Source: Arthrobacter sp. NEB 688 (GTDB lineage: Bacteria; Actinomycetota; Actinomycetes; Actinomycetales; Dermatophilaceae). From it: a stretch of DNA of 64,000 nucleotides. Numbering within the stretch: position 1 is the first letter of the stretch; each line of letters starts with the position of its first letter. Under the pieces are notes generated by a model. That model had not been told where the DNA came from and made no database searches. It saw only the letters and a program-made list of their open reading frames with translations. Location: positions 1,116,001 through 1,180,000 of the forward strand of contig NZ_CP053707.1 in the NCBI RefSeq assembly GCF_013201035.1, given 5' to 3'. Of this stretch, positions 1 to 64,000 are shown in pieces. The position numbers were made by a program, and so were the translations under genes.

Positions 1-125
1 TCGCGCAGCGGGTCGAAGCCCGGCCCGACGAGACCGGCCGCCCAGGTCCACCCGCCGACGAGGGCCGTCAGGGTCAGGGCCGCGCTGACGACGGCGGTCC
101 TGAGGTGTCCGGCGGGGCGGGCCAT
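1..125 (-). CDS. DUF998-like membrane protein, N-terminal fragment
   Basis: Only the first 41 codons are present; the gene runs off the left edge. The visible part has a short basic start, a hydrophobic segment at about residues 10-24, then GWTWAAGLVGPGFDPLR. This resembles the first membrane helix and following loop of DUF998 integral membrane proteins, whose function is unknown. The ATG is chosen because a TAGGGT -10-like box (minus strand, 138-133) ends 7 nt before it, which predicts a leaderless transcript. The family call rests on a short stretch and is tentative. Confidence 0.5.
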   Translation of the reverse strand, partial: MARPAGHLRTAVVSAALTLTALVGGWTWAAGLVGPGFDPLR

Positions 126-251
126 GCGCTCCACCCTAGGTCGGCTCCCTGCAGGCCCGGAGCGGCCGGGGGCGGGAGGGGCCGAGCGGCCGACCCGCGG
201 GTGTCCGCCCGGCAGCCGGGGAAAGGTGTGCTCTCCCCGGCTCCACGTCCT

Positions 252-437
252 GCGGGAGGTTTACCTCCCGCAGCGCAACCACTCCTGTCACCGCGGGAGG
301 TTTACCTCCCGCGGTGCGACCAGTCCTGCCGCTCCGGGAGGTTTTCCTCCCGCGGTGCGACCAGTCCTGCCGACTCGGGACGTTTCCCTCCCACGAGGTC
401 CGCAGGTGGTTGCGGTGTGGCAGGGATTCCTCCCGCG
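252..437. repeat. Tandem array of palindromes, about 41-bp period
   Basis: Palindromes built on GGGAGGTTTACCTCCC occur at 252-271 (9-nt arms), 291-314 (11-nt arms) and 335-352 (7-nt arms, TTTT centre), with a degenerate copy near 375-394 and a half copy near 424-437. The DNA between them also repeats: GCGACCAGTCCTGCC at 316-330 recurs at 357-371, and a diverged copy starts at 275, so the unit is about 41 bp. The array fills most of the gap between two divergently transcribed genes, so it is unlikely to be a terminator. It may be an operator array or a repetitive extragenic element. Confidence 0.75.
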
Positions 438-465
438 GCGCGTGGAGTCCGGGAGGACACACCTC

Positions 466-498
466 GGGCCGGGGCCGGGGCCGGGGCCGGGGCCGGGC
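466..498. repeat. GGGGCC hexanucleotide tract
   Basis: About five tandem GGGGCC units lie between the palindrome array and the HAD phosphatase promoter. The rest of the 126-570 gap holds no convincing ORF. The G-runs could in principle form a G-quadruplex on the plus strand. The tract may also be prone to slippage or sequencing error. Confidence 0.7.
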
Positions 499-570
499 CA
501 GGGTCGGGTCCGGCCCTGGTCGAGGGTCGGCCGGACGGGGGCGGGTGGGAGGCGACCTAGGCTGGCGGGC

Positions 571-1287
571 ATGACGTCCTCCACCCCGCTGCCCGAGGCG
601 CTGCGGCGCGACTTCGGCGCCGTCCTGCTCGACATGGACGGCACGCTCATCGACTCGATCGCCGCCGTCGAGCGCAGCTGGCTGCGCTGGTGCGAGGAGC
701 ACGGCGTCGACCCCCGCCGCCTCACCGGCTCCCACGGCGTCACGGCCCGCAACCTCATCGCCGGGCTCCTCCCGGAGGACCGGCGCGACGCCGCGTACGA
801 GCGCATCGTCGAGCTCGAGGTCGCCGACGTCGGCGAGATCGAGGTCCTGCCCGGCACGCTCGACCTCCTCACCGCGCTGCGCGACGGCGGCGTCCCCACG
901 GCCATCGTCACCTCCTCGAGCGACCCGCTCGCCGAGGCGCGCCTGACGGCCACCGCGCTCCCGCACCCCGAGGTCGTCGTCACCGCCGACCACGTCGTGC
1001 GCGGCAAGCCGTTCCCCGACCCGTGGCTGCTCGGCGCCGAGCGCCTCGGCGTCGACCCCGCCGACTGCCTCGTCCTGGAGGACGCAGTCGCCGGGCTGCG
1101 CGCGGCCCGGGACGCCGGCTGCGGCGGGCTCGTCGCGGTCACCACGACGATGGCCCCCGAGGAGCTGGCCGAGGTCGCCGACCTCGTCGTCGGCAGCCTC
1201 GCCGACCTGCGCGTCGAGGTCGCCGGTGGGCGCATCCGGCTCGTCGGGACGGACGGGGCCTCGCCGGACGCGGGTGGCGCCGCCTAG
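571..1287 (+). CDS. HAD-superfamily phosphatase (sugar-phosphatase-like)
   Basis: Predicted cytosolic phosphohydrolase of 238 aa, HAD subfamily IA. Motif I is DMDGT at residues 21-25 (nucleophile Asp21), motif II the TSSS stretch, motif III the Lys of GKPFPDPW, and motif IV LEDAVAGLRAA with its acidic residue. A helical cap lies between motifs I and II. The arrangement resembles hexitol/glycerol phosphatases and beta-phosphoglucomutases, but the substrate cannot be read from sequence. The ATG is chosen because TAGGCT (558-563) ends 7 nt upstream, a leaderless arrangement. The next gene follows after 10 nt, and its own -10 box overlaps this stop codon. Confidence 0.88.
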   Translation: MTSSTPLPEALRRDFGAVLLDMDGTLIDSIAAVERSWLRWCEEHGVDPRRLTGSHGVTARNLIAGLLPEDRRDAAYERIVELEVADVGEIEVLPGTLDLLTALRDGGVPTAIVTSSSDPLAEARLTATALPHPEVVVTADHVVRGKPFPDPWLLGAERLGVDPADCLVLEDAVAGLRAARDAGCGGLVAVTTTMAPEELAEVADLVVGSLADLRVEVAGGRIRLVGTDGASPDAGGAA

Positions 1288-1297
1288 GGTGCATCCC

Positions 1298-2971
1298 GTG
1301 GATGCCGACGTCGTCGTCGTGGGTGCCGGCCTCGCCGGCCTGGTCGCCGCGTGCGAGGTCGCGGACGCCGGTGGGTCCGTCGTGCTGCTCGACCAGGAGT
1401 CGGCGGTCAACCTCGGCGGCCAGGCGTGGTGGAGCTTCGGCGGGTTGTTCCTCGTCGACAGCCCCGAGCAGCGGCGGATGGGCATCCGCGACTCCGTCGA
1501 CCTGGCGTGGCAGGACTGGCAGGGCAGCGCCGGCTGGGACCGGCTGACCGCCCCCGACGGCTCGCCCGGGCCGGACCACTGGGGTCGCGAGTGGGCGCGC
1601 TCGTACGTCGAGTGGGCCGCCGACGGCAAGCGGGCGTGGCTGCGCGAGCAGGGGGTCTCCTTCTTCCCGGTCGTCGGGTGGGCCGAGCGCGGCGACGGCA
1701 CCAGTGGGGGACACGGCAACTCGGTGCCGCGCTTCCACATCCCGTGGGGCACCGGCACCGGCGTCGTCGCGCCGTTCGCGCGGCGGGTGCACGAGCACGT
1801 CGCGGGCGGGCGCATCGTCCACCGGCCGCGGCACCGTGTCGACGAGCTCGTGACGACCGGTGGCACCGTCACCGGCGTCCGCGGGTCGGTGCTCGCCGAC
1901 GACGGCGCACCGCGCGGGGCCGAGAGCAGCCGCGAGGTCACGGGGTCGTTCGAGTACGGGGCGCAGGCGGTGCTCGTCGCGTCCGGCGGCATCGGAGGCA
2001 ACCACGAGCTCGTCCGCGCCAACTGGCCGCGCCGGCTCGGGGACGCCCCGGGCACGCTGCTCACCGGCGTCCCGGCCTACGTCGACGGCCGGATGGTCGG
2101 CATCACCGAGGCCGCGGGCGGGGCGGTCGTCAACCGCGACCGGATGTGGCACTACGTCGAGGGCGTCCGCAACTGGGACCCCGTCTGGCCGGGGCACGCC
2201 ATCCGCATCCTGCCCGGGCCCAGCGCGCTGTGGTTCGACGCGCGCGGCGACCGCCTGCCCTCGCCCTACCTGCCGGGCTTCGACACCCTCGGCACGCTGG
2301 ACCACCTGCGGCACACCGGGTTCGACCACTCGTGGTTCGTGCTCAACCGCTCGCTGGTCGGCAAGGAGTTCGCGCTGTCCGGGTCCGAGCAGAACCTCGA
2401 CCTCACGGAGCGGCGCTGGCTCGACGTCCTGCGCCGTCCGGTCACGCCGGTGCCGCCGGCCGTCCAGGCCTTCCTCGACCACGGCGAGGACTGGCTCACG
2501 GCCGACACCATCGGCGGGCTCGTCGCCCGGATGAACGAGCTCGAGCCCGGCACCCCCATCGACGCCGCCCACCTCGAGCGCCAGGTCGTCGAGCGCGACC
2601 GGCAGGTCGAGAACCCGTTCACCAAGGACGCGCAGGTCGCGGCCATCCGGGGGGCCCGGCGCTACCGCGGCGACCGCCTGACCAAGCGGGCCTTCCCGCC
2701 GCACCGCATCCTCGACCCCAAGCACGGCCCCCTCGTGGCCGTCCGGCTGCGGGTGCTGTCGCGCAAGACCCTCGGCGGGCTGCACACCGACCTGTCGGGG
2801 CGGGTCCTCGACGCGTCCGGCGCGCCGGTGCCCGGGCTGTACGCAGCCGGCGAGGTCTCGGGGTTCGGCGGCGGTGGCGTCCACGGCTACCGCGCGCTCG
2901 AGGGCACGTTCGTCGGCGGCTGCCTCTTCAGCGGTCGGCAGGCCGGCCGCGCCCTCGCCGCCGCCCTCTAG
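1298..2971 (+). CDS. FAD-binding dehydrogenase (KstD/fumarate-reductase-like fold)
   Basis: Flavoprotein of 557 aa. The N-terminus VVVVGAGLAGLVAA is a Rossmann dinucleotide-binding loop, and near the C-terminus PVPGLYAAGEVSGFGGGGVHG matches the second FAD-contact region of the fumarate reductase / 3-ketosteroid-delta1-dehydrogenase family. Length and motifs fit the widespread actinobacterial 'FAD-binding dehydrogenase' group, whose substrate is mostly unknown. The GTG at 1298 places the Rossmann strand at the very N-terminus and lies 7 nt after TAGGGT (1285-1290), so it is probably leaderless and has its own promoter inside the end of the HAD gene. Confidence 0.85.
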   Translation: MDADVVVVGAGLAGLVAACEVADAGGSVVLLDQESAVNLGGQAWWSFGGLFLVDSPEQRRMGIRDSVDLAWQDWQGSAGWDRLTAPDGSPGPDHWGREWARSYVEWAADGKRAWLREQGVSFFPVVGWAERGDGTSGGHGNSVPRFHIPWGTGTGVVAPFARRVHEHVAGGRIVHRPRHRVDELVTTGGTVTGVRGSVLADDGAPRGAESSREVTGSFEYGAQAVLVASGGIGGNHELVRANWPRRLGDAPGTLLTGVPAYVDGRMVGITEAAGGAVVNRDRMWHYVEGVRNWDPVWPGHAIRILPGPSALWFDARGDRLPSPYLPGFDTLGTLDHLRHTGFDHSWFVLNRSLVGKEFALSGSEQNLDLTERRWLDVLRRPVTPVPPAVQAFLDHGEDWLTADTIGGLVARMNELEPGTPIDAAHLERQVVERDRQVENPFTKDAQVAAIRGARRYRGDRLTKRAFPPHRILDPKHGPLVAVRLRVLSRKTLGGLHTDLSGRVLDASGAPVPGLYAAGEVSGFGGGGVHGYRALEGTFVGGCLFSGRQAGRALAAAL

Positions 2972-2987
2972 ACCTCGGACCTCCGCT

Positions 2988-3046
2988 TCTCGGGGTCACC
3001 CCGAGACGTCGACGAGACCCCGGGACGGTTCCGGGGTCTCGTCGAC
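2988..3046. terminator. Composite palindromic terminator inside the 3' end of the TDT gene
   Basis: A 9-nt-arm palindrome TCTCGGGGTCACCCCGAGA (2988-3006) surrounds the TDT stop codon. Next to it is a hairpin with perfect 16-nt arms (3008-3023 and 3031-3046). Read on the minus strand, the apex is CCCCGGAACCGTCCCGGGG, nearly identical to the apex of the repeats at 12955 and 32127. It sits between two convergent genes and can serve both as a terminator. Confidence 0.75.
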
Positions 3047-4153
3047 GAACCCCTGCGTCGGGCCGCGGTGCCGGCGCAGGGATGCCGCGAGCGCCCGCAG
3101 CGACAGCACCGCGCAGAGCGTCCACGTCCCGCAGAGGACCACGAGGAGGGCGGCGCCGACCGCCTGCAGCGCCCCGGAGCCCGTGGCCAGCCCGAGCTGG
3201 TGCGCCCCGAGCGAGAGGGTCCCGACCGGGAAGGTGAGCGCCCACCACCCGGGTGCGAACGGGGGCCGGGACGCGAACCCCCGCAGCGTGACGACGAGGG
3301 CCCAGCCCGCCAGCGGGGCGCCGACCGTGAGCACCACGGCGCCGAAGGCCACCGCGGACTGCTGCGCGACGGCGGCCACGGCGGGCGTGAGAAGGCCCGC
3401 GCCGGCCGCCGACAGGGACACCGCGGCCGCGGTCGACTGGCCGACGACGCCCAGCGGGATCCACGCCGACGGGGCGACGGCGGGCTCGAGCGGGCTGACC
3501 CGCCAGTGGTGGTGGTAGGCGACCGCGAAGACGAGGGTGCCGAGGACGAGCGCGAGGCCGAAGCACGCCCACGCGAGGAGGACGAGCAGGAAGCGCGACC
3601 CGGCGCCGTCGAGGTGCGCCACGAGCGGCGCGGCCGTCGTCGCCGACACCATCGGCGGCACGACCGGCAGCCCCCAGACCGGCGACGGCGCCCCCGGATG
3701 GCCGCGGACGAGCAGCGCGGCGAAGCCGAGCGCCGTCACGAGCCCGAGCGCCGTGCCGGCGACCCAGAGCACGGCGTCGACCGCGACCGGGTCGACGAGC
3801 TCGGCCGCGGAGGAGCCGGGCAGCACCGCGGCGGTCGCGGCGCCGACCGACAGCAGGCCCATCGCGACGGTGCCCCACAGCGGGAGGGTCGCGAGGTCGG
3901 TGACGCTCGCGCGCAGGGTGCCCGGTCGCGTGACGACCCGCGTCGCGAACGCCGCGGTGAGCCCGAGCAGCACGGCCCAGGCGATCGCCACCACGACGAG
4001 GGCGGCGCCGTGGAGCGCGGCGGACCCGCCGGCGTGGGCCTGGAGGAGCGTCGCGAGGATGCCGGTGCCCATGACGGCCGGGTACCAGGCCGGCCCCGCC
4101 GGGGGCAGCGTGGTGGCGGTCGTCCGGGAGGGGGTCGCGGTGGGCGGGGGCAT
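2996..4153 (-). CDS. TDT-family (TehA/SLAC1-like) membrane transporter
   Basis: Integral membrane protein of 385 aa with about ten hydrophobic segments. The start of the membrane domain, WYPAVMGTGILATLLQ, is typical of the tellurite-resistance/dicarboxylate transporter (TDT) family, which includes TehA, malic acid permeases and sulfite exporters. The exported anion cannot be told from sequence. The ATG at 4153 gives a short polar leader before the first helix. A LysR gene ends 50 nt upstream on the same strand and is a likely regulator. The last 20 or so codons are encoded by a terminator palindrome, giving the tail VDETPEPSRGLVDVSG. Confidence 0.85.
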   Translation of the reverse strand: MPPPTATPSRTTATTLPPAGPAWYPAVMGTGILATLLQAHAGGSAALHGAALVVVAIAWAVLLGLTAAFATRVVTRPGTLRASVTDLATLPLWGTVAMGLLSVGAATAAVLPGSSAAELVDPVAVDAVLWVAGTALGLVTALGFAALLVRGHPGAPSPVWGLPVVPPMVSATTAAPLVAHLDGAGSRFLLVLLAWACFGLALVLGTLVFAVAYHHHWRVSPLEPAVAPSAWIPLGVVGQSTAAAVSLSAAGAGLLTPAVAAVAQQSAVAFGAVVLTVGAPLAGWALVVTLRGFASRPPFAPGWWALTFPVGTLSLGAHQLGLATGSGALQAVGAALLVVLCGTWTLCAVLSLRALAASLRRHRGPTQGFVDETPEPSRGLVDVSG

Positions 4154-4203
4154 GCTCCGAGCCTCGTCGCCCGGTCCGGCGCCGGCCAGCCCCCGCGTCC
4201 CTG

Positions 4204-5130
4204 TCAGGTGACAGGCTCCCCCTGTGCCTCGGGCGTGCGGAGCGCCGCGGCCACGAGCGCCAGGAGGTCGCGTGCGGGGCCGCGCGCCGGCAGGGAGCCG
4301 CCCTGCCACACGGCGGTCAGCGGCCGACGCAGCGCCAGGCCCACCGTCGGCAGCGCCGTGAGCTCCCCGGCCCCCACGAGGTGGATGGCGGAGCGGCGGC
4401 TGACGAACGCGGGCGGGCCGCCAGCGGCGACCGAGGCGAGCAGCGCGGTCGTCGTGTCGAACACGGCCTCCGGCGGCGGGGCCGCGACCCCGGCCTCGGC
4501 GAGCGCGTCCTCCCAGACGCGCCGGGTGCCGGAGCCCTCCTCGCGGCTGCTCAGCGCCCGCGCCCCGAGGTCGTCGGGGACGACGACGCGCCGGCGCCGG
4601 GCCCAGGGGTCGTCCGGCGCCGCGACGAGGACCAGCTCGTCGACGCCCACGCCGCGGTGGCCGAGGCCGTCGAGCGGGACCGGGCCCTCGACGAACCCGA
4701 GGTCCGCGGCGCCGGAGCGGACGGCATCCACGACCGACGCCGAGTTGGTGGCGTGCAGCGTCACGTGGGCCACCGAGTCGCGCCGGGCCCGGACGAGGAC
4801 GCGCGGCAGGACGGTCTCGGCGACGGTGAGGCTCGCGTGGACCCGCAGCTCGCGCGAGCGGTCGCGGCGCAGCGTGCTGAGGGCCTCGTCGAGGTCGTCG
4901 GCGCGGGCCAGCAGGTCGGCCGACCACTCGACGACGAGCCGCCCGGTCGGGGTGAGCGCCGACCCCGAGCGGCCCCGCGTCACGAGGTCGAGCCCGACGT
5001 CCGCCTCGAGCGAGCGGACCCGCTCGGAGGCCGACTGCTGCGTGATGCCGTGCGCGCGACCGGCCGCCGCGATGCCGCCGAGGCGGGCGACGTCGGCGAG
5101 CAGGCGCAGCGAGGCGAGGTCCGGGGCCAT
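4204..5130 (-). CDS. LysR-family transcriptional regulator
   Basis: Regulator of 308 aa. The N-terminal winged helix-turn-helix (LRLLADVARLGGIAAAGRAHGITQQSASERVRSLE, residues 6-40) is LysR-like, followed by a substrate-binding domain with ELRVHASLTVAETVLPRVL at its start. The ATG at 5130 is preferred over an in-frame GTG at 5139, because TACGGT (5143-5138) ends exactly 7 nt before the ATG, a leaderless layout, and the GTG would lie inside that box. It precedes the TDT transporter by 50 nt in the same direction, so the two are probably co-transcribed. No inducer can be inferred. Confidence 0.87.
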   Translation of the reverse strand: MAPDLASLRLLADVARLGGIAAAGRAHGITQQSASERVRSLEADVGLDLVTRGRSGSALTPTGRLVVEWSADLLARADDLDEALSTLRRDRSRELRVHASLTVAETVLPRVLVRARRDSVAHVTLHATNSASVVDAVRSGAADLGFVEGPVPLDGLGHRGVGVDELVLVAAPDDPWARRRRVVVPDDLGARALSSREEGSGTRRVWEDALAEAGVAAPPPEAVFDTTTALLASVAAGGPPAFVSRRSAIHLVGAGELTALPTVGLALRRPLTAVWQGGSLPARGPARDLLALVAAALRTPEAQGEPVT

Positions 5131-5169
5131 GGGCCCCACCGTACGAGCGCGACGGCGGGCCGCGCCGCC

Positions 5170-6195
5170 TCAGCGACCGGGCTCGAGGAGCACCTTGAGG
5201 CTCGTCGGGTCCGAGCGCAGCGTCTCGAGGGCCTCGGCGTAGCCCGAGAGCGGGAAGCGGTGCGTCACGAGCCCCTCGGTCCGCACCCGCCCCGAGCGCA
5301 GCAGCGCCAGTGCCCGGTCGAGGCAGTCGACCTGCGCGAAGGACCCCTTGACGGTCAGCTGCCGCCGGAAGACGTCGTACGGGCGCAGGGGCACCCGGGC
5401 GTCCTCGTCGCACATCCCGTAGACGAACACCGTGCCGTTCGCCGCCGTGAGCGAGGGCAGCATCCCGACGACCGACGCGGCCCCGGTGACGTCGACCGTC
5501 ACGTCGAACCCGTCGGGCTGCAGTGCGGCCAGCGTGCGCGCGGTCTCGTCGGCGTCCCGCGTCACGCGCACGACCCGGTCGACGCCGTACGCGTCGGCGA
5601 GCTCGAGCTTGAACGGCGTCGGCGCGGCGACGGTCACGCGCCCGGCCCCGCCGTGCAGCAGCAGCTGCGAGAGCAGCAGCCCGGTCGTCCCGGCCCCGAC
5701 GACGAGCACGTCGGCCCCGGGCCGCAGCCCGAGCACGTCCATCCCGTGCACCGCGCAGGCCAGCGGCTCGGCGAGCACGGCGACCTCGGGGTCGAGGTCG
5801 TCGGCCGGGTAGACCTTGTGGCCCGGGCTGAGCAGCGACTCCGCGAAACCCCCGGGCGCGTTGACCCCGAGCGAGTGGAAGTGCTCGCAGAAGAGGTGGT
5901 TGCCGCGGGAGCACTCCCGGCAGCGGCCGCACGACGAGGCGTTGTCGACGGCCACCCGCTGCCCGGGGCGCACGTGGGTCACGCCCTCGCCGACCGCGCG
6001 GACGGTGCCCGTCGCCTCGTGGCCGGGCGTCAGCGGGAAGCCGGCGAAGAACCCGCCCTCGTGCAGGTGCAGGTCGGTGCCGCAGAGGCCCGCGAGGTCG
6101 ACGTCGACGACGACCTCGCCCGGGCCGGCGACCGGCCGCGGCACCGTGCGCACCTCGAGCTCGCGCGGCGCGTCGTAGACGACGGCCCGCATCAT
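5170..6195 (-). CDS. Zinc-dependent alcohol/polyol dehydrogenase (MDR family)
   Basis: NAD(P)-linked medium-chain dehydrogenase. CGTDLHLHEGGF holds the catalytic zinc Cys, GHEATGTV the GHE motif, and CGRCRECSRGNHLFC the four-cysteine structural zinc lobe. VLVVGAGTTGLLL is the Rossmann loop. It is closest in look to threonine/sorbitol dehydrogenases, but the substrate is unknown. The start is set at MMRAVVYD, where homologues begin (341 aa). An in-frame GTG at 6264 preceded by AGGAAGG with 5-nt spacing would add 23 Ser/Ala-rich residues and has the better ribosome site, so the true start is open. Confidence 0.85.
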   Translation of the reverse strand: MMRAVVYDAPRELEVRTVPRPVAGPGEVVVDVDLAGLCGTDLHLHEGGFFAGFPLTPGHEATGTVRAVGEGVTHVRPGQRVAVDNASSCGRCRECSRGNHLFCEHFHSLGVNAPGGFAESLLSPGHKVYPADDLDPEVAVLAEPLACAVHGMDVLGLRPGADVLVVGAGTTGLLLSQLLLHGGAGRVTVAAPTPFKLELADAYGVDRVVRVTRDADETARTLAALQPDGFDVTVDVTGAASVVGMLPSLTAANGTVFVYGMCDEDARVPLRPYDVFRRQLTVKGSFAQVDCLDRALALLRSGRVRTEGLVTHRFPLSGYAEALETLRSDPTSLKVLLEPGR

Positions 6196-6330
6196 CGAGG
6201 ACCCGGAGGGGGAGGCGGAGGAGGAGGCAGCGGTGGGGGCGTCGGGGCGCACGGCGTCGGGCACGCCCACCTTCCTACCGGTCCGGGGCGATCGGCGACA
6301 GGGGCCGACCACGGCTCGTAGACTCCGCGG

Positions 6331-6384
6331 GTGCCGACGACGCCGCCCCGACCGCGGGCCGACGGCCGGGCGGGGGCCGCGTGA
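6331..6384 (+). CDS. Putative leaderless 17-codon upstream ORF
   Basis: A GTG at 6331 lies 6 nt after a TAGACT box (6319-6324), the same leaderless layout seen before many genes here. It opens a 17-codon ORF reading MPTTPPRPRADGRAGAA. Its TGA (6382-6384) overlaps the GTG start of the next gene (6381-6383), a coupling-type overlap, and that gene has no clear ribosome binding site of its own. The peptide is rich in Pro and Arg. Expression is inferred from layout only. Confidence 0.45.
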   Translation: MPTTPPRPRADGRAGAA

Positions 6385-7103
6385 ACGTCGTCCTCACCGG
6401 CCTCGGCCGGGTGCTCGGGCTCCAGCTCGTCCTGCGCCTCAGCGACGGGATGCCGCGCGCCGCCGCCCGTGGTCTGCTCGCCGCCACCGTCGTCGTCGTC
6501 AACGCGGCGCCGATGCTCGCGGTCGCGACGGGCACCATCGGCTACGGCGACGTCTGGCTGTGGCTGGCGCTCGAGGTCGTGACGATCTACGTGTGGTCCC
6601 TCGCCCGGGCCCTGGTCTCCCGCGGACCCGACGGCCGGGGCCGCGCCCGCTCCTTCGGGACCCTCTTCTTCGGGTTCCACTACGGGATGTTCGCCCTCGT
6701 CCCCTTCCTCGTCGGGCTCGCCACGGTGCTGCCGGTCGCGCCGCTGCGCAGCCCCTGGCTCACGGTGCTCGTCCTCGGCGGCATCGGCTTCCTCGCGGCG
6801 GGCTGGGCGAGCGCCGGCCGGCTGCGCGAGCGGCGGCCCCTCGGCATCGGGGACTTCGTGCGGGCCTACGCCCGGATGGCGCTCGCGTACGCCGCGCTCT
6901 TCGTCCCGCTCGTCGCGCAGGGCGTCGGGAGCAGCGACGACCTGACCCGGCTGGGCGCCGGGCAGTCGCGCGGTCTCGCCCTGCTCGTGCTCGCCGCGAA
7001 GCTCGTCCTCGAGCTGCTGCTCGTCCTGGCCGTCGAGCGGCGCGACGGGCGCCTGCTCGTCCTCGGCCGACCGGTCGTCGTCACGGTCCGGCGGGCGGCG
7101 TGA
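6381..7103 (+). CDS. DUF6498-like integral membrane protein
   Basis: Membrane protein of 240 aa with about six hydrophobic segments. The central FFGFHYGMFALVPFLVGL resembles the conserved HYG region of DUF6498 membrane proteins, which have no known function. The GTG start overlaps the stop of a possible leaderless 17-codon ORF, and the gene's own stop overlaps the GTG of the next MFS gene (GTGA), so translation of the chain is probably coupled. The family call is from motif resemblance and is moderately certain; the membrane nature is clear. Confidence 0.7.
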   Translation: MNVVLTGLGRVLGLQLVLRLSDGMPRAAARGLLAATVVVVNAAPMLAVATGTIGYGDVWLWLALEVVTIYVWSLARALVSRGPDGRGRARSFGTLFFGFHYGMFALVPFLVGLATVLPVAPLRSPWLTVLVLGGIGFLAAGWASAGRLRERRPLGIGDFVRAYARMALAYAALFVPLVAQGVGSSDDLTRLGAGQSRGLALLVLAAKLVLELLLVLAVERRDGRLLVLGRPVVVTVRRAA

Positions 7104-8347
7104 GCGCCTCCACCCCCGTCCCGCTGCGGCGCGACCCGGACTTCCGGCGCTTCTGGCTGGCCCGCCAGGTCTCCATCGCCGGCACCCTCGTGACGGCCGT
7201 CGCACTGCCCGTCCTCGTCTACCGGCTGAGCGGCAGCCCCTCGCTCACCGCGCTCGTCACCCTCGTCGAGGGCCTGCCCTACCTGCTCTTCGGGCTCGTG
7301 TCGGGGGCGATCTCCGACCGGCTCGACCGCCGCCGCGTCATGGTCGCCGCCGACCTCGCGAGCGCGGTGGCCATCGGGTCGGTGCCGCTCGCCCACGAGC
7401 TCGGGATGCTCACCGTGGGGCACGCCCTGCTCGCCGGCTTCCTCACGCAGGCCTGCTTCGTCTTCTTCGACGGCGCCGCGTTCGGCGCCCTGCCGGGCAT
7501 CGTCGGCCGCGAGCGCCTCGGCCCGGCCAACGCCGCGATCTGGGGGTTCGGCTCGCTCCTCGACCTCGGGATGCCGATGCTCGCCGGCGTCCTGCTCGCC
7601 GCCCTGCACCCGGCGCTGCTGCTCGGCGTCGACGCGCTGAGCTTCCTCGCCTCGGCGGCGGCCGTCGTCGGCATCACGGCCCGGCTCTCGGGCGCCCGCG
7701 ACCTGCCGCCGATCAGCCCGCGCGCCGTCGCCGACGAGGTGCGCGTCGGGCTGCGCTTCCTCCTGGACCACCCGGGGGTGCGCTCGCAGACCGTCATCGG
7801 CTTCCTCCAGTCGCTCTCCGGCGCCGGCTTCATGGCGCTCTCGGTGCCCTACGCCGACCGGCTGCTCGGGGTCGGCACGAGCGGCTGGCGCTTCGGGGCG
7901 GTGTTCGCGGCGTGGGGGATCGGCGGCATCGTCGCCGCGACCCTCACGCCGCGCCTGCACCGCCGCTTCTCGATGCCGCGGGCCACGCTGCTGGCCCTGC
8001 CGGTGTCGGCGGTCGCCGGGCTCGTCGTCGCGACGACGTCGTCCTTCGTCGTCGCGCTCGTCGCGATGGTCGGCTGGGGCATCGCGTACCAGGCCGTCGT
8101 CCTCACCTCCATCACGTACCGCCAGCAGGCGACGCCCGAGCACCTGCTCGGCCGCGTCAACACGACCGGCCGGATGCTCTCCTTCGGCGTCGGCTGGACC
8201 ACCGGTGCGCTCGGGGCCAGCGCGGTCGCCGGGGTCCTGGGGACCCGCGGCGCGATGGTCGCCACCGTGTCGGTCGGGGTGCTGGCCGCCGTCTACGGAT
8301 GGCTCTCGCCGCTGCGCACCCTGCGCGAGGCCCCGGTGCCGGCGTGA
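7100..8347 (+). CDS. MFS transporter (enterobactin-exporter/multidrug-like)
   Basis: Predicted 12-helix inner-membrane transporter of 415 aa. It starts with the RDPDFRRFWLARQVSIAGTLVTAVALPVLVYRLSGS stretch typical of the EntS/MFS_3 group. The loop between helices 2 and 3 is GAISDRLDRRRVM, the classical MFS motif A. Such proteins export siderophores or small toxic molecules, but the substrate is not readable here. Its GTG start overlaps the upstream stop codon and its stop overlaps the start of a second MFS gene, so the three genes form one coupled operon. Confidence 0.85.
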   Translation: MSASTPVPLRRDPDFRRFWLARQVSIAGTLVTAVALPVLVYRLSGSPSLTALVTLVEGLPYLLFGLVSGAISDRLDRRRVMVAADLASAVAIGSVPLAHELGMLTVGHALLAGFLTQACFVFFDGAAFGALPGIVGRERLGPANAAIWGFGSLLDLGMPMLAGVLLAALHPALLLGVDALSFLASAAAVVGITARLSGARDLPPISPRAVADEVRVGLRFLLDHPGVRSQTVIGFLQSLSGAGFMALSVPYADRLLGVGTSGWRFGAVFAAWGIGGIVAATLTPRLHRRFSMPRATLLALPVSAVAGLVVATTSSFVVALVAMVGWGIAYQAVVLTSITYRQQATPEHLLGRVNTTGRMLSFGVGWTTGALGASAVAGVLGTRGAMVATVSVGVLAAVYGWLSPLRTLREAPVPA

Positions 8348-9540
8348 GCGCCGGTGCGCCGCAGGCCGAGCGGGCCGAGCGGGTCGCCGGCCGGTCGCGG
8401 TGGGCGCTGCTGGCGGCCTTCTCCCTCCTCGTCGCGACGACCCAGGTGCTGTGGCTGACCTTCGCGCCGGTCACCGTCGAGTCCGCCCGGGCGCTCGGCG
8501 TCTCCGAGGGGCTCGTCGGCGACCTCGCGGTCGTCAACCCGCTGCTCTTCGTCGTGCTCGCCCTCCCCGCAGGCCGGTTCGTCGACCGCTCGTTCCACCC
8601 GACGCTGGTCGCCGGTGCGCTGTTCACCGCCGCCGGTGCGCTCGTGCGCCTCGTCGACCCCGGGGCCTACGGCTGGCAGCTCGCGGGCCAGCTGCTCGCG
8701 TCGGTGGCCCAGCCGCTCGTCCTCACGGCGACGACGACCCTCGCCGCCCGCGCCTTCCCGGCCCGGGAGCGCACGACCGCCATCGCCGTCGGGTCGGCCG
8801 CTCAGTTCGTCGGGGTGCTCGTCGGGGCGCTCGCCGGGGCACCGCTCGTCGCGGCCGGGGGGCTGCCGCTGCTCCTCGGCGTCCACGCCGGGCTCGCCGT
8901 GGTCGCGGCCGCCGCCGTCGTCGGGATGCTCCGCGTCGCCGTGCTCGCGCCGGTCGCCCAGCGCGACGCCCACGGCCTGCGCTGGCTGCGCGACGAGCCG
9001 CTGCTCTGGCGGCTGGCCGGGCTCCTCCTCGTCGGCGTCGGCGTCTTCAACGCACTCGCCACCTGGCTCGACCCGGTGATGGCCGGGCTCGGGCACCCCG
9101 GCACGGGCGGGCCGCTCATCGCGGTGACGACGCTCGCGGGGGTCGTCGGCGCCGCCCTGCTCCCCGGCCCGGTGGCCGCCCGGCGGCGCCGCAGGATGTT
9201 CCTCGTCGGCGCGACCGCCTGCACCGCAGCGGTGTTCGCGCTGCTCGTCGTGGCCAACACCCCGGTCGTCGCCGGCGTGCTGCTCGCGGTGCTCGGGTTC
9301 GTCCTGCTCGCGGGGCTGCCCGTGGCGCTCGAGTGGTCCGAGGCCCGCGTCGGGGTCGCCCGCTCCGGCACCGCGACGGCCGTCCTGCTGCTGGCCGGCA
9401 ACCTCGGTGGCGTCCTGCTCGTGCTCCTCGTCCAGCCCTTCGTCGGCACGCCCCGGGTCGCGCTCGTCGTCATCGCGCTGGCGGCGCTGCCCGGTGCGCT
9501 GCTGGCGCTCTCGCTGCCGCGCCGCGAGGAGGCCGCCTGA
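8344..9540 (+). CDS. MFS transporter, second of a coupled pair
   Basis: Membrane transporter of 398 aa with about 12 helices. The early region WALLAAFSLLVATTQVLWLTFAPVTVESARALGVSEGLVGDL resembles the FLVCR/DIRC2-like MFS group, some members of which move haem or other metabolites. Its GTG start overlaps the preceding stop (GTGA). Two different MFS proteins in one coupled operon with a DUF6498 membrane protein suggests a shared task, but nothing in the sequence names the cargo. The operon ends shortly before the convergent bpa gene. Confidence 0.8.
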   Translation: MSAGAPQAERAERVAGRSRWALLAAFSLLVATTQVLWLTFAPVTVESARALGVSEGLVGDLAVVNPLLFVVLALPAGRFVDRSFHPTLVAGALFTAAGALVRLVDPGAYGWQLAGQLLASVAQPLVLTATTTLAARAFPARERTTAIAVGSAAQFVGVLVGALAGAPLVAAGGLPLLLGVHAGLAVVAAAAVVGMLRVAVLAPVAQRDAHGLRWLRDEPLLWRLAGLLLVGVGVFNALATWLDPVMAGLGHPGTGGPLIAVTTLAGVVGAALLPGPVAARRRRRMFLVGATACTAAVFALLVVANTPVVAGVLLAVLGFVLLAGLPVALEWSEARVGVARSGTATAVLLLAGNLGGVLLVLLVQPFVGTPRVALVVIALAALPGALLALSLPRREEAA

Positions 9541-9567
9541 CGGGGCGTGCCCGACGGGGGTCGCAGG

Positions 9568-10209
9568 TCAGAGGTACTGGCCGGTGCCCTCCGCGTGGCC
9601 CTCGCCGCCCGGCTGCGGCATCCCCGGCATCCCGCCGGGACCCTGCGGGGCGTGACCGCGGCCGGCCTGCATCCCCGGCGGGAGCGCCCGCATCTGCTGC
9701 AGCTGCGCCTGCGCGGCCATCTGCTGGGCGACGAGCGCGGTCTGGATGCCGTGGAAGAGGCCCTCGAGCCAGCCGACCAGCTGGGCCTGGGCGATGCGCA
9801 GCTCGGCGTCGGTGGGCTGCTCGTCCTTGAACGGCAGGGCGATCCGCTCCAGCTCCGCGACGAGCTCGGGGGCGAGGCCGTCCTTGAGCTCGGCGATCGA
9901 GCGGTCGTGGATCTCGGCCAGGCGGGCGCGCCCGCGGTCGTCGAGCGGGCTGCTGCGCACCTCCTCGAGGAGCTGCTTGACCATCGAGCCGATGCGCATG
10001 ACCTTCGCGGGCTGCTCGACGAGGTCGGCGGGGTTGCGCGGGCCCTCGTCGGTGGTGCGCTCGCCGGCATCCTGCGGCTCGCGGTCGGCGACGCCCATCC
10101 CGTCGGGCGTCACGACGACGATGCGGTCGGGGTCGCCGACGACGGTGGCCGGCACCTGGCGGCGCTCGTCGGCGGGCTGGTCGCGGTCGCTGCGGGGCTG
10201 GTCGCTCAT
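9568..10209 (-). CDS. bpa: Bacterial proteasome activator Bpa (PafE)
   Basis: ATP-independent activator of the 20S proteasome, 213 aa. The core KVMRIGSMVKQLLEEVRSSPLDDRGRARLAEIHDRSIAELKDGL (about residues 70-115) and the following helices match the DUF2587/Bpa four-helix bundle. The C-terminus ends in GQYL, the HbYX-like tail that docks into proteasome alpha-ring pockets. A disordered Gly/Pro/Gln-rich linker precedes the tail. In mycobacteria Bpa forms a ring and feeds unfolded proteins such as HspR to the proteasome, so the organism presumably has a proteasome. CAGGAT (10221-10216) ends 6 nt before the ATG, suggesting a leaderless transcript. Confidence 0.93.
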   Translation of the reverse strand: MSDQPRSDRDQPADERRQVPATVVGDPDRIVVVTPDGMGVADREPQDAGERTTDEGPRNPADLVEQPAKVMRIGSMVKQLLEEVRSSPLDDRGRARLAEIHDRSIAELKDGLAPELVAELERIALPFKDEQPTDAELRIAQAQLVGWLEGLFHGIQTALVAQQMAAQAQLQQMRALPPGMQAGRGHAPQGPGGMPGMPQPGGEGHAEGTGQYL

Positions 10210-10272
10210 GATCCCATCCTGCCCCGCCGGGTGCGGTCCCCGCGCCGGCGAGGGGCGCGAGCCGACGTGCCG

Positions 10273-10337
10273 TTGACATCGACTCTCGATATGCATATCG
10301 TCTGTCGATAACAGATCGACAGTCGATGTGAAGGAGG
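10273..10337 (+). promoter_or_regulatory. Consensus promoter with overlapping operator for the DUF2975/XRE pair
   Basis: TTGACA (10273-10278) and TATCGT (10296-10301) are 17 nt apart. A perfect 14-nt palindrome CGATATGCATATCG (10287-10300) covers the spacer and -10. A second inverted repeat CTGTCGA / TCGACAG (10302-10308, 10316-10322) covers the start site, and TATCGA/TCGATA half-sites recur across the region. AAGGAGG (10331-10337) is the ribosome site, 5 nt before the ATG. The layout predicts tight repression, most simply by the XRE protein of the same operon. Confidence 0.75.
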
Positions 10338-10342
10338 CCGTC

Positions 10343-10957
10343 ATGGCCGGTCGCGCGAGTCTCTCCTCCAGCCTGTGGCGCTTCGACCGCTCGGACCGCT
10401 GGGGCCTGACCGCTCTGCTCGTCCTCGTGGCGGCCGCCGCCGCGCTCGCCGGCGTCGTCGGGCCGGTCCTCGACTGGGTCGGCGGCGAGCCGCTGGCCGT
10501 CGGCACCGTCGGCCCGGTCGTCGTCCCGACCCTCGACGCGGTCGGGACCCGGTACGGCGACGGCGAGTACGACGTCCTGCTGACCGGCGCCGGGGCCGGT
10601 GAGCGCCTGCTCGACCTGCTGCCCGGGGTCGCGCTCACCGTGCTCGTCGCGGTCGGCTGCCTCCTCGTCCAGCGGCTGATGCGCGGGGTGGCCGGCGGTG
10701 ACGCCTTCGACCCGAGGAACGTCTCCCGGCTGCGGGGCCTCGCGCTGCTGCTCGCGCTCGGGGTGCCGGTCGTGTGGTTCGCCCGCGTCACGACCGACCT
10801 CGCGCTGCTGTCCGGGGCCGACCTCGGCGCCGGCGGCCCGGGGGCGCTCGTCGAGGTCCCGTGGCTGCCGATGCTCGGCGGCATGGTGCTCGCCCTCGTC
10901 GCGGAGGCCTTCCGGGTCGGCACGCAGCTGCGCGACGACGTCGAGGGCCTGGTCTGA
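10343..10957 (+). CDS. DUF2975 membrane protein
   Basis: Membrane protein of 204 aa with four likely helices (about residues 23-45, 90-110, 135-155, 175-195), in the pattern of DUF2975. The ATG at 10343 follows a strong AAGGAGG site. The next gene, an XRE regulator, overlaps its stop codon (TGATG). DUF2975 proteins are commonly paired with a short YozG-type helix-turn-helix protein. The pair's role is not well known, and membrane-linked control of the repressor is one idea. Its promoter is one of the few AT-rich, consensus-like promoters in the window. Confidence 0.85.
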   Translation: MAGRASLSSSLWRFDRSDRWGLTALLVLVAAAAALAGVVGPVLDWVGGEPLAVGTVGPVVVPTLDAVGTRYGDGEYDVLLTGAGAGERLLDLLPGVALTVLVAVGCLLVQRLMRGVAGGDAFDPRNVSRLRGLALLLALGVPVVWFARVTTDLALLSGADLGAGGPGALVEVPWLPMLGGMVLALVAEAFRVGTQLRDDVEGLV

Positions 10958-11181
10958 TGCCCGTCGAGGAGCCGCACCGCGTCGTCTGTCACCTCGACCG
11001 GCTGCTCGAGGAGCGGGGGATGACCCTCGCCGCCCTCGCCGAGGCGGTCGGGGTGACGGTCGTCAACCTCTCGGTGCTCAAGAACGACCGCGCCAAGGCC
11101 ATCCGCTTCAGCACGCTGACGGCCGTGTGCGACGTCCTCGGGTGCCAGCCCGGCGACGTGCTGTCGGTCGAGCCGGCCTGA
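10957..11181 (+). CDS. XRE-family small transcriptional regulator (YozG-like)
   Basis: A protein of 74 aa, nearly all one Cro/CI-type helix-turn-helix domain: RLLEERGMTLAALAEAVGVTVVNLSVLKNDRAKAIRFSTLTAVCDVLGCQPGDVL. This is the short form usually encoded next to DUF2975 membrane proteins. The start overlaps the stop of the DUF2975 gene. The palindromes in the operon promoter are good candidates for its binding site, so autorepression is likely. Confidence 0.9.
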   Translation: MPVEEPHRVVCHLDRLLEERGMTLAALAEAVGVTVVNLSVLKNDRAKAIRFSTLTAVCDVLGCQPGDVLSVEPA

Positions 11182-11205
11182 CGCCGACGCCGTCAGTCGA
11201 CGCCG

Positions 11206-11916
11206 TCAGTCGACCGGGGCGGCGGTGACGACGACGTTGTCGCGGTGGGCCCGCAGCTCGGGCAGGTACTCGCCGCCGCACGTGATGAGCACCAGCCGGG
11301 GCTCGCCGTCCCGGGCGAAGATCTCGTCGACGGGAAGGGCCTTCTTGCGCACCGACTCCCTGCCGGTCACCTCGTAGGTGTGCTCCTCGCCGTCGGCGTC
11401 GGTCACCTCGATGCGCATCCCCTCGCGCGCACCGGACAGGGGGGCGAGGGCGCCGGGTCCGTCCTCGCGGGTGGCGACGTGCCCCGCGATGACCGTGTGG
11501 CCCCGAGGGGTCGAGGGCGCGGAGCCGTAGCGGTACCAGCCGACGCTCGTGGGCGCGGCGGGGATGACCATCGCGCCGTCGTCCTGGACGCCGACCGGGC
11601 GCACGTCGGCGGCGACCCCGAGGTCGGGGATGCGCAGCCGCACGGGCGGGGCGGCGTCGTCGTTTGCCTCGATGGCCCCCGGGTCGGCGGCGCGGGCGGT
11701 CGCGCGGACCGAGGGCGTGGGTGCCGGGCCGTCGGTGGCGGTAGCGGGCGAGGGCGACGCGCTCGCGGTCGGGGTCAGGGCGGCCAGGCCGTCGCCCTCG
11801 ACATCGCCCGGCGCGGTGACCGTGCGGACGACGAGGGCCGCGACGCAGGCGAGCGCGACGAGGGCGGCGAGCACGGCGCCGAGGCGCCAGCCGCGGCCGG
11901 GGGTCGAGCCGGTCAT
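11206..11916 (-). CDS. Class F-type sortase
   Basis: Membrane-anchored cysteine transpeptidase of 236 aa. One N-terminal helix (about residues 11-31) is followed by a Thr/Ser/Pro-rich linker and the sortase barrel. The catalytic triad is visible: His146 in AGHVA, Cys213 in TCGGEY, and Arg225 near the C-terminus in AHRDN. Class F sortases are the usual housekeeping-like sortases next to DUF4397 proteins in actinobacteria. Here the DUF4397 gene lies just upstream on the same strand, separated by a 12-bp hairpin (11952-11981), so it is the obvious substrate candidate. Confidence 0.88.
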   Translation of the reverse strand: MTGSTPGRGWRLGAVLAALVALACVAALVVRTVTAPGDVEGDGLAALTPTASASPSPATATDGPAPTPSVRATARAADPGAIEANDDAAPPVRLRIPDLGVAADVRPVGVQDDGAMVIPAAPTSVGWYRYGSAPSTPRGHTVIAGHVATREDGPGALAPLSGAREGMRIEVTDADGEEHTYEVTGRESVRKKALPVDEIFARDGEPRLVLITCGGEYLPELRAHRDNVVVTAAPVD

Positions 11917-11951
11917 CGGCCTCTCCTGGGGGCGGGGGTGGTCACGGACGG

Positions 11952-11981
11952 GCGGGCGGTGCCTGGTGCGGCACCGCCCGC
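11952..11981. terminator. Hairpin between the DUF4397 and sortase genes
   Basis: Perfect 12-nt arms GCGGGCGGTGCC / GGCACCGCCCGC with a 6-nt loop, placed after the DUF4397 stop and before the sortase start on the minus strand. It has no U-tract. It probably attenuates transcription or stabilises the upstream mRNA, giving more surface protein than sortase. Confidence 0.6.
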
Positions 11982-12012
11982 CGTGGGGTCGACCGTGGGG
12001 TCGGCCGTGCGG

Positions 12013-12840
12013 TCAGACGCGGCTGCGACGGGCGCGCAGGCCCATCCCGAGCGCGGCGAGCGTCGCGAGGCCCGCGGCGCCGAGGAGCAGCGCCGGGGTG
12101 GTGTCGGCCGGCAGGTCGGCCGTGCCGGACGGGACGCCGGACGGCGAGGAGTGCAGGCCGCCGATGGTCTGGACGGCCAGGGCGAGGGTGTCGTCCTCGG
12201 CGGAGCCGTACGCGTAGACGATCGTCGAGGTGCCCTCGGCGACGTCGACGTCGGCCGGGCCGATGACCGGGTCGGTCGTGCCCGCGAGGGCGACGGCCGC
12301 GGAGACGGTGCCGGCCGGGAGGTCGGCGCTGTCCTCGTTCGGGTTGGTCAGGCCGCTGAAGACGGCCTCACCACCGGCGAGGACGTCGACGGCCGGGGCG
12401 GCGGCGGTGTGGCGCACCACGAGCCGGCCCTGGCCCGCGGCGACGGGGTCGACGTCGTTGACGAACGGCGTGAGGGTCGGGTTGCCGTCGGCGTCGAGGT
12501 GGGCGACGACGCTGATGTTCGCGCCGGCCGGGACCTCGACGTCGGTCGCCTCGATGGCCGGGTCGCCGCTCGGGTCGTCCCCGGCGGGGAAGACGGCGAG
12601 GTTGTAGGTGCCGGCGGGGAGCTTGACCGGGTCGGTGACGGTGCCGGGCTCGAAGTCCTCGAGCAGGGCCTCGTCGGCGCCGTACGTCGTGTCGGCGCTG
12701 CCGTACACGTCGACCGTGAGGCCGGGGACCCCGTGCACGACGACGACGCTGGCGTCGTCCGCGGCGTACGCCGGGGTCGTGAGGGCGAGGGGGAGTGCGG
12801 CGACCGCGACGACGGCGGTGGCGGCGAGGGCTCGTCGCAT
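12013..12840 (-). CDS. DUF4397 cell-surface protein
   Basis: Exported protein of 275 aa. Residues 1-26 are a signal peptide ending at TPAYA-ADD. Two DUF4397 domains follow: VVVVHGVPGLTVDVYG begins the first and RLVVRHTAAAPAVDVLAGG the second. The C-terminus has LPADTTPALLLGAAGLATLAAL then RARRSRV, which is a hydrophobic anchor with a basic tail. The LPADT stretch before the anchor resembles a sortase signal but is not canonical LPXTG. The sortase gene follows downstream. DUF4397 domains are beta-rich surface modules of unknown ligand. Confidence 0.88.
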   Translation of the reverse strand: MRRALAATAVVAVAALPLALTTPAYAADDASVVVVHGVPGLTVDVYGSADTTYGADEALLEDFEPGTVTDPVKLPAGTYNLAVFPAGDDPSGDPAIEATDVEVPAGANISVVAHLDADGNPTLTPFVNDVDPVAAGQGRLVVRHTAAAPAVDVLAGGEAVFSGLTNPNEDSADLPAGTVSAAVALAGTTDPVIGPADVDVAEGTSTIVYAYGSAEDDTLALAVQTIGGLHSSPSGVPSGTADLPADTTPALLLGAAGLATLAALGMGLRARRSRV

Positions 12841-12954
12841 GACGTTCCTTCCGGAGGGGGTTGGTGACACCCCCTCTTCCGCGCTCACCCCGCCGGCGGA
12901 TGCACCTCGTCGAGACTTCGTCGAACCCGTCCCCCGGGGGCGCGCAACCACTCG

Positions 12955-13037
12955 CGTATCGGGTGACCCGATACGGGCGCGCCTCACCCCGGAACCGTTC
13001 CGGGGTGAGGCGCAGCGGTATCGGGTGACCCGATACG
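12955..13037. repeat. Composite palindrome-hairpin-palindrome element, copy 1
   Basis: Two copies of TATCGGGTGACCCGATA (within 12955-12975 and 13018-13036) flank a hairpin with perfect 16-nt arms (12979-12994 and 12998-13013) and apex CCCCGGAACCGTTCCGGGG. It lies between the 3' end of the MFS gene (minus strand) and the DUF4397 promoter, where a terminator is expected. Related elements are at 2988-3046 and 32127-32208. Confidence 0.85.
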
Positions 13038-13072
13038 CGTGGGATTCGTGGTGCTCGGGGGACTCAGGGGCT

Positions 13073-13087
13073 GGGGGGGGGGGGGGG
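13073..13087. repeat. 15-nt poly-G tract
   Basis: An uninterrupted run of 15 G lies 15 nt beyond the end of the MFS gene on the plus strand, between that gene's stop codon and the composite repeat. It could be length-variable or an assembly artefact. Confidence 0.7.
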
Positions 13088-13102
13088 CTCGGGGCTCCGG
13101 GG

Positions 13103-14350
13103 TCAGGCGGTCGCGGGGGACGGGGCCGCGGCCGGCGCGGGCGCGGTGGGGGTCGCCCGGGTGAGCAGCGGACGACCGAAGAGGGCGAGCAGCATGGCGA
13201 GCACACCCGCCGAGACGGTGACGGTGAAGGCGCCGGTGTGCCCGTGGACGTCGGCGACCCGGCCCGCGACCGCCGACCCGATCGCGTAGCCGAGCCCGGT
13301 CGTCGACGCGAGCAGCGTCATCGCCGTCCCGATGCGCGCCGGCGGCACCGCCCGCTCGCCGAGCATGAAGACGCTGATCATGTACGGCGCGATGACGAAG
13401 CCGAGGACGAGGACGACGAGGAACAGGCGCGGCACCGAGTCGGTGAGCAGCAGCGGGGCGCTGAGCACGGCGAGGCCGGTCGCGGCGACGAGCACCCGCG
13501 ACGGGACGGTGAAGCGCGCCGGGAGGCCCGCGACCGCGAGGCCCGCGATGACCGACCCGATGCCGAGCGTCGCGTGGACGAGCCCGGCGAGCCCCGGCTG
13601 GCCGGCGAGCGTCGTCAGCACGGTCGTGCCCGTCTGCACCGACCCGAAGACGACGCCGATGAGGAGCTGCGCGAGCAGGAGCACGACGAACGTCGCGGTG
13701 ACGAGCCGGCCGGCGCCCTCGGCCGACGGCCGGTGCGCGAGGGTGAGGGCGGCGGTGTGGTGTACCGCGAACGCCGTGCCGAAGCCGAGCAGCAGGACCG
13801 CCGCGACGACGAGCGCCACCGACGGGCTGGCGAGCACCGCGAGGACGCCGATGAGGGCCGGGCCCATGACGAAGGACGCCTCGTCGGCGGCGCCCTCGTA
13901 CGAGAAGGCGGTCTCCATCAGGCGCGGCTGCTGCGAGCCCTGGTGGCGGGTCAGCGGGCGCCAGCGCACGCGGGCCAGCGGGCCGACCTGCGGCATGAGC
14001 AGCCCGGCGAGCGCGGCCGAGGCGATGACGAGCCCGGAGGCCGCCCCGCCGTGGGCGAGCCCGACGAGCAGGAGCAGCCCGGCGCCGCCGGCGAGGGACT
14101 GCACGAGGACGACCGGCCGCTGGCCGATCCGGTCGGCGAGCGAGCCGGCGAACGGCGCACCGACGGCGTTGGCGACGGCGAGCCCGCCGGCCGCGGCGCC
14201 GCCGAGCCCGTAGGAGCCGGTCGTGCCGGAGACGAGGAGGAGGGTGCCCATCTGGCTCATCGCGAGGGGCAGCCGCCCGACGAACGCGACGAGGACGTAG
14301 AGGGGGCCGGCGAGCGAGAACAGGCGCCGGTAGCTGGCGATCGGTGACAC
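13103..14350 (-). CDS. MFS transporter
   Basis: Predicted 12-helix transporter of 415 aa. The N-terminal half contains GSLADRIGQRPVVLVQ, matching MFS motif A between helices 2 and 3, and the second half ends in a Pro/Ala-rich tail. The set resembles YcaD/drug-efflux-like MFS proteins, but the substrate is unknown. The GTG at 14350 (MSPIASYRRLFSLAGPLYV) is chosen because it starts just before the first helix; the upstream extension is arginine-rich and unlike MFS leaders. It lies downstream of the FtsX gene, separated from it by a hairpin (14469-14509), so it is probably a separate unit. Confidence 0.82.
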   Translation of the reverse strand: MSPIASYRRLFSLAGPLYVLVAFVGRLPLAMSQMGTLLLVSGTTGSYGLGGAAAGGLAVANAVGAPFAGSLADRIGQRPVVLVQSLAGGAGLLLLVGLAHGGAASGLVIASAALAGLLMPQVGPLARVRWRPLTRHQGSQQPRLMETAFSYEGAADEASFVMGPALIGVLAVLASPSVALVVAAVLLLGFGTAFAVHHTAALTLAHRPSAEGAGRLVTATFVVLLLAQLLIGVVFGSVQTGTTVLTTLAGQPGLAGLVHATLGIGSVIAGLAVAGLPARFTVPSRVLVAATGLAVLSAPLLLTDSVPRLFLVVLVLGFVIAPYMISVFMLGERAVPPARIGTAMTLLASTTGLGYAIGSAVAGRVADVHGHTGAFTVTVSAGVLAMLLALFGRPLLTRATPTAPAPAAAPSPATA

Positions 14351-14468
14351 GGGGTCTCTGCCTTCGAGGGGTCCTGCGCCCGGGTAGGGCGGAGCGAGTG
14401 TGCGCCGAACCCGCCTCCAACGGCGCACGAGGACCCTGTGCAACGCACGATTCTACCGCCTCGACGAC

Positions 14469-14509
14469 GATGCCCCCGCCCGTCGTCGTGGGGCGCGGGC
14501 GGGGGCATC
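14469..14509. terminator. Terminator hairpin after the FtsX gene
   Basis: Perfect 13-nt arms GATGCCCCCGCCC / GGGCGGGGGCATC with a 15-nt loop, located 22 nt past the FtsX stop codon on the minus strand. Confidence 0.7.
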
Positions 14510-14530
14510 CCCCTGCCAGGGGTCCGGGGG

Positions 14531-17416
14531 TCAGGTCGAGCGGCGGGTGACCTGCGGGGCCCGGCGGATGCCCGCCGCGGCGAGGAGGGCCGCGACGACG
14601 GGGACGAGCAGCCCGACCGTCGCGAGGTCGGCCCACGGGATGACGAGGACGCTCTGGCCGTCGCGCGAGGCCTGGGTCAGCGGGTCCCAGCCGGAGGCGG
14701 TGAGCGGCCGGGCGATCGCGATGCCCGGCACGAGGCCGACCGCGACGCCGAGGACGCAGCCGACGGCGGCGAGGACGAACGCCTCCGCGGCCGCCATGAC
14801 CCGGCGGGTGCCCCGGGTGGCCCCGAGCGCGGCGAGCGTCGCCTGGTCGGTCTGCTGCTCGGCGAGGGTCAGGGCCGTCGAGGTGAGGACGACGACGAGG
14901 ATGAGCAGGGCGAAGACCCCGAGCAGGACGGCGACGACGACGCGGTCCTCGCGCTGGAAGCCGTCCTCGCGCTGCACGCCGACCTCGTCGCCGAGCCGCT
15001 CCGAGAGCGCGTCGACCGTCGCGTCGGGCACCGCGCGGCCGTCGGCCTCGCGGACGGTCCACGACGGCGTCGTCGTGTCCCAGCCCTGCGTGAGCGGGGT
15101 GCCCGCGGCGACGACCATCGAGGCCCCGAGCACCCGGCCGGCGGAGTCCCGGGTCAGCGGGAGGCGGACCGCGGGGACCTGCGCGTCGGAGGTCACCCGC
15201 ACCCGCGGCGCCTCGATCACCTCGGCCTGCGGGTCGACGCGGTAGGTGCCCTGGACGACTCGGACGGTGTCGCCGGTGCCGTCCCGGTCGCCGAGCAGGA
15301 CGACCGCGCCCTGCCGGACCCGCTCGGCCGCGGCGCCGCTCAGGCCGGTGCGTCGCACGAGCTCGTCGGCGGGCAGCGCGAGGACGACGCCCGAGCCGTT
15401 GGCCAGGGAGCCGGCGACGGAGCACTGGAGGCCCTTGGCCGAGCTGCTGAGCCAGCCGAGGGTGTCGGCGACCTCGCACCCGGCCGGGACGACGCTGACG
15501 AACCGCGCGTCGTACGGCTCGGTCGGCGGGACCTCCTGCATCTGCTGGGTGTCCCCGACGTAGACCGGGTTCGGCGTGACGACGGCGCCCGGCGCGGCGG
15601 AGCGAAGGGCCTCGGCGGTCAGCGGCACCTCGCTGAACGGGCTGACGACGACCTCGCCGGGGATCGTGACGGGCAGGTACTCCGCCCGGCGCTGCTCGGT
15701 GTCGCTCTCGAGGCCGGTGAGGCCGAAGGTCAGGCCCGCGACGACCGCGAGCACCGCGGCGACCGACGGCGCGCTCCGGGCGCGGTGCCGCGCGAGGTCG
15801 CGGGCGGCCATCCGCAGCGACGTCGGCAGGTGGGTCCCGAGCCGGCCGACGCCGGCGAGGGCGACCGGCACGAGGAGCAGCGAGCCGACGATGAGGACGA
15901 AGGCCCCGACGACGACGAGGGTCTCGCCCGAGCCGACGAAGAGGTTCCCGGTCATGCCGGAGAGGTCGACCACGCCGGTGCCGCCGAGAGTGAGCGCGCC
16001 GCCGACGGCCGTCAGCACGACGCCGATGCCGAGGACGACGAGGCTCGGCCGCGGCGAGACGCTCTGGCCGCGCATGACCCCGACGATGTCGAGCCGGCCG
16101 AGGCGGCGGGCCGGGACGAGGGCGGCGACGAAGGTCGACGCGACGGCGCAGAGGGCGACGCCGGCGAGCATCCCCCAGCGGACGTCGAACGGTCCGCCGA
16201 AGGGCGGGTAGGCCTGGTCCGCCGTGGCGGCACGCACGAGCCACGCCCCGAGGACGCCGAGCCCGACGCCCGAGACGGCGCTGACCGCGCCGAGGACGAG
16301 GGCCTGCGCGAGCACCGTCCGGCGCAGGACCGGGGTGTGGGCGCCGTTGCTCGCCGCGAGGGCGAGGGTGCGCCGCTGCCGGGTGGCGCTCACCGCGAAG
16401 GCCGGGCCGACGAGGAGGGTCGTCGAGACGAGGAGCATGACGGCGGCGAGGCCGACCATGAGGCCCGTCCGCTGCGACTCGTCGCCCGCCTGCGCCTGCA
16501 GCTCGACGGGGTACGCGCTCGCGGCCGGCGGGTTCTGCAGGGCGTCGGCCGAGGTGACGCGGAAGCCGTACTCGCCCAGGGTGCGGACCTCGGGCCAGGT
16601 GACGGGGTCGGTGCCGAGGACGATCCAGCCGCCGTTGCCGACCGAGCGGGCCGGCACGAGCGGTGCGGCGGTGACGAGGGCGGGCTGCGAGTAGAGGTCC
16701 TGGGCGCGGGCCACCCCGACGACGGTGACCGTGCGGGTCTGGCCCTCGACGGTGAGCTCGAACGAGCCCCGGCCGGGCACACCGCGGTCGATGGCCACGG
16801 GGGTGACGAGCACCTCGGCCGGGGTCGCCGGGTCGGTGGAGGGGGCGGCCGGCCAGCGGCCGCTCGTCAGCTCGAGCTTCTCGCCGAGGCCGACCGACCC
16901 GTCGAGGGACAGGCCGTCGAGGGAGAGGCGGCGCTCGCCGAGCGTGGTGCGCGCCGACCACCGCTCGAAGGGCGTGACCGGCGACCCGACGAGCCGCGCG
17001 ACGGCGTCCTCGTTGGCGAAGATCGACGCCTCGCGGTCGAAGCCGGGGACGGGCTGCGCGTCCTGCTCGACCGACGAGAAGCCGGCGCTCGGGTCGGGCA
17101 GCTGCACGGTCCGGGCGGTGTCTGGCCACTCGAGCAGCGCCTGGCCGGTGCCCATCGTCTGCGGGATGCGCTCGGCGCCCGTCACGTCGGAGGTGTAGGC
17201 GAGCGTGACGACCGTGGAGAGCAGGAGCGTCGGCAGGAGCACCATGACGACGACGAGCGCGCTGCGGCCGCGGTGGCGGCGCACGTCGCGCCGGGCCATC
17301 CGCAGGGCGACCGCCCACGACGAGCGCCACTGGGCGAACCGCCCGTGCTCGGCGGGCTCGGGGGCGGGCGAACCGGACCCGTCGGTCGCGGGGCGCGAGG
17401 GGGCCAGGGTGCTCAT
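14531..17416 (-). CDS. FtsX-like ABC transporter permease
   Basis: Large permease of 961 aa. One N-terminal helix (about residues 45-67) is followed by a long extracytoplasmic domain, then two FtsX modules of three helices each, roughly mid-protein and at the C-terminus. The final module has DQATLAALGATRGTRRVMAAAEAFVLA, typical of MacB/FtsX permeases. Such proteins transmit force across the membrane or export lipids or peptides; the cargo is unknown. The ATG overlaps the stop of the ATPase gene (ATGA), and the order padR-ATPase-permease fits a PadR-controlled, antibiotic- or envelope-stress-linked ABC system. Confidence 0.88.
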   Translation of the reverse strand: MSTLAPSRPATDGSGSPAPEPAEHGRFAQWRSSWAVALRMARRDVRRHRGRSALVVVMVLLPTLLLSTVVTLAYTSDVTGAERIPQTMGTGQALLEWPDTARTVQLPDPSAGFSSVEQDAQPVPGFDREASIFANEDAVARLVGSPVTPFERWSARTTLGERRLSLDGLSLDGSVGLGEKLELTSGRWPAAPSTDPATPAEVLVTPVAIDRGVPGRGSFELTVEGQTRTVTVVGVARAQDLYSQPALVTAAPLVPARSVGNGGWIVLGTDPVTWPEVRTLGEYGFRVTSADALQNPPAASAYPVELQAQAGDESQRTGLMVGLAAVMLLVSTTLLVGPAFAVSATRQRRTLALAASNGAHTPVLRRTVLAQALVLGAVSAVSGVGLGVLGAWLVRAATADQAYPPFGGPFDVRWGMLAGVALCAVASTFVAALVPARRLGRLDIVGVMRGQSVSPRPSLVVLGIGVVLTAVGGALTLGGTGVVDLSGMTGNLFVGSGETLVVVGAFVLIVGSLLLVPVALAGVGRLGTHLPTSLRMAARDLARHRARSAPSVAAVLAVVAGLTFGLTGLESDTEQRRAEYLPVTIPGEVVVSPFSEVPLTAEALRSAAPGAVVTPNPVYVGDTQQMQEVPPTEPYDARFVSVVPAGCEVADTLGWLSSSAKGLQCSVAGSLANGSGVVLALPADELVRRTGLSGAAAERVRQGAVVLLGDRDGTGDTVRVVQGTYRVDPQAEVIEAPRVRVTSDAQVPAVRLPLTRDSAGRVLGASMVVAAGTPLTQGWDTTTPSWTVREADGRAVPDATVDALSERLGDEVGVQREDGFQREDRVVVAVLLGVFALLILVVVLTSTALTLAEQQTDQATLAALGATRGTRRVMAAAEAFVLAAVGCVLGVAVGLVPGIAIARPLTASGWDPLTQASRDGQSVLVIPWADLATVGLLVPVVAALLAAAGIRRAPQVTRRST

Positions 17417-18141
17417 CGTCCGCCGCCCGAGGTCAGCAGGTCCTCCGCGACGTCGGCGCCACCCGTCGAGTCGACGACCCGGCCGTCGCGCAGGAAGACG
17501 ACCCGGTCGGCCCACGCCGCGTGCCGCGCCTCGTGGGTGACGAGCAGGCCGGCGACGCCGTCGTCGCAGCGCTCGCGCAGGACGCGCAGCACCTCTTCGC
17601 CGGTGTGGCTGTCGAGGGCGCCGGTCGGCTCGTCGGCGAGGACGAAGCGCCGGCTGCCGACGAGGGCCCGCGCGATGGCGACGCGCTGCTGCTGGCCGCC
17701 GGACATCTGGTCGGGGTAGCGGTCCGAGAGCCCCATGAGGTCCATGAGGTCGAGGGTGCGGCGGGCCTGACGGCGGGCCTGCCGGGCGCGGACGCCGTCG
17801 AGCTCGAGCGGGAGCGCGACGTTCTCGGCGGCGGTGAGGCTCGGGATGAGGTTGTAGTCCTGGAAGACGAAGCCCATGCGGCGCCGGCGCAGCTTCGCGA
17901 GGTCGCGCGCCGCGAGGGAGCCGAGCTCCTCGCCGCCGATGCTCACGGTGCCGGAGGAGGGGCGGTCCAGGCCCCCGGCGACGTTGAGCAGGGTCGACTT
18001 GCCCGAGCCGCTCGGTCCCATGACGGCGACGAGCTCGCCGGGGTGGATGTCGAGCGAGACGTGGTCGAGCGCGACGACGCGCGTCTCGGCCTCGCCGTGG
18101 ACGCGGGTGACGTCGGAGATGACGACGTGCGGTGCGGTCAT
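17413..18141 (-). CDS. ABC transporter ATP-binding protein (LolD/MacB type)
   Basis: ATPase of 242 aa, partner of the FtsX permease. Walker A is GPSGSGKST, the Q-loop is GFVFQDYNLIPSLTA, the signature is MSGGQQQR and Walker B runs into VLADEPTGALD. The DEPTGALDS form is typical of the MacB/LolD subfamily. Start and stop overlap both neighbours by the ATGA pattern, so padR, ATPase and permease are one translationally coupled operon. Confidence 0.93.
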   Translation of the reverse strand: MTAPHVVISDVTRVHGEAETRVVALDHVSLDIHPGELVAVMGPSGSGKSTLLNVAGGLDRPSSGTVSIGGEELGSLAARDLAKLRRRRMGFVFQDYNLIPSLTAAENVALPLELDGVRARQARRQARRTLDLMDLMGLSDRYPDQMSGGQQQRVAIARALVGSRRFVLADEPTGALDSHTGEEVLRVLRERCDDGVAGLLVTHEARHAAWADRVVFLRDGRVVDSTGGADVAEDLLTSGGGR

Positions 18142-18773
18142 GCGTGGGTCCCCTCCCGGTGGGCCGGCGCGTCGCCGGCGGTGTCGTGCGCGGCGCGGCG
18201 GGAGCCGGCCGGGGTCCTGCGGGCGTGGCGGGAGAGCGTGGACTCGACGTGGTCGAGCCAGCGCACCTCCGCCTCCGCGGCGAAGACGAGGTGCTCGAGG
18301 ACGAGCAGCCAGGGCAGCCCCTGCTCGCCGTCCTGCTCGCCCTCGCCCGTCCCCTCCGCCCGGTCGAGCGCGCCGCGCTTGAGGCGCGTCAGGTCGCGCA
18401 GGTGGCGCAGCGTCGCGGTGCGCTGGCCCTGGACGACCGCGGCGACGTCGACCCCCGGTGCGGTGAACGCGAGCGCGAGCTTGATGGTCAGCTCGTCGCG
18501 GGGGGTGCTCGTGCGGTCGACCGGGGTGGTCCACCAGGCGTCGAGCTCGGCGTGGCCGGCGGCGGTCAGCCGGTAGGCGATCCGGCCCTCGGCGTCGGCC
18601 TCGCCGGCCTGCTCGACGAGGCCGTCGCGGACCAGTCGCTCGATCGTCGTGTAGACCTGCCCGACGTTGAGCGGCCAGGTGCCGCCGGTGCGCTCCTCGA
18701 AGTCGCTGCGCAGCCGCGCGCCGTAGGAGTCGCCCTCGGCGAGCAGGGCCATGAGTCCGAGCCGGACCGACAT
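18138..18773 (-). CDS. PadR-family transcriptional regulator
   Basis: Repressor of 211 aa. The N-terminal winged helix (MSVRLGLMALLAEGDSYGARLRSDFEE, then LNVGQVYTTIERLVRDGLVE) is PadR-like, and the C-terminal half is the helical dimerisation domain (Vir_C). The tail is basic. It is the first gene of the operon with the ABC ATPase and FtsX permease, and two GATAC/GTATC-type sites lie directly upstream, so it likely represses its own operon until an exported compound binds. Confidence 0.9.
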   Translation of the reverse strand: MSVRLGLMALLAEGDSYGARLRSDFEERTGGTWPLNVGQVYTTIERLVRDGLVEQAGEADAEGRIAYRLTAAGHAELDAWWTTPVDRTSTPRDELTIKLALAFTAPGVDVAAVVQGQRTATLRHLRDLTRLKRGALDRAEGTGEGEQDGEQGLPWLLVLEHLVFAAEAEVRWLDHVESTLSRHARRTPAGSRRAAHDTAGDAPAHREGTHA

Positions 18774-18795
18774 CCGACGCCTCCCTCGTGCTGGT

Positions 18796-18841
18796 GATAC
18801 CGGGTATCCCCGGCGTGCTGAGGAGATGTATACCGAGTATC
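18796..18841. promoter_or_regulatory. Candidate PadR operator pair
   Basis: GATAC-CGG-GTATC (18796-18808) is a perfect 5-nt-arm inverted repeat, and ATAC-CGA-GTAT (18830-18840) is a second copy of the same spacing. They are 34 nt apart, in an otherwise GC-rich gap between divergent padR and acyl-CoA ligase genes. On the minus strand TATACA inside the distal site could be a -10 element. Binding by the adjacent PadR is an inference. Confidence 0.65.
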
Positions 18842-19020
18842 AAGGGGGCGCGTCAAGGACCCGCACCCCGGGCGCGGCGACCGTTCGGGCGCCCGGCCCG
18901 ACCTCCCGGCGACCACGACCCGACCCGGCAGTGGCGCCGGCGGCGCGCGTCACCGAGGATGGCCGGGCCGTCGCTGCACCGGGCGGCCGGAGCAGCCCGC
19001 CGATGACGTGAGGAGACCCG

Positions 19021-20553
19021 ATGCTCGTCCCGATGACCGTGACCGACTTCATCGACCGCGCGAGGACGGTCTACGCCGACCGCGTCGGCGTCGTCGACGA
19101 GCCGAGCCAGGTCGCGGACCCGCTGCCGGACCTCACCTACGGCGAGGTCGCGGCCCTCGCCCGCCGGCAGGCCGCGCGGCTCGACGAGCTGGGCATCGAA
19201 ATCGGCGAGCGGGTGGCGATCGTGTCGCACAACGCCGCCCGGATGCTCGTGTCGTTCTTCGGGGTGTGCGGCTCGGGGCGCGTCCTCGTGCCGGTCAACT
19301 TCCGGCTGCGGCCCGACGAGGTCCGCTACATCGTCGAGCACTCGGGCGCCCGCGTCCTGCTCGTCGACCCCGAGGTCGACGCCTCGCTCGCCTCGGTGGA
19401 GGCCGAGCACCGCATCGTCCTCGGCGACGACGACGCGCTCTTCGCGCCCGAGGGCGTCGAGCCCCGCGCCTGGGAGCCGGACGAGAACGCGACGGCGACC
19501 ATCAACTACACCTCGGGCACGACCGCCCGCCCCAAGGGCGTGCAGATCACCCACCGCAACATCTGGACCAACGCGCTGACCTTCGGGCTGCACGCCGGCG
19601 TCTCGGACCGCGACGTCTACCTCCACACCCTGCCGATGTTCCACGCCAACGGCTGGGGGATGCCCTTCGTCGCGACCGGGCTCGGCGTGAAGCAGGTCGT
19701 CCTGCGCAAGGTCGACGGCGCCGAGATCCTGCGCCGGGTGCGCGACCACGGCGTCACCTACCTCTGCGCGGCGCCGGCCGTCGTCAACGCGGTGCTCGAG
19801 GCGGCGCAGTCGTGGGAGGGCGAGGTGCCCGGGCGCGACCGCGTCCGGATCATCGTCGCCGGCGCGCCGCCCCCCACGAAGACCGTCGCCCGGGTCGAGC
19901 GCGAGCTCGGCTGGGAGTTCATCCAGATCTACGGCCTGACCGAGACCTCGCCGCTGCTGACCATCAACCGCGGCCGCGCCGAGTGGGACGACCTCACGCC
20001 CGAGGAGCGGGCCGAGCGGCTCGTGCGCGCCGGGGCGCCCGCGCTCGGGGTGAGCCTCACCCTCTCGCCCGACCACGAGGTGCTCGCCCGCTCCAACGTC
20101 GTCCTCGAGGGCTACTGGGAGCAGCCGGAGGAGTCGGCCCGTGCGCTCGAGGACGGCTGGTTCCACACCGGCGACGGCGGCACCATCGGCGACGACGGCT
20201 ACCTGACGATCTCGGACCGCAAGAAGGACGTCATCATCACCGGCGGCGAGAACGTGTCGTCGATCGAGGTCGAGGACGTCATCTTCAGCCACCCCGCCGT
20301 CACCGAGGTCGCCGTCATCGGGGTGCCCGACGAGAAGTGGGGCGAGACCATCAAGGCGCTCGTCGTGCTCGCGCCGGGGGAGTCGCTCTCCGAGGCCGAG
20401 CTCATCGCCTGGTGCAAGGACAAGGCCGCCGGCTACAAGGCGCCGACGTCGGTCGAGTTCCGCGACGAGCTGGCCCGCACGGCCACCGGCAAGCTCCAGA
20501 AGTTCAAGCTGCGCGCGCCCTACTGGGAGGGCCGCGACCGCCAGGTCAACTGA
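19021..20553 (+). CDS. Acyl-CoA synthetase (AMP-dependent ligase)
   Basis: ANL-superfamily ligase of 510 aa that would activate a carboxylic acid, probably a fatty or aryl acid, as acyl-AMP then acyl-CoA. The phosphate loop is INYTSGTTARPKGV (about residues 161-174), YGLTET is the A5 motif, GWFHTGDGG the A7 region and DRKKDVIITGGENVSS the hinge. The catalytic lysine is in TATGKLQKFKL near the C-terminus. GAGGAG at 19010-19015 supports the ATG. Substrate is not readable. It is divergent from the padR operon and ends at a long hairpin. Confidence 0.9.
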   Translation: MLVPMTVTDFIDRARTVYADRVGVVDEPSQVADPLPDLTYGEVAALARRQAARLDELGIEIGERVAIVSHNAARMLVSFFGVCGSGRVLVPVNFRLRPDEVRYIVEHSGARVLLVDPEVDASLASVEAEHRIVLGDDDALFAPEGVEPRAWEPDENATATINYTSGTTARPKGVQITHRNIWTNALTFGLHAGVSDRDVYLHTLPMFHANGWGMPFVATGLGVKQVVLRKVDGAEILRRVRDHGVTYLCAAPAVVNAVLEAAQSWEGEVPGRDRVRIIVAGAPPPTKTVARVERELGWEFIQIYGLTETSPLLTINRGRAEWDDLTPEERAERLVRAGAPALGVSLTLSPDHEVLARSNVVLEGYWEQPEESARALEDGWFHTGDGGTIGDDGYLTISDRKKDVIITGGENVSSIEVEDVIFSHPAVTEVAVIGVPDEKWGETIKALVVLAPGESLSEAELIAWCKDKAAGYKAPTSVEFRDELARTATGKLQKFKLRAPYWEGRDRQVN

Positions 20554-20554
20554 C

Positions 20555-20626
20555 CTCTTCTCCGCGCGACCTGCGCGGGTCCGCGTGCGACCGCACCCGG
20601 ACCCGCGCAGGTCGCCGGGAGAAGAG
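20555..20626. terminator. Long imperfect hairpin between convergent genes
   Basis: Arms of 29 nt (20555-20583 and 20598-20626) pair with only two central mismatches; both arms include CGACCTGCGCGGGTCCG or its complement. It starts 2 nt after the ligase stop and faces the convergent DUF1304 gene, so it can stop transcription from both sides. Confidence 0.8.
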
Positions 20627-20680
20627 CCCGGTCGTCACGGGTCGGCGGTCGCCAGGGGCCGACGGGTCGGTGGCCGCGGG

Positions 20681-21043
20681 TCAGTGGGCGAGGAGCTGCG
20701 CGCCGAGGGCCAGCGCGCCCGGCAGCGCCTGGACGAGCAGGATGCGCCGGCTCGCGGTGGCCGCCCCGTAGAGCCCGGCGACGACCACGCAGGCCAGCCC
20801 GAAGACCGCGAACGCGAACCGGTGGTCGGCCGGCCCGACGAGGCCGAGGACGAGCGCCGCGACGAGGAAGCCGTTGTAGAGGCCCTGGTTGGCCCCGAGC
20901 GTCTTCGTCTGCTCGGCGAACTCGGGGGTCAGGCCGAAGGCCGCGCGCCCGCGGGGGTGGGTCCACAGCGCCATCTCGAGGACGACGATGTAGACGTGGA
21001 TCGCGGCGACGAGCGCCGTGAGGAGCGTGGCGGTCAGCTGCAT
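20681..21043 (-). CDS. DUF1304 membrane protein
   Basis: Small integral membrane protein of 120 aa with four helices. HVYIVVLEMALWTHPRGRAAFGL followed by LGANQGLYNGFLVAAL is the conserved DUF1304 pattern (E..MW....R..F, NQG.YNG). Function unknown. TAGACA (21055-21050) ends 6 nt before the ATG, which predicts a leaderless mRNA. It stands alone between the ligase terminator and a quinone oxidoreductase. Confidence 0.9.
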   Translation of the reverse strand: MQLTATLLTALVAAIHVYIVVLEMALWTHPRGRAAFGLTPEFAEQTKTLGANQGLYNGFLVAALVLGLVGPADHRFAFAVFGLACVVVAGLYGAATASRRILLVQALPGALALGAQLLAH

Positions 21044-21120
21044 CCGCGATGTCTACCGCACTCCGGCCGCCGCGCGCTCGCCCCGAGCGCCCGGCGGCCG
21101 GCCCGGTGGTCGGCCGGCGG

Positions 21121-22101
21121 TCAGCCGACGGTGAGGAGGATCTTGCCGATGTGCCCGCTCTCCTCGAGCTCGCGGTGGGCGTCGGCCGCGGCCTCGAGCG
21201 GGTGGCGGGAGTGGACGATCGGGCGCACGGTGCCGGCCTCGACGAGCGGCCAGACGTGCTCGCGCACGGCGGCGACGACGGCCGCCTTCTCGGCGTGCGG
21301 GCGGGCGCGCAGCGAGGTCGCGATGACGGCCGCGCGCTTGGCGAGGAGCTTCCCGAGGTCGAGCTCGCCGACGCGGCCGCCCTGGAGGCCGATGACGACG
21401 AGCCGGCCGTTCGCGGCGAGGACGTCGACGTTGCGGCCGAGGTACTTCGCGCCCATGTTGTCGAGGACGACGTCGGCGCCGTGGCCGTCGGTGGCCTCGC
21501 GGACGCGCTCGACGAAGTCCTCGTCGCGGTAGTTCACGAGCACGTCGGCGCCGAGCGCACGGCAGGCGTCGAGCTTGGCGGCGGAGCCGGCGGTGACGGC
21601 GACGCGGGCGCCGACGGCCTTGGCCAGCTGGATGGCCATCGTGCCGATGCCGGAGGAGCCGCCGTGGACGAGGAAGACCTCGCCGGGCTGGAGGTTCGCG
21701 GTGAGGAAGACGTTGGACCAGACGGTGCACGCGACCTCGGGCAGGGCCGCGGCGTCCTCGAGCGCGACCCCGGCCGGCACCGGCAGCAGCTGCCCGGCCG
21801 GCACCCGGACGAGCTCGGCGTACCCGCCACCGGCGAGCAGCGCGCAGACCTCGTCGCCGACCGACCAGCCCTCGACGCCCTCGCCGAGCGCCTCGACGAC
21901 CCCGCTCACCTCGAGCCCGGGGACCTCGGACTCGCCGGGCGGCGGCGGGTAGTGGCCCTGGCGCTGCATCGAGTCGGCGCGGTTGACGCCCGCCGCGACG
22001 ACGCGGACGAGCACTTCACCGGCGCGCGGCTCGGGCGCCGGCACGTCGGAGACGACGAGGGCCTCGGGCCCTCCGGGGGTGGGGACGGTGATGGCACGCA
22101 T
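21121..22101 (-). CDS. NAD(P)H:quinone oxidoreductase (PIG3/QorA-like MDR)
   Basis: Zinc-free medium-chain reductase of 326 aa that would reduce quinones or enones with NADPH. The N-terminal GroES fold includes GVNRADSMQRQGHYPPPPG, typical of the PIG3/TP53I3 group, and the nucleotide loop is HGGSSGIGTMAIQLA. No zinc-binding cysteine cluster is present, as expected. TAGCCT (22113-22108) lies 6 nt before the ATG (leaderless). The IclR regulator gene ends 9 nt upstream of its start in the same direction. Confidence 0.9.
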   Translation of the reverse strand: MRAITVPTPGGPEALVVSDVPAPEPRAGEVLVRVVAAGVNRADSMQRQGHYPPPPGESEVPGLEVSGVVEALGEGVEGWSVGDEVCALLAGGGYAELVRVPAGQLLPVPAGVALEDAAALPEVACTVWSNVFLTANLQPGEVFLVHGGSSGIGTMAIQLAKAVGARVAVTAGSAAKLDACRALGADVLVNYRDEDFVERVREATDGHGADVVLDNMGAKYLGRNVDVLAANGRLVVIGLQGGRVGELDLGKLLAKRAAVIATSLRARPHAEKAAVVAAVREHVWPLVEAGTVRPIVHSRHPLEAAADAHRELEESGHIGKILLTVG

Positions 22102-22110
22102 CCCCCGAGG

Positions 22111-22887
22111 CTATGCCCGCGGACCGGGGCGCGGGCGCCCCACCCGCGCGGCGAGCGACGCGGCGGTGCGACGGACGGCGGCGACGAGGCGGTCGCGCTC
22201 GGCCTCGTCGACGTCACCCTGCGGGTAGGTGACCGCGACGGCGGCCACGGGGTAGTCGTTGGCGTCGAGCACGGCGAAGGCCACCGACCCCAGTCCCGGT
22301 GTCACGAGGCCGTCCTCGAGCGCGTACCCGCGCTGGCGCACCTGCTGCAGCCACGAGCGCAGCTGGGTCGTCGACGCCGGCCCGCGCCCGTCGCGCTGCA
22401 CGAGCGCGGTGCGGTCGGGGTAGAGGGCGCGCACCTGGGCGGCCGGCAGGGCCGCGAGCATCGCCTGGCCGGTCGCGGTGAGCGGGGCCGGCAGCCGGAC
22501 TCCGACGTCGGTGACGAGCAGCGGCCGTCCGGGGGCTCGTTGCTCGACGACGTAGAGGACGTCGCCGCCGTGCAGCACCGCGAGGTGGGCGTTGTGGCCG
22601 CACGCGTCGACGAGGCGGTCCATCGGCCCGCGGGCCATCCGCTCGAGCGGGGCCTGTCGCTGGTAGGCCGACCCGAGCTCGTAGGCGGCCAGGCCGAGCC
22701 CGTAGCGGCGCTCGTCGGGCAGGTGGCGGACGTAGCCGCGCTCGGTGAGGACGGCGAGCAGGTGGTAGACGCTCGAGCGGGGCAGCCCGAGGTCGCGGGC
22801 GATGGCGGCGGCGGGCACCGGCTCGCCGCGGCGCGCGATGAGGCCGAGGACGTCGAGGGCGTGGCCGGCCGCCGGGGCGTTCGCCAT
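22111..22887 (-). CDS. IclR-family transcriptional regulator
   Basis: Regulator of 258 aa. The N-terminal helix-turn-helix is HALDVLGLIARRGEPVPAAAIARDLGLPRSSVYHLLAVLTERGYV, and the C-terminal effector domain includes LTATGQAMLAALP and GSVAFAVLDANDYPVAAVAVTYP. IclR proteins sense small metabolites. CAGACT (22899-22894) ends 6 nt before the ATG. It precedes the quinone oxidoreductase on the same strand and follows a two-component system, but no target can be assigned. Confidence 0.9.
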   Translation of the reverse strand: MANAPAAGHALDVLGLIARRGEPVPAAAIARDLGLPRSSVYHLLAVLTERGYVRHLPDERRYGLGLAAYELGSAYQRQAPLERMARGPMDRLVDACGHNAHLAVLHGGDVLYVVEQRAPGRPLLVTDVGVRLPAPLTATGQAMLAALPAAQVRALYPDRTALVQRDGRGPASTTQLRSWLQQVRQRGYALEDGLVTPGLGSVAFAVLDANDYPVAAVAVTYPQGDVDEAERDRLVAAVRRTAASLAARVGRPRPGPRA

Positions 22888-22957
22888 GGCGGCAGTCTGG
22901 CACCACGGGTGCTCCCCGCGCGCGGTCCCCGGGCGGCCCGGGAGCCGTGCCGTGCGC

Positions 22958-23638
22958 TCAGCCCGCCCCGGCCCACTCGTAGAGGCGCTCCGGGCGGCCG
23001 GTGGAGCCGTACCGCAGCCGGACGACCGCCTCCGACCGCGACGCGAAGTGCTCGAGGTAGCGACGGGCGCTGACCCGCGAGACGCCGATGACCTCCGCGA
23101 CGTCCGACGCCGACAGCGGCGTGGACGCCTCGCGCAGGGCGCCCTGGACGAGCCGGGCGGTCTCGGGGCTCAGGCCCTTGGGCAGCCCCGACGGCCCGCT
23201 GCGGGAGGCGTTGCGCGACAGCGCCCGGTCGATGTCCGACTGGTCGGTGACCTCGGCCCGGGCGAGCGCGGCGCGCTGGGCCTCGTAGCGACGCAGGCGG
23301 TCCTCGAGGTCGGCGAACCCGAACGGCTTGAGGAGGTAGTCGGCGACGCCGAGGCGGATGGCGGCGCGCACCGCGTCGCTCTCCTTGGCCGCGGTGATGA
23401 CGATGGCGTCGCACGGGTGCTCGCCGGTGTGGACGTCGGCCAGCAGGTCGAGGCCGAAGCGGTCGGGCAGGTAGAGGTCGAGCAGGAGCAGGTCGGGCGC
23501 GAGCTCCTCGACCGCGGCGAGGGCCTCGGCACCGGAGTGCGCGACACCGACCACCTCGAACCCCGTGACGCGCTGCACGAAGCCGACGTGGATGCGCGCC
23601 ACCATGAAGTCGTCGTCGACGACGAGGACCCGGATCAC
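22958..23638 (-). CDS. Response regulator, CitB/DcuR type
   Basis: Two-component regulator of 226 aa. The receiver domain has the acidic pair VVDDDF, the phospho-acceptor Asp in LLLLDLYLP and Lys in YLLKPFG. The output domain at about residues 165-215 is a helix-turn-helix with LSASDVAEVIGVSRVSARRYLEHF, as in CitB/DcuR/DctR. Its GTG start overlaps the stop of the kinase gene (GTGA). The paired kinase and the divergent tctCBA operon point to control of tricarboxylate uptake. Confidence 0.92.
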   Translation of the reverse strand: MIRVLVVDDDFMVARIHVGFVQRVTGFEVVGVAHSGAEALAAVEELAPDLLLLDLYLPDRFGLDLLADVHTGEHPCDAIVITAAKESDAVRAAIRLGVADYLLKPFGFADLEDRLRRYEAQRAALARAEVTDQSDIDRALSRNASRSGPSGLPKGLSPETARLVQGALREASTPLSASDVAEVIGVSRVSARRYLEHFASRSEAVVRLRYGSTGRPERLYEWAGAG

Positions 23639-25392
23639 GGCCGGACCTCCTGCGGCGCACCGGCATCCGTGGTGCTCGAGGCGTCGGCCCCCTCGGTCTC
23701 GTCGGCCTCCGGTGGGTCGACGAAGGTCGTGACCCCCAGGCGGGCCGTGAAGCGCGTCGTGCCGTCGACCCGCTCGACGTCGATCTCGCCGCCGCGCCGC
23801 CGGCAGACCAGCCGGGTCAGGGCGAGCCCGACGCCGTGCTCCATCGGGTCGACGCGCTTGGTCGTCACGCCGTGCTCGAACAGGGTGGCGCGCAGGTCGT
23901 CCGGCACGCCCGGGCCGGAGTCGTCGACGACGATCTCGACCGTGCTCGCGTCCTGGCGGATGCGCACTCGCACGGACGGCGGTGTCGCAGAACCCCTCGG
24001 CGCGTGCTCGAAGGCGTTGTCGACGAGGTTGCCGAGCACCGTCGCCACGTCGGCGGCGTCGTGCGCCTCGAGCCGCTCCAGGCGCGAGTCGTCGGCGATC
24101 GTCAGGTCGATGTGCCGCTCGTTGGCCGTCGCCGCCTTGGCCATGAGCAGCGCGGCGATCGTGGGGTCGCCGACGAGCGTCGTGACGACGAGGTCGAGGG
24201 CGGTGCGCTGCTCGCTGAGGGCGTCGACGTAGCGGACGACCTCGTCGAGCTCGCCGATCTGGATGAGGCCGCTGATCGTGTGCAGCTGGTTGGCGAACTC
24301 GTGTGCCTGCGAACGCAGCACGTGCGCGGTCGAGCGGAACGACCCGATCTCGCGCTCGAGGTCGGCCATCTCGGTGCGGTCGCGCATCGTCGTCACCGTG
24401 CCCAGCACGCGGTCGCCGCTGACCACCCGCATCGTGCTCATGACGAGCACCCTCCCACGCCGGATGACGACCTCGTCGCGCGCGGCTGTCACGACGTCGT
24501 CCGGGGCGACGCCGGCGCCCTCGCGGGGGTTCTCGCCGACGAGCACCTCCCGCAGGCGCCCCTCGATGCGCAGGTCCGCGACCGACGTGCCGACCGCGTG
24601 CTCGGGCAGGTCGAGCAGCCGGCGGGCGACCTCGTTGACGAGCGTGATGCGGTGCTGCGGGTCGAGGGCGATGACCCCCTCGGCGATGCCCCGGAGCATC
24701 GCCTCGCGGTGCTCGGCGAGGCCGGCGATCTCGCGCGGCTCCATCCCCCGGGTCTGGCGCTTGATGCGACGGGACAGCAGCCACGACCCGCCGAGGCCGA
24801 CGACGAGCGCGATCCCGAGGTAGGTCAGCAGGTAGGACGACGTGCCCTGCAACCGTTCCCACGTCGTCGGCGCCTCCTCGGCGACCATGACGGTGCCGAG
24901 CAGCTCGCCGGCGCGGGTCGGGGTGGCGGGGTCCTTGTCGTCGTCGTCGCCGCCGAGGACGGGGACCTGCGAGGCGAGGTAGTCGCGGCCGTCGACGGTC
25001 AGCGTCCCCGACCAGCTGCCGCCCCGCGCCACCCGCGGGTCGCCGAGGGGGAGCCGCCGCTCCTCGAGCGAGGGGTCGGTCGAGACGCGGACGTCGAGGT
25101 CGGGCTCGGCGAAGGTCACCGACGTGACGTTCGCCTGGGCGACGGTGCCGAGGGCCAGCGTCGCGAGGCCGGTGCGGCTCTCGGGCTGGTCGAGGTTGGC
25201 GCGCACGAGCGGGTTGGACGCGAGCTGCTCGCCGAGGGCCGACACGCGGCGTCCCTCGGTGCGCTCGAACGTGGCCGCCGACTGCGCGAGCGAGACCGCC
25301 GCGACCGCCACGAGGACGACGACGATGATCGCGAGCTGGAGCGCGAAGAGCTGCCCGGCGAGGGTCGCCCGGCGTCGTCGGCGCGTGACCAC
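23635..25392 (-). CDS. Sensor histidine kinase, CitA/DcuS type
   Basis: Membrane sensor of 585 aa. Two helices (about residues 12-34 and 185-205) flank an extracytoplasmic sensor domain of the PAS/Cache kind. A cytosolic PAS domain follows (AMLRGIAEGVIALDPQHRITLVN), then the histidine region RSQAHEFANQLHTISGLIQ and the ATPase with GNLVDNAFEHA and DSGPGVP motifs. This is the layout of carboxylate sensors. The GTG at 25392 is chosen as the first start before the basic leader; GGAGG lies 11 nt upstream. It is divergent from tctC, 100 nt away. Confidence 0.9.
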   Translation of the reverse strand: MVTRRRRRATLAGQLFALQLAIIVVVLVAVAAVSLAQSAATFERTEGRRVSALGEQLASNPLVRANLDQPESRTGLATLALGTVAQANVTSVTFAEPDLDVRVSTDPSLEERRLPLGDPRVARGGSWSGTLTVDGRDYLASQVPVLGGDDDDKDPATPTRAGELLGTVMVAEEAPTTWERLQGTSSYLLTYLGIALVVGLGGSWLLSRRIKRQTRGMEPREIAGLAEHREAMLRGIAEGVIALDPQHRITLVNEVARRLLDLPEHAVGTSVADLRIEGRLREVLVGENPREGAGVAPDDVVTAARDEVVIRRGRVLVMSTMRVVSGDRVLGTVTTMRDRTEMADLEREIGSFRSTAHVLRSQAHEFANQLHTISGLIQIGELDEVVRYVDALSEQRTALDLVVTTLVGDPTIAALLMAKAATANERHIDLTIADDSRLERLEAHDAADVATVLGNLVDNAFEHAPRGSATPPSVRVRIRQDASTVEIVVDDSGPGVPDDLRATLFEHGVTTKRVDPMEHGVGLALTRLVCRRRGGEIDVERVDGTTRFTARLGVTTFVDPPEADETEGADASSTTDAGAPQEVRP

Positions 25393-25492
25393 TATGTACT
25401 CAACCTCCGTTGCGGACGAAAGCGCGACAGGCTCCACACCGGTCGCCCACGATCATCGCGTTCCACTCCACCACAGGAAAGGGATCTCGACG

Positions 25493-26500
25493 ATGAGACT
25501 CCACCGCATCGCGCTCGGCGCGATCGTCGCGGCCACGCTGGCCCTCACCGGCTGCGGAGCCACGAAGGACCAGGGCAGCGGGGGTGCGGCCTCCTCTGCT
25601 GGTGGCGCCCCGGCGACCGGCCTCCAGTACATGGTCCCGAACAGCCCCGGCGGAGGGTACGACACGACCGCCCGCACCGCGGCCCAGGTGATGGAGAAGG
25701 AGAACATCACCGGCAGCGTCCAGGTCTTCAACCTCCCGGGCGCCGGCGGCACCGTCGGCCTCCAGCGGATCGTCAACGAGAAGGGCAACGGCAAGCTCGC
25801 CATGCAGATGGGCCTCGGCGTCGTCGGCGCCGCGTACACCCAGAAGTCGCAGGCCAAGCTGTCGGAGACCACCCCGATCGCCAAGCTCATCGAGGAGGCC
25901 GGCGCGATCGTCGTGCCCAAGGACTCCCCGTACCAGGACATCACCTCGCTCGTCGCGGCGTGGAAGGCGGACCCGAAGTCCCTCGCCGTCGGCGGCGGCT
26001 CCTCGCCGGGCGGCCCGGACCACCTCCTGCCGATGCAGCTCGCCCAGGCGGCCGGCATCGACCCGAAGACCGTCAGCTACGTCAGCTACGACGGCGGCGG
26101 CGAGCTCCTCCCCGCGATCCTCGGCAAGAAGATCGCCTTCGGCGCCAGCGGCTTCGGCGAGTTCCTCGACCAGGTCGAGGCCGGCGACGTCAAGATCCTC
26201 GCGGTGACCAGCGCCGAGCGCGTCGCGGCCCTCCCGGACGTGCCGACGCTCAAGGAGTCCGGCATCGACCTCGAGTTCACCAACTGGCGCGGCGTCGTCG
26301 CCCCTCCCGGCCTCTCCGACGCCGACAAGGCCGTCTGGGTCGACGCCTTCACGAAGATGCACGCCTCGGCCGGCTGGAAGGCCGAGCTCGAGAAGCGCGG
26401 CTGGGTCGACGCCTTCGAGACCGGCGACGAGTTCGGGGCCTTCCTCACGGCCCAGGACGCCGAGGTCGCGAAGCTCCTCCAGACGCTCGGCCTGGCCTGA
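25493..26500 (+). CDS. tctC: Tripartite tricarboxylate transporter binding lipoprotein
   Basis: Extracytoplasmic substrate-binding protein of 335 aa. A lipoprotein signal peptide ends in LALTGC with Cys21 as lipidation site. The mature domain has [18 protein letters not shown] and [14 protein letters not shown], the characteristic Bug/TctC ligand loops, and ends with [20 protein letters not shown]. The ligand is probably citrate or another carboxylate. AGGAAAGG (25475-25482) precedes the ATG. It leads an operon with tctB, tctA, a UspA protein and RraA, divergent from the CitA/CitB-type system. Confidence 0.93.
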
Positions 26501-26501
26501 C

Positions 26502-27050
26502 ATGAGCACCGAGGCCACCACCGCCCCGGAGGGCACCTCGCCCTCCGGGGCGGGTCCCCTCGGCCGGGTCAGGGACCGCGCACAGCTCGGCCTGTGCGCG
26601 GCCCTGGCCGTCGTCGGGGTCGTCGTCGTCGTCGATGCGGCCCGGATCGGCCACGTGACGAGCAGCAACGACCCGATCGGCCCGCGCGCGCTGCCCTTCG
26701 TCGTCGGCGGGCTGCTGCTCGTCGTCTCCGTCTTCTACGCCCTCGACGTCCTGCGCGGCGGGGTCGGCGAGGCCGAGGCCGGCGAGGACGTCGAGCTCGG
26801 CCAGCGCGCCGACTGGAAGACGGTCGGCCTGCTCGCGGGCGCCTTCGCGCTCAACGCCCTCCTCATCGAGCCGCTCGGCTGGGTCATCAGCGGCGCGCTG
26901 CTGTTCGCCCTGTCGGCCTTCGCGCTCGGCAACCGCCACCACGTGCGCGGGCTCGCGATCGGCATCGCGATGTCGCTCGTCACCTTCTACGGCTTCGCCA
27001 TCGGGCTCGGCGTCAACCTGCCCGCCGGCATCCTCCAGGGGATCCTCTGA
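26502..27050 (+). CDS. tctB: Tripartite tricarboxylate transporter small membrane subunit
   Basis: Membrane protein of 182 aa with four helices in the TctB pattern, including GPRALPFVVGGLLLVVSVFYAL and PLGWVISGALLFALSAFALG. It forms the membrane complex with TctA. It begins 1 nt after the tctC stop, and its own stop overlaps the tctA start (TGATG). Confidence 0.9.
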   Translation: MSTEATTAPEGTSPSGAGPLGRVRDRAQLGLCAALAVVGVVVVVDAARIGHVTSSNDPIGPRALPFVVGGLLLVVSVFYALDVLRGGVGEAEAGEDVELGQRADWKTVGLLAGAFALNALLIEPLGWVISGALLFALSAFALGNRHHVRGLAIGIAMSLVTFYGFAIGLGVNLPAGILQGIL

Positions 27051-28624
27051 TGGACAACGTCAACGCCCTGCTCGGCGGCTTCGCCGACGTCATCACGCCG
27101 ATGAACCTGCTCATCGCGCTCCTCGGGGTCACCGTCGGCACGGCCGTCGGGGTCCTCCCGGGCATCGGGCCGGCGATGACCGTCGCCCTCCTGCTGCCCG
27201 TCACCTACGGCCTGCCGGTCGAGCAGTCGCTCATCCTCTTCGGCGGCATCTTCTACGGCGGCATGTACGGCGGCTCGACGACCTCGATCCTGCTCAACAC
27301 CCCGGGCGAGTCCGCGTCGGTCGTCACGGCCCTCGAGGGCAACAAGATGGCCAAGTCCGGGCGCGCCGCCCAGGCCCTCGCGACCTCGGCGATCGGCTCG
27401 TTCGTCGCCGGCACCATCGCCACCGCGGCCATCGTCTTCGTCATGCCGCAGGTCGTCGACTTCGCGATCTCCCTCGGCCCGCCCGAGTTCCTCGCGATCA
27501 TCCTCGTCGCCTTCGTCGGCACCGCCGCCATCCTCGGCAGCTCGCGGCTGCGGGGCTTCGCGGCCCTGCTCGTCGGCCTGGCCCTCGGCCTCGTGGGCAC
27601 CGACTTCGTGACCGGCCAGCAGCGGCTGACCTTCGGCAGCCCCTTCCTCGCGGACAACATCGACGTCGTCGTCGTCGCGGTCGGCATCTTCGCCGTCGGC
27701 GAGGCGCTCTGGGTCGCGGCGCACCTGCGCCGCAAGGCCGCGACGGTCATCCCCGTCGGCCGCCCGTGGATGTCGAAGCAGGACTGGGGCCGCTCGTGGA
27801 AGCCGTGGCTGCGCGGCACCGCGCTGGGCTTCCCGTTCGGGGCCATCCCCGCCGGTGGCGCCGAGATCCCGACCTTCCTCTCCTACCTGACCGAGCGGAA
27901 GCTGACCAAGCACCCCGAGGAGTTCGGCAAGGGCGCGATCGAGGGCGTCGCCGGGCCCGAGGCCGCGAACAACGCCTCCGCCGCAGGCACGATGGTGCCG
28001 CTGCTCGCCCTCGGCCTGCCGACCAACGCGACCGCGGCCATCATCATCAGCGCGTTCATGTCCTACGGCATCGAGCCCGGGCCGCTGCTGCTCACCAAGG
28101 AGCCGGACCTCGTCTGGATGCTCGTCGCGAGCCTCTTCATCGGCAACTTCTTCCTGCTCGTGCTCAACCTGCCGCTCGCGCCCACCTGGGCCAAGCTGCT
28201 GCGCATCCCGCGGCCCTACCTCTACGCGGGGATCCTCTTCTTCGCGTCGATGGGCGCCTACGCGGTGCAGGGCCAGCCGTTCGACCTCTACCTCCTGCTC
28301 GCCCTCGGCGGGCTCGGGTTCGCGATGCGCCGCTTCGGCCTGCCCGTCCTGCCGCTCATCGTCGGGACGATCCTCACGCCGCTCTTCGAGCGCAACCTGC
28401 GCCGGTCGATGCAGATCACCGGTGGCGACGTCTCCGGCCTGATCGGCGGCCCGGTCGCGTGGGTCTGCTACGCGTTCATCACGGCCGTGCTCGTCTGGCC
28501 GCTCGTCACGAAGCTGCTGCGCCGCGGGCGTGGTGGCGACGACGGGCCGGACGACGACGGCCCCGCGCACCCCCCCGGCGTCCCCCTCGCCGGTACCGCC
28601 CAGTGGCAAGGACCCTCGGCATGA
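27050..28624 (+). CDS. tctA: Tripartite tricarboxylate transporter large membrane subunit
   Basis: Sodium- or proton-driven permease subunit of 524 aa with about 11-12 helices. [21 protein letters not shown] and [19 protein letters not shown] are the hallmark TctA motifs, repeated in the second half as [14 protein letters not shown] and [26 protein letters not shown]. Coupled to tctB upstream and overlapping the UspA gene downstream (ATGA). Together with TctB and TctC it imports a tricarboxylate or similar acid. Confidence 0.95.
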
Positions 28625-29016
28625 CCGTTCTCGTGGGCTACGTCCCCAACGCCCTCGGCGAGGCCACCCTGCGCGCCGGCGTCGAGGAGTCGCGCCGCCG
28701 CTCCGAGCCGCTCGTCGTGCTCAACATGTCGCGCGACGACGTCCTCGTCGACGCGCGGCGCGCCCCGGCCGACGACCTGCGACGGGTCGACCGCGACGTG
28801 CGCGAGCTCGGCGTCGAGGTCGAGGTCGTCCAGGTCGAGGAGGGCGGTGACGCCGCCGAGGCCCTCGTCGAGGCGGCGACGACGCACCGCGCGTCCGTCC
28901 TCGTCATCGGCCTGCGGCACCGCAGCGCCGTCGGCAAGCTCATCCTCGGGTCGGTCGCCCAGCGCGTCCTGCTCGGGGCGCCGTGCCCGGTGCTCGCGGT
29001 CAAGGCGGAGTCGTGA
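28621..29016 (+). CDS. UspA-family universal stress protein
   Basis: Single-domain UspA protein of 131 aa. The C-terminal [36 protein letters not shown] fits the nucleotide-binding stretch of ATP-binding UspA proteins, although His replaces the second Gly of the usual G-x-x-G. Overlaps at both ends (ATGA with tctA, GTGA with rraA) tie it to the transport operon. It may tune transporter or enzyme activity according to energy state; that role is inferred from position only. Confidence 0.88.
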
Positions 29017-29501
29017 GCGGCGTGCCCGAGGTGGCGGTCTCGACCGCGGACCTCTACGACGAGCACGGCGACGCGCTGCAGTCCTGCTCGGTGCAGCTGC
29101 GGCACGTCGGCGGCCGGCGGCAGTTCACCGGCCCGGTCGCGACGATCCGGTGCCACCGCGACAACGCGCTCGTCAAGGCCACGCTGGCCACGCCGGGCGA
29201 GGGCCGGGTGCTCGTCGTCGACGGCGGCGGCTCGCTGGAGTCGGCGCTCGTCGGTGACCTCATCGCCGGCTCGGCGGTCGCCAACGGCTGGGCCGGGGTC
29301 GTCGTCCACGGCGCCGTGCGCGACTCGGTGGCCATCGGCGGCCTGCCCCTCGGGGTGCTGGCGCTCGGCACCAACCCGCGCAAGTCCGCGAAGGACGGCG
29401 TCGGCGAGGTCGACGTGGCGGTCGAGTTCGGGGGGGTCGAGTTCGTCCCCGGCGCGACCCTGTGGGCCGACGAGGACGGGGTGCTCGTCACCCGCCCCTG
29501 A
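29013..29501 (+). CDS. rraA: RraA-family protein
   Basis: Protein of 162 aa, the length of E. coli RraA (161 aa). Conserved stretches are [78 protein letters not shown] and the C-terminal [15 protein letters not shown]. RraA binds and inhibits RNase E in E. coli. Wider family members are 2-oxo-acid aldolases or decarboxylases, and in a carboxylate operon an enzymatic role is worth considering. The GTG start overlaps the UspA stop, and the operon closes at the hairpin at 29536. Confidence 0.85.
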
Positions 29502-29535
29502 CCCCGACGGCCCGGACCCCCTGCTCCGACCCGGT

Positions 29536-29593
29536 CGAACGACGAGAACATGCCGCGCGCCCCCGGGGGTGCGCGGCATGTTCTCGTCGTTCG
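29536..29593. terminator. Perfect 23-bp hairpin terminator
   Basis: Arms at 29536-29558 and 29571-29593 are perfectly complementary over 23 nt (beginning CGAACGACGAGAACATG), with a 12-nt loop. It lies 34 nt after the rraA stop and faces the convergent MarR gene, so it probably ends both transcripts. The outer CGAACG resembles the CGAACGTGTGTG hairpin family, but the rest differs. Confidence 0.85.
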
Positions 29594-29647
29594 TCTGCAG
29601 GCGCGCGACCCGACGACCCGCGACGAGGTGCGGGTCAGGAGTGCGGG

Positions 29648-30094
29648 TCAGGCGCCGGGGTCGGCGTCGAGGCGCTCGAGGATGCGCCGCAGCGTCGCGC
29701 GGTCGGCGGTCGGCAGCCGGGCGAAGGAGGCCTCGGCGGCCTCGCGCCGGGCGGCGTCGACCCGCCCGAGCAGCGAGGCGCCGTCGTCCGTCACGGTGAC
29801 GACCTGGGCCCGGCGGTCGTCGGGGTCGGGGGAGCGCCGGGCCAGCCCGCGCTCCTCGAGGGCGTCGACGACGTCGGTGACCGAGCGCGGCGCGACGCGC
29901 AGGTGCTGCGCGAGCTCGCCGAGGCGCATCGAGCCGTGGTGCCCGAGGACCCTCAGCGCCCGGGCGTGGTGCGGCGCGAGGTCGTAGGGCTCGAAGGCGA
30001 CCATCCCCCGGCGGCGCAGGTCGCGGGCGACGCGCATCACGAGGTCGCCGAGGTCGAGGTCGGCGGCGGGGCGGTCGTCGCGGGGTCCGTGCAC
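29648..30094 (-). CDS. MarR-family transcriptional regulator
   Basis: Regulator of 148 aa with one MarR winged-helix domain: YDLAPHHARALRVLGHHGSMRLGELAQHLRVAPRSVTDVVDALEERGLARRSPDPDDRRAQVVTVTDDG is the HTH and wing with the DxRDRR-like turn. The GTG at 30094 is chosen because TAGCAT (30107-30102) ends 7 nt before it. It is divergent from an ABC exporter with a symmetric site between the two genes, so it probably represses both. Confidence 0.9.
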   Translation of the reverse strand: MHGPRDDRPAADLDLGDLVMRVARDLRRRGMVAFEPYDLAPHHARALRVLGHHGSMRLGELAQHLRVAPRSVTDVVDALEERGLARRSPDPDDRRAQVVTVTDDGASLLGRVDAARREAAEASFARLPTADRATLRRILERLDADPGA

Positions 30095-30130
30095 GCGGGG
30101 AATGCTAGTGCCGGCTCCTGCGTTGGGCTC

Positions 30131-30152
30131 ATTGTGAGGTAACCTCAGCAAT
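30131..30152. promoter_or_regulatory. Candidate MarR operator
   Basis: TGAGGT-A-ACCTCA (30135-30147) is a perfect 6-nt-arm palindrome, extended outward by ATTG on the left and GCAAT on the right. It lies between the MarR promoter and the exporter's start and is AT-rich compared with its surroundings. Length and symmetry fit MarR dimers; binding is inferred. Confidence 0.7.
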
Positions 30153-30179
30153 AGTCCCGACCGAGAAGGAGGGGTGCCC

Positions 30180-32054
30180 GTGACAGCGGCCCCGACCCAG
30201 ACCCGCCCCCGCCCCGCGGCGCGCCCCGACGCGGGAGGTCGCGGCGGACGCGGCGTCCTCTCCGTCGACCCGCGCGACCGCGCCCGCCTCGAGGAGGCGC
30301 CGGTCAGCCTGCGCCGCGTCCTCGCCCTCTTCGCGCCGCACCGTCGCCGCATCGCCGTCGTCGTCGGCATCATCGTCGTGACGAGCATCGTCGGGCTCGC
30401 CCAGCCCTTCCTCGTCCGCGAGGTCGTCGACGTCGCCATCCCGCAGCAGGACGTGCGCCTGCTCCTGCTCGCCGTCGGCGCGATGGTCGCCGTCGCCGCC
30501 ACGACGCAGCTGCTCGGCGTCGTCCAGACCTGGCTCTCGACGCAGGTCGGCCAGCGCGTCATGCACGGCCTGCGCACGACCGTCTTCACCCACCTCCAGC
30601 GCCAGTCGCTCGGCTTCTTCACCCGCACCCGGGGCGGCGAGGTCCAGTCGCGCCTGGTCAACGACGTCGGCGGGATGCAGGGCGTCGTCACCTCGACCGC
30701 CACGTCCATCGCCTCGAACGTCACGACAGCCGTCGCCACCGCCGTCGCGATGGTGGCCCTCTCGTGGCGCCTGTCGCTGCTCTCGCTCCTCGTCGTGCCG
30801 CCCGCGATCTGGCTGACCCGCAAGGTCGCGCTCATGCGCCGCGAGGTCACCGCGCGCCAGCAGCGCCGCCTCGCCGACCTCAACGCGCAGATCGAGGAGG
30901 GGCTGTCGGTCTCCGGCATCCGCCTCGCGAAGACCCTCGGCACGACCGCACACTCCGCCCGCCTGTTCGCCGACACCTCCGAGGACCTCGTCGGGCTCGA
31001 GCTGCGCTCGCAGCTCGCCGGGCGCTGGCGGATGGCGACGATGCAGGTCGTCTTCGCGGTCATCCCCGCGCTCGTCTACCTCGCGGCCGGGCTGCCGGCG
31101 ACCTCGGGCGGTATGACGATCGGGACGCTCGTCGCGTTCACGGCGCTGCAGGGCGGCATCTTCCGCCCGCTCATGGGGCTGCTCAACGTCACCGCGCAGT
31201 GGGTGGCCTCGATGGCCCTCTTCTCCCGCGTGTTCGAGTACCTCGACCTCGTGCCGGACGTGCCCGCGCCGACGCACCCCGTGCCGATGGACCCCGCACG
31301 GGTCGCCGGCCACGTGCGCGTCGAGGGTGCGACCGTGCGCTACCCCGGGTCGGTGCGCGACGCGGTGTCGGGCGTGACGCTCGACGTCCCCGCCGGCTCG
31401 ACGCTCGCGCTCGTCGGGGCGACCGGCTCGGGCAAGTCGACGCTCGCCGGGCTGCTCGCACGGCTGCTCGACCCCGACACCGGCCGCGTCACCGTCGACG
31501 GGGTGGACGTGCGCGACCTCGACCCGGACGTGCTCGCGTCCGTCGTCGGCACCGTCTCGCAGGAGAGCTACCTCGTCCACGCGAGCGTCCGCGACAACCT
31601 GCTGCTCGCCCGCCCGGAGGCGACCGAGGCCGAGCTCTGGCGGGCGCTCGGTGCGGCCCAGGTGGCCGACCTCGTCGCGTCGCTGCCCGAGGGGCTCGAC
31701 ACCGTCGTCGGCGCGCGCGGCCACCGGTTCAGCGGCGGCGAGCAGCAGCGGCTGGCCGTCGCCCGGACCATCCTGCGCGACCCGCCGGTGCTCGTCCTCG
31801 ACGAGGCGACCTCGGCCCTCGACACCGCCACCGAGCGCGCGCTCCAGACGGCGCTCGACGAGCTGGCCCGTGGTCGGACGACGGTGACCATCGCCCACCG
31901 GCTCTCGACCGTGCGGCGCGCCGACCGCATCGCGGTGCTCGAGGCCGGGCGGGTCGTCGAGTCCGGCTCGCACGAGGAGCTGCTCGCGCTCGGGGGCCGG
32001 TACGCCGCCCTCGTCGCCGCCGCCGAGGGCGCGCCCGTCCCCGCCCCCGCCTGA
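30180..32054 (+). CDS. ABC exporter, fused membrane and ATPase domains
   Basis: Half-size multidrug-type exporter of 624 aa. A Pro/Arg-rich leader is followed by six helices (about residues 55-345) and a nucleotide-binding domain: Walker A GATGSGKST, signature FSGGEQQR, Walker B VLVLDEATSALD, H-loop IAHRLS. It would act as a homodimer. The GTG at 30180 has GGAGGGG at good spacing; a GTG at 30174 is too close to that site. Divergent from a MarR regulator across a symmetric operator, which suggests induction by an exported compound. Confidence 0.92.
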   Translation: MTAAPTQTRPRPAARPDAGGRGGRGVLSVDPRDRARLEEAPVSLRRVLALFAPHRRRIAVVVGIIVVTSIVGLAQPFLVREVVDVAIPQQDVRLLLLAVGAMVAVAATTQLLGVVQTWLSTQVGQRVMHGLRTTVFTHLQRQSLGFFTRTRGGEVQSRLVNDVGGMQGVVTSTATSIASNVTTAVATAVAMVALSWRLSLLSLLVVPPAIWLTRKVALMRREVTARQQRRLADLNAQIEEGLSVSGIRLAKTLGTTAHSARLFADTSEDLVGLELRSQLAGRWRMATMQVVFAVIPALVYLAAGLPATSGGMTIGTLVAFTALQGGIFRPLMGLLNVTAQWVASMALFSRVFEYLDLVPDVPAPTHPVPMDPARVAGHVRVEGATVRYPGSVRDAVSGVTLDVPAGSTLALVGATGSGKSTLAGLLARLLDPDTGRVTVDGVDVRDLDPDVLASVVGTVSQESYLVHASVRDNLLLARPEATEAELWRALGAAQVADLVASLPEGLDTVVGARGHRFSGGEQQRLAVARTILRDPPVLVLDEATSALDTATERALQTALDELARGRTTVTIAHRLSTVRRADRIAVLEAGRVVESGSHEELLALGGRYAALVAAAEGAPVPAPA

Positions 32055-32126
32055 CGCCCGCCCGGTCGCCGGCGCCCGCCGCACGACCCACCGCCAGCCG
32101 CCCCCCCTCGTCCCACGCGTCACCCG

Positions 32127-32208
32127 CGTATCGGGTCACCCGATACGGCCGCGCTCCACCCCGGTTCCGTTCCGGGGTGGGGCGCAGGTTTCTCGGGTCA
32201 CCCGATAC
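32127..32208. repeat. Composite palindrome-hairpin-palindrome element, copy 2
   Basis: The left palindrome is TATCGGGTCACCCGATA (within 32127-32147). The hairpin has 14-nt arms (32151-32164, 32171-32184) with one wobble pair and apex CCCCGGTTCCGTTCCGGGG. The right palindrome is half degenerate (TCGGGTCACCCGATAC, 32193-32208). It follows the ABC exporter and precedes hutH, so it probably ends exporter transcription. It matches the element at 12955 over its whole length. Confidence 0.85.
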
Positions 32209-32248
32209 GCGTGGGGCACGCCGGCGCGCCGGCTCGGGGCCCGGCCGG

Positions 32249-32264
32249 GTCTCGGGTGCGAGAC
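32249..32264. promoter_or_regulatory. hut-type inverted repeat upstream of hutH
   Basis: GTCTCGGGTGCGAGAC, a perfect 6-nt-arm inverted repeat and one of three GTCT-N8-AGAC sites in the histidine-use region. The last base is exactly 45 nt before the C of CAATGGG, which overlaps the likely -10 (TCCAAT, 32307-32312) of hutH. Confidence 0.7.
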
Positions 32265-32319
32265 AGGATGGCCCCCCGCGTGGTGGCCGGCAGCGCGCGC
32301 CGGCCCTCCAATGGGAGGC

Positions 32320-33885
32320 ATGACCGCCACCTCCGCCGTCCTGCCCGAGCACGTCGTCGTCGGCGCCGGCCCGCTGACGATCGAGCAGGTCGTCGCCGTC
32401 GCGCGGCACGGCGCCCGGGTCGTCCTCGACGACGCCGCCGTGGCCGAGGTGCGCCGCACCCGCGGGATCATCCGCGACCTCGCCGACGACACCGTGCCGC
32501 ACTACGGCATCTCGACCGGGTTCGGCGCGCTCGCGACGCGGCACATCCCCGTCGACCTACGACACCGGTTGCAGCGCAGCCTGATCCGCAGCCACGCGGC
32601 GGGCTCCGGCCCCGAGGTCGAGCGCGAGGTCGTCCGCGCCCTCATGCTCCTGCGCGTCGCGACCCTGGCCACCGGGCGCACCGGCATCCGCGAGGAGACG
32701 CTGCGCACCTACGCCGGGATGCTCGACGCCGGCATCACCCCGGTCGTCCACGAGTACGGCTCGCTCGGCTGCTCGGGCGACCTCGCGCCGCTGTCGCACT
32801 GCGCGCTCGCGCTCATGGGGGAGGGCGAGGTGCGCGACGCCGCCGGGGAGCGGATGCCGGCCGCCGACGCGCTCGCCGCCGCCGGGCTCACCCCCGTCGA
32901 GCTCGAGGAGAAGGAGGGGCTCGCGCTCGTCAACGGCACCGACGGGATGCTCGGGATGCTCTGCCTCGCGCTGCACGACCTGCGCGGGCTGCTCGTCGTC
33001 GCCGACGTCGCCGCGGCCATGTCGGTCGAGGGGCTGCTCGGCACCGACGACGTCTTCACCGCCGACCTCCACGCGCTGCGACCGCAGCCGGGCCAGGCCG
33101 TGTCGGCGGCGAACATCCGGAAGGTCATGGCGCACAGCCCGATCCGCGAGTCGCACCGCACCGAGGAGTGCACGCGCGTCCAGGACGCGTACTCGCTGCG
33201 GTGCGCGCCGCAGGTCGCCGGCGGCGCCCGCGACACGCTCGACCACGCCGCCCGCGTCGCCGGGTGGGAGCTCGCGTCCGCGGTCGACAACCCGGTGGTC
33301 ACCCCGGACGGCCGGGTCGAGTCCAACGGCAACTTCCACGGGGCGCCCGTCGCCTACGTCCTCGACTTCCTCGCGATCGTCGCGGCCGACGTCGCCTCGA
33401 TGTCCGAGCGGCGCACCGACCGGTTCCTCGACGTCTCGCGCAGCAACGGCCTGCCGCCCTTCCTCGCCGACGACCCCGGCGTCGACAGCGGCCACATGAT
33501 CGCGCAGTACACCCAGGCGGCCATCGTCTCGGAGATGAAGCGGCTCGCGGCGCCGGCTTCGGTCGACTCCATCCCGTCCTCGGCGATGCAGGAGGACCAC
33601 GTGTCGATGGGCTGGTCCGGGGCGCGCAAGCTGCGGCGGTCGGTCGACGGCCTCGCGCGGGTGCTGGCCGTCGAGGTGCTGACGGCGGCGCGCGGTCTTC
33701 AGCTGCGCGCGCCGCTGCAGCCGGCGCCCGCCAGCGGTGCGGTGGTCGGGGCGCTCGTCGCGGCCGGGGCGTCGGCGCCCGGACCCGACCGCTTCCTCGC
33801 GCCCGAGGTCGAGGTCGCGCACGGGCTCGTCGTCGACGGCACCGTCCGCCGCGTCGTCGAGGCGGTCACCGGCCCCCTCGCCTGA
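32320..33885 (+). CDS. hutH: Histidine ammonia-lyase
   Basis: Converts histidine to urocanate and ammonia, the first step of histidine breakdown; cytosolic tetramer of 521 aa, normal length. HYGISTGFGALA holds the catalytic Tyr, and GSLGCSGDLAPLSH is the cofactor loop. Here the MIO-forming triad is Cys-Ser-Gly instead of the usual Ala-Ser-Gly; the essential Ser is kept. AVDNPVV and SNGNFHG are further family marks. ATG 32320 lies 7 nt after TCCAAT, so it is probably leaderless; an in-frame ATG at 32311 would fall inside that box. Controlled with hutU and the hutF operon by shared sites. Confidence 0.95.
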   Translation: MTATSAVLPEHVVVGAGPLTIEQVVAVARHGARVVLDDAAVAEVRRTRGIIRDLADDTVPHYGISTGFGALATRHIPVDLRHRLQRSLIRSHAAGSGPEVEREVVRALMLLRVATLATGRTGIREETLRTYAGMLDAGITPVVHEYGSLGCSGDLAPLSHCALALMGEGEVRDAAGERMPAADALAAAGLTPVELEEKEGLALVNGTDGMLGMLCLALHDLRGLLVVADVAAAMSVEGLLGTDDVFTADLHALRPQPGQAVSAANIRKVMAHSPIRESHRTEECTRVQDAYSLRCAPQVAGGARDTLDHAARVAGWELASAVDNPVVTPDGRVESNGNFHGAPVAYVLDFLAIVAADVASMSERRTDRFLDVSRSNGLPPFLADDPGVDSGHMIAQYTQAAIVSEMKRLAAPASVDSIPSSAMQEDHVSMGWSGARKLRRSVDGLARVLAVEVLTAARGLQLRAPLQPAPASGAVVGALVAAGASAPGPDRFLAPEVEVAHGLVVDGTVRRVVEAVTGPLA

Positions 33886-33920
33886 CCCGCACCCCATCCC
33901 CGCACGACCCCTCCCTCACC

Positions 33921-33972
33921 GCGAACGTGTGTGAACTCGCCGGTGATCCCCGGCGAGTTCACACACGTTCGC
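33921..33972. terminator. CGAACGTGTGTG hairpin, copy 1
   Basis: Perfect 22-nt arms (33921-33942, 33951-33972) starting GCGAACGTGTGTGAACTCG, with an 8-nt loop. It lies 35 nt after the hutH stop and 20 nt from the end of the convergent methyltransferase gene. The same outer arm recurs at 49761 and 50994 and, slightly changed, at 53549. Confidence 0.85.
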
Positions 33973-33992
33973 GGGAGGACGCGGGGGATGGG

Positions 33993-34676
33993 TCAGCAGG
34001 TGCGGGTGGCGCGGACGACGAGGTCGTCGTGGTGGTGCGCGCCCGACCCGCCGCTGATGCTCCGGGCCCGGCGCTCCGGCCCGACGACGTCCCAGCCGTC
34101 GCCGAGCGCCGAGGCGACCCCCGCCGGCGAGAGGAGCAGGTCGGGGTCGAAGCCGTGCTCGAGCGCCCGCTCGCGGTCGACGTCGGCGTGGTGGACGAAG
34201 ACCATCGTCCCGCCGGGCGCGACGAGCGAGGCCAGCCGCTCGACCGGCGCGGTCTCGAGGTCGAGCGCCGGGTAGAACACCGACACGAGGTCGAACCCGC
34301 CCACGGGCAGGTCGGCCTCGACGAGCCCGGCGTGCACCCACTCGACCGACACCCGCGACGCCTCGGCGGCCGCCCGCGCGCGACCCAGGGCCACGCCGGA
34401 CGGGTCGAGCGCCGTCACCGACCATCCCCGCGTCGCGAGCCACACCGCGTCGGCGCCCTCGCCGCAGCCGACGTCGAGCGCGCGGCCGGGGGCCAGCGTC
34501 GCGGCCTCGACGGTCAGCGCGTGGTTCGGTTCCCCGCTCCACACGCGGTCGAGCTCGGCGTAGCGGGCGTCCCAGACCGACTCGTCGTCGCGCAGCGCGT
34601 ACCCGTGCGCGGGGTCCGGCCCGTCAGCGTCGTGCGGCTCGGGCCTGCCGGGATGCTGCGCCTCGTGCGTCGTCAT
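33993..34676 (-). CDS. Class I SAM-dependent methyltransferase
   Basis: Cytosolic protein of 227 aa. LAPGRALDVGCGEGADAVWLATRGWSVTALDPSGVAL is motif I and the acidic post-I loop of a Rossmann methyltransferase; GGFDLVSVFYPAL and LVAPGGTMVFVHH are motifs II and III. The target is unknown. The set resembles TehB/thiopurine-like small-molecule methyltransferases. The ATG at 34676 is chosen because CACACT ends 6 nt upstream on the minus strand; the upstream in-frame extension is Arg-rich. It sits inside the hut region on the opposite strand, so a link to histidine use is unproven. Confidence 0.85.
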   Translation of the reverse strand: MTTHEAQHPGRPEPHDADGPDPAHGYALRDDESVWDARYAELDRVWSGEPNHALTVEAATLAPGRALDVGCGEGADAVWLATRGWSVTALDPSGVALGRARAAAEASRVSVEWVHAGLVEADLPVGGFDLVSVFYPALDLETAPVERLASLVAPGGTMVFVHHADVDRERALEHGFDPDLLLSPAGVASALGDGWDVVGPERRARSISGGSGAHHHDDLVVRATRTC

Positions 34677-34750
34677 GCCCCGAGTGTGCTCCGGGAGGTG
34701 GTCCCGCGTGGGCATCCCGTTGCCGTTCCGGCAAGCGGCCCGACCGCCGC

Positions 34751-34806
34751 GAGGGGAGGGAACACGCCGGCGCGCGAGCCGGATGCTCTGCGTGTTCCCT
34801 CCTCTC
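34751..34806. repeat. Hairpin in the divergent methyltransferase-hutU gap
   Basis: Arms GAGGGGAGGGAACACGC (34751-34767) and its complement at 34790-34806 pair over 17 nt with one mismatch. It lies upstream of both flanking genes, so it is not a terminator for either of their 3' ends. Confidence 0.7.
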
Positions 34807-34828
34807 GACGCGGAGCCGCCGCCCGCAC

Positions 34829-34844
34829 GTCTCGCATGCCAGAC
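34829..34844. promoter_or_regulatory. hut-type inverted repeat upstream of hutU
   Basis: GTCTCGCATGCCAGAC, the second GTCT-N8-AGAC site. Its last base is exactly 45 nt before the C of CAGTGGG (34889), matching the geometry at hutH and the hutF operon. It could also affect the divergent methyltransferase. Confidence 0.7.
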
Positions 34845-34920
34845 GCCACCGGCCCTCGCCGCCTCCCGCTCGCGCCACAGCACCGCGACAGTGGGATGAC
34901 TGCGACGAAGGAGACCCGAG

Positions 34921-36576
<1,656 letters not shown>

Positions 36577-36590
36577 GCCCCCGATGCCCA

Positions 36591-36657
36591 CTGATTGCGA
36601 GTTCCGCCGCCGACACGCCGGGCGAACGGCGCGCCGAGCGGCGGAACTCGCAATCAG
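36591..36657. terminator. Perfect 20-bp hairpin between hutU and ybaK-like gene
   Basis: Arms at 36591-36610 and 36638-36657 (CTGATTGCGAGTTCCGCCGC and complement) pair perfectly over 20 nt. It is 14 nt after the hutU stop and 19 nt from the convergent gene's end, so it suits bidirectional termination. Confidence 0.85.
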
Positions 36658-36676
36658 TCGGGTGGGGGCGCGGGGG

Positions 36677-37156
36677 TCAGCGGGGGGTGACGGGGTCGGT
36701 GACGTCCGCGACGTCGGCGTCGAGGACCGCGACGAGCGCGTCGGCCCCGACGGTGGCGGCCACGCCGTGCGCGCCGGCGCCGATCGAGACCGTCCGGCCG
36801 GTCAGCGTCGCGTCGGCGACGACGGGCAGCCGGCGCAGCGCCCCGAACGGCGTGATGGTGCCGCGCTCGTAGCCGGTGACGTCGCGCGCCACGTCGGCGG
36901 GCGGCATCGAGAGCCGGTTGACCCCGAGGTGCGCCCGCAGCTTGGGCCACGAGATCTCGCGGTCGCCGGGGACGAGCACGAAGAGGTGGTCGTCGTCGCC
37001 GCGGCGCACGACGAGCGTCTTGACGATGCCCGACGGCTCGACCCCGCGCAGCCGGGCCGCCTCCTCGAGCGAGCCGACCCGGCCGTGGCTCGTGATGTCG
37101 TACGCCATGCCCGACTCGGCGAGGGCGGCGCGTGCGCGGTCGGCTCCGTCATCCAT
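36677..37156 (-). CDS. YbaK/EbsC-family aminoacyl-tRNA deacylase
   Basis: Protein of 159 aa, single YbaK/ProX editing domain. VKTLVVRRGDDDHLFVLVPGDREISWPKLRAHLG holds the conserved Lys and the LVPGDR region, and GYERGTITPFG is the substrate-loop motif. Family members hydrolyse mischarged aminoacyl-tRNA such as Cys-tRNA(Pro). TACGCT (37168-37163) ends 6 nt before the ATG (leaderless). It is convergent with hutU and divergent from the amidohydrolase operon. Confidence 0.9.
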   Translation of the reverse strand: MDDGADRARAALAESGMAYDITSHGRVGSLEEAARLRGVEPSGIVKTLVVRRGDDDHLFVLVPGDREISWPKLRAHLGVNRLSMPPADVARDVTGYERGTITPFGALRRLPVVADATLTGRTVSIGAGAHGVAATVGADALVAVLDADVADVTDPVTPR

Positions 37157-37190
37157 CCGCCCAGCGTAGGACCGGTGACGGGGCGGGCTC

Positions 37191-37206
37191 GTCTCGGACC
37201 CAAGAC
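37191..37206. promoter_or_regulatory. hut-type inverted repeat upstream of the amidohydrolase-hutF-hutI operon
   Basis: GTCTCGGACCCAAGAC, the third GTCT-N8-AGAC site. Its last base is exactly 45 nt before the C of CAATGGG at 37251, which overlaps the likely -10 TGCAAT (37249-37254). Confidence 0.7.
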
Positions 37207-37261
37207 AATCGGCGTGCACCTCCGCCACCACACCCCGTGCCGAGTTGGTGCAATGGGGTCC

Positions 37262-38506
37262 ATGTCCAACAGGTCGGCATCTCCGGGGGGAACCCTCGCC
37301 TTCCGCCGGATGTGGGCCGACCTCGAGACCGTGGGGCTGGACGCCGACTCCGGTGGGTACCGGCGCTTCGCGTGGACCCGCACCGACCACGACCTGCGGG
37401 AGTGGTTCGCCGGGGAGGCCCAGGCGCGCGGGCTCGACCTGACGACCGACCGGATGGGCAACCAGTGGGCCTGGTGGGGCGACCCCGACGCCGCCGTCGC
37501 CGCCGGCACCCCCGGGCTCGTCATCGGCTCGCACCTCGACTCCGTGCCCGACGGTGGCGCGTTCGACGGCCCGCTCGGCGTCGTCAGCGCGCTCGCGGCG
37601 CTCGACGAGGTCCGCGCGAGCGGCCTCGCGCCCGCCCGGCCCGTCGGGGTCGTCAACTTCGCCGACGAGGAGGGCGCCCGGTTCGGGGTCGCCTGCGCCG
37701 GCTCCCGCGTCATCACCGGCGCGATGTCGCCCGACCGCGCCCGCGGCCTCAAGGACGCCGACGGCCTGACGATGGCCGAGGCGATGCACGCCGCCGGCCG
37801 CGACCCCCAGTGGCTCGGGCGCGACGACGAGACGCTGGCCCGGGTCGGCACCTTCGTCGAGCTGCACGTCGAGCAGGGCCTGGCCCTGGACCACCTCGGC
37901 CACGCGGTGGGGGTCGGCAGCGACATCTGGCCGCACGGCCGCTGGCGCATCGACGTCCCCGGCGAGGCCAACCACGCCGGCACCACCGCCCTCGACGAGC
38001 GCGAGGACGCGATGCTCGGCCTCGCCGCCGCCATCATCTCCGCCCGCCGCGCGGCCGAGGAGCACGCCTGCGTCGCGACCGTCGGCAAGGTCGAGGTCGT
38101 CCCCGGGGGCGTCAACGCCATCGCCAGCTGCGCCACCGCCTGGCTCGACGCCCGCGGCACCGACCCCGACGCGGTGCGCCGCGTGGTCGCCGACGTCCGC
38201 GACGTCGTGTCCGACTTCGACGCCCTCGTCACCGAGGAGTCGTGGACGCCGGTCACCGACTTCGACCCGGTGCTGACCCGCCGCATCGCGACCCTCCTCG
38301 GGGGCGTCCCCGTCATCGGGACGGGCGCCGGCCACGACGCCGGGATCCTCGCGAACGCCGGCGTCCCGACGACGATGCTGTTCGTGCGCAACCCGACCGG
38401 CGTCAGCCACAGCCCCGACGAGTGGGCCTCGGCCGACGACTGCCTCAGCGGTGTCGCGGCCCTCGCCGCCGTCGTCACCGACCTCGCCGGGCCGCCTGCT
38501 GCATGA
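37262..38506 (+). CDS. M20-family amidohydrolase (AllC / N-carbamoylase-like), candidate hut deformylase
   Basis: Zinc enzyme of 414 aa. SHLDSVPDGGAFDGPLGV, NFADEEGARF, ELHVEQGLALD, EANHAGTT and GAGHDAG are the metal- and substrate-binding motifs of the allantoate amidohydrolase / N-carbamoyl-L-amino-acid hydrolase branch of M20. It is the first gene of an operon with hutF and hutI (ATGA overlaps). Histidine breakdown through HutF yields N-formylglutamate, which needs a deformylase, and no classical hutG is present. I infer this enzyme may do that step. ATG 37262 is 7 nt after TGCAAT, so it is likely leaderless. Confidence 0.85.
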   Translation: MSNRSASPGGTLAFRRMWADLETVGLDADSGGYRRFAWTRTDHDLREWFAGEAQARGLDLTTDRMGNQWAWWGDPDAAVAAGTPGLVIGSHLDSVPDGGAFDGPLGVVSALAALDEVRASGLAPARPVGVVNFADEEGARFGVACAGSRVITGAMSPDRARGLKDADGLTMAEAMHAAGRDPQWLGRDDETLARVGTFVELHVEQGLALDHLGHAVGVGSDIWPHGRWRIDVPGEANHAGTTALDEREDAMLGLAAAIISARRAAEEHACVATVGKVEVVPGGVNAIASCATAWLDARGTDPDAVRRVVADVRDVVSDFDALVTEESWTPVTDFDPVLTRRIATLLGGVPVIGTGAGHDAGILANAGVPTTMLFVRNPTGVSHSPDEWASADDCLSGVAALAAVVTDLAGPPAA

Positions 38507-39828
38507 GCACGTTCTGGTGCGAGCACGCGGTGCTCCCCGGGGGCACCCGTCGCCACGTCCGGGTCGCGACCGAGCGCGGGCGCATCCTCGAAGTCCTCGC
38601 CGAGCAGCCGATCCAGCCGGGCGACGTCGTCCTGCGCGGTCTCGTCCTGCCCGGCCTCGCCAACGCCCACAGCCACGCCTTCCACCGCGCGCTGCGCGGG
38701 CGCACCCACGGCGGCGGCGGCAACTTCTGGACCTGGCGCGAGGGGATGTACGCCCTCGCCGGCCGGCTCGACCCCGACTCCTACCGTGCTCTCGCGACGG
38801 CGGTGTTCGCCGAGATGGTCCTCGCCGGGTACACGGCCGTCGGGGAGTTCCACTACCTCCACCACGCACCGGGCGGCACGCCGTACGACGACCCCAACGC
38901 GATGGGCCTGGCGCTCGTCGACGCGGCGCGGGCGGCGGGCGTCCGGCTGACCCTCCTCGACACGGTCTACCTCTCCGGCGGGCTGACCGGCTCGGGCCAC
39001 GTGCCCCTCGACCCGGTGCAGCAGCGCTTCTCCGACGGCTCCGCCGAGGGATGGCTCGAGCGGGTCAGCGCCCTGACCGCCGACGAGCACTGGCGCGTCG
39101 GGGCCGCCGTGCACTCGGTGCGGGCCGTGCCGCTCGACGACCTCGCCGTCGTCGGTGACGTCGCGGGGCGGGAGCACTGGCCCCTGCACGCGCACCTGTC
39201 CGAGCAGCCCGGCGAGAACCTCGCGTGCGAGTCGTTCTACGGCCGCACGCCGGCCCGCCTCCTCGCCGACGAGGGGCTGCTGACCACCGAGACCTCGCTC
39301 GTCCACGCGACGCACCTGACCGACGACGACATCCGCCTCATCGGCGGCGCCGAGGCCACGGCGGTGTTCTGCCCGACGACCGAGCGCGACCTCGCCGACG
39401 GCATCGGCCCGGCCCGTGCGCTCGCCGACGCCGGGGCGCACCTGGCCGTCGGGTCCGACCAGCACGCGGTCGTCGACCCCTTCGAGGAGGTGCGAGGCGT
39501 CGAGATGCACGAGCGCCTGACGACCCTCGAGCGCGGCCGGTTCGCCCCCCTCGACCTCCTCGCGATGGGCACGCTCGACGGCTACCGCTCGCTCGGCTGG
39601 GCCGACGGCGGCCTCGTCGCGGGCGGTCACGTCGCCGACCTCGTCGCGGTGCGCACCGACAGCCCTCGCACGGCCGGCGCCGCGCTCGACCAGCTCCTCT
39701 ACGCCGCCACCTCGGCCGACGTGACGGACGTCGTCGTCGGGGGCGAGCACGTCGTCAGCGCAGGCGTGCACCGGCTCGGCGACGTGGGCCGCCTGCTCGC
39801 CGAGGCGATCACGGCGGTGCGTCGATGA
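38503..39828 (+). CDS. hutF: Formimidoylglutamate deiminase
   Basis: Amidohydrolase-superfamily zinc enzyme of 441 aa that converts N-formimidoyl-L-glutamate to N-formylglutamate and ammonia. [19 protein letters not shown] carries the first metal His pair, ALHAHLSEQ-like [13 protein letters not shown] the next His, [11 protein letters not shown] another, and [15 protein letters not shown] the catalytic Asp. The [13 protein letters not shown] form is typical of HutF. The start overlaps the preceding stop and its own stop overlaps hutI (ATGA both times). Confidence 0.94.
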
Positions 39829-41069
39829 GTCCGGCTGCGGCGCAGCCCACCTCGGCAGGCACGCACCTCGTCACGGGCATCGGGCAGCTCGTCACCTGCG
39901 CGGGCCCGGACGGCGACCTGCCGGTCGACGACCTCGCGACCCCGGCCGACGAGCGGCTCGGCGTCCTGACCGACGCCGCGCTCGTCGTCGAGGACGGTCG
40001 CGTCGCGTGGGTCGGCCCCGCCGCGCAGGCGCCGGCCGCCGACCACGTCACCGACCTCGGCGGCCGCGCGGTCGTCCCGGGCTTCGTCGACAGCCACAAC
40101 CACCTCGTCCACGCCGGCGACCGCTCGGCGGAGTTCGTCGCCCGGATGGCCGGCACCCCGTACGACGGCGGCGGCATCGGCGTCTCGGTGGCGGCGACCC
40201 GTGCGGCCACCGACGACGAGCTGCGCGCCCTCCTCGCCGCGCGCGTCGCGCAGGCCCGGGCGCTCGGCACGACGACCCTCGAGGTCAAGAGCGGCTACGG
40301 CCTGACCGTCGAGGACGAGGTGCGCGCCCTGCGCCTGGCCGGCGAGGTCACCCCCGAGACCACCTTCCTCGGGGCCCACGTCGTCCCGCCCGAGGCCCGC
40401 GCCGACCGCGCCGGCTACCTCGACCTCGTGACCGGCCCGATGCTCGCCGCCTGCGCCCCGCTCGCCCGGTGGGTCGACGTCTTCTGCGAGCCGAACAGCC
40501 CGCACGCGTTCACCGGCGAGGAGGCCCGCGCCGTCCTCGTGGCCGGGCGCGACGCCGGGCTCGGGCTGCGCGTCCACGGCAACCAGCTCGGCCCCGGGCC
40601 GGGCGTGCGCCTCGCGGTCGAGCTCGGCGCCGCCAGCGTCGACCACTGCACCTTCCTCGACGACGCCGACGTCGCGGCCCTCGCCGACGCGGCCGCCACC
40701 ACCGTCGCGACCCTCCTGCCGGGGGTCGAGTTCTCGACGCGGATGCCCTACCCGGACGCCCGGCGCCTCCTCGACGCCGGCGCCTCCGTGGCCCTGGCCT
40801 CGGACTGCAACCCCGGCACCTGCAACACGGCCTCGATGCCGTTCGTCGTCGCCCTCGCCGTCCGCGAGCTGCGGATGACCGCGGCCGAGACGCTCGTCGC
40901 GGCGACCGTGGGCGGGGCCCGGGCCCTGCGCCGCCCGGACGTCGGGCGCATCGCGGTGGGCGGGCGCGCCGACCTCGCGGTGCTCGACGCACCGGGCCAC
41001 GAGCACCTGGCCTACCGGCCGGGGATGCCCGTGGCCCGCGCGCTCGAGCTCGGGGGAGCCGTCAGCTGA
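39825..41069 (+). CDS. hutI: Imidazolonepropionase
   Basis: Zinc/iron amidohydrolase of 414 aa that opens 4-imidazolone-5-propionate to N-formimidoyl-glutamate. [20 protein letters not shown] is the first metal site, [23 protein letters not shown] and VHGNQLG follow, and [19 protein letters not shown] is the catalytic Asp region typical of HutI. It is the last gene of the operon; its final 8 nt overlap the end of the convergent DUF4235 gene. Confidence 0.95.
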
Positions 41070-41340
41070 TCGGCTGGGTCCGGATCTCGGTGGGCAGGTG
41101 CCCGGCCGAGCGGCGGTAGTACTGCGCAGCCTTGCGCTCGGTCAGGGTCCGGGCGGCACCGACGGCCAGGCCCATCGCGGCGGCGTAGGCGAGCGCCTTG
41201 ACCGCCGGGGCGTCGGGGTTCTTCGGGTTGATCTCGTCCTGGCCGGCCTTGGCCCAGACGAGGTTGACGAGCTTCGTGGCGACGATCCCGGCGAGGACGG
41301 GCCCGCCGGTCCCGAGGAGCTTCCAGGCGAGCTTGCCCAT
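41062..41340 (-). CDS. DUF4235 small membrane protein
   Basis: Protein of 92 aa with two hydrophobic segments (about residues 8-28 and 46-62), [28 protein letters not shown] and [34 protein letters not shown]. This is the common actinobacterial DUF4235 pattern; function unknown. GAGAGG lies about 6 nt before the ATG. The gene overlaps hutI tail to tail by 8 nt. Confidence 0.88.
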
Positions 41341-41423
41341 GGTCGTACCTCTCGATGGTTGTGCAGGTCAGGCGGCTGCCCGACCGGTCCTCGCCACTGT
41401 AGTGCGGACGGGGATATGCTCGG

Positions 41424-41521
41424 GGCGTCCAACGACAGGGGAGCGCCCAGGCGCTGAGAGTGCGGTCCGACCGCAGACCCTCGAACCTGATCCGGTTAGC
41501 ACCGGTGGAGGAAGTCGGGAA
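41424..41521 (+). ncRNA. TPP (thiamine pyrophosphate) riboswitch
   Basis: The THI-box core is clear: ACAGGGGAGC near 41435, GCGCTGAGAGTGCGG around 41451-41465, then ACCCTCGAACCTGATC and GGTTAGCACCGG (41477-41505) and the closing GGAAGT. It precedes ykoE by about 100 nt. Ligand binding would turn off expression of the thiamine transporter below, by termination or by hiding the ribosome site; I did not resolve which. Confidence 0.95.
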
Positions 41522-41619
41522 ATCTCAGGTGTGCTCCGTCGTCGCCGGCCCGTGGGGTCGCGCGCCGGCGGGTCGCCCCTCCCCGAGGTCGCACACCGAC
41601 CACGGGAGAAGCACTGCAC

Positions 41620-42315
41620 ATGGCCATCACCACCGACGCCCCCGCGCGTCGATCCGTCACCGCGACCGGGCCCCTGGCGTCCTGGCGCACCGTCGACATC
41701 ATCACCGTCGCGTTCCTCGGTGCCGCCTTCGGCATCGTCTTCTGGGGCTGGGCCTTCGCCTACGAGCCCCTGAGCAAGCTCGTCACCGTCGCGTACGTCC
41801 CGCTGACCGGGCTGTTCGCCGGCACCTGGTTCCTCGCCGGCGTCGTCGGCGGGCTCGTCGTGCGCCGGCCCGGCGCCGCCCTCTTCTGCGAGGTCGTCGC
41901 CGCGCTCGTCTCGATGCTCCCCGGCACCCAGTGGGGGGCGTCCACCCTCGTGAGCGGCGTCCTGCAGGGCCTCGGCGCCGAGCTCGCCTTCGCGCTGCTC
42001 GGCTACAAGGCCTGGGGCCCGGGCGCGGCCCTGTTCGCCGGCGCGCTCTCGGCGCCGTTCGAGTGGGTCTTCGAGGTCGTCAAGTTCCCCGCCTCGTGGG
42101 CCGACCTGCCGGTCCTCGGCTCCCTCGCCGGGGGCGGCGGCTGGTACGCCGAGCTCGTCCTGCGCGACAAGATCGCCTACCTCGGGGCGCTCGGCGTCTC
42201 CGGCGCGGTCATCGCGGGCGGGGTCGGGTGGCTGCTCACCCGGCAGCTGGCCCGGGCGGGGGCGCTGTCGGCGTTCCCGGCCGGCCAGGAGGTCCGGGAG
42301 GCCCGGGCTGTCTGA
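41620..42315 (+). CDS. ykoE: Thiamine-precursor ECF transporter S component, YkoE type
   Basis: Membrane substrate-binding subunit of 231 aa with about six helices. VDIITVAFLGAAFGIVFWGW, FLAGVVGGLVVRRPGAAL and GTQWGASTLVSGVLQGLGAELAFAL are YkoE blocks; YkoE binds hydroxymethylpyrimidine and/or thiamine. The TPP riboswitch upstream supports the substrate. The gene ends 4 nt before the ATPase/transmembrane fusion, giving a two-gene transporter. Confidence 0.93.
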   Translation: MAITTDAPARRSVTATGPLASWRTVDIITVAFLGAAFGIVFWGWAFAYEPLSKLVTVAYVPLTGLFAGTWFLAGVVGGLVVRRPGAALFCEVVAALVSMLPGTQWGASTLVSGVLQGLGAELAFALLGYKAWGPGAALFAGALSAPFEWVFEVVKFPASWADLPVLGSLAGGGGWYAELVLRDKIAYLGALGVSGAVIAGGVGWLLTRQLARAGALSAFPAGQEVREARAV

Positions 42316-42319
42316 CACC

Positions 42320-44563
42320 GTGCGCACCGCGCGGCGCGGCCACGTCGAGGTCGCCGGGCTCACCTGGCGGCCGGTCGGCCGGCGCGAGCCCGTGCTGCGC
42401 GACGTGACGCTCACCCTGCGCCCCGGCGAGCGGGTCCTGCTCGCCGGGGCGTCGGGGGCGGGCAAGTCCACCCTCCTGCGCGCCCTCACGGGGATGCTCG
42501 GCTCCCTCGAGCCGGGCGACCTCGACGGCGCGGTCACCCTCGACGGCGTCGCCCCGGGGGAGCGCCCCGGCGCGGTCGGGCTCGTCCTCCAGGAGCCGGG
42601 CAGCGGCGTCGTCGCCGCGAGCGTCGGCCGCGACGTCGCCTTCGGCCTCGAGAACGTCGGCGCCGACCCGGCCGGGATGCCCGCCGTCGTCGAGCGCTCG
42701 CTGGCGGCCGTCGGCCTCGGCGACCTGCCCCTCGACACCCCCACCTCGGCCCTGTCCGGCGGCCAGACCCAGCGGCTCGCGCTCGCCGGCACCCTCGCGC
42801 TCGACCCCTCTCTCGTCCTCCTCGACGAGCCGACGGCGATGCTCGACCCGGCCTGCGCCGCCGAGGTCCGGGCCGCGGTCGCCGCCCTCTCGGCCGACGA
42901 CCCGCGCACGCTCGTCGTCGTCGAGCACGTCCTCGGGCCGTGGGTCCCGCTCGTCGACCGGCTCGTCGTCCTGTCCGCCGACGGGCGCGTCGCCGCCGAC
43001 GGCCCGGTCGACGAGGTGCTCGCCACCGAGCGCGACCTCCTGCTCGCGATGGGCCTCTGGGTGCCGGACGAGCCGGCGCCCACCCCGCTCGCCGTCGACC
43101 CGGCCCTGCTCGCGCCCGTCCCCGCGACCCCCGGGCAGGCGGCGCTGGCGGCCGACCCGCTGGCCGTGGACCGCACCGTCCGCCTCGTCGACGGCTCGAC
43201 CCGCACCGTGCGGGCGGCGGTGCTCGAGCAGCCGCTGCGCGCGGAGGCCGGCGACCTCACCGTCCTCGTCGGCCCGAGCGGCTCAGGCAAGTCGACGGTG
43301 CTCGCCGCGCTCGCCGGCTTCCTCGACCCCGTGCCCGACGACGCCGTCCGGCTGGGCCCCGGCCCCGACGCGGCCGACCCGCGCCGCCTCGACGCCCCCG
43401 GCCTCGCGGCCCGCCTCGCCTGGGTGCCGCAGTGGGCGAGCTCGACCCTCGTCGCGGGCACCGTGCTCGACGAGGTCCTCGTCACCTCCCGGGCGCTGGG
43501 CCGCGAGGGACCGGACGAGGAGGCCCGCGCGCTCGCCCTCCTCGACGCCCTCGGGCTCGCGCCCCTCGCCGCGGCGGACCCCCGCCACCTCTCCGGGGGC
43601 GAGCAGCGGCGCCTCGCCGTCGCCGCGGCGCTGCACCACGGCCCGCCGGTGCTCCTCGCCGACGAGCCCACGGTCGGCCAGGACCGCCACACGTGGGCCG
43701 CCGTCGTCGGCCTCGTCGCCGCCCACCGCGCGGCCGGGGGCGCGGTCGTCGCGGCCACGCACGACGCCGAGGTCGTCGCCCGCGCGGACCGGGCGCACCA
43801 CCTCGACGCCCCGCCGCGCCCGCCGGCGGAGGCGGCGGCCCGCGTCCCCCTCGCCGCGCGCTGCGGCCCGCTCGCCCTCCTCGCCGGCGCGATGCTCGGC
43901 ATCCCCGCGGGGGTCGTCTCGCCGCACTGGAGCACCTCCCTCGCCGTCCTCGCGGCCCAGGTGGTGCTCGCGGTGCTCGCCCTCGCGGCGCCCGGCGCGG
44001 GCCCGACGCCGAGCGGCCGGGTGCGACGGGTCCTGCTGCGCACGCTGCCCGGGGCGCTCGCCGCGCTCTCGACCGGCTGGTCGACCTGGTGGCTCGCCGG
44101 GCACGACGTCGACACCGCGCTGACCGTCGCCCTGCGGGTGCTCGTCATCGTCGTCCCGTCGGCGGTGCTCCTGCCGTGGGTCGACCCCGACCGGCTCGGC
44201 GACCACCTCGCCCAGCGCCTGCACCTGCCCGACCGCCCGGTCGTCGCGACGGCCGCGGCCCTCCAGCGCGTCCACACCTTCGGGGCCGTCTGGACCGAGA
44301 TCGGCCGGGCCCGACGGGTCCGCGGACTCGGGGTCCGGCTGCGCCGGCCGGCGGAGGTCGCCCGGCACCTCGTCGCGTCGACGACGGGGCTGCTCGTCCG
44401 CACGCTCGGGGCGGCCGTCGAGCTGGCGGTGGCCATGGACTCCCGCGGCTTCGCGACCGCGCGGCGGCGGACCTGGTGGGCGGCGGCGCCGTGGCGACCC
44501 CGCGACACCCTGCTCCTCGGCGCCGCGGCGCTGCCCCTCGTCGTGGCCGTCCTCGCGCGCTGA
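42320..44563 (+). CDS. Fused ECF transporter: two ATPase domains plus T component (YkoD-YkoC fusion)
   Basis: Protein of 747 aa. ATPase 1 (about residues 10-245): Walker A GASGAGKST, signature LSGGQTQR, Walker B LVLLDEPTAMLD. ATPase 2 (about 285-505): GPSGSGKST, LSGGEQRR, VLLADEPTVGQD. The last 240 residues carry about four to five helices and the coupling-helix motif AMDSRGF found in T components. In Bacillus, YkoD (double ATPase) and YkoC (T unit) are separate. With YkoE this makes a complete transporter from two genes. GTG start 4 nt after ykoE. Confidence 0.93.
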   Translation: MRTARRGHVEVAGLTWRPVGRREPVLRDVTLTLRPGERVLLAGASGAGKSTLLRALTGMLGSLEPGDLDGAVTLDGVAPGERPGAVGLVLQEPGSGVVAASVGRDVAFGLENVGADPAGMPAVVERSLAAVGLGDLPLDTPTSALSGGQTQRLALAGTLALDPSLVLLDEPTAMLDPACAAEVRAAVAALSADDPRTLVVVEHVLGPWVPLVDRLVVLSADGRVAADGPVDEVLATERDLLLAMGLWVPDEPAPTPLAVDPALLAPVPATPGQAALAADPLAVDRTVRLVDGSTRTVRAAVLEQPLRAEAGDLTVLVGPSGSGKSTVLAALAGFLDPVPDDAVRLGPGPDAADPRRLDAPGLAARLAWVPQWASSTLVAGTVLDEVLVTSRALGREGPDEEARALALLDALGLAPLAAADPRHLSGGEQRRLAVAAALHHGPPVLLADEPTVGQDRHTWAAVVGLVAAHRAAGGAVVAATHDAEVVARADRAHHLDAPPRPPAEAAARVPLAARCGPLALLAGAMLGIPAGVVSPHWSTSLAVLAAQVVLAVLALAAPGAGPTPSGRVRRVLLRTLPGALAALSTGWSTWWLAGHDVDTALTVALRVLVIVVPSAVLLPWVDPDRLGDHLAQRLHLPDRPVVATAAALQRVHTFGAVWTEIGRARRVRGLGVRLRRPAEVARHLVASTTGLLVRTLGAAVELAVAMDSRGFATARRRTWWAAAPWRPRDTLLLGAAALPLVVAVLAR

Positions 44564-44709
44564 GCCCGGCGCGGTGGGGGGCCTCCGTCGACCGCGTGGC
44601 AAGAAGCGGTCAAGAAGCGCCCCGGGGTCTGGACCCGGGGGCACCGGCGGGGACATGATCGGCGGCACGGGGTGCTGTCGAGACCACCTCGTGGAAGAGC
44701 CCGAACCGC

Positions 44710-44731
44710 CCGGGGGCAGCGTCGCCCCCGG
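44710..44731. terminator. Hairpin after the ECF transporter operon (A)
   Basis: Arms CCGGGGGC / GCCCCCGG (8 nt) with a 6-nt loop, about 150 nt after the transporter stop. The gap 44564-44811 has no convincing ORF. Confidence 0.55.
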
Positions 44732-44747
44732 CGCGGTCCGGTGGAGA

Positions 44748-44778
44748 CGGGGCCGCGGTCGCACCGACCGCGGCCCCG
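44748..44778. terminator. Hairpin before the MFS promoter (B)
   Basis: Perfect 14-nt arms CGGGGCCGCGGTCG / CGACCGCGGCCCCG with a 3-nt loop. It ends 19 nt before the CATACT -10 box of the next gene, so it may insulate that promoter from read-through. Confidence 0.65.
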
Positions 44779-44811
44779 ACCCGTCGGTGGGCGCGGGCAT
44801 ACTGGACCCTC

Positions 44812-46071
44812 GTGTCCGTCGACCCCGTGAGCGCCCCCGAGGCCCGAGTCCGCATCCCCCGTGAGATCTGGGTCCTCATCGCGGCGGCCTTCGTCATCGC
44901 CCTGGGCTTCGGCCTCATCACCCCGGTCCTGCCGTCCTTCGCGCAGAGCTTCGGGGTCGGGGCCACGGCGAGCAGCGTCGTCGTCAGTGCCTTCGCGTTC
45001 TTCCGGCTCGTCTTCGCGCCCGCGGGCGGGCGGCTCATCGGCCGGCTCGGCGAACGGCCGATCTACCTGGCGGGCCTGGTCGTCGTCGCCGTCTCCACCG
45101 GCGCCACGGCCTTCGCCGGCTCCTACTGGCAGCTGCTCCTCTTCCGCGGCCTCGGCGGCATCGGGTCGGTGATGTTCACCGTCTCAGCGGTCGCGCTCAT
45201 CGTCCGACTGGCCCCGCCCTCGATCCGTGCCCGCGTGTCGTCCGCCTACGCCTCGGCCTTCCTCATCGGCGGCGTCGGCGGGCCGGTCGTCGGCGGCCTG
45301 CTCGGCGGGCTCGGGCTGCGCGTGCCGTTCCTCGTCTACGCCGCGGCCCTGCTCCTCGCGGCCGGCATCGTCTTCGTCTTCCTCAAGGACGCCTCGCTGC
45401 GCCCGGCCGAGGGGGCCCCGGTCCTACCGGTCATGGGGGTGCGCGACGGGTGGCAGGACAGCGCCTACCGTGCCTCGATCGCGTCCGCGTTCGCCAACGG
45501 CTGGGCCAACTTCGGCGTCCGCAACGCGATCCTGCCGCTCTTCGCCGCCGCCGTCATCGTCGACCAGTCCCTCGACCCCGCCACCCGCGAGACCCACCAG
45601 GCGCTCGTCGCCGGCACCGCGCTCGCGGTCTTCGCGGCGGGCAACGCCGTCGGGCTCACCGTGGCCGGCCGCACCTCCGACCGGATCGGGCGCAAGCCGT
45701 TCATCGTCGGCGGGCTCCTCGTCTCCGGCCTCGCGACCCTCGGCACCGGGCTCGCCACCAACCTGCCGCTGCTCGTCGTCTTCTCGGTCGTCGCCGGGCT
45801 CGGGGCCGGAGCGCTCAACCCGGCGCAGCAGGCCTCGCTGGCCGACGTCGTCGGGCGCGAGCGCAACGGCGGCCCGGCCCTCGCGGCCTTCCAGATGGCC
45901 TCCGACACCGGCGCGATCATCGGCCCGGTCCTCGCCGGCACGCTCGTCGACCACGGCAGCTTCGGCCTCGCCTTCGGGGTCACCGGGGTCATCACCCTGC
46001 TCGCGGTCGTGCCCTGGGTCCGGGCCCGCGAGACCCATCCGGTCCGCCGGGTCGGCGCACCGGCGGCCTGA
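44812..46071 (+). CDS. MFS transporter
   Basis: Transporter of 419 aa with 12 helices. IPREIWVLIAAAFVIALGFGLITPVLPSFAQSF begins helix 1, GRLIGRLGERPIYL is motif A, and GRTSDRIGRKPFIVGG repeats it in the second half. It resembles drug-efflux MFS_1 proteins; substrate unknown. CATACT (44798-44803) ends 8 nt before the GTG start, so the mRNA is probably leaderless. Confidence 0.87.
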   Translation: MSVDPVSAPEARVRIPREIWVLIAAAFVIALGFGLITPVLPSFAQSFGVGATASSVVVSAFAFFRLVFAPAGGRLIGRLGERPIYLAGLVVVAVSTGATAFAGSYWQLLLFRGLGGIGSVMFTVSAVALIVRLAPPSIRARVSSAYASAFLIGGVGGPVVGGLLGGLGLRVPFLVYAAALLLAAGIVFVFLKDASLRPAEGAPVLPVMGVRDGWQDSAYRASIASAFANGWANFGVRNAILPLFAAAVIVDQSLDPATRETHQALVAGTALAVFAAGNAVGLTVAGRTSDRIGRKPFIVGGLLVSGLATLGTGLATNLPLLVVFSVVAGLGAGALNPAQQASLADVVGRERNGGPALAAFQMASDTGAIIGPVLAGTLVDHGSFGLAFGVTGVITLLAVVPWVRARETHPVRRVGAPAA

Positions 46072-46108
46072 CCGCGGGGAACACCGGCGCCGCGGGGCGC
46101 GTTGGAGG

Positions 46109-46798
46109 ATGGCCGCTCACCGACCCGGGAGGTCCGCCATCGCCGTCCAGACCGCTCCGTCCACCGCGCTCGACGTGCTCGACCGGCAGGTCGAGACCCT
46201 GCTCCGCCTCGGCTACCCGGCCCTCGCCGGCGAGCCCGAGGCCACCTTCACCGCTCGCCTCGAGCCGCTGCGCGAGGTCGCGGCCGGGCTCGGCGCCCTG
46301 CCCGAGCCCGCGCCCGGACGCGCCCCGCTCGTCCTCGTCGTCACCGCGGCGGTCGTCGACCCCGAGAAGACCGTCCCCCTCCTGCGGCTGGCGCCGCGGG
46401 GCACCCGGCCGGGCATCGTCGACCGCAACCACGGGGCGGAGGGCCTCGCGCCCTACCGCCCGATCGAGCCGGTGGTCCTGCCCGCCCCGGACGCCTACCT
46501 GCTGCTCGACGTCGACCGGGGCGAGGAGTTCCTCGGCGTGCGGCCCGAGCAGGCGCTCCCCGTCGTCCTCGGGCGCGGCCGGACGCCGCTGACCGTCGAG
46601 GAGGGCGTCGCCGTGGTCACGCACGCGCCGGAGCTGCTCGAGAAGAACCGCTGCTTCATGCTGTCCGGCTCGCGCCGGGGAGACCGCCGGGTGCCGGCGA
46701 TGTGGATCAGCGGGCGGGCGCCGAAGCTCGGCTGGTGCTGGGACGGCAACCCGCACACGTGGCTCGGGGTCGCCTCCGCCGGCGCACGGCGGGCGTGA
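46109..46798 (+). CDS. DUF5701-like protein of unknown function
   Basis: Cytosolic protein of 229 aa. ALDVLDRQVETLLRLGYPALAGEPEATFTARLEPLRE and the C-terminal CFMLSGSRRGDRRVPAMWISGRAPKLGWCWDGNPHTWLGVASAG resemble a family of actinobacterial proteins named DUF5701. No catalytic motif is obvious. The ATG at 46109 lacks a spaced ribosome site. GGGAGG at 46127-46132 is well placed for a start near 46139, where only an ATC codon is found, so the start is uncertain. It follows the MFS gene after 37 nt and may be co-transcribed. Confidence 0.72.
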   Translation: MAAHRPGRSAIAVQTAPSTALDVLDRQVETLLRLGYPALAGEPEATFTARLEPLREVAAGLGALPEPAPGRAPLVLVVTAAVVDPEKTVPLLRLAPRGTRPGIVDRNHGAEGLAPYRPIEPVVLPAPDAYLLLDVDRGEEFLGVRPEQALPVVLGRGRTPLTVEEGVAVVTHAPELLEKNRCFMLSGSRRGDRRVPAMWISGRAPKLGWCWDGNPHTWLGVASAGARRA

Positions 46799-46921
46799 GG
46801 TCCGGGCGCGGCACCGGTCCCTACTCCGGCGCCGCACCCGGCTTCCCCTGCCCCGCAACCGTACTGCCGATGAGGTCCACGCGCGAGGAATGACGTCCGT
46901 GTCGCGCGCGCGGCGTACGCC

Positions 46922-48385
46922 TCAGTCGTCGGCGCCGGCCTCGCGCACCTCGCGCGGCATGACGAGCGAGGCGAGGAGCATCGTCACTGAGACGGCGGCG
47001 GCGGCCACGAACACGGCGCCGAGGGCCGGGGCGAGGACCCCGGAGGGCAGCGACTCCAGGTCGGTCGGGGCGCCGCCGAGCCGGTCGCGCACGACGGTGT
47101 TGGCCACGGCGCCGAAGGCCGCGACGCCGACCGCGCTGCCGACCGAGCGCGCGAAGATCGACGCGCTCGTCGCGACCCCGCGCTCGTGCCACGGGACCGC
47201 TGACTGGGCCGCGACGAGGGAGGGGCTCGCGACGTACCCGAACCCGAGACCGAGGACGAGGCAGGCGGCGGCGAGCTGCCACACCGAGCTGTCCGGGCCG
47301 ACCGTCAGCAGCAGCGCCGAGCCGGCGACCGCGAGGACGGAGCCGATGAGCATCGTCGCCCGGAAGCCCAGCCGCAGGTAGAGGCGGCCCGAGGTGGAGG
47401 CGGCGACCGGCCAGCCGAGGGTCATCGCCGCGAGGGCGAACCCGGCGACGATGGCGCCGGCGCCGAGCACGCCCTGGGCGTAGAGCGGCACGTAGGAGGT
47501 CAGGCCGAGGAGCATGACGCCGACGACGAGCGAGACGAGCATCGCCCCGCCGACGACCCGGTGCCGGAAGACCCAGAGCGGCAGCACCGGCTCGGCGGCG
47601 TTCCGCTCGACGACGACGAAGGCGACGAGGAGGACGGCGGCGCCGACGAAGAGCCCGATGCTCGCCGGCGAGCCCCACGACCACAGGACGCCGCCCTCGA
47701 GCAGGCCGACGAGCAGCGCGACCGTGCCGAGCAGGAGCAGCAGCGTCCCCGCCCAGTCGATGCGCGGGCGGGCGGTCACCGGCCGCGGCGACTCCTGGAA
47801 GCGGCGCCAGAGCATCCAGCCGGCGGCCGCCCCGAGGGGCAGGTTGACGAAGAAGATCCAGCGCCACGACAGCGCCTCGGAGAAGAACCCGCCGAGGGTC
47901 GGGCCGACGAGCGAGCTGATCGCCCACACCGACGCCACGTAGCCCTGGACGGTCGCCCGCTCGGCGACGGAGTAGATGTCGCCGATGATCGTCATCCCGA
48001 TCGGCTGGATGGCCCCCGCGCCGAGGCCCTGGACCGCCCGGAAGGCGATGAGCGAGCCCATCGACCACGCGAGGCCGCACAGGAGCGAGCCGACGACGAA
48101 GAGCACGACGCCGACGAGCATGACGTTCTTGCGCCCGAGGAGGTCGGCGACCTTGCCGTAGACGGGCACCGACACCGCCTGCGCGAGGACGTAGATCGAG
48201 AACAGCCACGGGAACTGCGAGAGGCCCCCGAGGTCGCCGACGACCGCGGGGACGGCGGTCGCGAGGATCGTCGAGTCGATGGCGACGAGGCCGGTCGAGA
48301 GCATCACCCCGAGGAGCACCGGCCCCCGCTCGGAGCGCAGGCCGACGGCGGACCGGGGGACGCGGGTGGCGGAGGAGGACGTCAC
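46922..48385 (-). CDS. DHA2-family MFS drug transporter (EmrB/QacA type)
   Basis: Exporter of 487 aa with about 14 helices. LDSTILATAVP-like AIDSTILATAVPAVVGDLGG is DHA2 motif D1, GKVADLLGRKNVMLVG is motif A, and GLGAGAIQPIGMTIIGDI is motif B/C region. Such proteins use the proton gradient to export drugs or dyes. The start is a GTG close to the head of the next, divergent gene. The 124-nt gap to the DUF5701 gene at its 3' end shows no clear feature. Confidence 0.9.
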   Translation of the reverse strand: MTSSSATRVPRSAVGLRSERGPVLLGVMLSTGLVAIDSTILATAVPAVVGDLGGLSQFPWLFSIYVLAQAVSVPVYGKVADLLGRKNVMLVGVVLFVVGSLLCGLAWSMGSLIAFRAVQGLGAGAIQPIGMTIIGDIYSVAERATVQGYVASVWAISSLVGPTLGGFFSEALSWRWIFFVNLPLGAAAGWMLWRRFQESPRPVTARPRIDWAGTLLLLLGTVALLVGLLEGGVLWSWGSPASIGLFVGAAVLLVAFVVVERNAAEPVLPLWVFRHRVVGGAMLVSLVVGVMLLGLTSYVPLYAQGVLGAGAIVAGFALAAMTLGWPVAASTSGRLYLRLGFRATMLIGSVLAVAGSALLLTVGPDSSVWQLAAACLVLGLGFGYVASPSLVAAQSAVPWHERGVATSASIFARSVGSAVGVAAFGAVANTVVRDRLGGAPTDLESLPSGVLAPALGAVFVAAAAVSVTMLLASLVMPREVREAGADD

Positions 48386-48477
48386 CGAGGGGCCAACCCG
48401 TGCCCGGCCGGGGGCATTCCGCGGGTTCGACGTGGTCGCGCCTGCGGGGTGGGAGCGCCGGGGTCTAGCGTGCCGCC

Positions 48478-49749
48478 GTGAGCACCCTGACCGACGTCGA
48501 GCGCCGCGTCCTCGACGCCCTCGACGAGGACGCCCTCGTCCCCTCGCTCGTCGCGCTCGTGCGCGTCCCGAGCGTCACAGGGACGGCCGCCGAGTCCGAG
48601 GCCCAGCACCTGCTCGCCGGATGGTTCGAGCGGGCCGGGCTCGAGGTCGACCTGTGGTCGGAGGACCTCCCGGCGCTGCTCGCAGACCCCGGCTTCCCCG
48701 GGCTCGAGGCGCCGCGCGAGGAGGCGTGGGGGCTCGTCGGGACGACGCCGGGCACGGGGGCGCCGGGGCTCGTCCTCAACGGGCACGTCGACGTCGTGCC
48801 CGTCGGCGACCCCGGCGCGTGGCGCGACGACCCGTTCGCGGCCGTCGTCCGCGACGGCCGGCTGCACGGGCGCGGGGCCTGCGACATGAAGGCCGGCCTC
48901 GTCGCGAACCTCGCGGTGGCCGCGGCGCTGCACCGCTCGGGGGTCCGGCTGGAGCGCCGGCTCGCGGTGCACTCGGTCGTCGGCGAGGAGGACGGCGGGC
49001 TCGGGGCCTTCGCGACCCTGCGCCGCGGGCACACCGGTGACGCGGTCGTCATCACCGAGCCGACCGGCGGCCGGCTGCTCACCGCCAACGCCGGCGCCCT
49101 GACCTTCCGGCTCGAGGTCGGCGGCCTCGCGGCCCACGGCAGCACGCGGCTCGAGGGGGTCTCGGCGCTCGACACCTTCGGCGTCGTCCACGCGGCGCTG
49201 CGCCGGCTCGAGGCCGAGCGCAACCGTGACGTCGACCCGCTCTTCGCCGGGTCGGGGCTGCCCTACGCGCTCTCGGTCGGCACCGTGCGCGCCGGCGACT
49301 GGGCCAGCAGCGTGCCGGACCTGCTCGTCGCCGAGGGCCGCTACGGGGTGGCGCTCGGGGAGGACCCGCAGGACGCCCGCGACGCCTTCGAGCGGTGCGT
49401 CGCCGAGGCCGCGGCCGGGGACCCGTGGCTGCGGGAGCACCCGCCGGTCGTCACCTGGCCCGGCGGTGCGTTCGCGTCCGGTCGGCTGCCGGCGGGCCAT
49501 CCGCTCGCCATCGAGGTCGCCGACGCGGCCCAGGCCGTCGGGGCGCCGCGACCGGCCGCGGGCGGGGCGCCGTACGGCTCGGACCTGCGCCTCTACGCCG
49601 CGACCGGCGTGCCGACGCTCCAGTACGGGCCGGGCGACGTCCGGCTCGCGCACTCACCGCGTGAGTCCGTCGACCTCGCCGAGGTCGTCCGGGTCACCCG
49701 GGCCCTCTGCGTCCTCGCCACCCGCCGCCTCACCGCCCCGGCCCCCTGA
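48478..49749 (+). CDS. M20 peptidase / deacylase (ArgE-DapE family)
   Basis: Zinc hydrolase of 423 aa. GLVLNGHVDVVPVGDPGAW has the first metal His and Asp, GRGACDMKAGL the bridging Asp, VVGEEDGGLGA the catalytic Glu pair, AAHGS the lid His, and LAHSPRESVDL the last His. The family includes acetylornithine deacetylase and succinyl-diaminopimelate desuccinylase; the arrangement fits ArgE-like enzymes of broad specificity. TAGCGT (48466-48471) ends 6 nt before the GTG (leaderless). A hairpin of the CGAACGTGTGTG family follows. Confidence 0.88.
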   Translation: MSTLTDVERRVLDALDEDALVPSLVALVRVPSVTGTAAESEAQHLLAGWFERAGLEVDLWSEDLPALLADPGFPGLEAPREEAWGLVGTTPGTGAPGLVLNGHVDVVPVGDPGAWRDDPFAAVVRDGRLHGRGACDMKAGLVANLAVAAALHRSGVRLERRLAVHSVVGEEDGGLGAFATLRRGHTGDAVVITEPTGGRLLTANAGALTFRLEVGGLAAHGSTRLEGVSALDTFGVVHAALRRLEAERNRDVDPLFAGSGLPYALSVGTVRAGDWASSVPDLLVAEGRYGVALGEDPQDARDAFERCVAEAAAGDPWLREHPPVVTWPGGAFASGRLPAGHPLAIEVADAAQAVGAPRPAAGGAPYGSDLRLYAATGVPTLQYGPGDVRLAHSPRESVDLAEVVRVTRALCVLATRRLTAPAP

Positions 49750-49760
49750 CCCACTCCTAT

Positions 49761-49814
49761 CGCGAACGTGTGTGAACTCGCCGGGGATCACCGGCGTGTT
49801 CACACACGTTCGCG
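49761..49814. terminator. CGAACGTGTGTG hairpin, copy 2
   Basis: 24-nt arms (49761-49784, 49791-49814) starting CGCGAACGTGTGTGAACTCG, with one mismatch and a 6-nt loop, 11 nt after the M20 peptidase stop. Inner and outer arms match copy 1 at 33921 almost completely. Confidence 0.85.
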
Positions 49815-49903
49815 GGAGGACCGGCCGGGTCGGGGGGTTCCGCCGGCGGCCCGCGCCGCCTAGCGTCGGGTGGGTCAGCAGCGTCGCGACGAGAGGACCC
49901 GCC

Positions 49904-50983
49904 ATGCCCCTGGAGAACCCCTTCTACACCACCGAGATGCAGGGCCCCTACGAGCTGCGGTCGGTCGGCCGCTTCGAGCTCGAGGAGGGCGGCGTCATCC
50001 CCGACCTCCAGCTGGCCGTCGCGACCTTCGGCGAGCTCAACGAGGCCAAGGACAACGCGATCCTGATCCCGACGTGGTTCTCCGGGACGCACGCGACGTG
50101 GTGGCAGGTCTACATCGGGGAGGGGCGCGCGCTCGACCCGTCGCGGTGGTTCATCGCCGTCGTCAACCAGATCGGCAACGGCCTCTCGACCTCGCCGCAC
50201 ACGACCGACGACCCGTCCATCGCCATGTCCCGCTTCCCCCAGGTGCGCATCGGCGACGACGTGCGCGCGCAGGAGCAGCTGATGCGCGAGCACTACGGCA
50301 TCGAGCGGTTCGCGCTCGTCGTCGGCGGCTCGATGGGCGCGCAGCAGACGTGGGAGTGGGCCGTCCGCTACCCCGACAAGGTGCTGCGGGCGGCGCCGAT
50401 CGCCGGCACCGCGCAGAACACGCCGCACGACGCGCTCTTCACGAAGACGCTCATGGACGCCATCACCAGCGACCCCGGGTTCAGCGGCGGCGACTACGCG
50501 TCGCACGAGGACGTGCGCGACGGCCTGACCCGGCACGCCGACATCTGGGCGACGATGGGTCTGACGACGGACTTCTGGAAGACCGAGTTCTGGAAGGGCA
50601 TCCCGCCGATCGCCGAGGGGCTGGAGTTCTCGACCTACGAGGAGTTCCAGCAGAACTTCAACCGCACGCTCTTCACGATGATGGACCCGAACGCCCTGCT
50701 CTCGATGGGCTGGAAGTGGCAGCGCGGCGACGTCGCCCGCAACGTCGGCGGCGACCTCGCGGCGGCCCTCGGGCGCGTCACGGCCAAGGTCTTCGTCATG
50801 CCGATCGAGCAGGACATGTTCTTCCCGCCGCGCGACTGCGAGCCCGAGGCCGCCCTGACCCCCGGCGCCGAGGTGCGGATGCTCCACAGCATCGCGGGTC
50901 ACTTCGGCCTCTTCGGCTTCGAGCAGTCCTACCTCGACGAGGTCGACGCCCACCTGCGCGAGCTCCTCGACACCCCCGTCTGA
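49904..50983 (+). CDS. Alpha/beta hydrolase related to homoserine O-acetyltransferase (MetX-like)
   Basis: Protein of 359 aa. The nucleophile elbow is VVGGSMGAQQTWEWA, matching the GGSMGG.QA.EW motif of MetX; the Asp is in MPIEQDMFFPP and the His in IAGHFGLFG. Early residues VATFGELNEAKDNAILIPTWFSGTH replace the MetX 'YGTLNADGSNVVLVCHALTGD' region, so this is the MetX-like hydrolase branch and not a clear methionine enzyme. TAGCGT (49861-49866) and GAGAGGA (49891-49897) mark the promoter and ribosome site. No other methionine genes are nearby. Confidence 0.85.
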   Translation: MPLENPFYTTEMQGPYELRSVGRFELEEGGVIPDLQLAVATFGELNEAKDNAILIPTWFSGTHATWWQVYIGEGRALDPSRWFIAVVNQIGNGLSTSPHTTDDPSIAMSRFPQVRIGDDVRAQEQLMREHYGIERFALVVGGSMGAQQTWEWAVRYPDKVLRAAPIAGTAQNTPHDALFTKTLMDAITSDPGFSGGDYASHEDVRDGLTRHADIWATMGLTTDFWKTEFWKGIPPIAEGLEFSTYEEFQQNFNRTLFTMMDPNALLSMGWKWQRGDVARNVGGDLAAALGRVTAKVFVMPIEQDMFFPPRDCEPEAALTPGAEVRMLHSIAGHFGLFGFEQSYLDEVDAHLRELLDTPV

Positions 50984-50993
50984 CCCTCCCTCA

Positions 50994-51049
50994 CCGCGAA
51001 CGTGTGTGAAGAACGTCGGCATCCCGACGGTCTTCACACACGTTCGCGG
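50994..51049. terminator. CGAACGTGTGTG hairpin, copy 3
   Basis: Arms of about 26 nt with one mismatch (50994-51019, 51024-51049) and a 4-nt loop, 10 nt after the MetX-like stop. The outer arm CGCGAACGTGTGTGAA is shared with copies 1 and 2; the inner part (GAACGTCGGCATCCCGACGG) is shared with copy 4 instead. The rest of the 301-nt gap up to 51284 shows no convincing gene. Confidence 0.85.
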
Positions 51050-51284
51050 AGGGAGGCGAGGTCGGGGGCGGGACGGGCTCGGTCGGCGGAGACCTGGACG
51101 CGCCTCTCGTCGCGGGCCGTGGGCATCCGCCAGAGGAGGTCGGTGAGGACGGCGGGGTGCGCGTCGACGACGGCCGGGGTCGATGCCTGTCGTCCGCAAG
51201 AAAGTCGTTCGCGACCCCATCCGGCCGGCCCCACGGCGCCGAAGCCCTCGTGACGCCACCCGAGGACCGACCGGAGGGAGCACG

Positions 51285-52199
51285 ATGACGCCGCTGATGC
51301 CGCGCCTGCTCCGCGTCGTCGTGCTCGCGCTGGGCGGGACCTTCTCCGCCGTGGTGCTGTCCGTGCTCCTCGCCCCGAGCGCCTCGGCCGCCGAGGGCCA
51401 CGGCCTGCTGGGCCGCGCGAGCGACACGCTCGCCTCCGTGACGGCTCCCGCGGTCGCGCCCCTGGCCGAGCCCGTCGCGCAGGTCGTCGAGCCGGTGGCG
51501 AAGCCCGTCGCGAGGGTCGTGGAGCCGGTGGCGAAGCCCGTCGCGAGGGTCGTGGAGCCGGTGGCGAAGCCCGTCGCGCAGCTCGTGGAGCCGGTCGCGC
51601 GGGTCGCCGAGCCCGTGACGTCGGCCGTCAGGCCCGTCACCGAGCCCCTCGTCGAGGCCGTCGCGCCGGTGACCGACGCCGTGCTCGAGCCGCTCGCCCC
51701 CGTCACCGACGCCCTGGCACCCGTCACCGAGGCCGTCCCCCCGGTCGACGGCCTGCTCCCCGACGTCGACCGACCCGCCGCGGGCCCGGCCCCTGCCGCC
51801 GACGAGCCCTCGGCGGACGCCCCGGCGGACGCCGCGTCGGGGCCGTCGGTCACCTCGCCGCCCACCGCGACGTCCGCGCCCCCGGTCCCCACCCCCTCGG
51901 CCTCCGCGCTCGTCGCCGACAGCGGTCCCGTCGCGACCCGCGACACCGCCACGACGGGGGCCCCCACCGACCCGACGCCCCACGCCCCGGCCCTCCCCGG
52001 GACGCCGCTCGTCCCCTCGACCCCCGCGCCCTCGGCCCCCGGGTCCACCGCGACGGCCCTCGGCCCGCACGCCCCCGACTCCTCCGCGCTCGCCCCCCGG
52101 GCGGCGCGCGACGCCTCGGCCCTCACCGCGCTCCCCGCGGGTCACGTGGCCGTCCTCGCGACCCAGGCCTTCCACCGGCCCGGCGTCGCCCCCGACTGA
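51285..52199 (+). CDS. Secreted Pro/Val-rich repeat protein, unknown family
   Basis: Predicted exported protein of 304 aa. Signal peptide residues 1-35 end at APSASA-AEG. Residues 50-155 are a regular series of PV..VVEP units, with three near-identical 11-residue repeats VVEPVAKPVAR encoded by a 33-bp tandem repeat (about 51483-51590). The second half is Pro/Ala/Thr/Ser-rich and looks unstructured. No LPXTG motif or membrane anchor is seen at the C-terminus. GGAGGGAG supports the ATG. It is followed 99 nt later by another secreted repeat protein, so the two may work together at the cell surface. Confidence 0.8.
   Translation: MTPLMPRLLRVVVLALGGTFSAVVLSVLLAPSASAAEGHGLLGRASDTLASVTAPAVAPLAEPVAQVVEPVAKPVARVVEPVAKPVARVVEPVAKPVAQLVEPVARVAEPVTSAVRPVTEPLVEAVAPVTDAVLEPLAPVTDALAPVTEAVPPVDGLLPDVDRPAAGPAPAADEPSADAPADAASGPSVTSPPTATSAPPVPTPSASALVADSGPVATRDTATTGAPTDPTPHAPALPGTPLVPSTPAPSAPGSTATALGPHAPDSSALAPRAARDASALTALPAGHVAVLATQAFHRPGVAPD
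51483..51590 (+). repeat. 33-bp tandem coding repeat
   Basis: About three copies of a 33-bp unit containing GAGCCGGTGGCGAAGCCCGT, nearly identical at the DNA level, encode VVEPVAKPVAR. Such identity suggests recent expansion or ongoing recombination. Confidence 0.85.
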
Positions 52200-52298
52200 C
52201 TCGTCAGGTCGATCCCACGCGGCTCCCCGAGCCGCAGGGCGCCCGAGTCCCGACGACTCCGTGCGCCGCACACAGGACATCCTGACGAAAGGTCTGAC

Positions 52299-53483
52299 AT
52301 GAACACCTGGATCAAGCGATCCCTGGGCACCGCTGCCGTCGCCGGCGGCCTGCTCCTCGGTGGCGCCGCGATGGCGTCCGCCGACGAGGGTTCGAGCGCG
52401 TCCCAGAACGCGGCCGACTCCTCCTTCTCCTCGCCGATCCGCATCGGCGGCATCGACCTCGGGGCCACGAGCAGCAGCTCGTCGAGCTCCTCGGTCACCG
52501 AGACCCGGACCGACCGGGACGGCTCCGAGGAGTCGACGACGCGCGCGTCGAAGGACTCCTCGAAGAACTCGGTCGGGCTCTCGACCGGCGACATCACGGC
52601 CGACCCGTCCGCGGCGGTCTCGTCCATCACGAAGTCCGCCACCTCGCGTGACTCCGACGCCGACGAGAGCAGCTCCTCGTCGAGCACCACGGGCAGGGCC
52701 ACGGCGAAGGCGCCCGTCTCCGTCGGCGGCCTGAACCTGACCGGCTCGAACGAGCAGGCCTCCTCCGACCAGGAGAAGGTCACCCGCACCGACGAGGACG
52801 GCGACACCCGCACGTCGGAGTCGAAGTCGGCGAGCGCGTCGAAGACCGACTACTCCGTCGGCATCGGCAAGCTCACCGCCGACCCGATGGGCGCCCTCTC
52901 GGGCGCGCGCAGCGACGAGCTGACGCGTGACGACGAGGACGTCACCGGGGCCTCGACCTCCGAGGCCGCGGGCTCGTTCTCCTCGCCGCTGTCCTTCGAG
53001 GGAATCACCGGCGCCTTCTCCGACGAGCGCGCCTCGACGGACGCCCGTCGCGAGACGGTGACCGACGAGGACGGCACCCGCTCCGAGGCCACCCGTGAGG
53101 CCCGCGCCTCGAAGACCGTGGGCGGGTTCGACACCGGCTCCTTCACGGCCGACCCGAAGGGCACCGTCGGCGCCACGCGCTCGGACGTCTTCTCGACGGA
53201 GGACCGTGACGAGGCCGCCACCCGCTCGACGAGCACGTCGGTGTTCGACCTCGCCGCGCCGTACTCGGCCAGTGGTGGCTCGGGCTCCTTCTCCCGTGAG
53301 GACGCCTCGGCGACCGAGCGCGAGACCGTGCGCTCCGACGAGGACGGCACCCTGACCCGCACCGAGCGGGACGAGGACGCCAACGCCTTCGGCCAGACCT
53401 TCGGGTTCGACCGCAGCGAGGGTGACCTGTTGGGTTCCTTCCGCAGCACCAGCCTTGTCGACGGGGTGTTCGACAACCGCTGA
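52299..53483 (+). CDS. Secreted Ser/Asp-rich protein with four degenerate repeats, unknown family
   Basis: Predicted exported protein of 394 aa. Signal peptide residues 1-28 end at AAMASA-DEG. The mature part is Ser/Thr/Asp/Glu-rich and built from about four repeats of 70-95 residues. Each has a T.DEDGT-type turn (ETRTDRDGS, VTRTDEDGD, ETVTDEDGT, ETVRSDEDGT), and in three of them this is followed by ASK and a short hydrophobic block with TADP. Two tracts of SFSSP precede GG/GI segments. The acidic DxDxDG-like turns could bind calcium. No anchor or sorting signal is seen. GAAAGG precedes the ATG. I do not recognise the family. Confidence 0.82.
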   Translation: MNTWIKRSLGTAAVAGGLLLGGAAMASADEGSSASQNAADSSFSSPIRIGGIDLGATSSSSSSSSVTETRTDRDGSEESTTRASKDSSKNSVGLSTGDITADPSAAVSSITKSATSRDSDADESSSSSSTTGRATAKAPVSVGGLNLTGSNEQASSDQEKVTRTDEDGDTRTSESKSASASKTDYSVGIGKLTADPMGALSGARSDELTRDDEDVTGASTSEAAGSFSSPLSFEGITGAFSDERASTDARRETVTDEDGTRSEATREARASKTVGGFDTGSFTADPKGTVGATRSDVFSTEDRDEAATRSTSTSVFDLAAPYSASGGSGSFSREDASATERETVRSDEDGTLTRTERDEDANAFGQTFGFDRSEGDLLGSFRSTSLVDGVFDNR

Positions 53484-53548
53484 CCCGGGTCGGCGCGACA
53501 CCGGCCGGCCGGCGACCTCCCGGTCGCCGGCCGGCCCGGTGGCGCTCC

Positions 53549-53598
53549 CGGACGTGTGTGGGGAACGTCGGCATCCCGACGGTCTCCACACACGTCCG
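53549..53598. terminator. CGAACGTGTGTG-type hairpin, copy 4 (diverged)
   Basis: 23-nt arms (53549-53571, 53576-53598) starting CGGACGTGTGTGG, with two mismatches and a 4-nt loop, 65 nt after the secreted-protein stop. The inner part GAACGTCGGCATCCCGACGG is the same as in copy 3. Confidence 0.8.
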
Positions 53599-53629
53599 CG
53601 GGCGAATCGGGGGATGGGAGAGTGGGGGG

Positions 53630-54652
53630 ATGAGCCACGCCGAGGTGACGATCGACGGACTGCCCGAGCACTACCTCACCCGCCGGCCGGAGGTGGACGA
53701 CGTCCCGGCCGTCACCGCGCTCCTCGCGGCGCACCAGGAGGCGGCCAAGGGCTCCTCCGCTGTCGACCCGCAGGCGATGGTCGTCCAGCTCGCCGGCACG
53801 GGCTCGTGGACCCGCCGCCAGGTGCTCGTCGAGGACGCCGACGGCCGCCTCCTCGCGTGGCTGTCGGTGCACGACCGGGCCGCGGGGCGCACCCTCGTCG
53901 AGGTCACGGTCTCGCCGCAGCACGACGCCGCCGATGCCCTCGCCGCGCACCTCTTCGCCGCCGGCGAGCGCTACGCCCGCGACATCGGCCGGATGCGCGG
54001 CCTGCGCACGACGCTGCTCGACTCCGGCGCCTACGCCGACGACCCCCGCCAGCAGCGCTGGCTCGAGGCCGCCGGCTACCGGCACACCCGCACGTGGCTG
54101 CAGATGACCCGCCCCGTCACCTCCGAGGAGGCGAGCAGCCTGCCCGGCCCGCGCGAGGGCGTCACCGTCCGGCCGGTCGACCGTCACGACGACGGCCTGC
54201 CGCTCGCGCAGGACCTCCAGGCGGTGCACCGGGTGCTCGAGGAGTCCTTCCAGGACCACTTCAGCTCCTACCGCGAGAGCTTCCCCGAGTTCGTCATGCG
54301 GCTGCGCGAGGACCCCGGCCACCGCTGGGACCACTGGTGGCTCGCGACGGTCGAGGGTCCGGAGGGGCCGGTGCCCGCCGGCGCCGTCGTCTCGTCGGTC
54401 CTGCGCCCCGACGCCGACGGCATCCCCGGCAGCTACGTCGACTACATCGGCGTGCACCGGACGGCCCGCGGCCGCGGGGTGGCGAAGGCGCTGCTGCACC
54501 AGGTCATCGGCGACGCCGCCAAGCGCGGCCGCAACCGGGTGGGCCTCGAGGTCGACGCCGACAGCCCGACCGGCGCCGACGGCCTCTACGCGTCGATGGG
54601 CTGGGTCACCGACTACCGGACGCAGTCCTGGCACCAGGACCTCGACCTCTGA
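53630..54652 (+). CDS. Tandem GNAT N-acetyltransferase
   Basis: Protein of 340 aa with two GNAT domains. The N-terminal half (about 15-165) is degenerate. The C-terminal half (about 175-335) has YVDYIGVHRTARGRGVAKALLHQVIGDAAKRGRNRVGLEVDADSPTGADGLYASMGW, with the acetyl-CoA loop RGRGVA and the NP..LY-type end. The double layout recalls mycothiol synthase, but the sequence does not look like MshD. Substrate unknown. No ribosome site is strong; the ATG follows a G-rich stretch (GGGGGG). Confidence 0.87.
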   Translation: MSHAEVTIDGLPEHYLTRRPEVDDVPAVTALLAAHQEAAKGSSAVDPQAMVVQLAGTGSWTRRQVLVEDADGRLLAWLSVHDRAAGRTLVEVTVSPQHDAADALAAHLFAAGERYARDIGRMRGLRTTLLDSGAYADDPRQQRWLEAAGYRHTRTWLQMTRPVTSEEASSLPGPREGVTVRPVDRHDDGLPLAQDLQAVHRVLEESFQDHFSSYRESFPEFVMRLREDPGHRWDHWWLATVEGPEGPVPAGAVVSSVLRPDADGIPGSYVDYIGVHRTARGRGVAKALLHQVIGDAAKRGRNRVGLEVDADSPTGADGLYASMGWVTDYRTQSWHQDLDL

Positions 54653-54670
54653 CCGGTCGCGGCCCGCGCG

Positions 54671-55354
54671 TCAGCGGGCGATGTCGACGACGAGCCGGGT
54701 CGGGTTCTCCAGCACCGAGACCGTGAACGGCCGCTGACCGCCCCTGAGGCCGATGAACTGCTGGCCGACCCCCTCGAACCCGCCCCAGATGGCCGGCGCC
54801 GCCGCGATGCCGGTGCCCTCCAACGTCCGGGGCAGCGGGTCGTCGGCGCTCGGGGCGGACTCGCCGGGCATGTCGACGGTGGAGACGAGCACCTCGAGCC
54901 AGGCGTCGCCCGGCACGTCCTTGCGCTCGCCGCTCGGGTCCTCGATCGGCGCGTCGACGTAGTGCACGCGGTAGCTGGGCACCCCGTCGCGCGCGAACTG
55001 GTAGACGACCCGGTCGTAGGTGGTGTGGCCGGCGACGCGCGACTCCAGCCCGATGCCGACGCGTCCGCCGAGGGTCGGCCAGTCGCCGCTGGTCCTCTCG
55101 TCGAGGGAGTACCCGTCGGGCACCGACGCCGACGGGCTCGGCGAGGCGCTGGGGTCGGCCGTGGCCGACGGCGAGTCGCTCGGCGAGGGCGACGCGGACG
55201 GGGAGGCCGGCTCGCTCGTGGACGGCGAGGCCGAGGTCGAGACGGGCGCCGGGTCGTCCGGGTCGGAGGAGCAGCCCGCGACGGCGGCCAGCGCGAGCAC
55301 GGCCACCCCCACCCCGAGGACGCGGACGGTCGGTGTGCGGCGTCGTGTCGTCAT
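54671..55354 (-). CDS. AMIN-like domain lipoprotein
   Basis: Lipoprotein of 227 aa. The signal peptide ends in LAAVAGC, followed by a low-complexity Ser/Pro linker (about residues 35-75) and a beta-rich domain with GIGLESRVAGHTTYDRVVYQFARDGVPSYRVHYVDAPIEDPSG and a final NPTRLVVDIAR. That ending is typical of the AMIN-like fold, which binds cell-wall polysaccharide in related proteins. AGGGAGG lies 4 nt before the ATG. It is convergent with the GNAT gene and downstream of the P450 on the same strand. Confidence 0.85.
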   Translation of the reverse strand: MTTRRRTPTVRVLGVGVAVLALAAVAGCSSDPDDPAPVSTSASPSTSEPASPSASPSPSDSPSATADPSASPSPSASVPDGYSLDERTSGDWPTLGGRVGIGLESRVAGHTTYDRVVYQFARDGVPSYRVHYVDAPIEDPSGERKDVPGDAWLEVLVSTVDMPGESAPSADDPLPRTLEGTGIAAAPAIWGGFEGVGQQFIGLRGGQRPFTVSVLENPTRLVVDIAR

Positions 55355-55435
55355 GGCGCCTCCCTTCACGCCTCCATCGTCCTCGACGTGGGGGCCCGTG
55401 CGTGGGACCTTCGGCGGACTCGGCCCGGTCCGGGC

Positions 55436-56758
55436 TCAGCGCACCGTGACCCGCGCGCCGTGTCGGGGCACGCTCGTGATGTTGCGGACCCGCGGACCCT
55501 CGGGCGCCACCGACTCGACGTCGTACGCGACGAGGACCTCCCGCAGCACCGCGACGGCCTCCATCAGCGAGAACGACGCCCCGATGCACCGGCGCGCCCC
55601 GCCGCCGAACGGGATCCACGTGTGCGGGGCGGGCTGCCCGCCGACGAAGCGGCCGGGGTCGAACGCGAACGGGTCGGGATGGCTCGCGGCCCGCTGGTGG
55701 GCGAGGATCACCGAGGCGCCGACGGTGGCCCCGGCCGGCAGGTCGACCCCGCCGACGCGCGCCGGCTCGCGCAGGACCCGCACCACCATGGGGATGACGG
55801 GGTGCAGGCGCATCGCCTCCTTGACGAGCGCCTCGAGGAGGTCGTCGTCGCCGGTGCGCGCGGCCGCGCGGGCCCGGGCGCGCAGGGCGGGGTCGAGGCC
55901 GACCTCGTGGAGGGTCCAGGCGAGGGCGGTGGCCGTCGTCTCGTGGCCGGCGAGCAGCAGCGTGACGAGCTGGTCGCGCAGCTCGGCGTCGGTCAGGCGC
56001 TCGCCCTCGACCTCGACCCGCAGCAGCGTCGACAGCACGTCCGTGCGCAGGGCGAGGTCCGGGCTCGCACGACGGTCGGCGATCTCCTCGTGCAGGAGCG
56101 CGTCGAGGGCACGGGTGCGCTCGACCGCCCGCCGCCACATCCCGACGCGCCGCAGCCGGGGCACGGCCCAGCCGAGGAAGACGAGCGGGCTGACGTCGAC
56201 GAGCTCGCGGACGAGGGGCCGCAGCCGCGCGAGCCGGGCCTCGTCGGTGACGCCGAAGACGACGCGCAGGATGACCTCGAGCGTGACGGCGTTCATCCGG
56301 TCGAGCACGGGGAAGGCGACCCCCGGTGTCCAGGAACCGACCTCGGTCTTCGCCAGCCCCGTCACGAGGTCGGCGTAGCCGCGCAGCGCCCGGCCGGAGA
56401 AGGCGGGCGTGAGGAGGCGCCGGGCGCGCCGGTGCTCCTCGCCGTCGACGAGCAGCACCGAGTGCTCGCCCATGACCGGCCCGAGGATGGCGTTGGCCTC
56501 GCCGGCGCGGAAGACGGCGGGGTCGCCGGCGAAGACGTCGCGGACGGCGTCCGGTGCGCTGACGAGGACGGTGTTGCGGGTGCTGGGGAAGAGCCGGACC
56601 GTCACGACGTCCCCGTAGCGGCGGTGCAGCCAGGGCACCCAGCGGTGGCGGAAGCGCATCATCCCGACGCTCTGGACGAGGCGGGGCAGGCGCGGGCCGG
56701 GCGGCAGGAGGGCGGGGTCGGCCGGAGGGGTGCGCCGGGCCGCGCGTGCTGCGTCCAT
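55436..56758 (-). CDS. Cytochrome P450
   Basis: Haem monooxygenase of 440 aa. I-helix LLLAGHETTATALAW has the proton-relay AG.ET, the K-helix ExxR is EAMR, and FGGGARRCIG carries the haem-ligand Cys391. The N-terminal PPGPRLPRLVQSV is like class II P450s without a membrane anchor. Substrate unknown; no ferredoxin or reductase gene is next to it. GGAGG precedes the ATG. It is divergent from the patatin gene. Confidence 0.94.
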   Translation of the reverse strand: MDAARAARRTPPADPALLPPGPRLPRLVQSVGMMRFRHRWVPWLHRRYGDVVTVRLFPSTRNTVLVSAPDAVRDVFAGDPAVFRAGEANAILGPVMGEHSVLLVDGEEHRRARRLLTPAFSGRALRGYADLVTGLAKTEVGSWTPGVAFPVLDRMNAVTLEVILRVVFGVTDEARLARLRPLVRELVDVSPLVFLGWAVPRLRRVGMWRRAVERTRALDALLHEEIADRRASPDLALRTDVLSTLLRVEVEGERLTDAELRDQLVTLLLAGHETTATALAWTLHEVGLDPALRARARAAARTGDDDLLEALVKEAMRLHPVIPMVVRVLREPARVGGVDLPAGATVGASVILAHQRAASHPDPFAFDPGRFVGGQPAPHTWIPFGGGARRCIGASFSLMEAVAVLREVLVAYDVESVAPEGPRVRNITSVPRHGARVTVR

Positions 56759-56830
56759 GGGTGCCTCCTCCGGTCCCGAGGCTATCGCTGCGGGCGCCGG
56801 CGGGTGGGGAGGTCGACGTACCCTGAGCCC

Positions 56831-57832
56831 ATGGGTCCTGAGCGCACGGGTCGACGCGTGGCGCTGGCGCTGGGCGCCGGCGGAGCACGCGGGTACGCGC
56901 ACATCGGGGCGCTCCAGGTCATCGAGGAGCGCGGGTTCGAGGTCGTGGCCGTCGCCGGCACCTCGATGGGCGCCCTCGTCGGCGGGCTGGCCGCGGCCGG
57001 GCGGCTCGACGCCTACACGGAGTGGGTCACCGGGCTGACGCAGTACGACGTGTGGCGGCTGCTCGACATGAACCTCGGCGGGGGCGGCGCCATCCGGGCC
57101 GAGCGCATCTTCGCCAAGGTCGGCGAGATCCTCGACGGCACCCTCATCGAGGACTGCGCCGTGCCGTTCACGGCGGTCGCGACCGACCTCAACCACCGGC
57201 GCGAGGTGTGGTTCCAGCGGGGGCCGATGGCGACGGCCATCCGCGCGTCCGTCGCGATCCCCAGCCTCGTGACGCCGATCGTCGTCGACGGCCGCCTCCT
57301 CGTCGACGGCGGCCTCATGAACCCGGTGCCGATCGAGCCGACCGCCGCCGTCATGTCCGACCTCACCGTCGCGGTGAGCCTCCAGGCCGGGCACAGCACG
57401 GGGATGCCCGTCGCGCCGGTGCGCTCGCCGGGGGTGACGAGCACCGTCGCGGGCTCGGTGCGCTCGCTGACCCACCGGGTGTCGGCGCTCATGGGCGGTG
57501 GCTCGCACGACACGACGACCGAGGCGCCCGCCCGCGAGATGGTCGCCGAGGACGTCGAGGCGGTCACGGAGGGGGGCGGCTCGCCGGCGCTGGCCTCGGC
57601 CCCCGGGTTCTCGCCGGCGCCGAAGGAGCTCGCGTCCGCCGAGATCTTCAACCGCTCGTTCGACACGATGGCCGCGCTCATCACGCGCTACCGGATGGCG
57701 AGCAACCCCCCGGACGTCCTCGTCTCGGTGCCCTCCGACGCCTGCCGCACGATGGACTTCCACCGCGCCTCGGAGATGATCGCGCTGGGCCGCGAGCTGA
57801 CCGAGCGGGCCTTCGACGAGGCGGGATGGTGA
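56831..57832 (+). CDS. Patatin-like phospholipase (RssA/YchK type)
   Basis: Serine lipid acyl hydrolase of 333 aa. GAGGARGYAHIG is the oxyanion loop, GTSMG the Ser elbow, and VDGGLMNPVPI carries the dyad Asp (DGG). An unusual Ser/Gly-rich insert lies at about residues 205-270. TACCCT (56819-56824) ends 6 nt before the ATG, so a leaderless mRNA is likely. The next gene overlaps its end. Confidence 0.9.
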   Translation: MGPERTGRRVALALGAGGARGYAHIGALQVIEERGFEVVAVAGTSMGALVGGLAAAGRLDAYTEWVTGLTQYDVWRLLDMNLGGGGAIRAERIFAKVGEILDGTLIEDCAVPFTAVATDLNHRREVWFQRGPMATAIRASVAIPSLVTPIVVDGRLLVDGGLMNPVPIEPTAAVMSDLTVAVSLQAGHSTGMPVAPVRSPGVTSTVAGSVRSLTHRVSALMGGGSHDTTTEAPAREMVAEDVEAVTEGGGSPALASAPGFSPAPKELASAEIFNRSFDTMAALITRYRMASNPPDVLVSVPSDACRTMDFHRASEMIALGRELTERAFDEAGW

Positions 57833-58497
57833 GCGCCGCCGGCGTCGGGGCGCTCGCCGACCTCGCCGAGGAGCTCGTCCGGACGACGGCCGGCGAACGG
57901 GCCCTGCTCGGCGTCGCCGGTGTGCCCGGAGCGGGCAAGTCGACCCTGGCCGAGGCGCTCGTCGCCGAGCTCGCGCGGCGGCGCGGGGCCGCGTGGGTCG
58001 CCCAGGTGCCGATGGACGGCTACCACCTCGCGGACGTCCAGCTCGAGCGGCTCGGTCTCCGCGACCGCAAGGGCGCCCCCGAGACCTTCGACGCGCGGGG
58101 CTACGCGGCCCTGCTGCGCCGGCTGCGCGAGGACCCCGAGCGCGACGTGTACGCGCCGGGCTTCGAGCGCGTCCTCGAGCAGCCGCTGGCCGGGGCCGTC
58201 GTCGTGCCCGGGGGAGCGCGGCTCGTCGTCACCGAGGGCAACTACCTGCTGCTGGAGGGCGACTGGCGCGAGGCGCGGGCCGCGCTCGACGCCGTCTGGT
58301 TCGTCGACGGCGACGACGCCCTGCGCCGGCAGCGGCTGCTGGCGCGGCACGTCGAGTTCGGCAAGACGCCGCAGGAGGCGCAGGCCTGGGTGGCGGCGGT
58401 CGACGACCGCAACACCGCGCTGGTGCGCGAGCGGGCCGGTGCCGCAGACCGGGTCGTGCTGGCCACCGACGGGGGCTGGGAGCTGCCGGCGCGCTGA
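57826..58497 (+). CDS. Nucleoside/pantothenate-kinase-like P-loop kinase
   Basis: Kinase of 223 aa. GVAGVPGAGKSTLAEAL is the Walker A loop, PMDGYHLADVQLERLGLRDRKGAPETFD the substrate-binding segment with conserved Asp and His, and VVTEGNYLLLEG the base of the Walker B strand. It belongs to the uridine kinase/PanK/fructose-kinase-like group; the phosphate acceptor is unknown. Starts at ATG 57826 or GTG 57829 both overlap the patatin stop, so translation is coupled. Confidence 0.85.
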   Translation: MVSAAGVGALADLAEELVRTTAGERALLGVAGVPGAGKSTLAEALVAELARRRGAAWVAQVPMDGYHLADVQLERLGLRDRKGAPETFDARGYAALLRRLREDPERDVYAPGFERVLEQPLAGAVVVPGGARLVVTEGNYLLLEGDWREARAALDAVWFVDGDDALRRQRLLARHVEFGKTPQEAQAWVAAVDDRNTALVRERAGAADRVVLATDGGWELPAR

Positions 58498-58557
58498 CGC
58501 CGACGACGCCGGACCCCTCGCGGGATCCGGCGCCGTCAGGATGGGTCGGGTTGCGGC

Positions 58558-59571
58558 TCAGTCGGACTGGCCGTACAGACCGGCGAGGGTCGAGCCCTCG
58601 GCCCAGTGGATGTTCGTGATCGGGTTGCGCGGGTCGTCGAGGCCCTTGTTGTACGTGTAGGCGCCGCTCTCGTAGAGCGCCCAGACGTGGGCGTTGCCGT
58701 TCGAGCTCCCGTAGGCGAGGCCCTCGATCATCGAGGGGGCGCGCATGCAGAAGGACGTGGCGTCGGTGACGTCGCCGGTGGAGGCGGTGGACCGCACCCA
58801 GACGTTGCCGCGGTCGTTGCGGCCGTAGGAGGTCGCGAAGACGAACCGGGACCCGACGGTGGTCATCCCCTGGGTCTTCGCGGGGACGGTGCGCTTGGTG
58901 CTCGTGTAGGTGAGGGAGCCGTCGCTGTTGGGCCGGTAGCGCCACATGCTCTGGTGGCTCGTCTCCGAGAAGTCGCCGGTCCAGACGTACCCGCCCTGGG
59001 TGCCGAGGAACGAGGCCTTGCCGGCGACGTCCTGGGTGTCCTTGGGGGTGTAGGTGTGGTTGTTGTTGGCCGCCAGGAGCACGGACCTGACCCCCGACGC
59101 CGACCAGTAGCGGACGATGCCCTCGCCGCCGACGTAGACGTACCCCCCGGCGACGGCGATGCCACCGGCGTGCGTGGTCGGGATGAGCATCCGGCCGAGG
59201 CTCTCGCCGCGGTCCGGGCCGCTCAGCCACACGCCGAAGACCGCGCTCGGACCGTCGGGAGTGCCGTTGCCGTTGTCGTCGTGGTACGCCGAGATGAGCA
59301 GCACGTCGTCGGTGCCGCGGACGTCGTTCCAGTAGGCCAGGCCCTGCGGCACGTAGCGGCCGTCGAGGAGGCCGGCCGGGACCGCGACGCTGTTGTGGAA
59401 GGTGTCGTCGTACGTGGCGCTCGCGGACGGGCCCGGGTAGAAGTCCGAGCTGCCGGTCGTCGTGCGGCACATCGAGTCCTCCGCGACGGCCGCGCCCGGC
59501 GTCGCGACGGTGACGAGCCCGCCGAGCGTGACGGCCGCCAGCGCGGCGGCCAGGGTCTTCAGTCGTGCCAT
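58558..59571 (-). CDS. Secreted beta-propeller-like protein
   Basis: Exported protein of 337 aa. Signal peptide residues 1-30 end at GAAVAEDS. The mature part has repeated blade-like strands such as PQGLAYWN, VLLISAYHDDNGNGTPDG, GGIAVAGGYVYVGGEGIVRYW, GGYVWTGDFSE and MIEGLAYGSSNGNAHVWALYESGAY. Several DDNGNG-type turns may bind calcium. The substrate is unknown. GGGGAGA lies upstream of the ATG. It is divergent from the HNH gene. Confidence 0.8.
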   Translation of the reverse strand: MARLKTLAAALAAVTLGGLVTVATPGAAVAEDSMCRTTTGSSDFYPGPSASATYDDTFHNSVAVPAGLLDGRYVPQGLAYWNDVRGTDDVLLISAYHDDNGNGTPDGPSAVFGVWLSGPDRGESLGRMLIPTTHAGGIAVAGGYVYVGGEGIVRYWSASGVRSVLLAANNNHTYTPKDTQDVAGKASFLGTQGGYVWTGDFSETSHQSMWRYRPNSDGSLTYTSTKRTVPAKTQGMTTVGSRFVFATSYGRNDRGNVWVRSTASTGDVTDATSFCMRAPSMIEGLAYGSSNGNAHVWALYESGAYTYNKGLDDPRNPITNIHWAEGSTLAGLYGQSD

Positions 59572-59751
59572 GTCGTGTGGTCTCCCCTCGTGGGGCGGCG
59601 CCGGTGCGCCGCCGTCCCGGTCACCGTAGGCCCGGCGGGGCCCGGGGGACATGGGGAGCGCTCCCCTGGGGTCCGCGCAGGGGTGGGCGGCGGCCGGCGA
59701 GCCGCACTCTTGATGGGCGAGAGTCGTTGAGCGGCAGACGATTTGGTACTG

Positions 59752-59767
59752 TCGAACCCTTGTTCGA
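59752..59767. promoter_or_regulatory. LexA/SOS box
   Basis: TCGAACCCTTGTTCGA is a perfect 6-nt-arm palindrome and matches the actinobacterial LexA consensus TCGAAC-N4-GTTCGA. Its right half overlaps a promoter for the HNH gene: TTGTTC (59760-59765) and TAGGAT (59783-59788) are 17 nt apart. LexA bound here should block transcription until DNA damage. Confidence 0.88.
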
Positions 59768-59813
59768 CGGATGTCTCGGCGGTAGGATGGGGTCACGAGG
59801 GGAGGGGGAGCGA

Positions 59814-61424
59814 ATGGCATCGACGAGCACGCTCGGGCCGGGTCCCGGGGACGTCGCGCAGGCGGCGCACACGGCACGCCGGCTGGTGCGTGAGGTCCTG
59901 TCCCCGACCGTCGCCTGCGGCTCGAGCGAGGAGTGGGCGGCCGCTCTCGGCGAGCTCCGGGCCCTGGCCGATGTCGTCGAGGCGGCGCAGGCCGAGGTGG
60001 TCGTGCGGCTCGCGGCGATCGAGCCGCACGTGCTCGGGACCGGCGAGCTCGTCGAGACCCACCGGGCTCCCGGCCACGTCTCGCTCGACGCGCCGTCGAT
60101 CGTCTCCGGCGTCCTCGGGATGACCGCCGCGCACGCCGAGCGCTGGGTGCGCGACGCCGTCCGCCGCGCCGCCGACGGCCCCGAGGGCACGGGCACGGCG
60201 ACCGGCCTGGGACGTCTGCACGCCGCGATGACCGAGGGCCGCGTGGACGGGTACCGGGCCGGCGTCGTCGCCCACGAGCTCGAGGAGGTCCCGGCGGAGG
60301 TCGCCGCCACGGTGTGCGAGGCCGTCGACGCGTTCCTCGGCGTCGAGGACGCTCCCCGCCTGCGCCGGCGGGTGCGGCGGGTGCTGGCCCGGATCTCGCC
60401 GGACCTCCTGCGGCGCAGGGCCGTCCGCGCCCGCTCCGCGTCGTCGCTGCGGCGATGGGTCGACGAGCCCGGCACCGACACCTGGCTCGGCACCTTTCCC
60501 TCCGAGGAGGCCTCCCGGGCGTGGGCCGCCATCGACGCCCTCGCGCAGCGCCTCGTCGCCGACGGCACCTGCGATGGCATCGACCGGGCGCGGGCCCGGG
60601 CGCTCACCGACCTCGTGACCGGCAGCGCGACGATCGACCTCCAGGTCCACCTCGTGACCGTCGCTCCGGACGGTTCTCCCGACGGTGCGGTCCGGTCGGC
60701 GCGGTCGGGGGCCGTCGAGCAGCCGGGTGACCTCGTGACCGTGCACGGTGCTGCCCCCGGTGAGCCCGTCCTCGTCGCCCGCGACTGGCTGGAGCGGGCG
60801 GTCGCGTCGACGTCGTGCCGCACCGACCACCTCGGGCGGGTCGGGGTCGACCCCGCGAGCGGCGCGCTGTCCGCCGTCGACGGTCCGACCACCGAGGGCT
60901 ACCGGCCGGGCGCCCGCCTCGCGCGGCTGGTCCGGGCCCGGGACGGGCGCTGCCGCTTCCCCGGCTGCCAGGTCGCCGCCCGGTTCTGCGACCTCGACCA
61001 CGTCGTGGCGTGGCCCGCCGGCCCGACGGCGGCGACCAACCTCGTCTGCCTCTGCCGGCGCCATCACCGCACGAAGCAGCGGCCGGGATGGTCGGCCCTC
61101 CTCCATCCCGACGCGACGATGACATGGGTGGACCCCGCCGGGCGGCGGCGCACCACCCATCCCCCGGACCACCGGCCCGTCGTCCTCCCCGACAGCGGGT
61201 CCGACGAGGACCGGCCGCCGCGTGCACCGAGCCTGGGAGCGAGCGACGCACCCCACTCCGCCCTCGAGTTCCGCCTCGAGCACGGCGCCCCTGCGCCGAC
61301 CGCCCGAGCCTGCCGCGTCGAGGTCCACCGACCCCGCGGGCGGCCGCCCGGCGACCTCGTCGTCGACGTCCCGCCGCGCCACCGCCGGCGCCGCCCGACG
61401 CTGCCGTCGTCGCCCCCGTTCTGA
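59814..61424 (+). CDS. DUF222 / 13E12-repeat HNH endonuclease
   Basis: Protein of 536 aa. The long N-terminal helical DUF222 domain (about residues 20-330) is followed by an HNH nuclease: CRFPGCQVAARFCDLDHVVAWPAGPTAATNLVCLCRRHHRTKQ (about 382-424), with the zinc Cys pairs and the DLDHV and RRHH motifs intact. The Arg/Pro-rich tail is disordered. These are the 13E12 family proteins spread in actinobacterial genomes, of unknown role. GGGGAGGGGGAG lies before the ATG. The SOS box at the promoter predicts DNA-damage induction. Confidence 0.93.
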   Translation: MASTSTLGPGPGDVAQAAHTARRLVREVLSPTVACGSSEEWAAALGELRALADVVEAAQAEVVVRLAAIEPHVLGTGELVETHRAPGHVSLDAPSIVSGVLGMTAAHAERWVRDAVRRAADGPEGTGTATGLGRLHAAMTEGRVDGYRAGVVAHELEEVPAEVAATVCEAVDAFLGVEDAPRLRRRVRRVLARISPDLLRRRAVRARSASSLRRWVDEPGTDTWLGTFPSEEASRAWAAIDALAQRLVADGTCDGIDRARARALTDLVTGSATIDLQVHLVTVAPDGSPDGAVRSARSGAVEQPGDLVTVHGAAPGEPVLVARDWLERAVASTSCRTDHLGRVGVDPASGALSAVDGPTTEGYRPGARLARLVRARDGRCRFPGCQVAARFCDLDHVVAWPAGPTAATNLVCLCRRHHRTKQRPGWSALLHPDATMTWVDPAGRRRTTHPPDHRPVVLPDSGSDEDRPPRAPSLGASDAPHSALEFRLEHGAPAPTARACRVEVHRPRGRPPGDLVVDVPPRHRRRRPTLPSSPPF

Positions 61425-61463
61425 GCGGCCCGACGGCGGCGTCACGGGCGTAGCGTTCCGAGG

Positions 61464-62453
61464 ATGAGCGTCCGCCTCGGCTACCAGGTCCCGAACTTCA
61501 GCTACCCCGGGGGCGACCCCGCACGCATCGTCCCGACGGTCGTCCAGCAGGCGCAGGAGGCGGACGCGGCCGGCGTCGACGCCGTCCTCGTGATGGACCA
61601 CTTCTACCAGCTGCCCGGGATCGGCGAGCCGGACGAGCCGATGCTCGAGGCCTACACGCTCCTCGGCGCGCTCGCGACGGCCACCGAGCGGGTGCAGCTG
61701 TCGACGCTCGTCACCGGAAACACGTACCGCAACCCCACGCTGCTCGCCAAGGAGGTGACGACCCTCGACCTCGTGAGCGGGGGGCGAGCCGTCCTCGGCA
61801 TCGGCGCCGGGTGGTTCGAGCTCGAGCACCGCCAGCTCGGGTTCGAGTTCGGCACCTTCACCGACCGTTTCCAGCGGCTCGAGGAGGCGCTCTCGATCAT
61901 CGAGCCGATGCTGCGGGGCGAGCGGCCGACGGTCTCCGGCGACTGGTACCGCACCGAGTCGGCGATGAACGAGCCGCGCCTGCGTGACGACCTGCCCATC
62001 CTCATCGGCGGTGGGGGAGAGCGGAAGACGTTCAAGTACGCGGCCCGGCACGCGGCGCACCTCAACCTCATCTGCAACGCCGCGGACCTCCCGCGCAAGC
62101 TCGAAGCGGTCGCGGCCCGGTGCGAGGAGGAGGGGCGCGAGCGCTCCACCCTCGAGACGAGCTACCTCGCGTTCGTCATGATGGACGAGGACGGCGACGC
62201 GGCCCGCCGGATGCACCGCGACTTCCTGCGCGCCCGCGGCGTCGACCTCGACACGATGGACGAGAACCAGCGACGAGCCGCCACGGACCGGCAGTTCGCG
62301 GGCACGCCGCAGGAGGTGGCCGGGCAGCTGCAGGAGCGGGTGCTCGACCACGGGGTCGACGGGCTCGTCGTCAACATGGTCGCCAACGGGCACGTGCCCG
62401 GGGTCGTCTCGATGATGGCCGAGGCGCTGGCGCCCCTCGTGCGGTCGCGCTGA
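61464..62453 (+). CDS. LLM-class F420/flavin-dependent oxidoreductase
   Basis: TIM-barrel oxidoreductase of 329 aa. VDAVLVMDHFYQLPG, TATERVQLSTLVTGNTYRNPTLLAKEVTTLDLVSGGRAVLGIGAGWFELEH and LIGGGGERKTFKYAARHA are classical luciferase-like monooxygenase blocks, of the F420-dependent kind common in actinobacteria. Substrate unknown. TAGCGT (61451-61456) ends 7 nt before the ATG, so the gene is likely leaderless. Confidence 0.92.
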   Translation: MSVRLGYQVPNFSYPGGDPARIVPTVVQQAQEADAAGVDAVLVMDHFYQLPGIGEPDEPMLEAYTLLGALATATERVQLSTLVTGNTYRNPTLLAKEVTTLDLVSGGRAVLGIGAGWFELEHRQLGFEFGTFTDRFQRLEEALSIIEPMLRGERPTVSGDWYRTESAMNEPRLRDDLPILIGGGGERKTFKYAARHAAHLNLICNAADLPRKLEAVAARCEEEGRERSTLETSYLAFVMMDEDGDAARRMHRDFLRARGVDLDTMDENQRRAATDRQFAGTPQEVAGQLQERVLDHGVDGLVVNMVANGHVPGVVSMMAEALAPLVRSR

Positions 62454-62478
62454 CCCGCACGCGGGGCGCCGCGCTGCG

Positions 62479-62721
62479 TCAGGCCTGCGGGTCGACCCGC
62501 GGCGAGGCGCCCTGCAGCTCGTCGATGAGCTCGGAGGCGTGCGCCTTGGTCAGGCCCTCCGGCACCTCGCGGCCCGCCTCGCGGGCGAGGGTCGAGAGGT
62601 AGCTCAGCTGGGGGCCGGTGGCGGGCTCGTCACCGGTCGCCCACTGCTCCGGCGGCTTCGTGGCGTCCTGCGGGTCCTGGATCGGCTCGGTCTGGTCGGG
62701 GTTCTGGTCCTGGGTGGTCAT
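62479..62721 (-). CDS. DUF3072 small protein
   Basis: Protein of 80 aa. PEQWATGDEPATGPQLSYLSTLAREAGREVPEGLTKAHASELIDELQ is the DUF3072 pattern, a small helical domain resembling the helix-hairpin tail used in some DNA-interacting proteins. The N-terminus is acidic and Gln/Pro-rich. TAGCGT (62733-62728) ends 6 nt before the ATG (leaderless). Function unknown. Confidence 0.9.
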   Translation of the reverse strand: MTTQDQNPDQTEPIQDPQDATKPPEQWATGDEPATGPQLSYLSTLAREAGREVPEGLTKAHASELIDELQGASPRVDPQA

Positions 62722-62846
62722 CCCCGCACGCTACGGACGGGGTCCGACACCCCGGCCCGCAGCGCCCAGGTCGACGGGTGCGTGTATCACCTACCCGGCG
62801 GGCCGCCTCCTGCCGCGTGACCGCACCACGCCCCCCGGGAGAGACC

Positions 62847-63998
62847 ATGGCCACCATCCCCGTCCGCCTCCGCCTCGAGAAGCTCTTCTGCTACCACGGC
62901 GCCGACGAGAGCGACAGCGAGCCGTACCTGTGGACCGTCGTCGTCACCCTCGACGGCCGGACGATCACCCACCGCCCGGACGCGCCGACGCTCGACGGGG
63001 CGCCCGGGATCTGGTCCTCGCCGGGCAGCCACGGCAGCCTCGGCGGCTCGATGGGCATCGGCGAGAACCGCACGGTGCCGGCGGCCGTCGGCCACCTCGA
63101 CACCACCCTCGAGCCCATCGTGGTCACGGCCGCCGGGCACCGGGTCGAGGTGCCCGGCCGGCTCGTGCTCGTCGCGATCCTCCTCGAGGAGGACATGACC
63201 TCCGACGACGGGGCCGAGGCCGCCCACGCGAAGGTCGTCGAGCTGCTGCGTACCGAGCTGACCGAGGCCGTCGCCGACCTCGACCTCGACGCGGTCGGCG
63301 CGAAGATCCTGCGCGGTCTCGCCGAGGGCCGTTCCCCGCAGGAGGTCGCCACCGAGTACGTCCAGCAGCGGATGACGCGCGTGGTCGACCGGCTCAACCG
63401 GTACGCGCAGGACGTGGCCGTCTCGGCGATCGTCCGCGAGCTGAGCTTCCCCGCCGCCGTCGTCGAGGCGTCCGACCCCGACGGCTTCCAGGGCATCGTC
63501 GTCCGGTCGTGGAGCCAGGAGCAGCTCGAGGCGAGCGACACGCACCGCCGGCTCGCGGTCGACGAGCTGATCTGGGACCACGGCGCCGGGCACCGGGAGG
63601 CGTCCGCCTACAACTACGCCCTCCACGGGCACGTCTGGCAGCCGATCGAGGAGTACTGGGTGCCGGTGGCGGACACCCTGCCGCCCGGCCGCTGGCAGGT
63701 GACCGGCATCCAGCGGGTCGGGCGCAAGCCGTACATCAACATGCTGGGCGGCGTCCTGCCGGACGGCGGCCCGTGGGCGATGACGAAGAGCCGGGTGATG
63801 GACCTGCTGCGGGCCGGGGCCCACACGTTCTTCGTCCGGGGTGCGAGCGGGGCCGAGGCCGACGTCGTGACGACGGAGAACGAGGAGAACCCCTTCTTCC
63901 CCTACCTCTCGACCGTCCCCGACGCCGACCCGACGAACAACCTCGCCGGCCTGCCGCCGTGCACGGTGGCCATCCGGCACACCCGTCCGGCCCCCTGA
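62847..63998 (+). CDS. Uncharacterised protein with DUF3892-like C-terminus
   Basis: Cytosolic protein of 383 aa. Residues 1-290 match nothing I know; they include a beta-rich start (RLRLEKLFCYHGADESDSEPYLWTVVV) and a mid helical part (residues 120-190). The last 90 residues, from WQVTGIQRVGRKPYINML through AHTFFVRG to DPTNNLAGLPPC, resemble DUF3892, including the final NNL..LP.C. GGGAGAG lies before the ATG. It ends 3 nt before the window edge, so its neighbourhood on that side is unseen. Confidence 0.75.
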   Translation: MATIPVRLRLEKLFCYHGADESDSEPYLWTVVVTLDGRTITHRPDAPTLDGAPGIWSSPGSHGSLGGSMGIGENRTVPAAVGHLDTTLEPIVVTAAGHRVEVPGRLVLVAILLEEDMTSDDGAEAAHAKVVELLRTELTEAVADLDLDAVGAKILRGLAEGRSPQEVATEYVQQRMTRVVDRLNRYAQDVAVSAIVRELSFPAAVVEASDPDGFQGIVVRSWSQEQLEASDTHRRLAVDELIWDHGAGHREASAYNYALHGHVWQPIEEYWVPVADTLPPGRWQVTGIQRVGRKPYINMLGGVLPDGGPWAMTKSRVMDLLRAGAHTFFVRGASGAEADVVTTENEENPFFPYLSTVPDADPTNNLAGLPPCTVAIRHTRPAP

Positions 63999-64000
63999 CG

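What the first reader, a model, noticed from the sequence alone, without database searches (positions are those of the whole stretch)
32249..37254. Three identical-geometry inverted repeats define a hut regulon
GTCT-N8-AGAC sites, all starting GTCTCG, lie before hutH (32249-32264), hutU (34829-34844) and the amidohydrolase-hutF-hutI operon (37191-37206). In each case the last base of the site is exactly 45 nt from a CARTGGG element that covers the likely -10 (TCCAAT, GACAGT, TGCAAT). The spacers between share little sequence, so the conserved distance is not simple duplication. This looks like the operator of a dedicated regulator (activator or roadblock repressor) that is not encoded in the window.
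Basis: partly seen in the sequence, partly recalled or inferred. Interest (0 to 1): 0.75.

Follow-up and report, generated by a model that had tools for sequence, protein, structure and literature searches.

The report
HutR-controlled histidine-degradation promoters
Three matching DNA sites before the histidine-breakdown genes look like binding sites for a known type of regulator, HutR, whose own gene lies nearby in the window; they sit at a fixed distance from each promoter, as expected for a switch that recruits RNA polymerase.

Summary
In detail: the window holds exactly three GTCT-N8-AGAC sites, one before each hut transcription unit, each 45 nt from CARTGGG. In the whole genome only these three carry the site-plus--10 arrangement at 0-1 mismatch.

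They are best read as operators of HutR, an IclR-family regulator. The published HutR motif of Corynebacterium resistens is GTCTGWWATWCCAGAC (PMC8222616), the same frame. Its ortholog is adjacent to and divergent from hutH in 18 of 40 relatives' loci, 14 with an exact site between. A strong match is present in 43 of 44 hutU-positive and 0 of 14 hutU-negative genomes.

The spacing is conserved at hutH: in 68 of 69 non-redundant promoters with an exact site a start codon lies 55-58 nt past the site, while the distance from the same site to adjacent hutR ranges from 0 to 129 nt. The site centre, near -63.5 of a predicted leaderless start, fits class I activation; that is inferred, not shown. New member of a known kind.

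The parts
32249..32264 (+). HutR operator of hutH, GTCTCGGGTGCGAGAC
   Evidence: same kind of site upstream of hutH in relatives
32283..32288 (+). weak -35 region of hutH (only the TG stands out among relatives)
   Evidence: TG at offset 20 in 36 of 78 promoters, mean 4.7 per offset
32307..32312 (+). predicted -10 TCCAAT of hutH, starting 43 nt after the site, 7 nt before the ATG
32320..33885 (+). hutH, histidine ammonia-lyase; predicted leaderless mRNA starting at or next to 32320
   Evidence: (TIGR01225 644 bits, cut-off 539)
34829..34844 (+). HutR operator of hutU, GTCTCGCATGCCAGAC
34887..34892 (+). predicted -10 GACAGT of hutU
   Evidence: GACAGT also at the hutU promoters of L045, L047-L050
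34921..36576 (+). hutU, urocanate hydratase
   Evidence: (TIGR01228 899 bits, cut-off 375)
37191..37206 (+). HutR operator of the amidohydrolase-hutF-hutI operon, GTCTCGGACCCAAGAC
37249..37254 (+). predicted -10 TGCAAT of the operon
37262..38506 (+). M20-family amidohydrolase (AllC-like), first gene of the operon; predicted leaderless
   Evidence: NF006770 563 bits, cut-off 372
38503..39828 (+). hutF, formimidoylglutamate deiminase
   Evidence: TIGR02022 440 bits, cut-off 413
39825..41069 (+). hutI, imidazolonepropionase; start overlaps the hutF stop
   Evidence: (TIGR01224 345.5 bits, cut-off 298)
22111..22887 (-). hutR, IclR-family regulator, 258 aa; ortholog of the IclR gene found beside hut genes in relatives

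Best explanation
The three inverted repeats are operators of HutR, an IclR-family regulator encoded in the same window at 22111-22887(-). HutR, in the presence of a pathway signal (histidine or urocanate, not tested), binds each 16-bp site as a dimer. There it sits at about -71 to -56 (centre near -63.5), just upstream of a weak -35 and a non-consensus -10 (T-N-C-A-A-T). From that fixed face of the helix it recruits RNA polymerase, as in class I activation. hutH and the amidohydrolase gene are then transcribed as leaderless mRNAs starting at or beside their ATG, and hutU with a short leader of about 21 nt. In many relatives the hutH site also lies just before the divergent hutR gene and would let HutR act on its own promoter. 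In this genome hutR stands apart and has no exact site within 300 nt upstream. Shown by sequence: sites, spacing, gene identities, conservation, co-occurrence. Inferred: HutR binding here, dimer binding, activation rather than repression, the effector, and the start sites.
For: Motif frame identical to the published HutR motif GTCTGWWATWCCAGAC; L206 has GTCTGAAATACCAGAC, an exact fit to it, upstream of its hutH. IclR gene in the window. Its relatives have hutH within 8 kb in 61 of 80 named loci. In 40 relatives' hut loci, 34 hold the ortholog; 18 have it adjacent to and divergent from hutH, 14 of these with an exact site between. Strong HutR match in 43 of 44 hutU-positive and 0 of 14 hutU-negative genomes, own genome included (Fisher 1.5e-12); the one hutU-positive genome without it, G021, also lacks the site before hutH (L062). 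In the window plus 40 relatives, 25 of 30 CARTGG found within 120 nt of exact sites (both directions read) start at offset 45; 22 of 27 without the window. 92 of 99 hutH genes have a site with at most 1 mismatch. Start codon at offset 55-58 in 68 of 69; other 8-nt windows hold one in 0-24 of 69. In the 38 loci with adjacent hutR, sd 0.8 to hutH against 25.4 to hutR. Random shifts of +-1 nt lower the -10 signal from 4.3 to at most 3.29 bits in 300 draws. hutU has its own exact site in 11 of 12 loci where it stands more than 800 nt from hutH, and in 1 of the other 75 (six of the 12 are the window and five loci of its genus).
Against: No binding or transcription was measured. Seven of 99 hutH genes lack a site at up to 1 mismatch. 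In a further set 26 of 32 testable hutH genes have a start codon at 55-58; L189, L190, L211, L214, L215 and L218 do not. Some lineages show GTCC-N8-GGAC instead (L079 before hutR, L186, L191, L203, L207). For the amidohydrolase operon the -10 starts at 42, 43 or 44 (2, 5 and 4 of 11 non-redundant promoters), and for hutU at 43 or 44 in 10 of 17 and nowhere near in 7, so the base-exact figure holds for hutH above all. Of 37 amidohydrolase genes standing more than 150 nt from hutU, 23 lack an exact site. Where hutU leads the cluster the site remains but the -10 is less regular. Fixed spacing could also serve a repressor that contacts RNA polymerase. The window's hutU -10 (GACAGT) is a poor -10.
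Confidence: 0.82

Rival explanations
1. HutR is bound to the same sites but represses: it holds RNA polymerase in an inactive complex from the fixed upstream position and lets go when histidine or urocanate binds.
For: IclR-family members include repressors, activators and dual regulators (PMC8222616). Fixed spacing only demands contact with RNA polymerase, not its sign.
Against: The site lies upstream of the -35 region (it ends 42 nt before the -10; -35-like TG at offset 20), where it cannot block the polymerase sterically. The -10 boxes and the -35 are weak, as in activator-dependent promoters.
Confidence: 0.13
2. A regulator other than the IclR protein (for example the DpiA-like response regulator at 22958-23650, or one encoded elsewhere) binds the sites.
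For: Two other regulatory genes lie next to hutR (sensor kinase 23635-25437, response regulator 22958-23650).
Against: The IclR gene co-occurs with hutU in 43 of 44 genomes and with none of 14 without hutU. It lies beside the site and hutH in many genomes. Its published relative has this motif. The kinase pair is beside a tripartite tricarboxylate receptor gene and may serve that; its distribution was not tested.
Confidence: 0.03
3. Chance: short palindromes in a 76% G+C sequence that happen to lie before hut genes.
For: Sites alone are only mildly enriched in the window (3 against 0.78 expected, 3 of 100 shuffles reach 3).
Against: The joint arrangement is unique in the genome at 0-1 mismatch and recurs across 78 non-redundant hutH promoters.
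Confidence: 0.01

Closest known systems
HutR (IclR family) of Corynebacterium resistens DSM 45100 (Schroder et al. 2012, cited in PMC8222616; the original was not held)
   Same: IclR-family regulator linked to hut genes; operator GTCT-N8-AGAC, with the central AT of the published motif at positions 8-9 in most relatives (A 70 and T 73 of 78).
   Different: Here the inner positions are mostly GTCTCG...CGAGAC instead of GTCTG...CCAGAC, and only one of the window's three sites has the central AT; hutF-type pathway with three separate transcription units; hutR lies about 9.4 kb from hutH and has no exact site within 300 nt upstream. The C. resistens pathway uses HutG, and all compared corynebacterial clusters contain hutR (passages).
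PcaU/PcaR/PobR group of IclR regulators with GTNCG-N5-6-CGNAC motifs (PMC8222616)
   Same: Same family and the broad motif group in which that paper places HutR; the second-best NCBIfam match of the window protein is pcaR_pcaU (99.8 bits); PcaU is called an activator in a reference title there.
   Different: Score far below that family's cut-off of 284.75 bits; aromatic instead of histidine catabolism; some of these have an additional half-site, which I did not search for here.
HutC (GntR family) repressor of hut genes in Pseudomonas (PMC12977541 and PMC12772324, titles and abstract starts seen in listings)
   Same: Controls hut genes.
   Different: Another protein family; a repressor. Neither its protein nor its operator was sought here.

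Membership tests
HutR, IclR-family regulator of histidine utilisation | IclR_C and HTH_IclR domains over the curated cut-offs | tested here: met
   PF01614 99.1 bits (cut-off 24), PF09339 54.2 bits (cut-off 22)
HutR, IclR-family regulator of histidine utilisation | operator fits GTCT-N8-AGAC (published GTCTGWWATWCCAGAC) | tested here: met
   the 8 outer bases match in 3 of 3 sites; the inner bases differ in part from the published consensus
HutR, IclR-family regulator of histidine utilisation | genetic linkage and co-occurrence with hut genes | tested here: met
   43 of 44 against 0 of 14; 61 of 80 named loci with hutH within 8 kb; ortholog in 34 of 40 hut loci
HutR, IclR-family regulator of histidine utilisation | sequence orthology to the C. 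resistens HutR protein | not tested
   that protein was not among the fetched loci; the scan kept the best 80 of 580 relatives
HutR, IclR-family regulator of histidine utilisation | binds the operator in vitro | not testable with these tools
   needs gel shift or affinity capture
Class I activator promoter | site upstream of -35 at a fixed distance, near -61.5 (recalled figure) | tested here: met
   centre near -63.5 if +1 is the A of ATG (predicted); start codon at 55-58 in 68 of 69 hutH promoters
Class I activator promoter | transcription depends on the bound protein and on the alpha C-terminal domain | not testable with these tools
   needs in vitro transcription
Roadblock (steric) repressor | operator overlaps -35/-10 or lies downstream of the start | tested here: not met
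   the site ends 42 nt before the predicted -10

The most novel reading that the evidence does not exclude
HutR operator, a spacer of free sequence and the -10 form one rigid promoter module, kept in register to within a base or so across many families of Actinomycetota. When the hut cluster breaks up, the new first gene (hutU or the amidohydrolase operon) often gains its own copy of the module at nearly the same spacing with an unrelated spacer, that is, by repeated independent assembly. In Phycicoccus hutR itself has escaped autoregulation.
Probability: 0.45. Interest if true: 0.5.

Novelty: new member of a known kind. Interest (0 to 1): 0.36.

Why it matters
It names the likely regulator, its operator and a three-promoter regulon in a genus for which my searches found no description (open-licence library only). 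The spacing data make activation by an IclR regulator directly testable by simple spacer insertions. They also give a usable search rule (site + 42 nt + TNCAATGG) for histidine catabolism promoters in Actinomycetota. The link between cluster break-up and new operators is a small natural experiment on how regulons are rewired.

Tried and rejected
The other three IclR_C genes of the genome (L011, L013, L014): used as queries beside the window IclR, none was the best match to a hut-linked IclR gene; one distant IclR gene in L076 matched L014 at 30%. Other regulon members: the 7 further exact sites of the genome were inspected and none has TNCARTGG at the offset; what genes they lie in was not looked at. 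Steric roadblock: rejected by position. Recent duplication of one promoter: spacers are at random identity.

Literature: seven searches, listing 20 of 21, 20 of 23, 11 of 11, 10 of 26, 10 of 409, 4 of 4 and 20 of 92 papers. Of PMC8222616 I saw the abstract, passages and part 1 of the Results; of PMC3350403, PMC13273656, PMC9413887 and PMC4681348 passages only; Schroder 2012 was not held, so its evidence on activation was not seen. No listed paper is, by title and abstract start, about HutR in Phycicoccus or other Intrasporangiaceae, or about a fixed HutR spacing; most subscription papers and all supplementary tables were out of reach, so the supplementary regulon tables of PMC8222616 may already hold some of these genomes. 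PMC4681348 names no hutH in its main text. No structure was predicted: it would not decide between activator and repressor.

Limits of the counts. One search aligned 16 of the 35 HutR proteins located. One search found 79 of 246 genomes of the class at E at most 1e-50; 30 came as loci and I fetched 20 of the remaining 49, chosen by me for their families; hut co-occurrence was not tested there. Some species occur in more than one set (for example L051/L091, L059/L107, L065/L102, L070/L108). One search is not freed of these; drop rows whose 42-nt spacer is 75% or more identical to an earlier row. One search uses only hutH hits that start within the first 25 residues, and its sites were picked for at most one mismatch in the 8 outer bases, so conservation of those bases there is by selection; the inner bases and the spacing were not selected. 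In one search the start codon is the in-frame ATG/GTG nearest to offset 56. The HutR threshold (E at most 1e-45) was set by me in the gap between 3.7e-47 (G041, 40% identity) and 7.2e-25; the 800-nt cut was chosen.
Full report
What is there. Each of the three hut transcription units of the window is preceded by GTCT-N8-AGAC: hutH (32249-32264), hutU (34829-34844) and the amidohydrolase-hutF-hutI operon (37191-37206); there are no others in the window. CARTGGG begins exactly 45 nt after the last base of each. Sites alone are a mild excess (0.78 expected; 3 of 100 shuffles reach 3). The combined pattern of site, 42 free bases and TNCARTGG has only these three matches at 0-1 mismatch in 4.08 Mb; two more appear at 2 mismatches, where the reversed control has 4. 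Seven further exact sites in the genome lack TNCARTGG at that offset. Spacers are no more alike than random stretches. Gene identities were checked by Pfam and NCBIfam.

The regulator. The genome has four IclR_C proteins, one of them in the window at 22111-22887(-), with IclR_C and HTH_IclR domains over the cut-offs. I fetched 40 hutU-centred regions of relatives out of 43 hutU-positive relatives; G002, G009 and G012 were not fetched. The ortholog is in 34 of these 40 loci. In 18 it is divergent from hutH and within 500 nt, and in 14 of those an exact site lies between them, for example in L051, L053, L054, L055, L060, L064, L070 and L074. In a scan of named genomes, 61 of the 80 kept loci around the best HutR relatives have hutH within 8 kb and 58 have hutU; some loci are short contigs. 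They include Nocardioides, Streptomyces, Streptacidiphilus, Pseudonocardia and Solirubrobacter; the locus nearest to the window's HutR is from Phycicoccus jejuensis, 98% identical. Across 58 genomes (own plus 57 relatives), a strong HutR match is present in 43 of 44 with hutU and 0 of 14 without (Fisher p 1.5e-12, which ignores relatedness). The exception, G021, also has no site before hutH (L062).

The published motif. PMC8222616 (Table 1, passages seen) gives HutR of Corynebacterium resistens, an IclR regulator of histidine utilisation, the motif GTCTGWWATWCCAGAC. Over 78 non-redundant hutH promoters the sites here read GTCT [CG] [GA] N A T N [CT] [GC] AGAC; the outer bases were selected for, but the inner A8 and T9 were not and stand at 70 and 73 of 78. 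The window's own sites keep AT there only at hutU. A more distant family has GTCTGAAATACCAGAC before hutH (L206), an exact fit to the published consensus. PMC3350403 (passages) reports hutR in all corynebacterial hut clusters it compared.

The spacing. In the window and 40 relatives, 51 exact sites occur in 30 of 41 loci; CARTGG lies within 120 nt (both directions read) 30 times, 25 of them at offset 45 (22 of 27 without the window). Of 99 hutH genes examined, 92 have a site with at most one mismatch within 260 nt and 82 an exact one; 78 remain after removing near-identical spacers. Information peaks at offsets 43 (T), 47 (A) and 48 (T), at offset 20 (T) and at the start codon, besides the bases next to the site (offsets 1 and 4); mean information is 0.70 bits over 43-48 against 0.14 over 5-42. 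A generic -10 weight puts the best -10 at offset 43 in 48 of 78 and at 42-44 in 64 of 78; TG at offset 20 in 36 of 78 looks like a weak -35. Random shifts of one base lower the signal from 4.3 to at most 3.29 bits in 300 draws. In 68 of 69 non-redundant promoters with an exact site an in-frame start codon lies at 55-58; other 8-nt windows hold one in 0-24 of 69, the highest being the adjacent 45-52. In the 38 loci with an adjacent divergent hutR, the distance from the same site to hutR varies from 0 to 129 nt (sd 25.4 against 0.8). The same site thus has a rigid relation to hutH and a loose one to hutR. In a further set of 49 loci (L171-L219, overlapping the earlier sets in part), 32 hutH genes were testable and 26 have a start codon at 55-58. 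In eight of these from one more distant family (L200-L207) it is 8 of 8, with the -10 at 43 in 7, although only 2 of the 8 sites are exact (4 have one mismatch, 2 have two). At the other promoters the register is a little looser: the -10 starts at 42, 43 or 44 in 2, 5 and 4 of 11 non-redundant amidohydrolase promoters, and at 43 or 44 in 7 and 3 of 17 hutU rows, with none near in 7.

Operators follow the break-up of the cluster. Among 87 hutH-hutU pairs, hutU has its own exact site in 1 of 69 where the gap is at most 150 nt and in 11 of 18 where it is larger. With a cut at 800 nt, chosen after seeing the list, the counts are 11 of 12 and 1 of 75. These are not independent: six of the 12 are the window and five loci of its genus, and L065/L102 are one species. 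For the amidohydrolase operon the rule is weaker: 0 of 26 near and 14 of 37 far.

Mechanism. If +1 is the A of the hutH ATG, the site occupies -71 to -56 and the -10 lies at -13 to -8; the same holds for the amidohydrolase gene. A site just upstream of a weak -35 at fixed distance is the layout of class I activation (recalled knowledge). It rules out simple steric block. That HutR activates is inferred; the original C. resistens paper could not be read. In this genome no exact site lies within 300 nt before hutR (the best match has one mismatch and ends 272 nt away, inside the neighbouring response-regulator gene), whereas L050 keeps an exact one 7 nt from hutR. Loss of autoregulation is therefore likely here, also an inference.

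Against. Seven of 99 hutH genes lack the site; some lineages show GTCC-N8-GGAC instead (L079 before hutR, L186, L191, L203, L207). The six misses are L189, L190, L211, L214, L215 and L218. G041 has a weak HutR match (40% identity) and no hutH or exact site in the 20 kb around hutU (L077). Where hutU leads the cluster the site remains but the -10 is less regular.

Verdict. A real and well-conserved regulatory feature, of an already published kind (HutR), with the regulator in the window. What this work adds is the three-promoter regulon of this genome, the fixed architecture and its link to cluster break-up.

Noticed in passing
window 37262-38506: An AllC-like M20 amidohydrolase (NF006770 563 bits, cut-off 372) leads the hutF-hutI operon; it may do the N-formylglutamate deformylase (HutG) step. 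It lies directly before hutF in 32 of 34 loci (window + 40 relatives) and 28 of 30 named loci that hold both. No search for a canonical HutG was made.
   Followed up: partly
window 36677-37156 (-) and 37191-37206: The third operator lies 34 nt from the start of a divergent aminoacyl-tRNA editing (tRNA_edit, PF04073) gene, which could share the control.
   Followed up: no
window 33919-33974, 34735-34822, 36587-36661: Long inverted repeats (arms 28, 33 and 24 nt; 96, 79 and 96% complementary) lie in the gaps around hutH, the methyltransferase gene and hutU, with no T run seen; possibly terminators between genes.
   Followed up: partly
L115, L119, L131, L139: Four Streptacidiphilus loci carry two exact GTCT-N8-AGAC sites 32 nt apart (start to start) between hutR and hutH, unlike the single site here.
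   Followed up: no
L062 (G021): A relative with hutH, hutU, hutI, hutF and the amidohydrolase gene but no strong HutR match and no operator before hutH; its hut genes may be controlled otherwise.
   Followed up: no
L050: Here hutR and hutH are about 2.8 kb apart and each keeps its own exact site, a state between the shared divergent site (L051) and the window, where hutR has none.
   Followed up: partly
window 22958-26500: Between hutR and hutH lie a DpiA-like response regulator, a sensor kinase and a tripartite tricarboxylate receptor gene, which suggests control of tricarboxylate uptake.
   Followed up: partly
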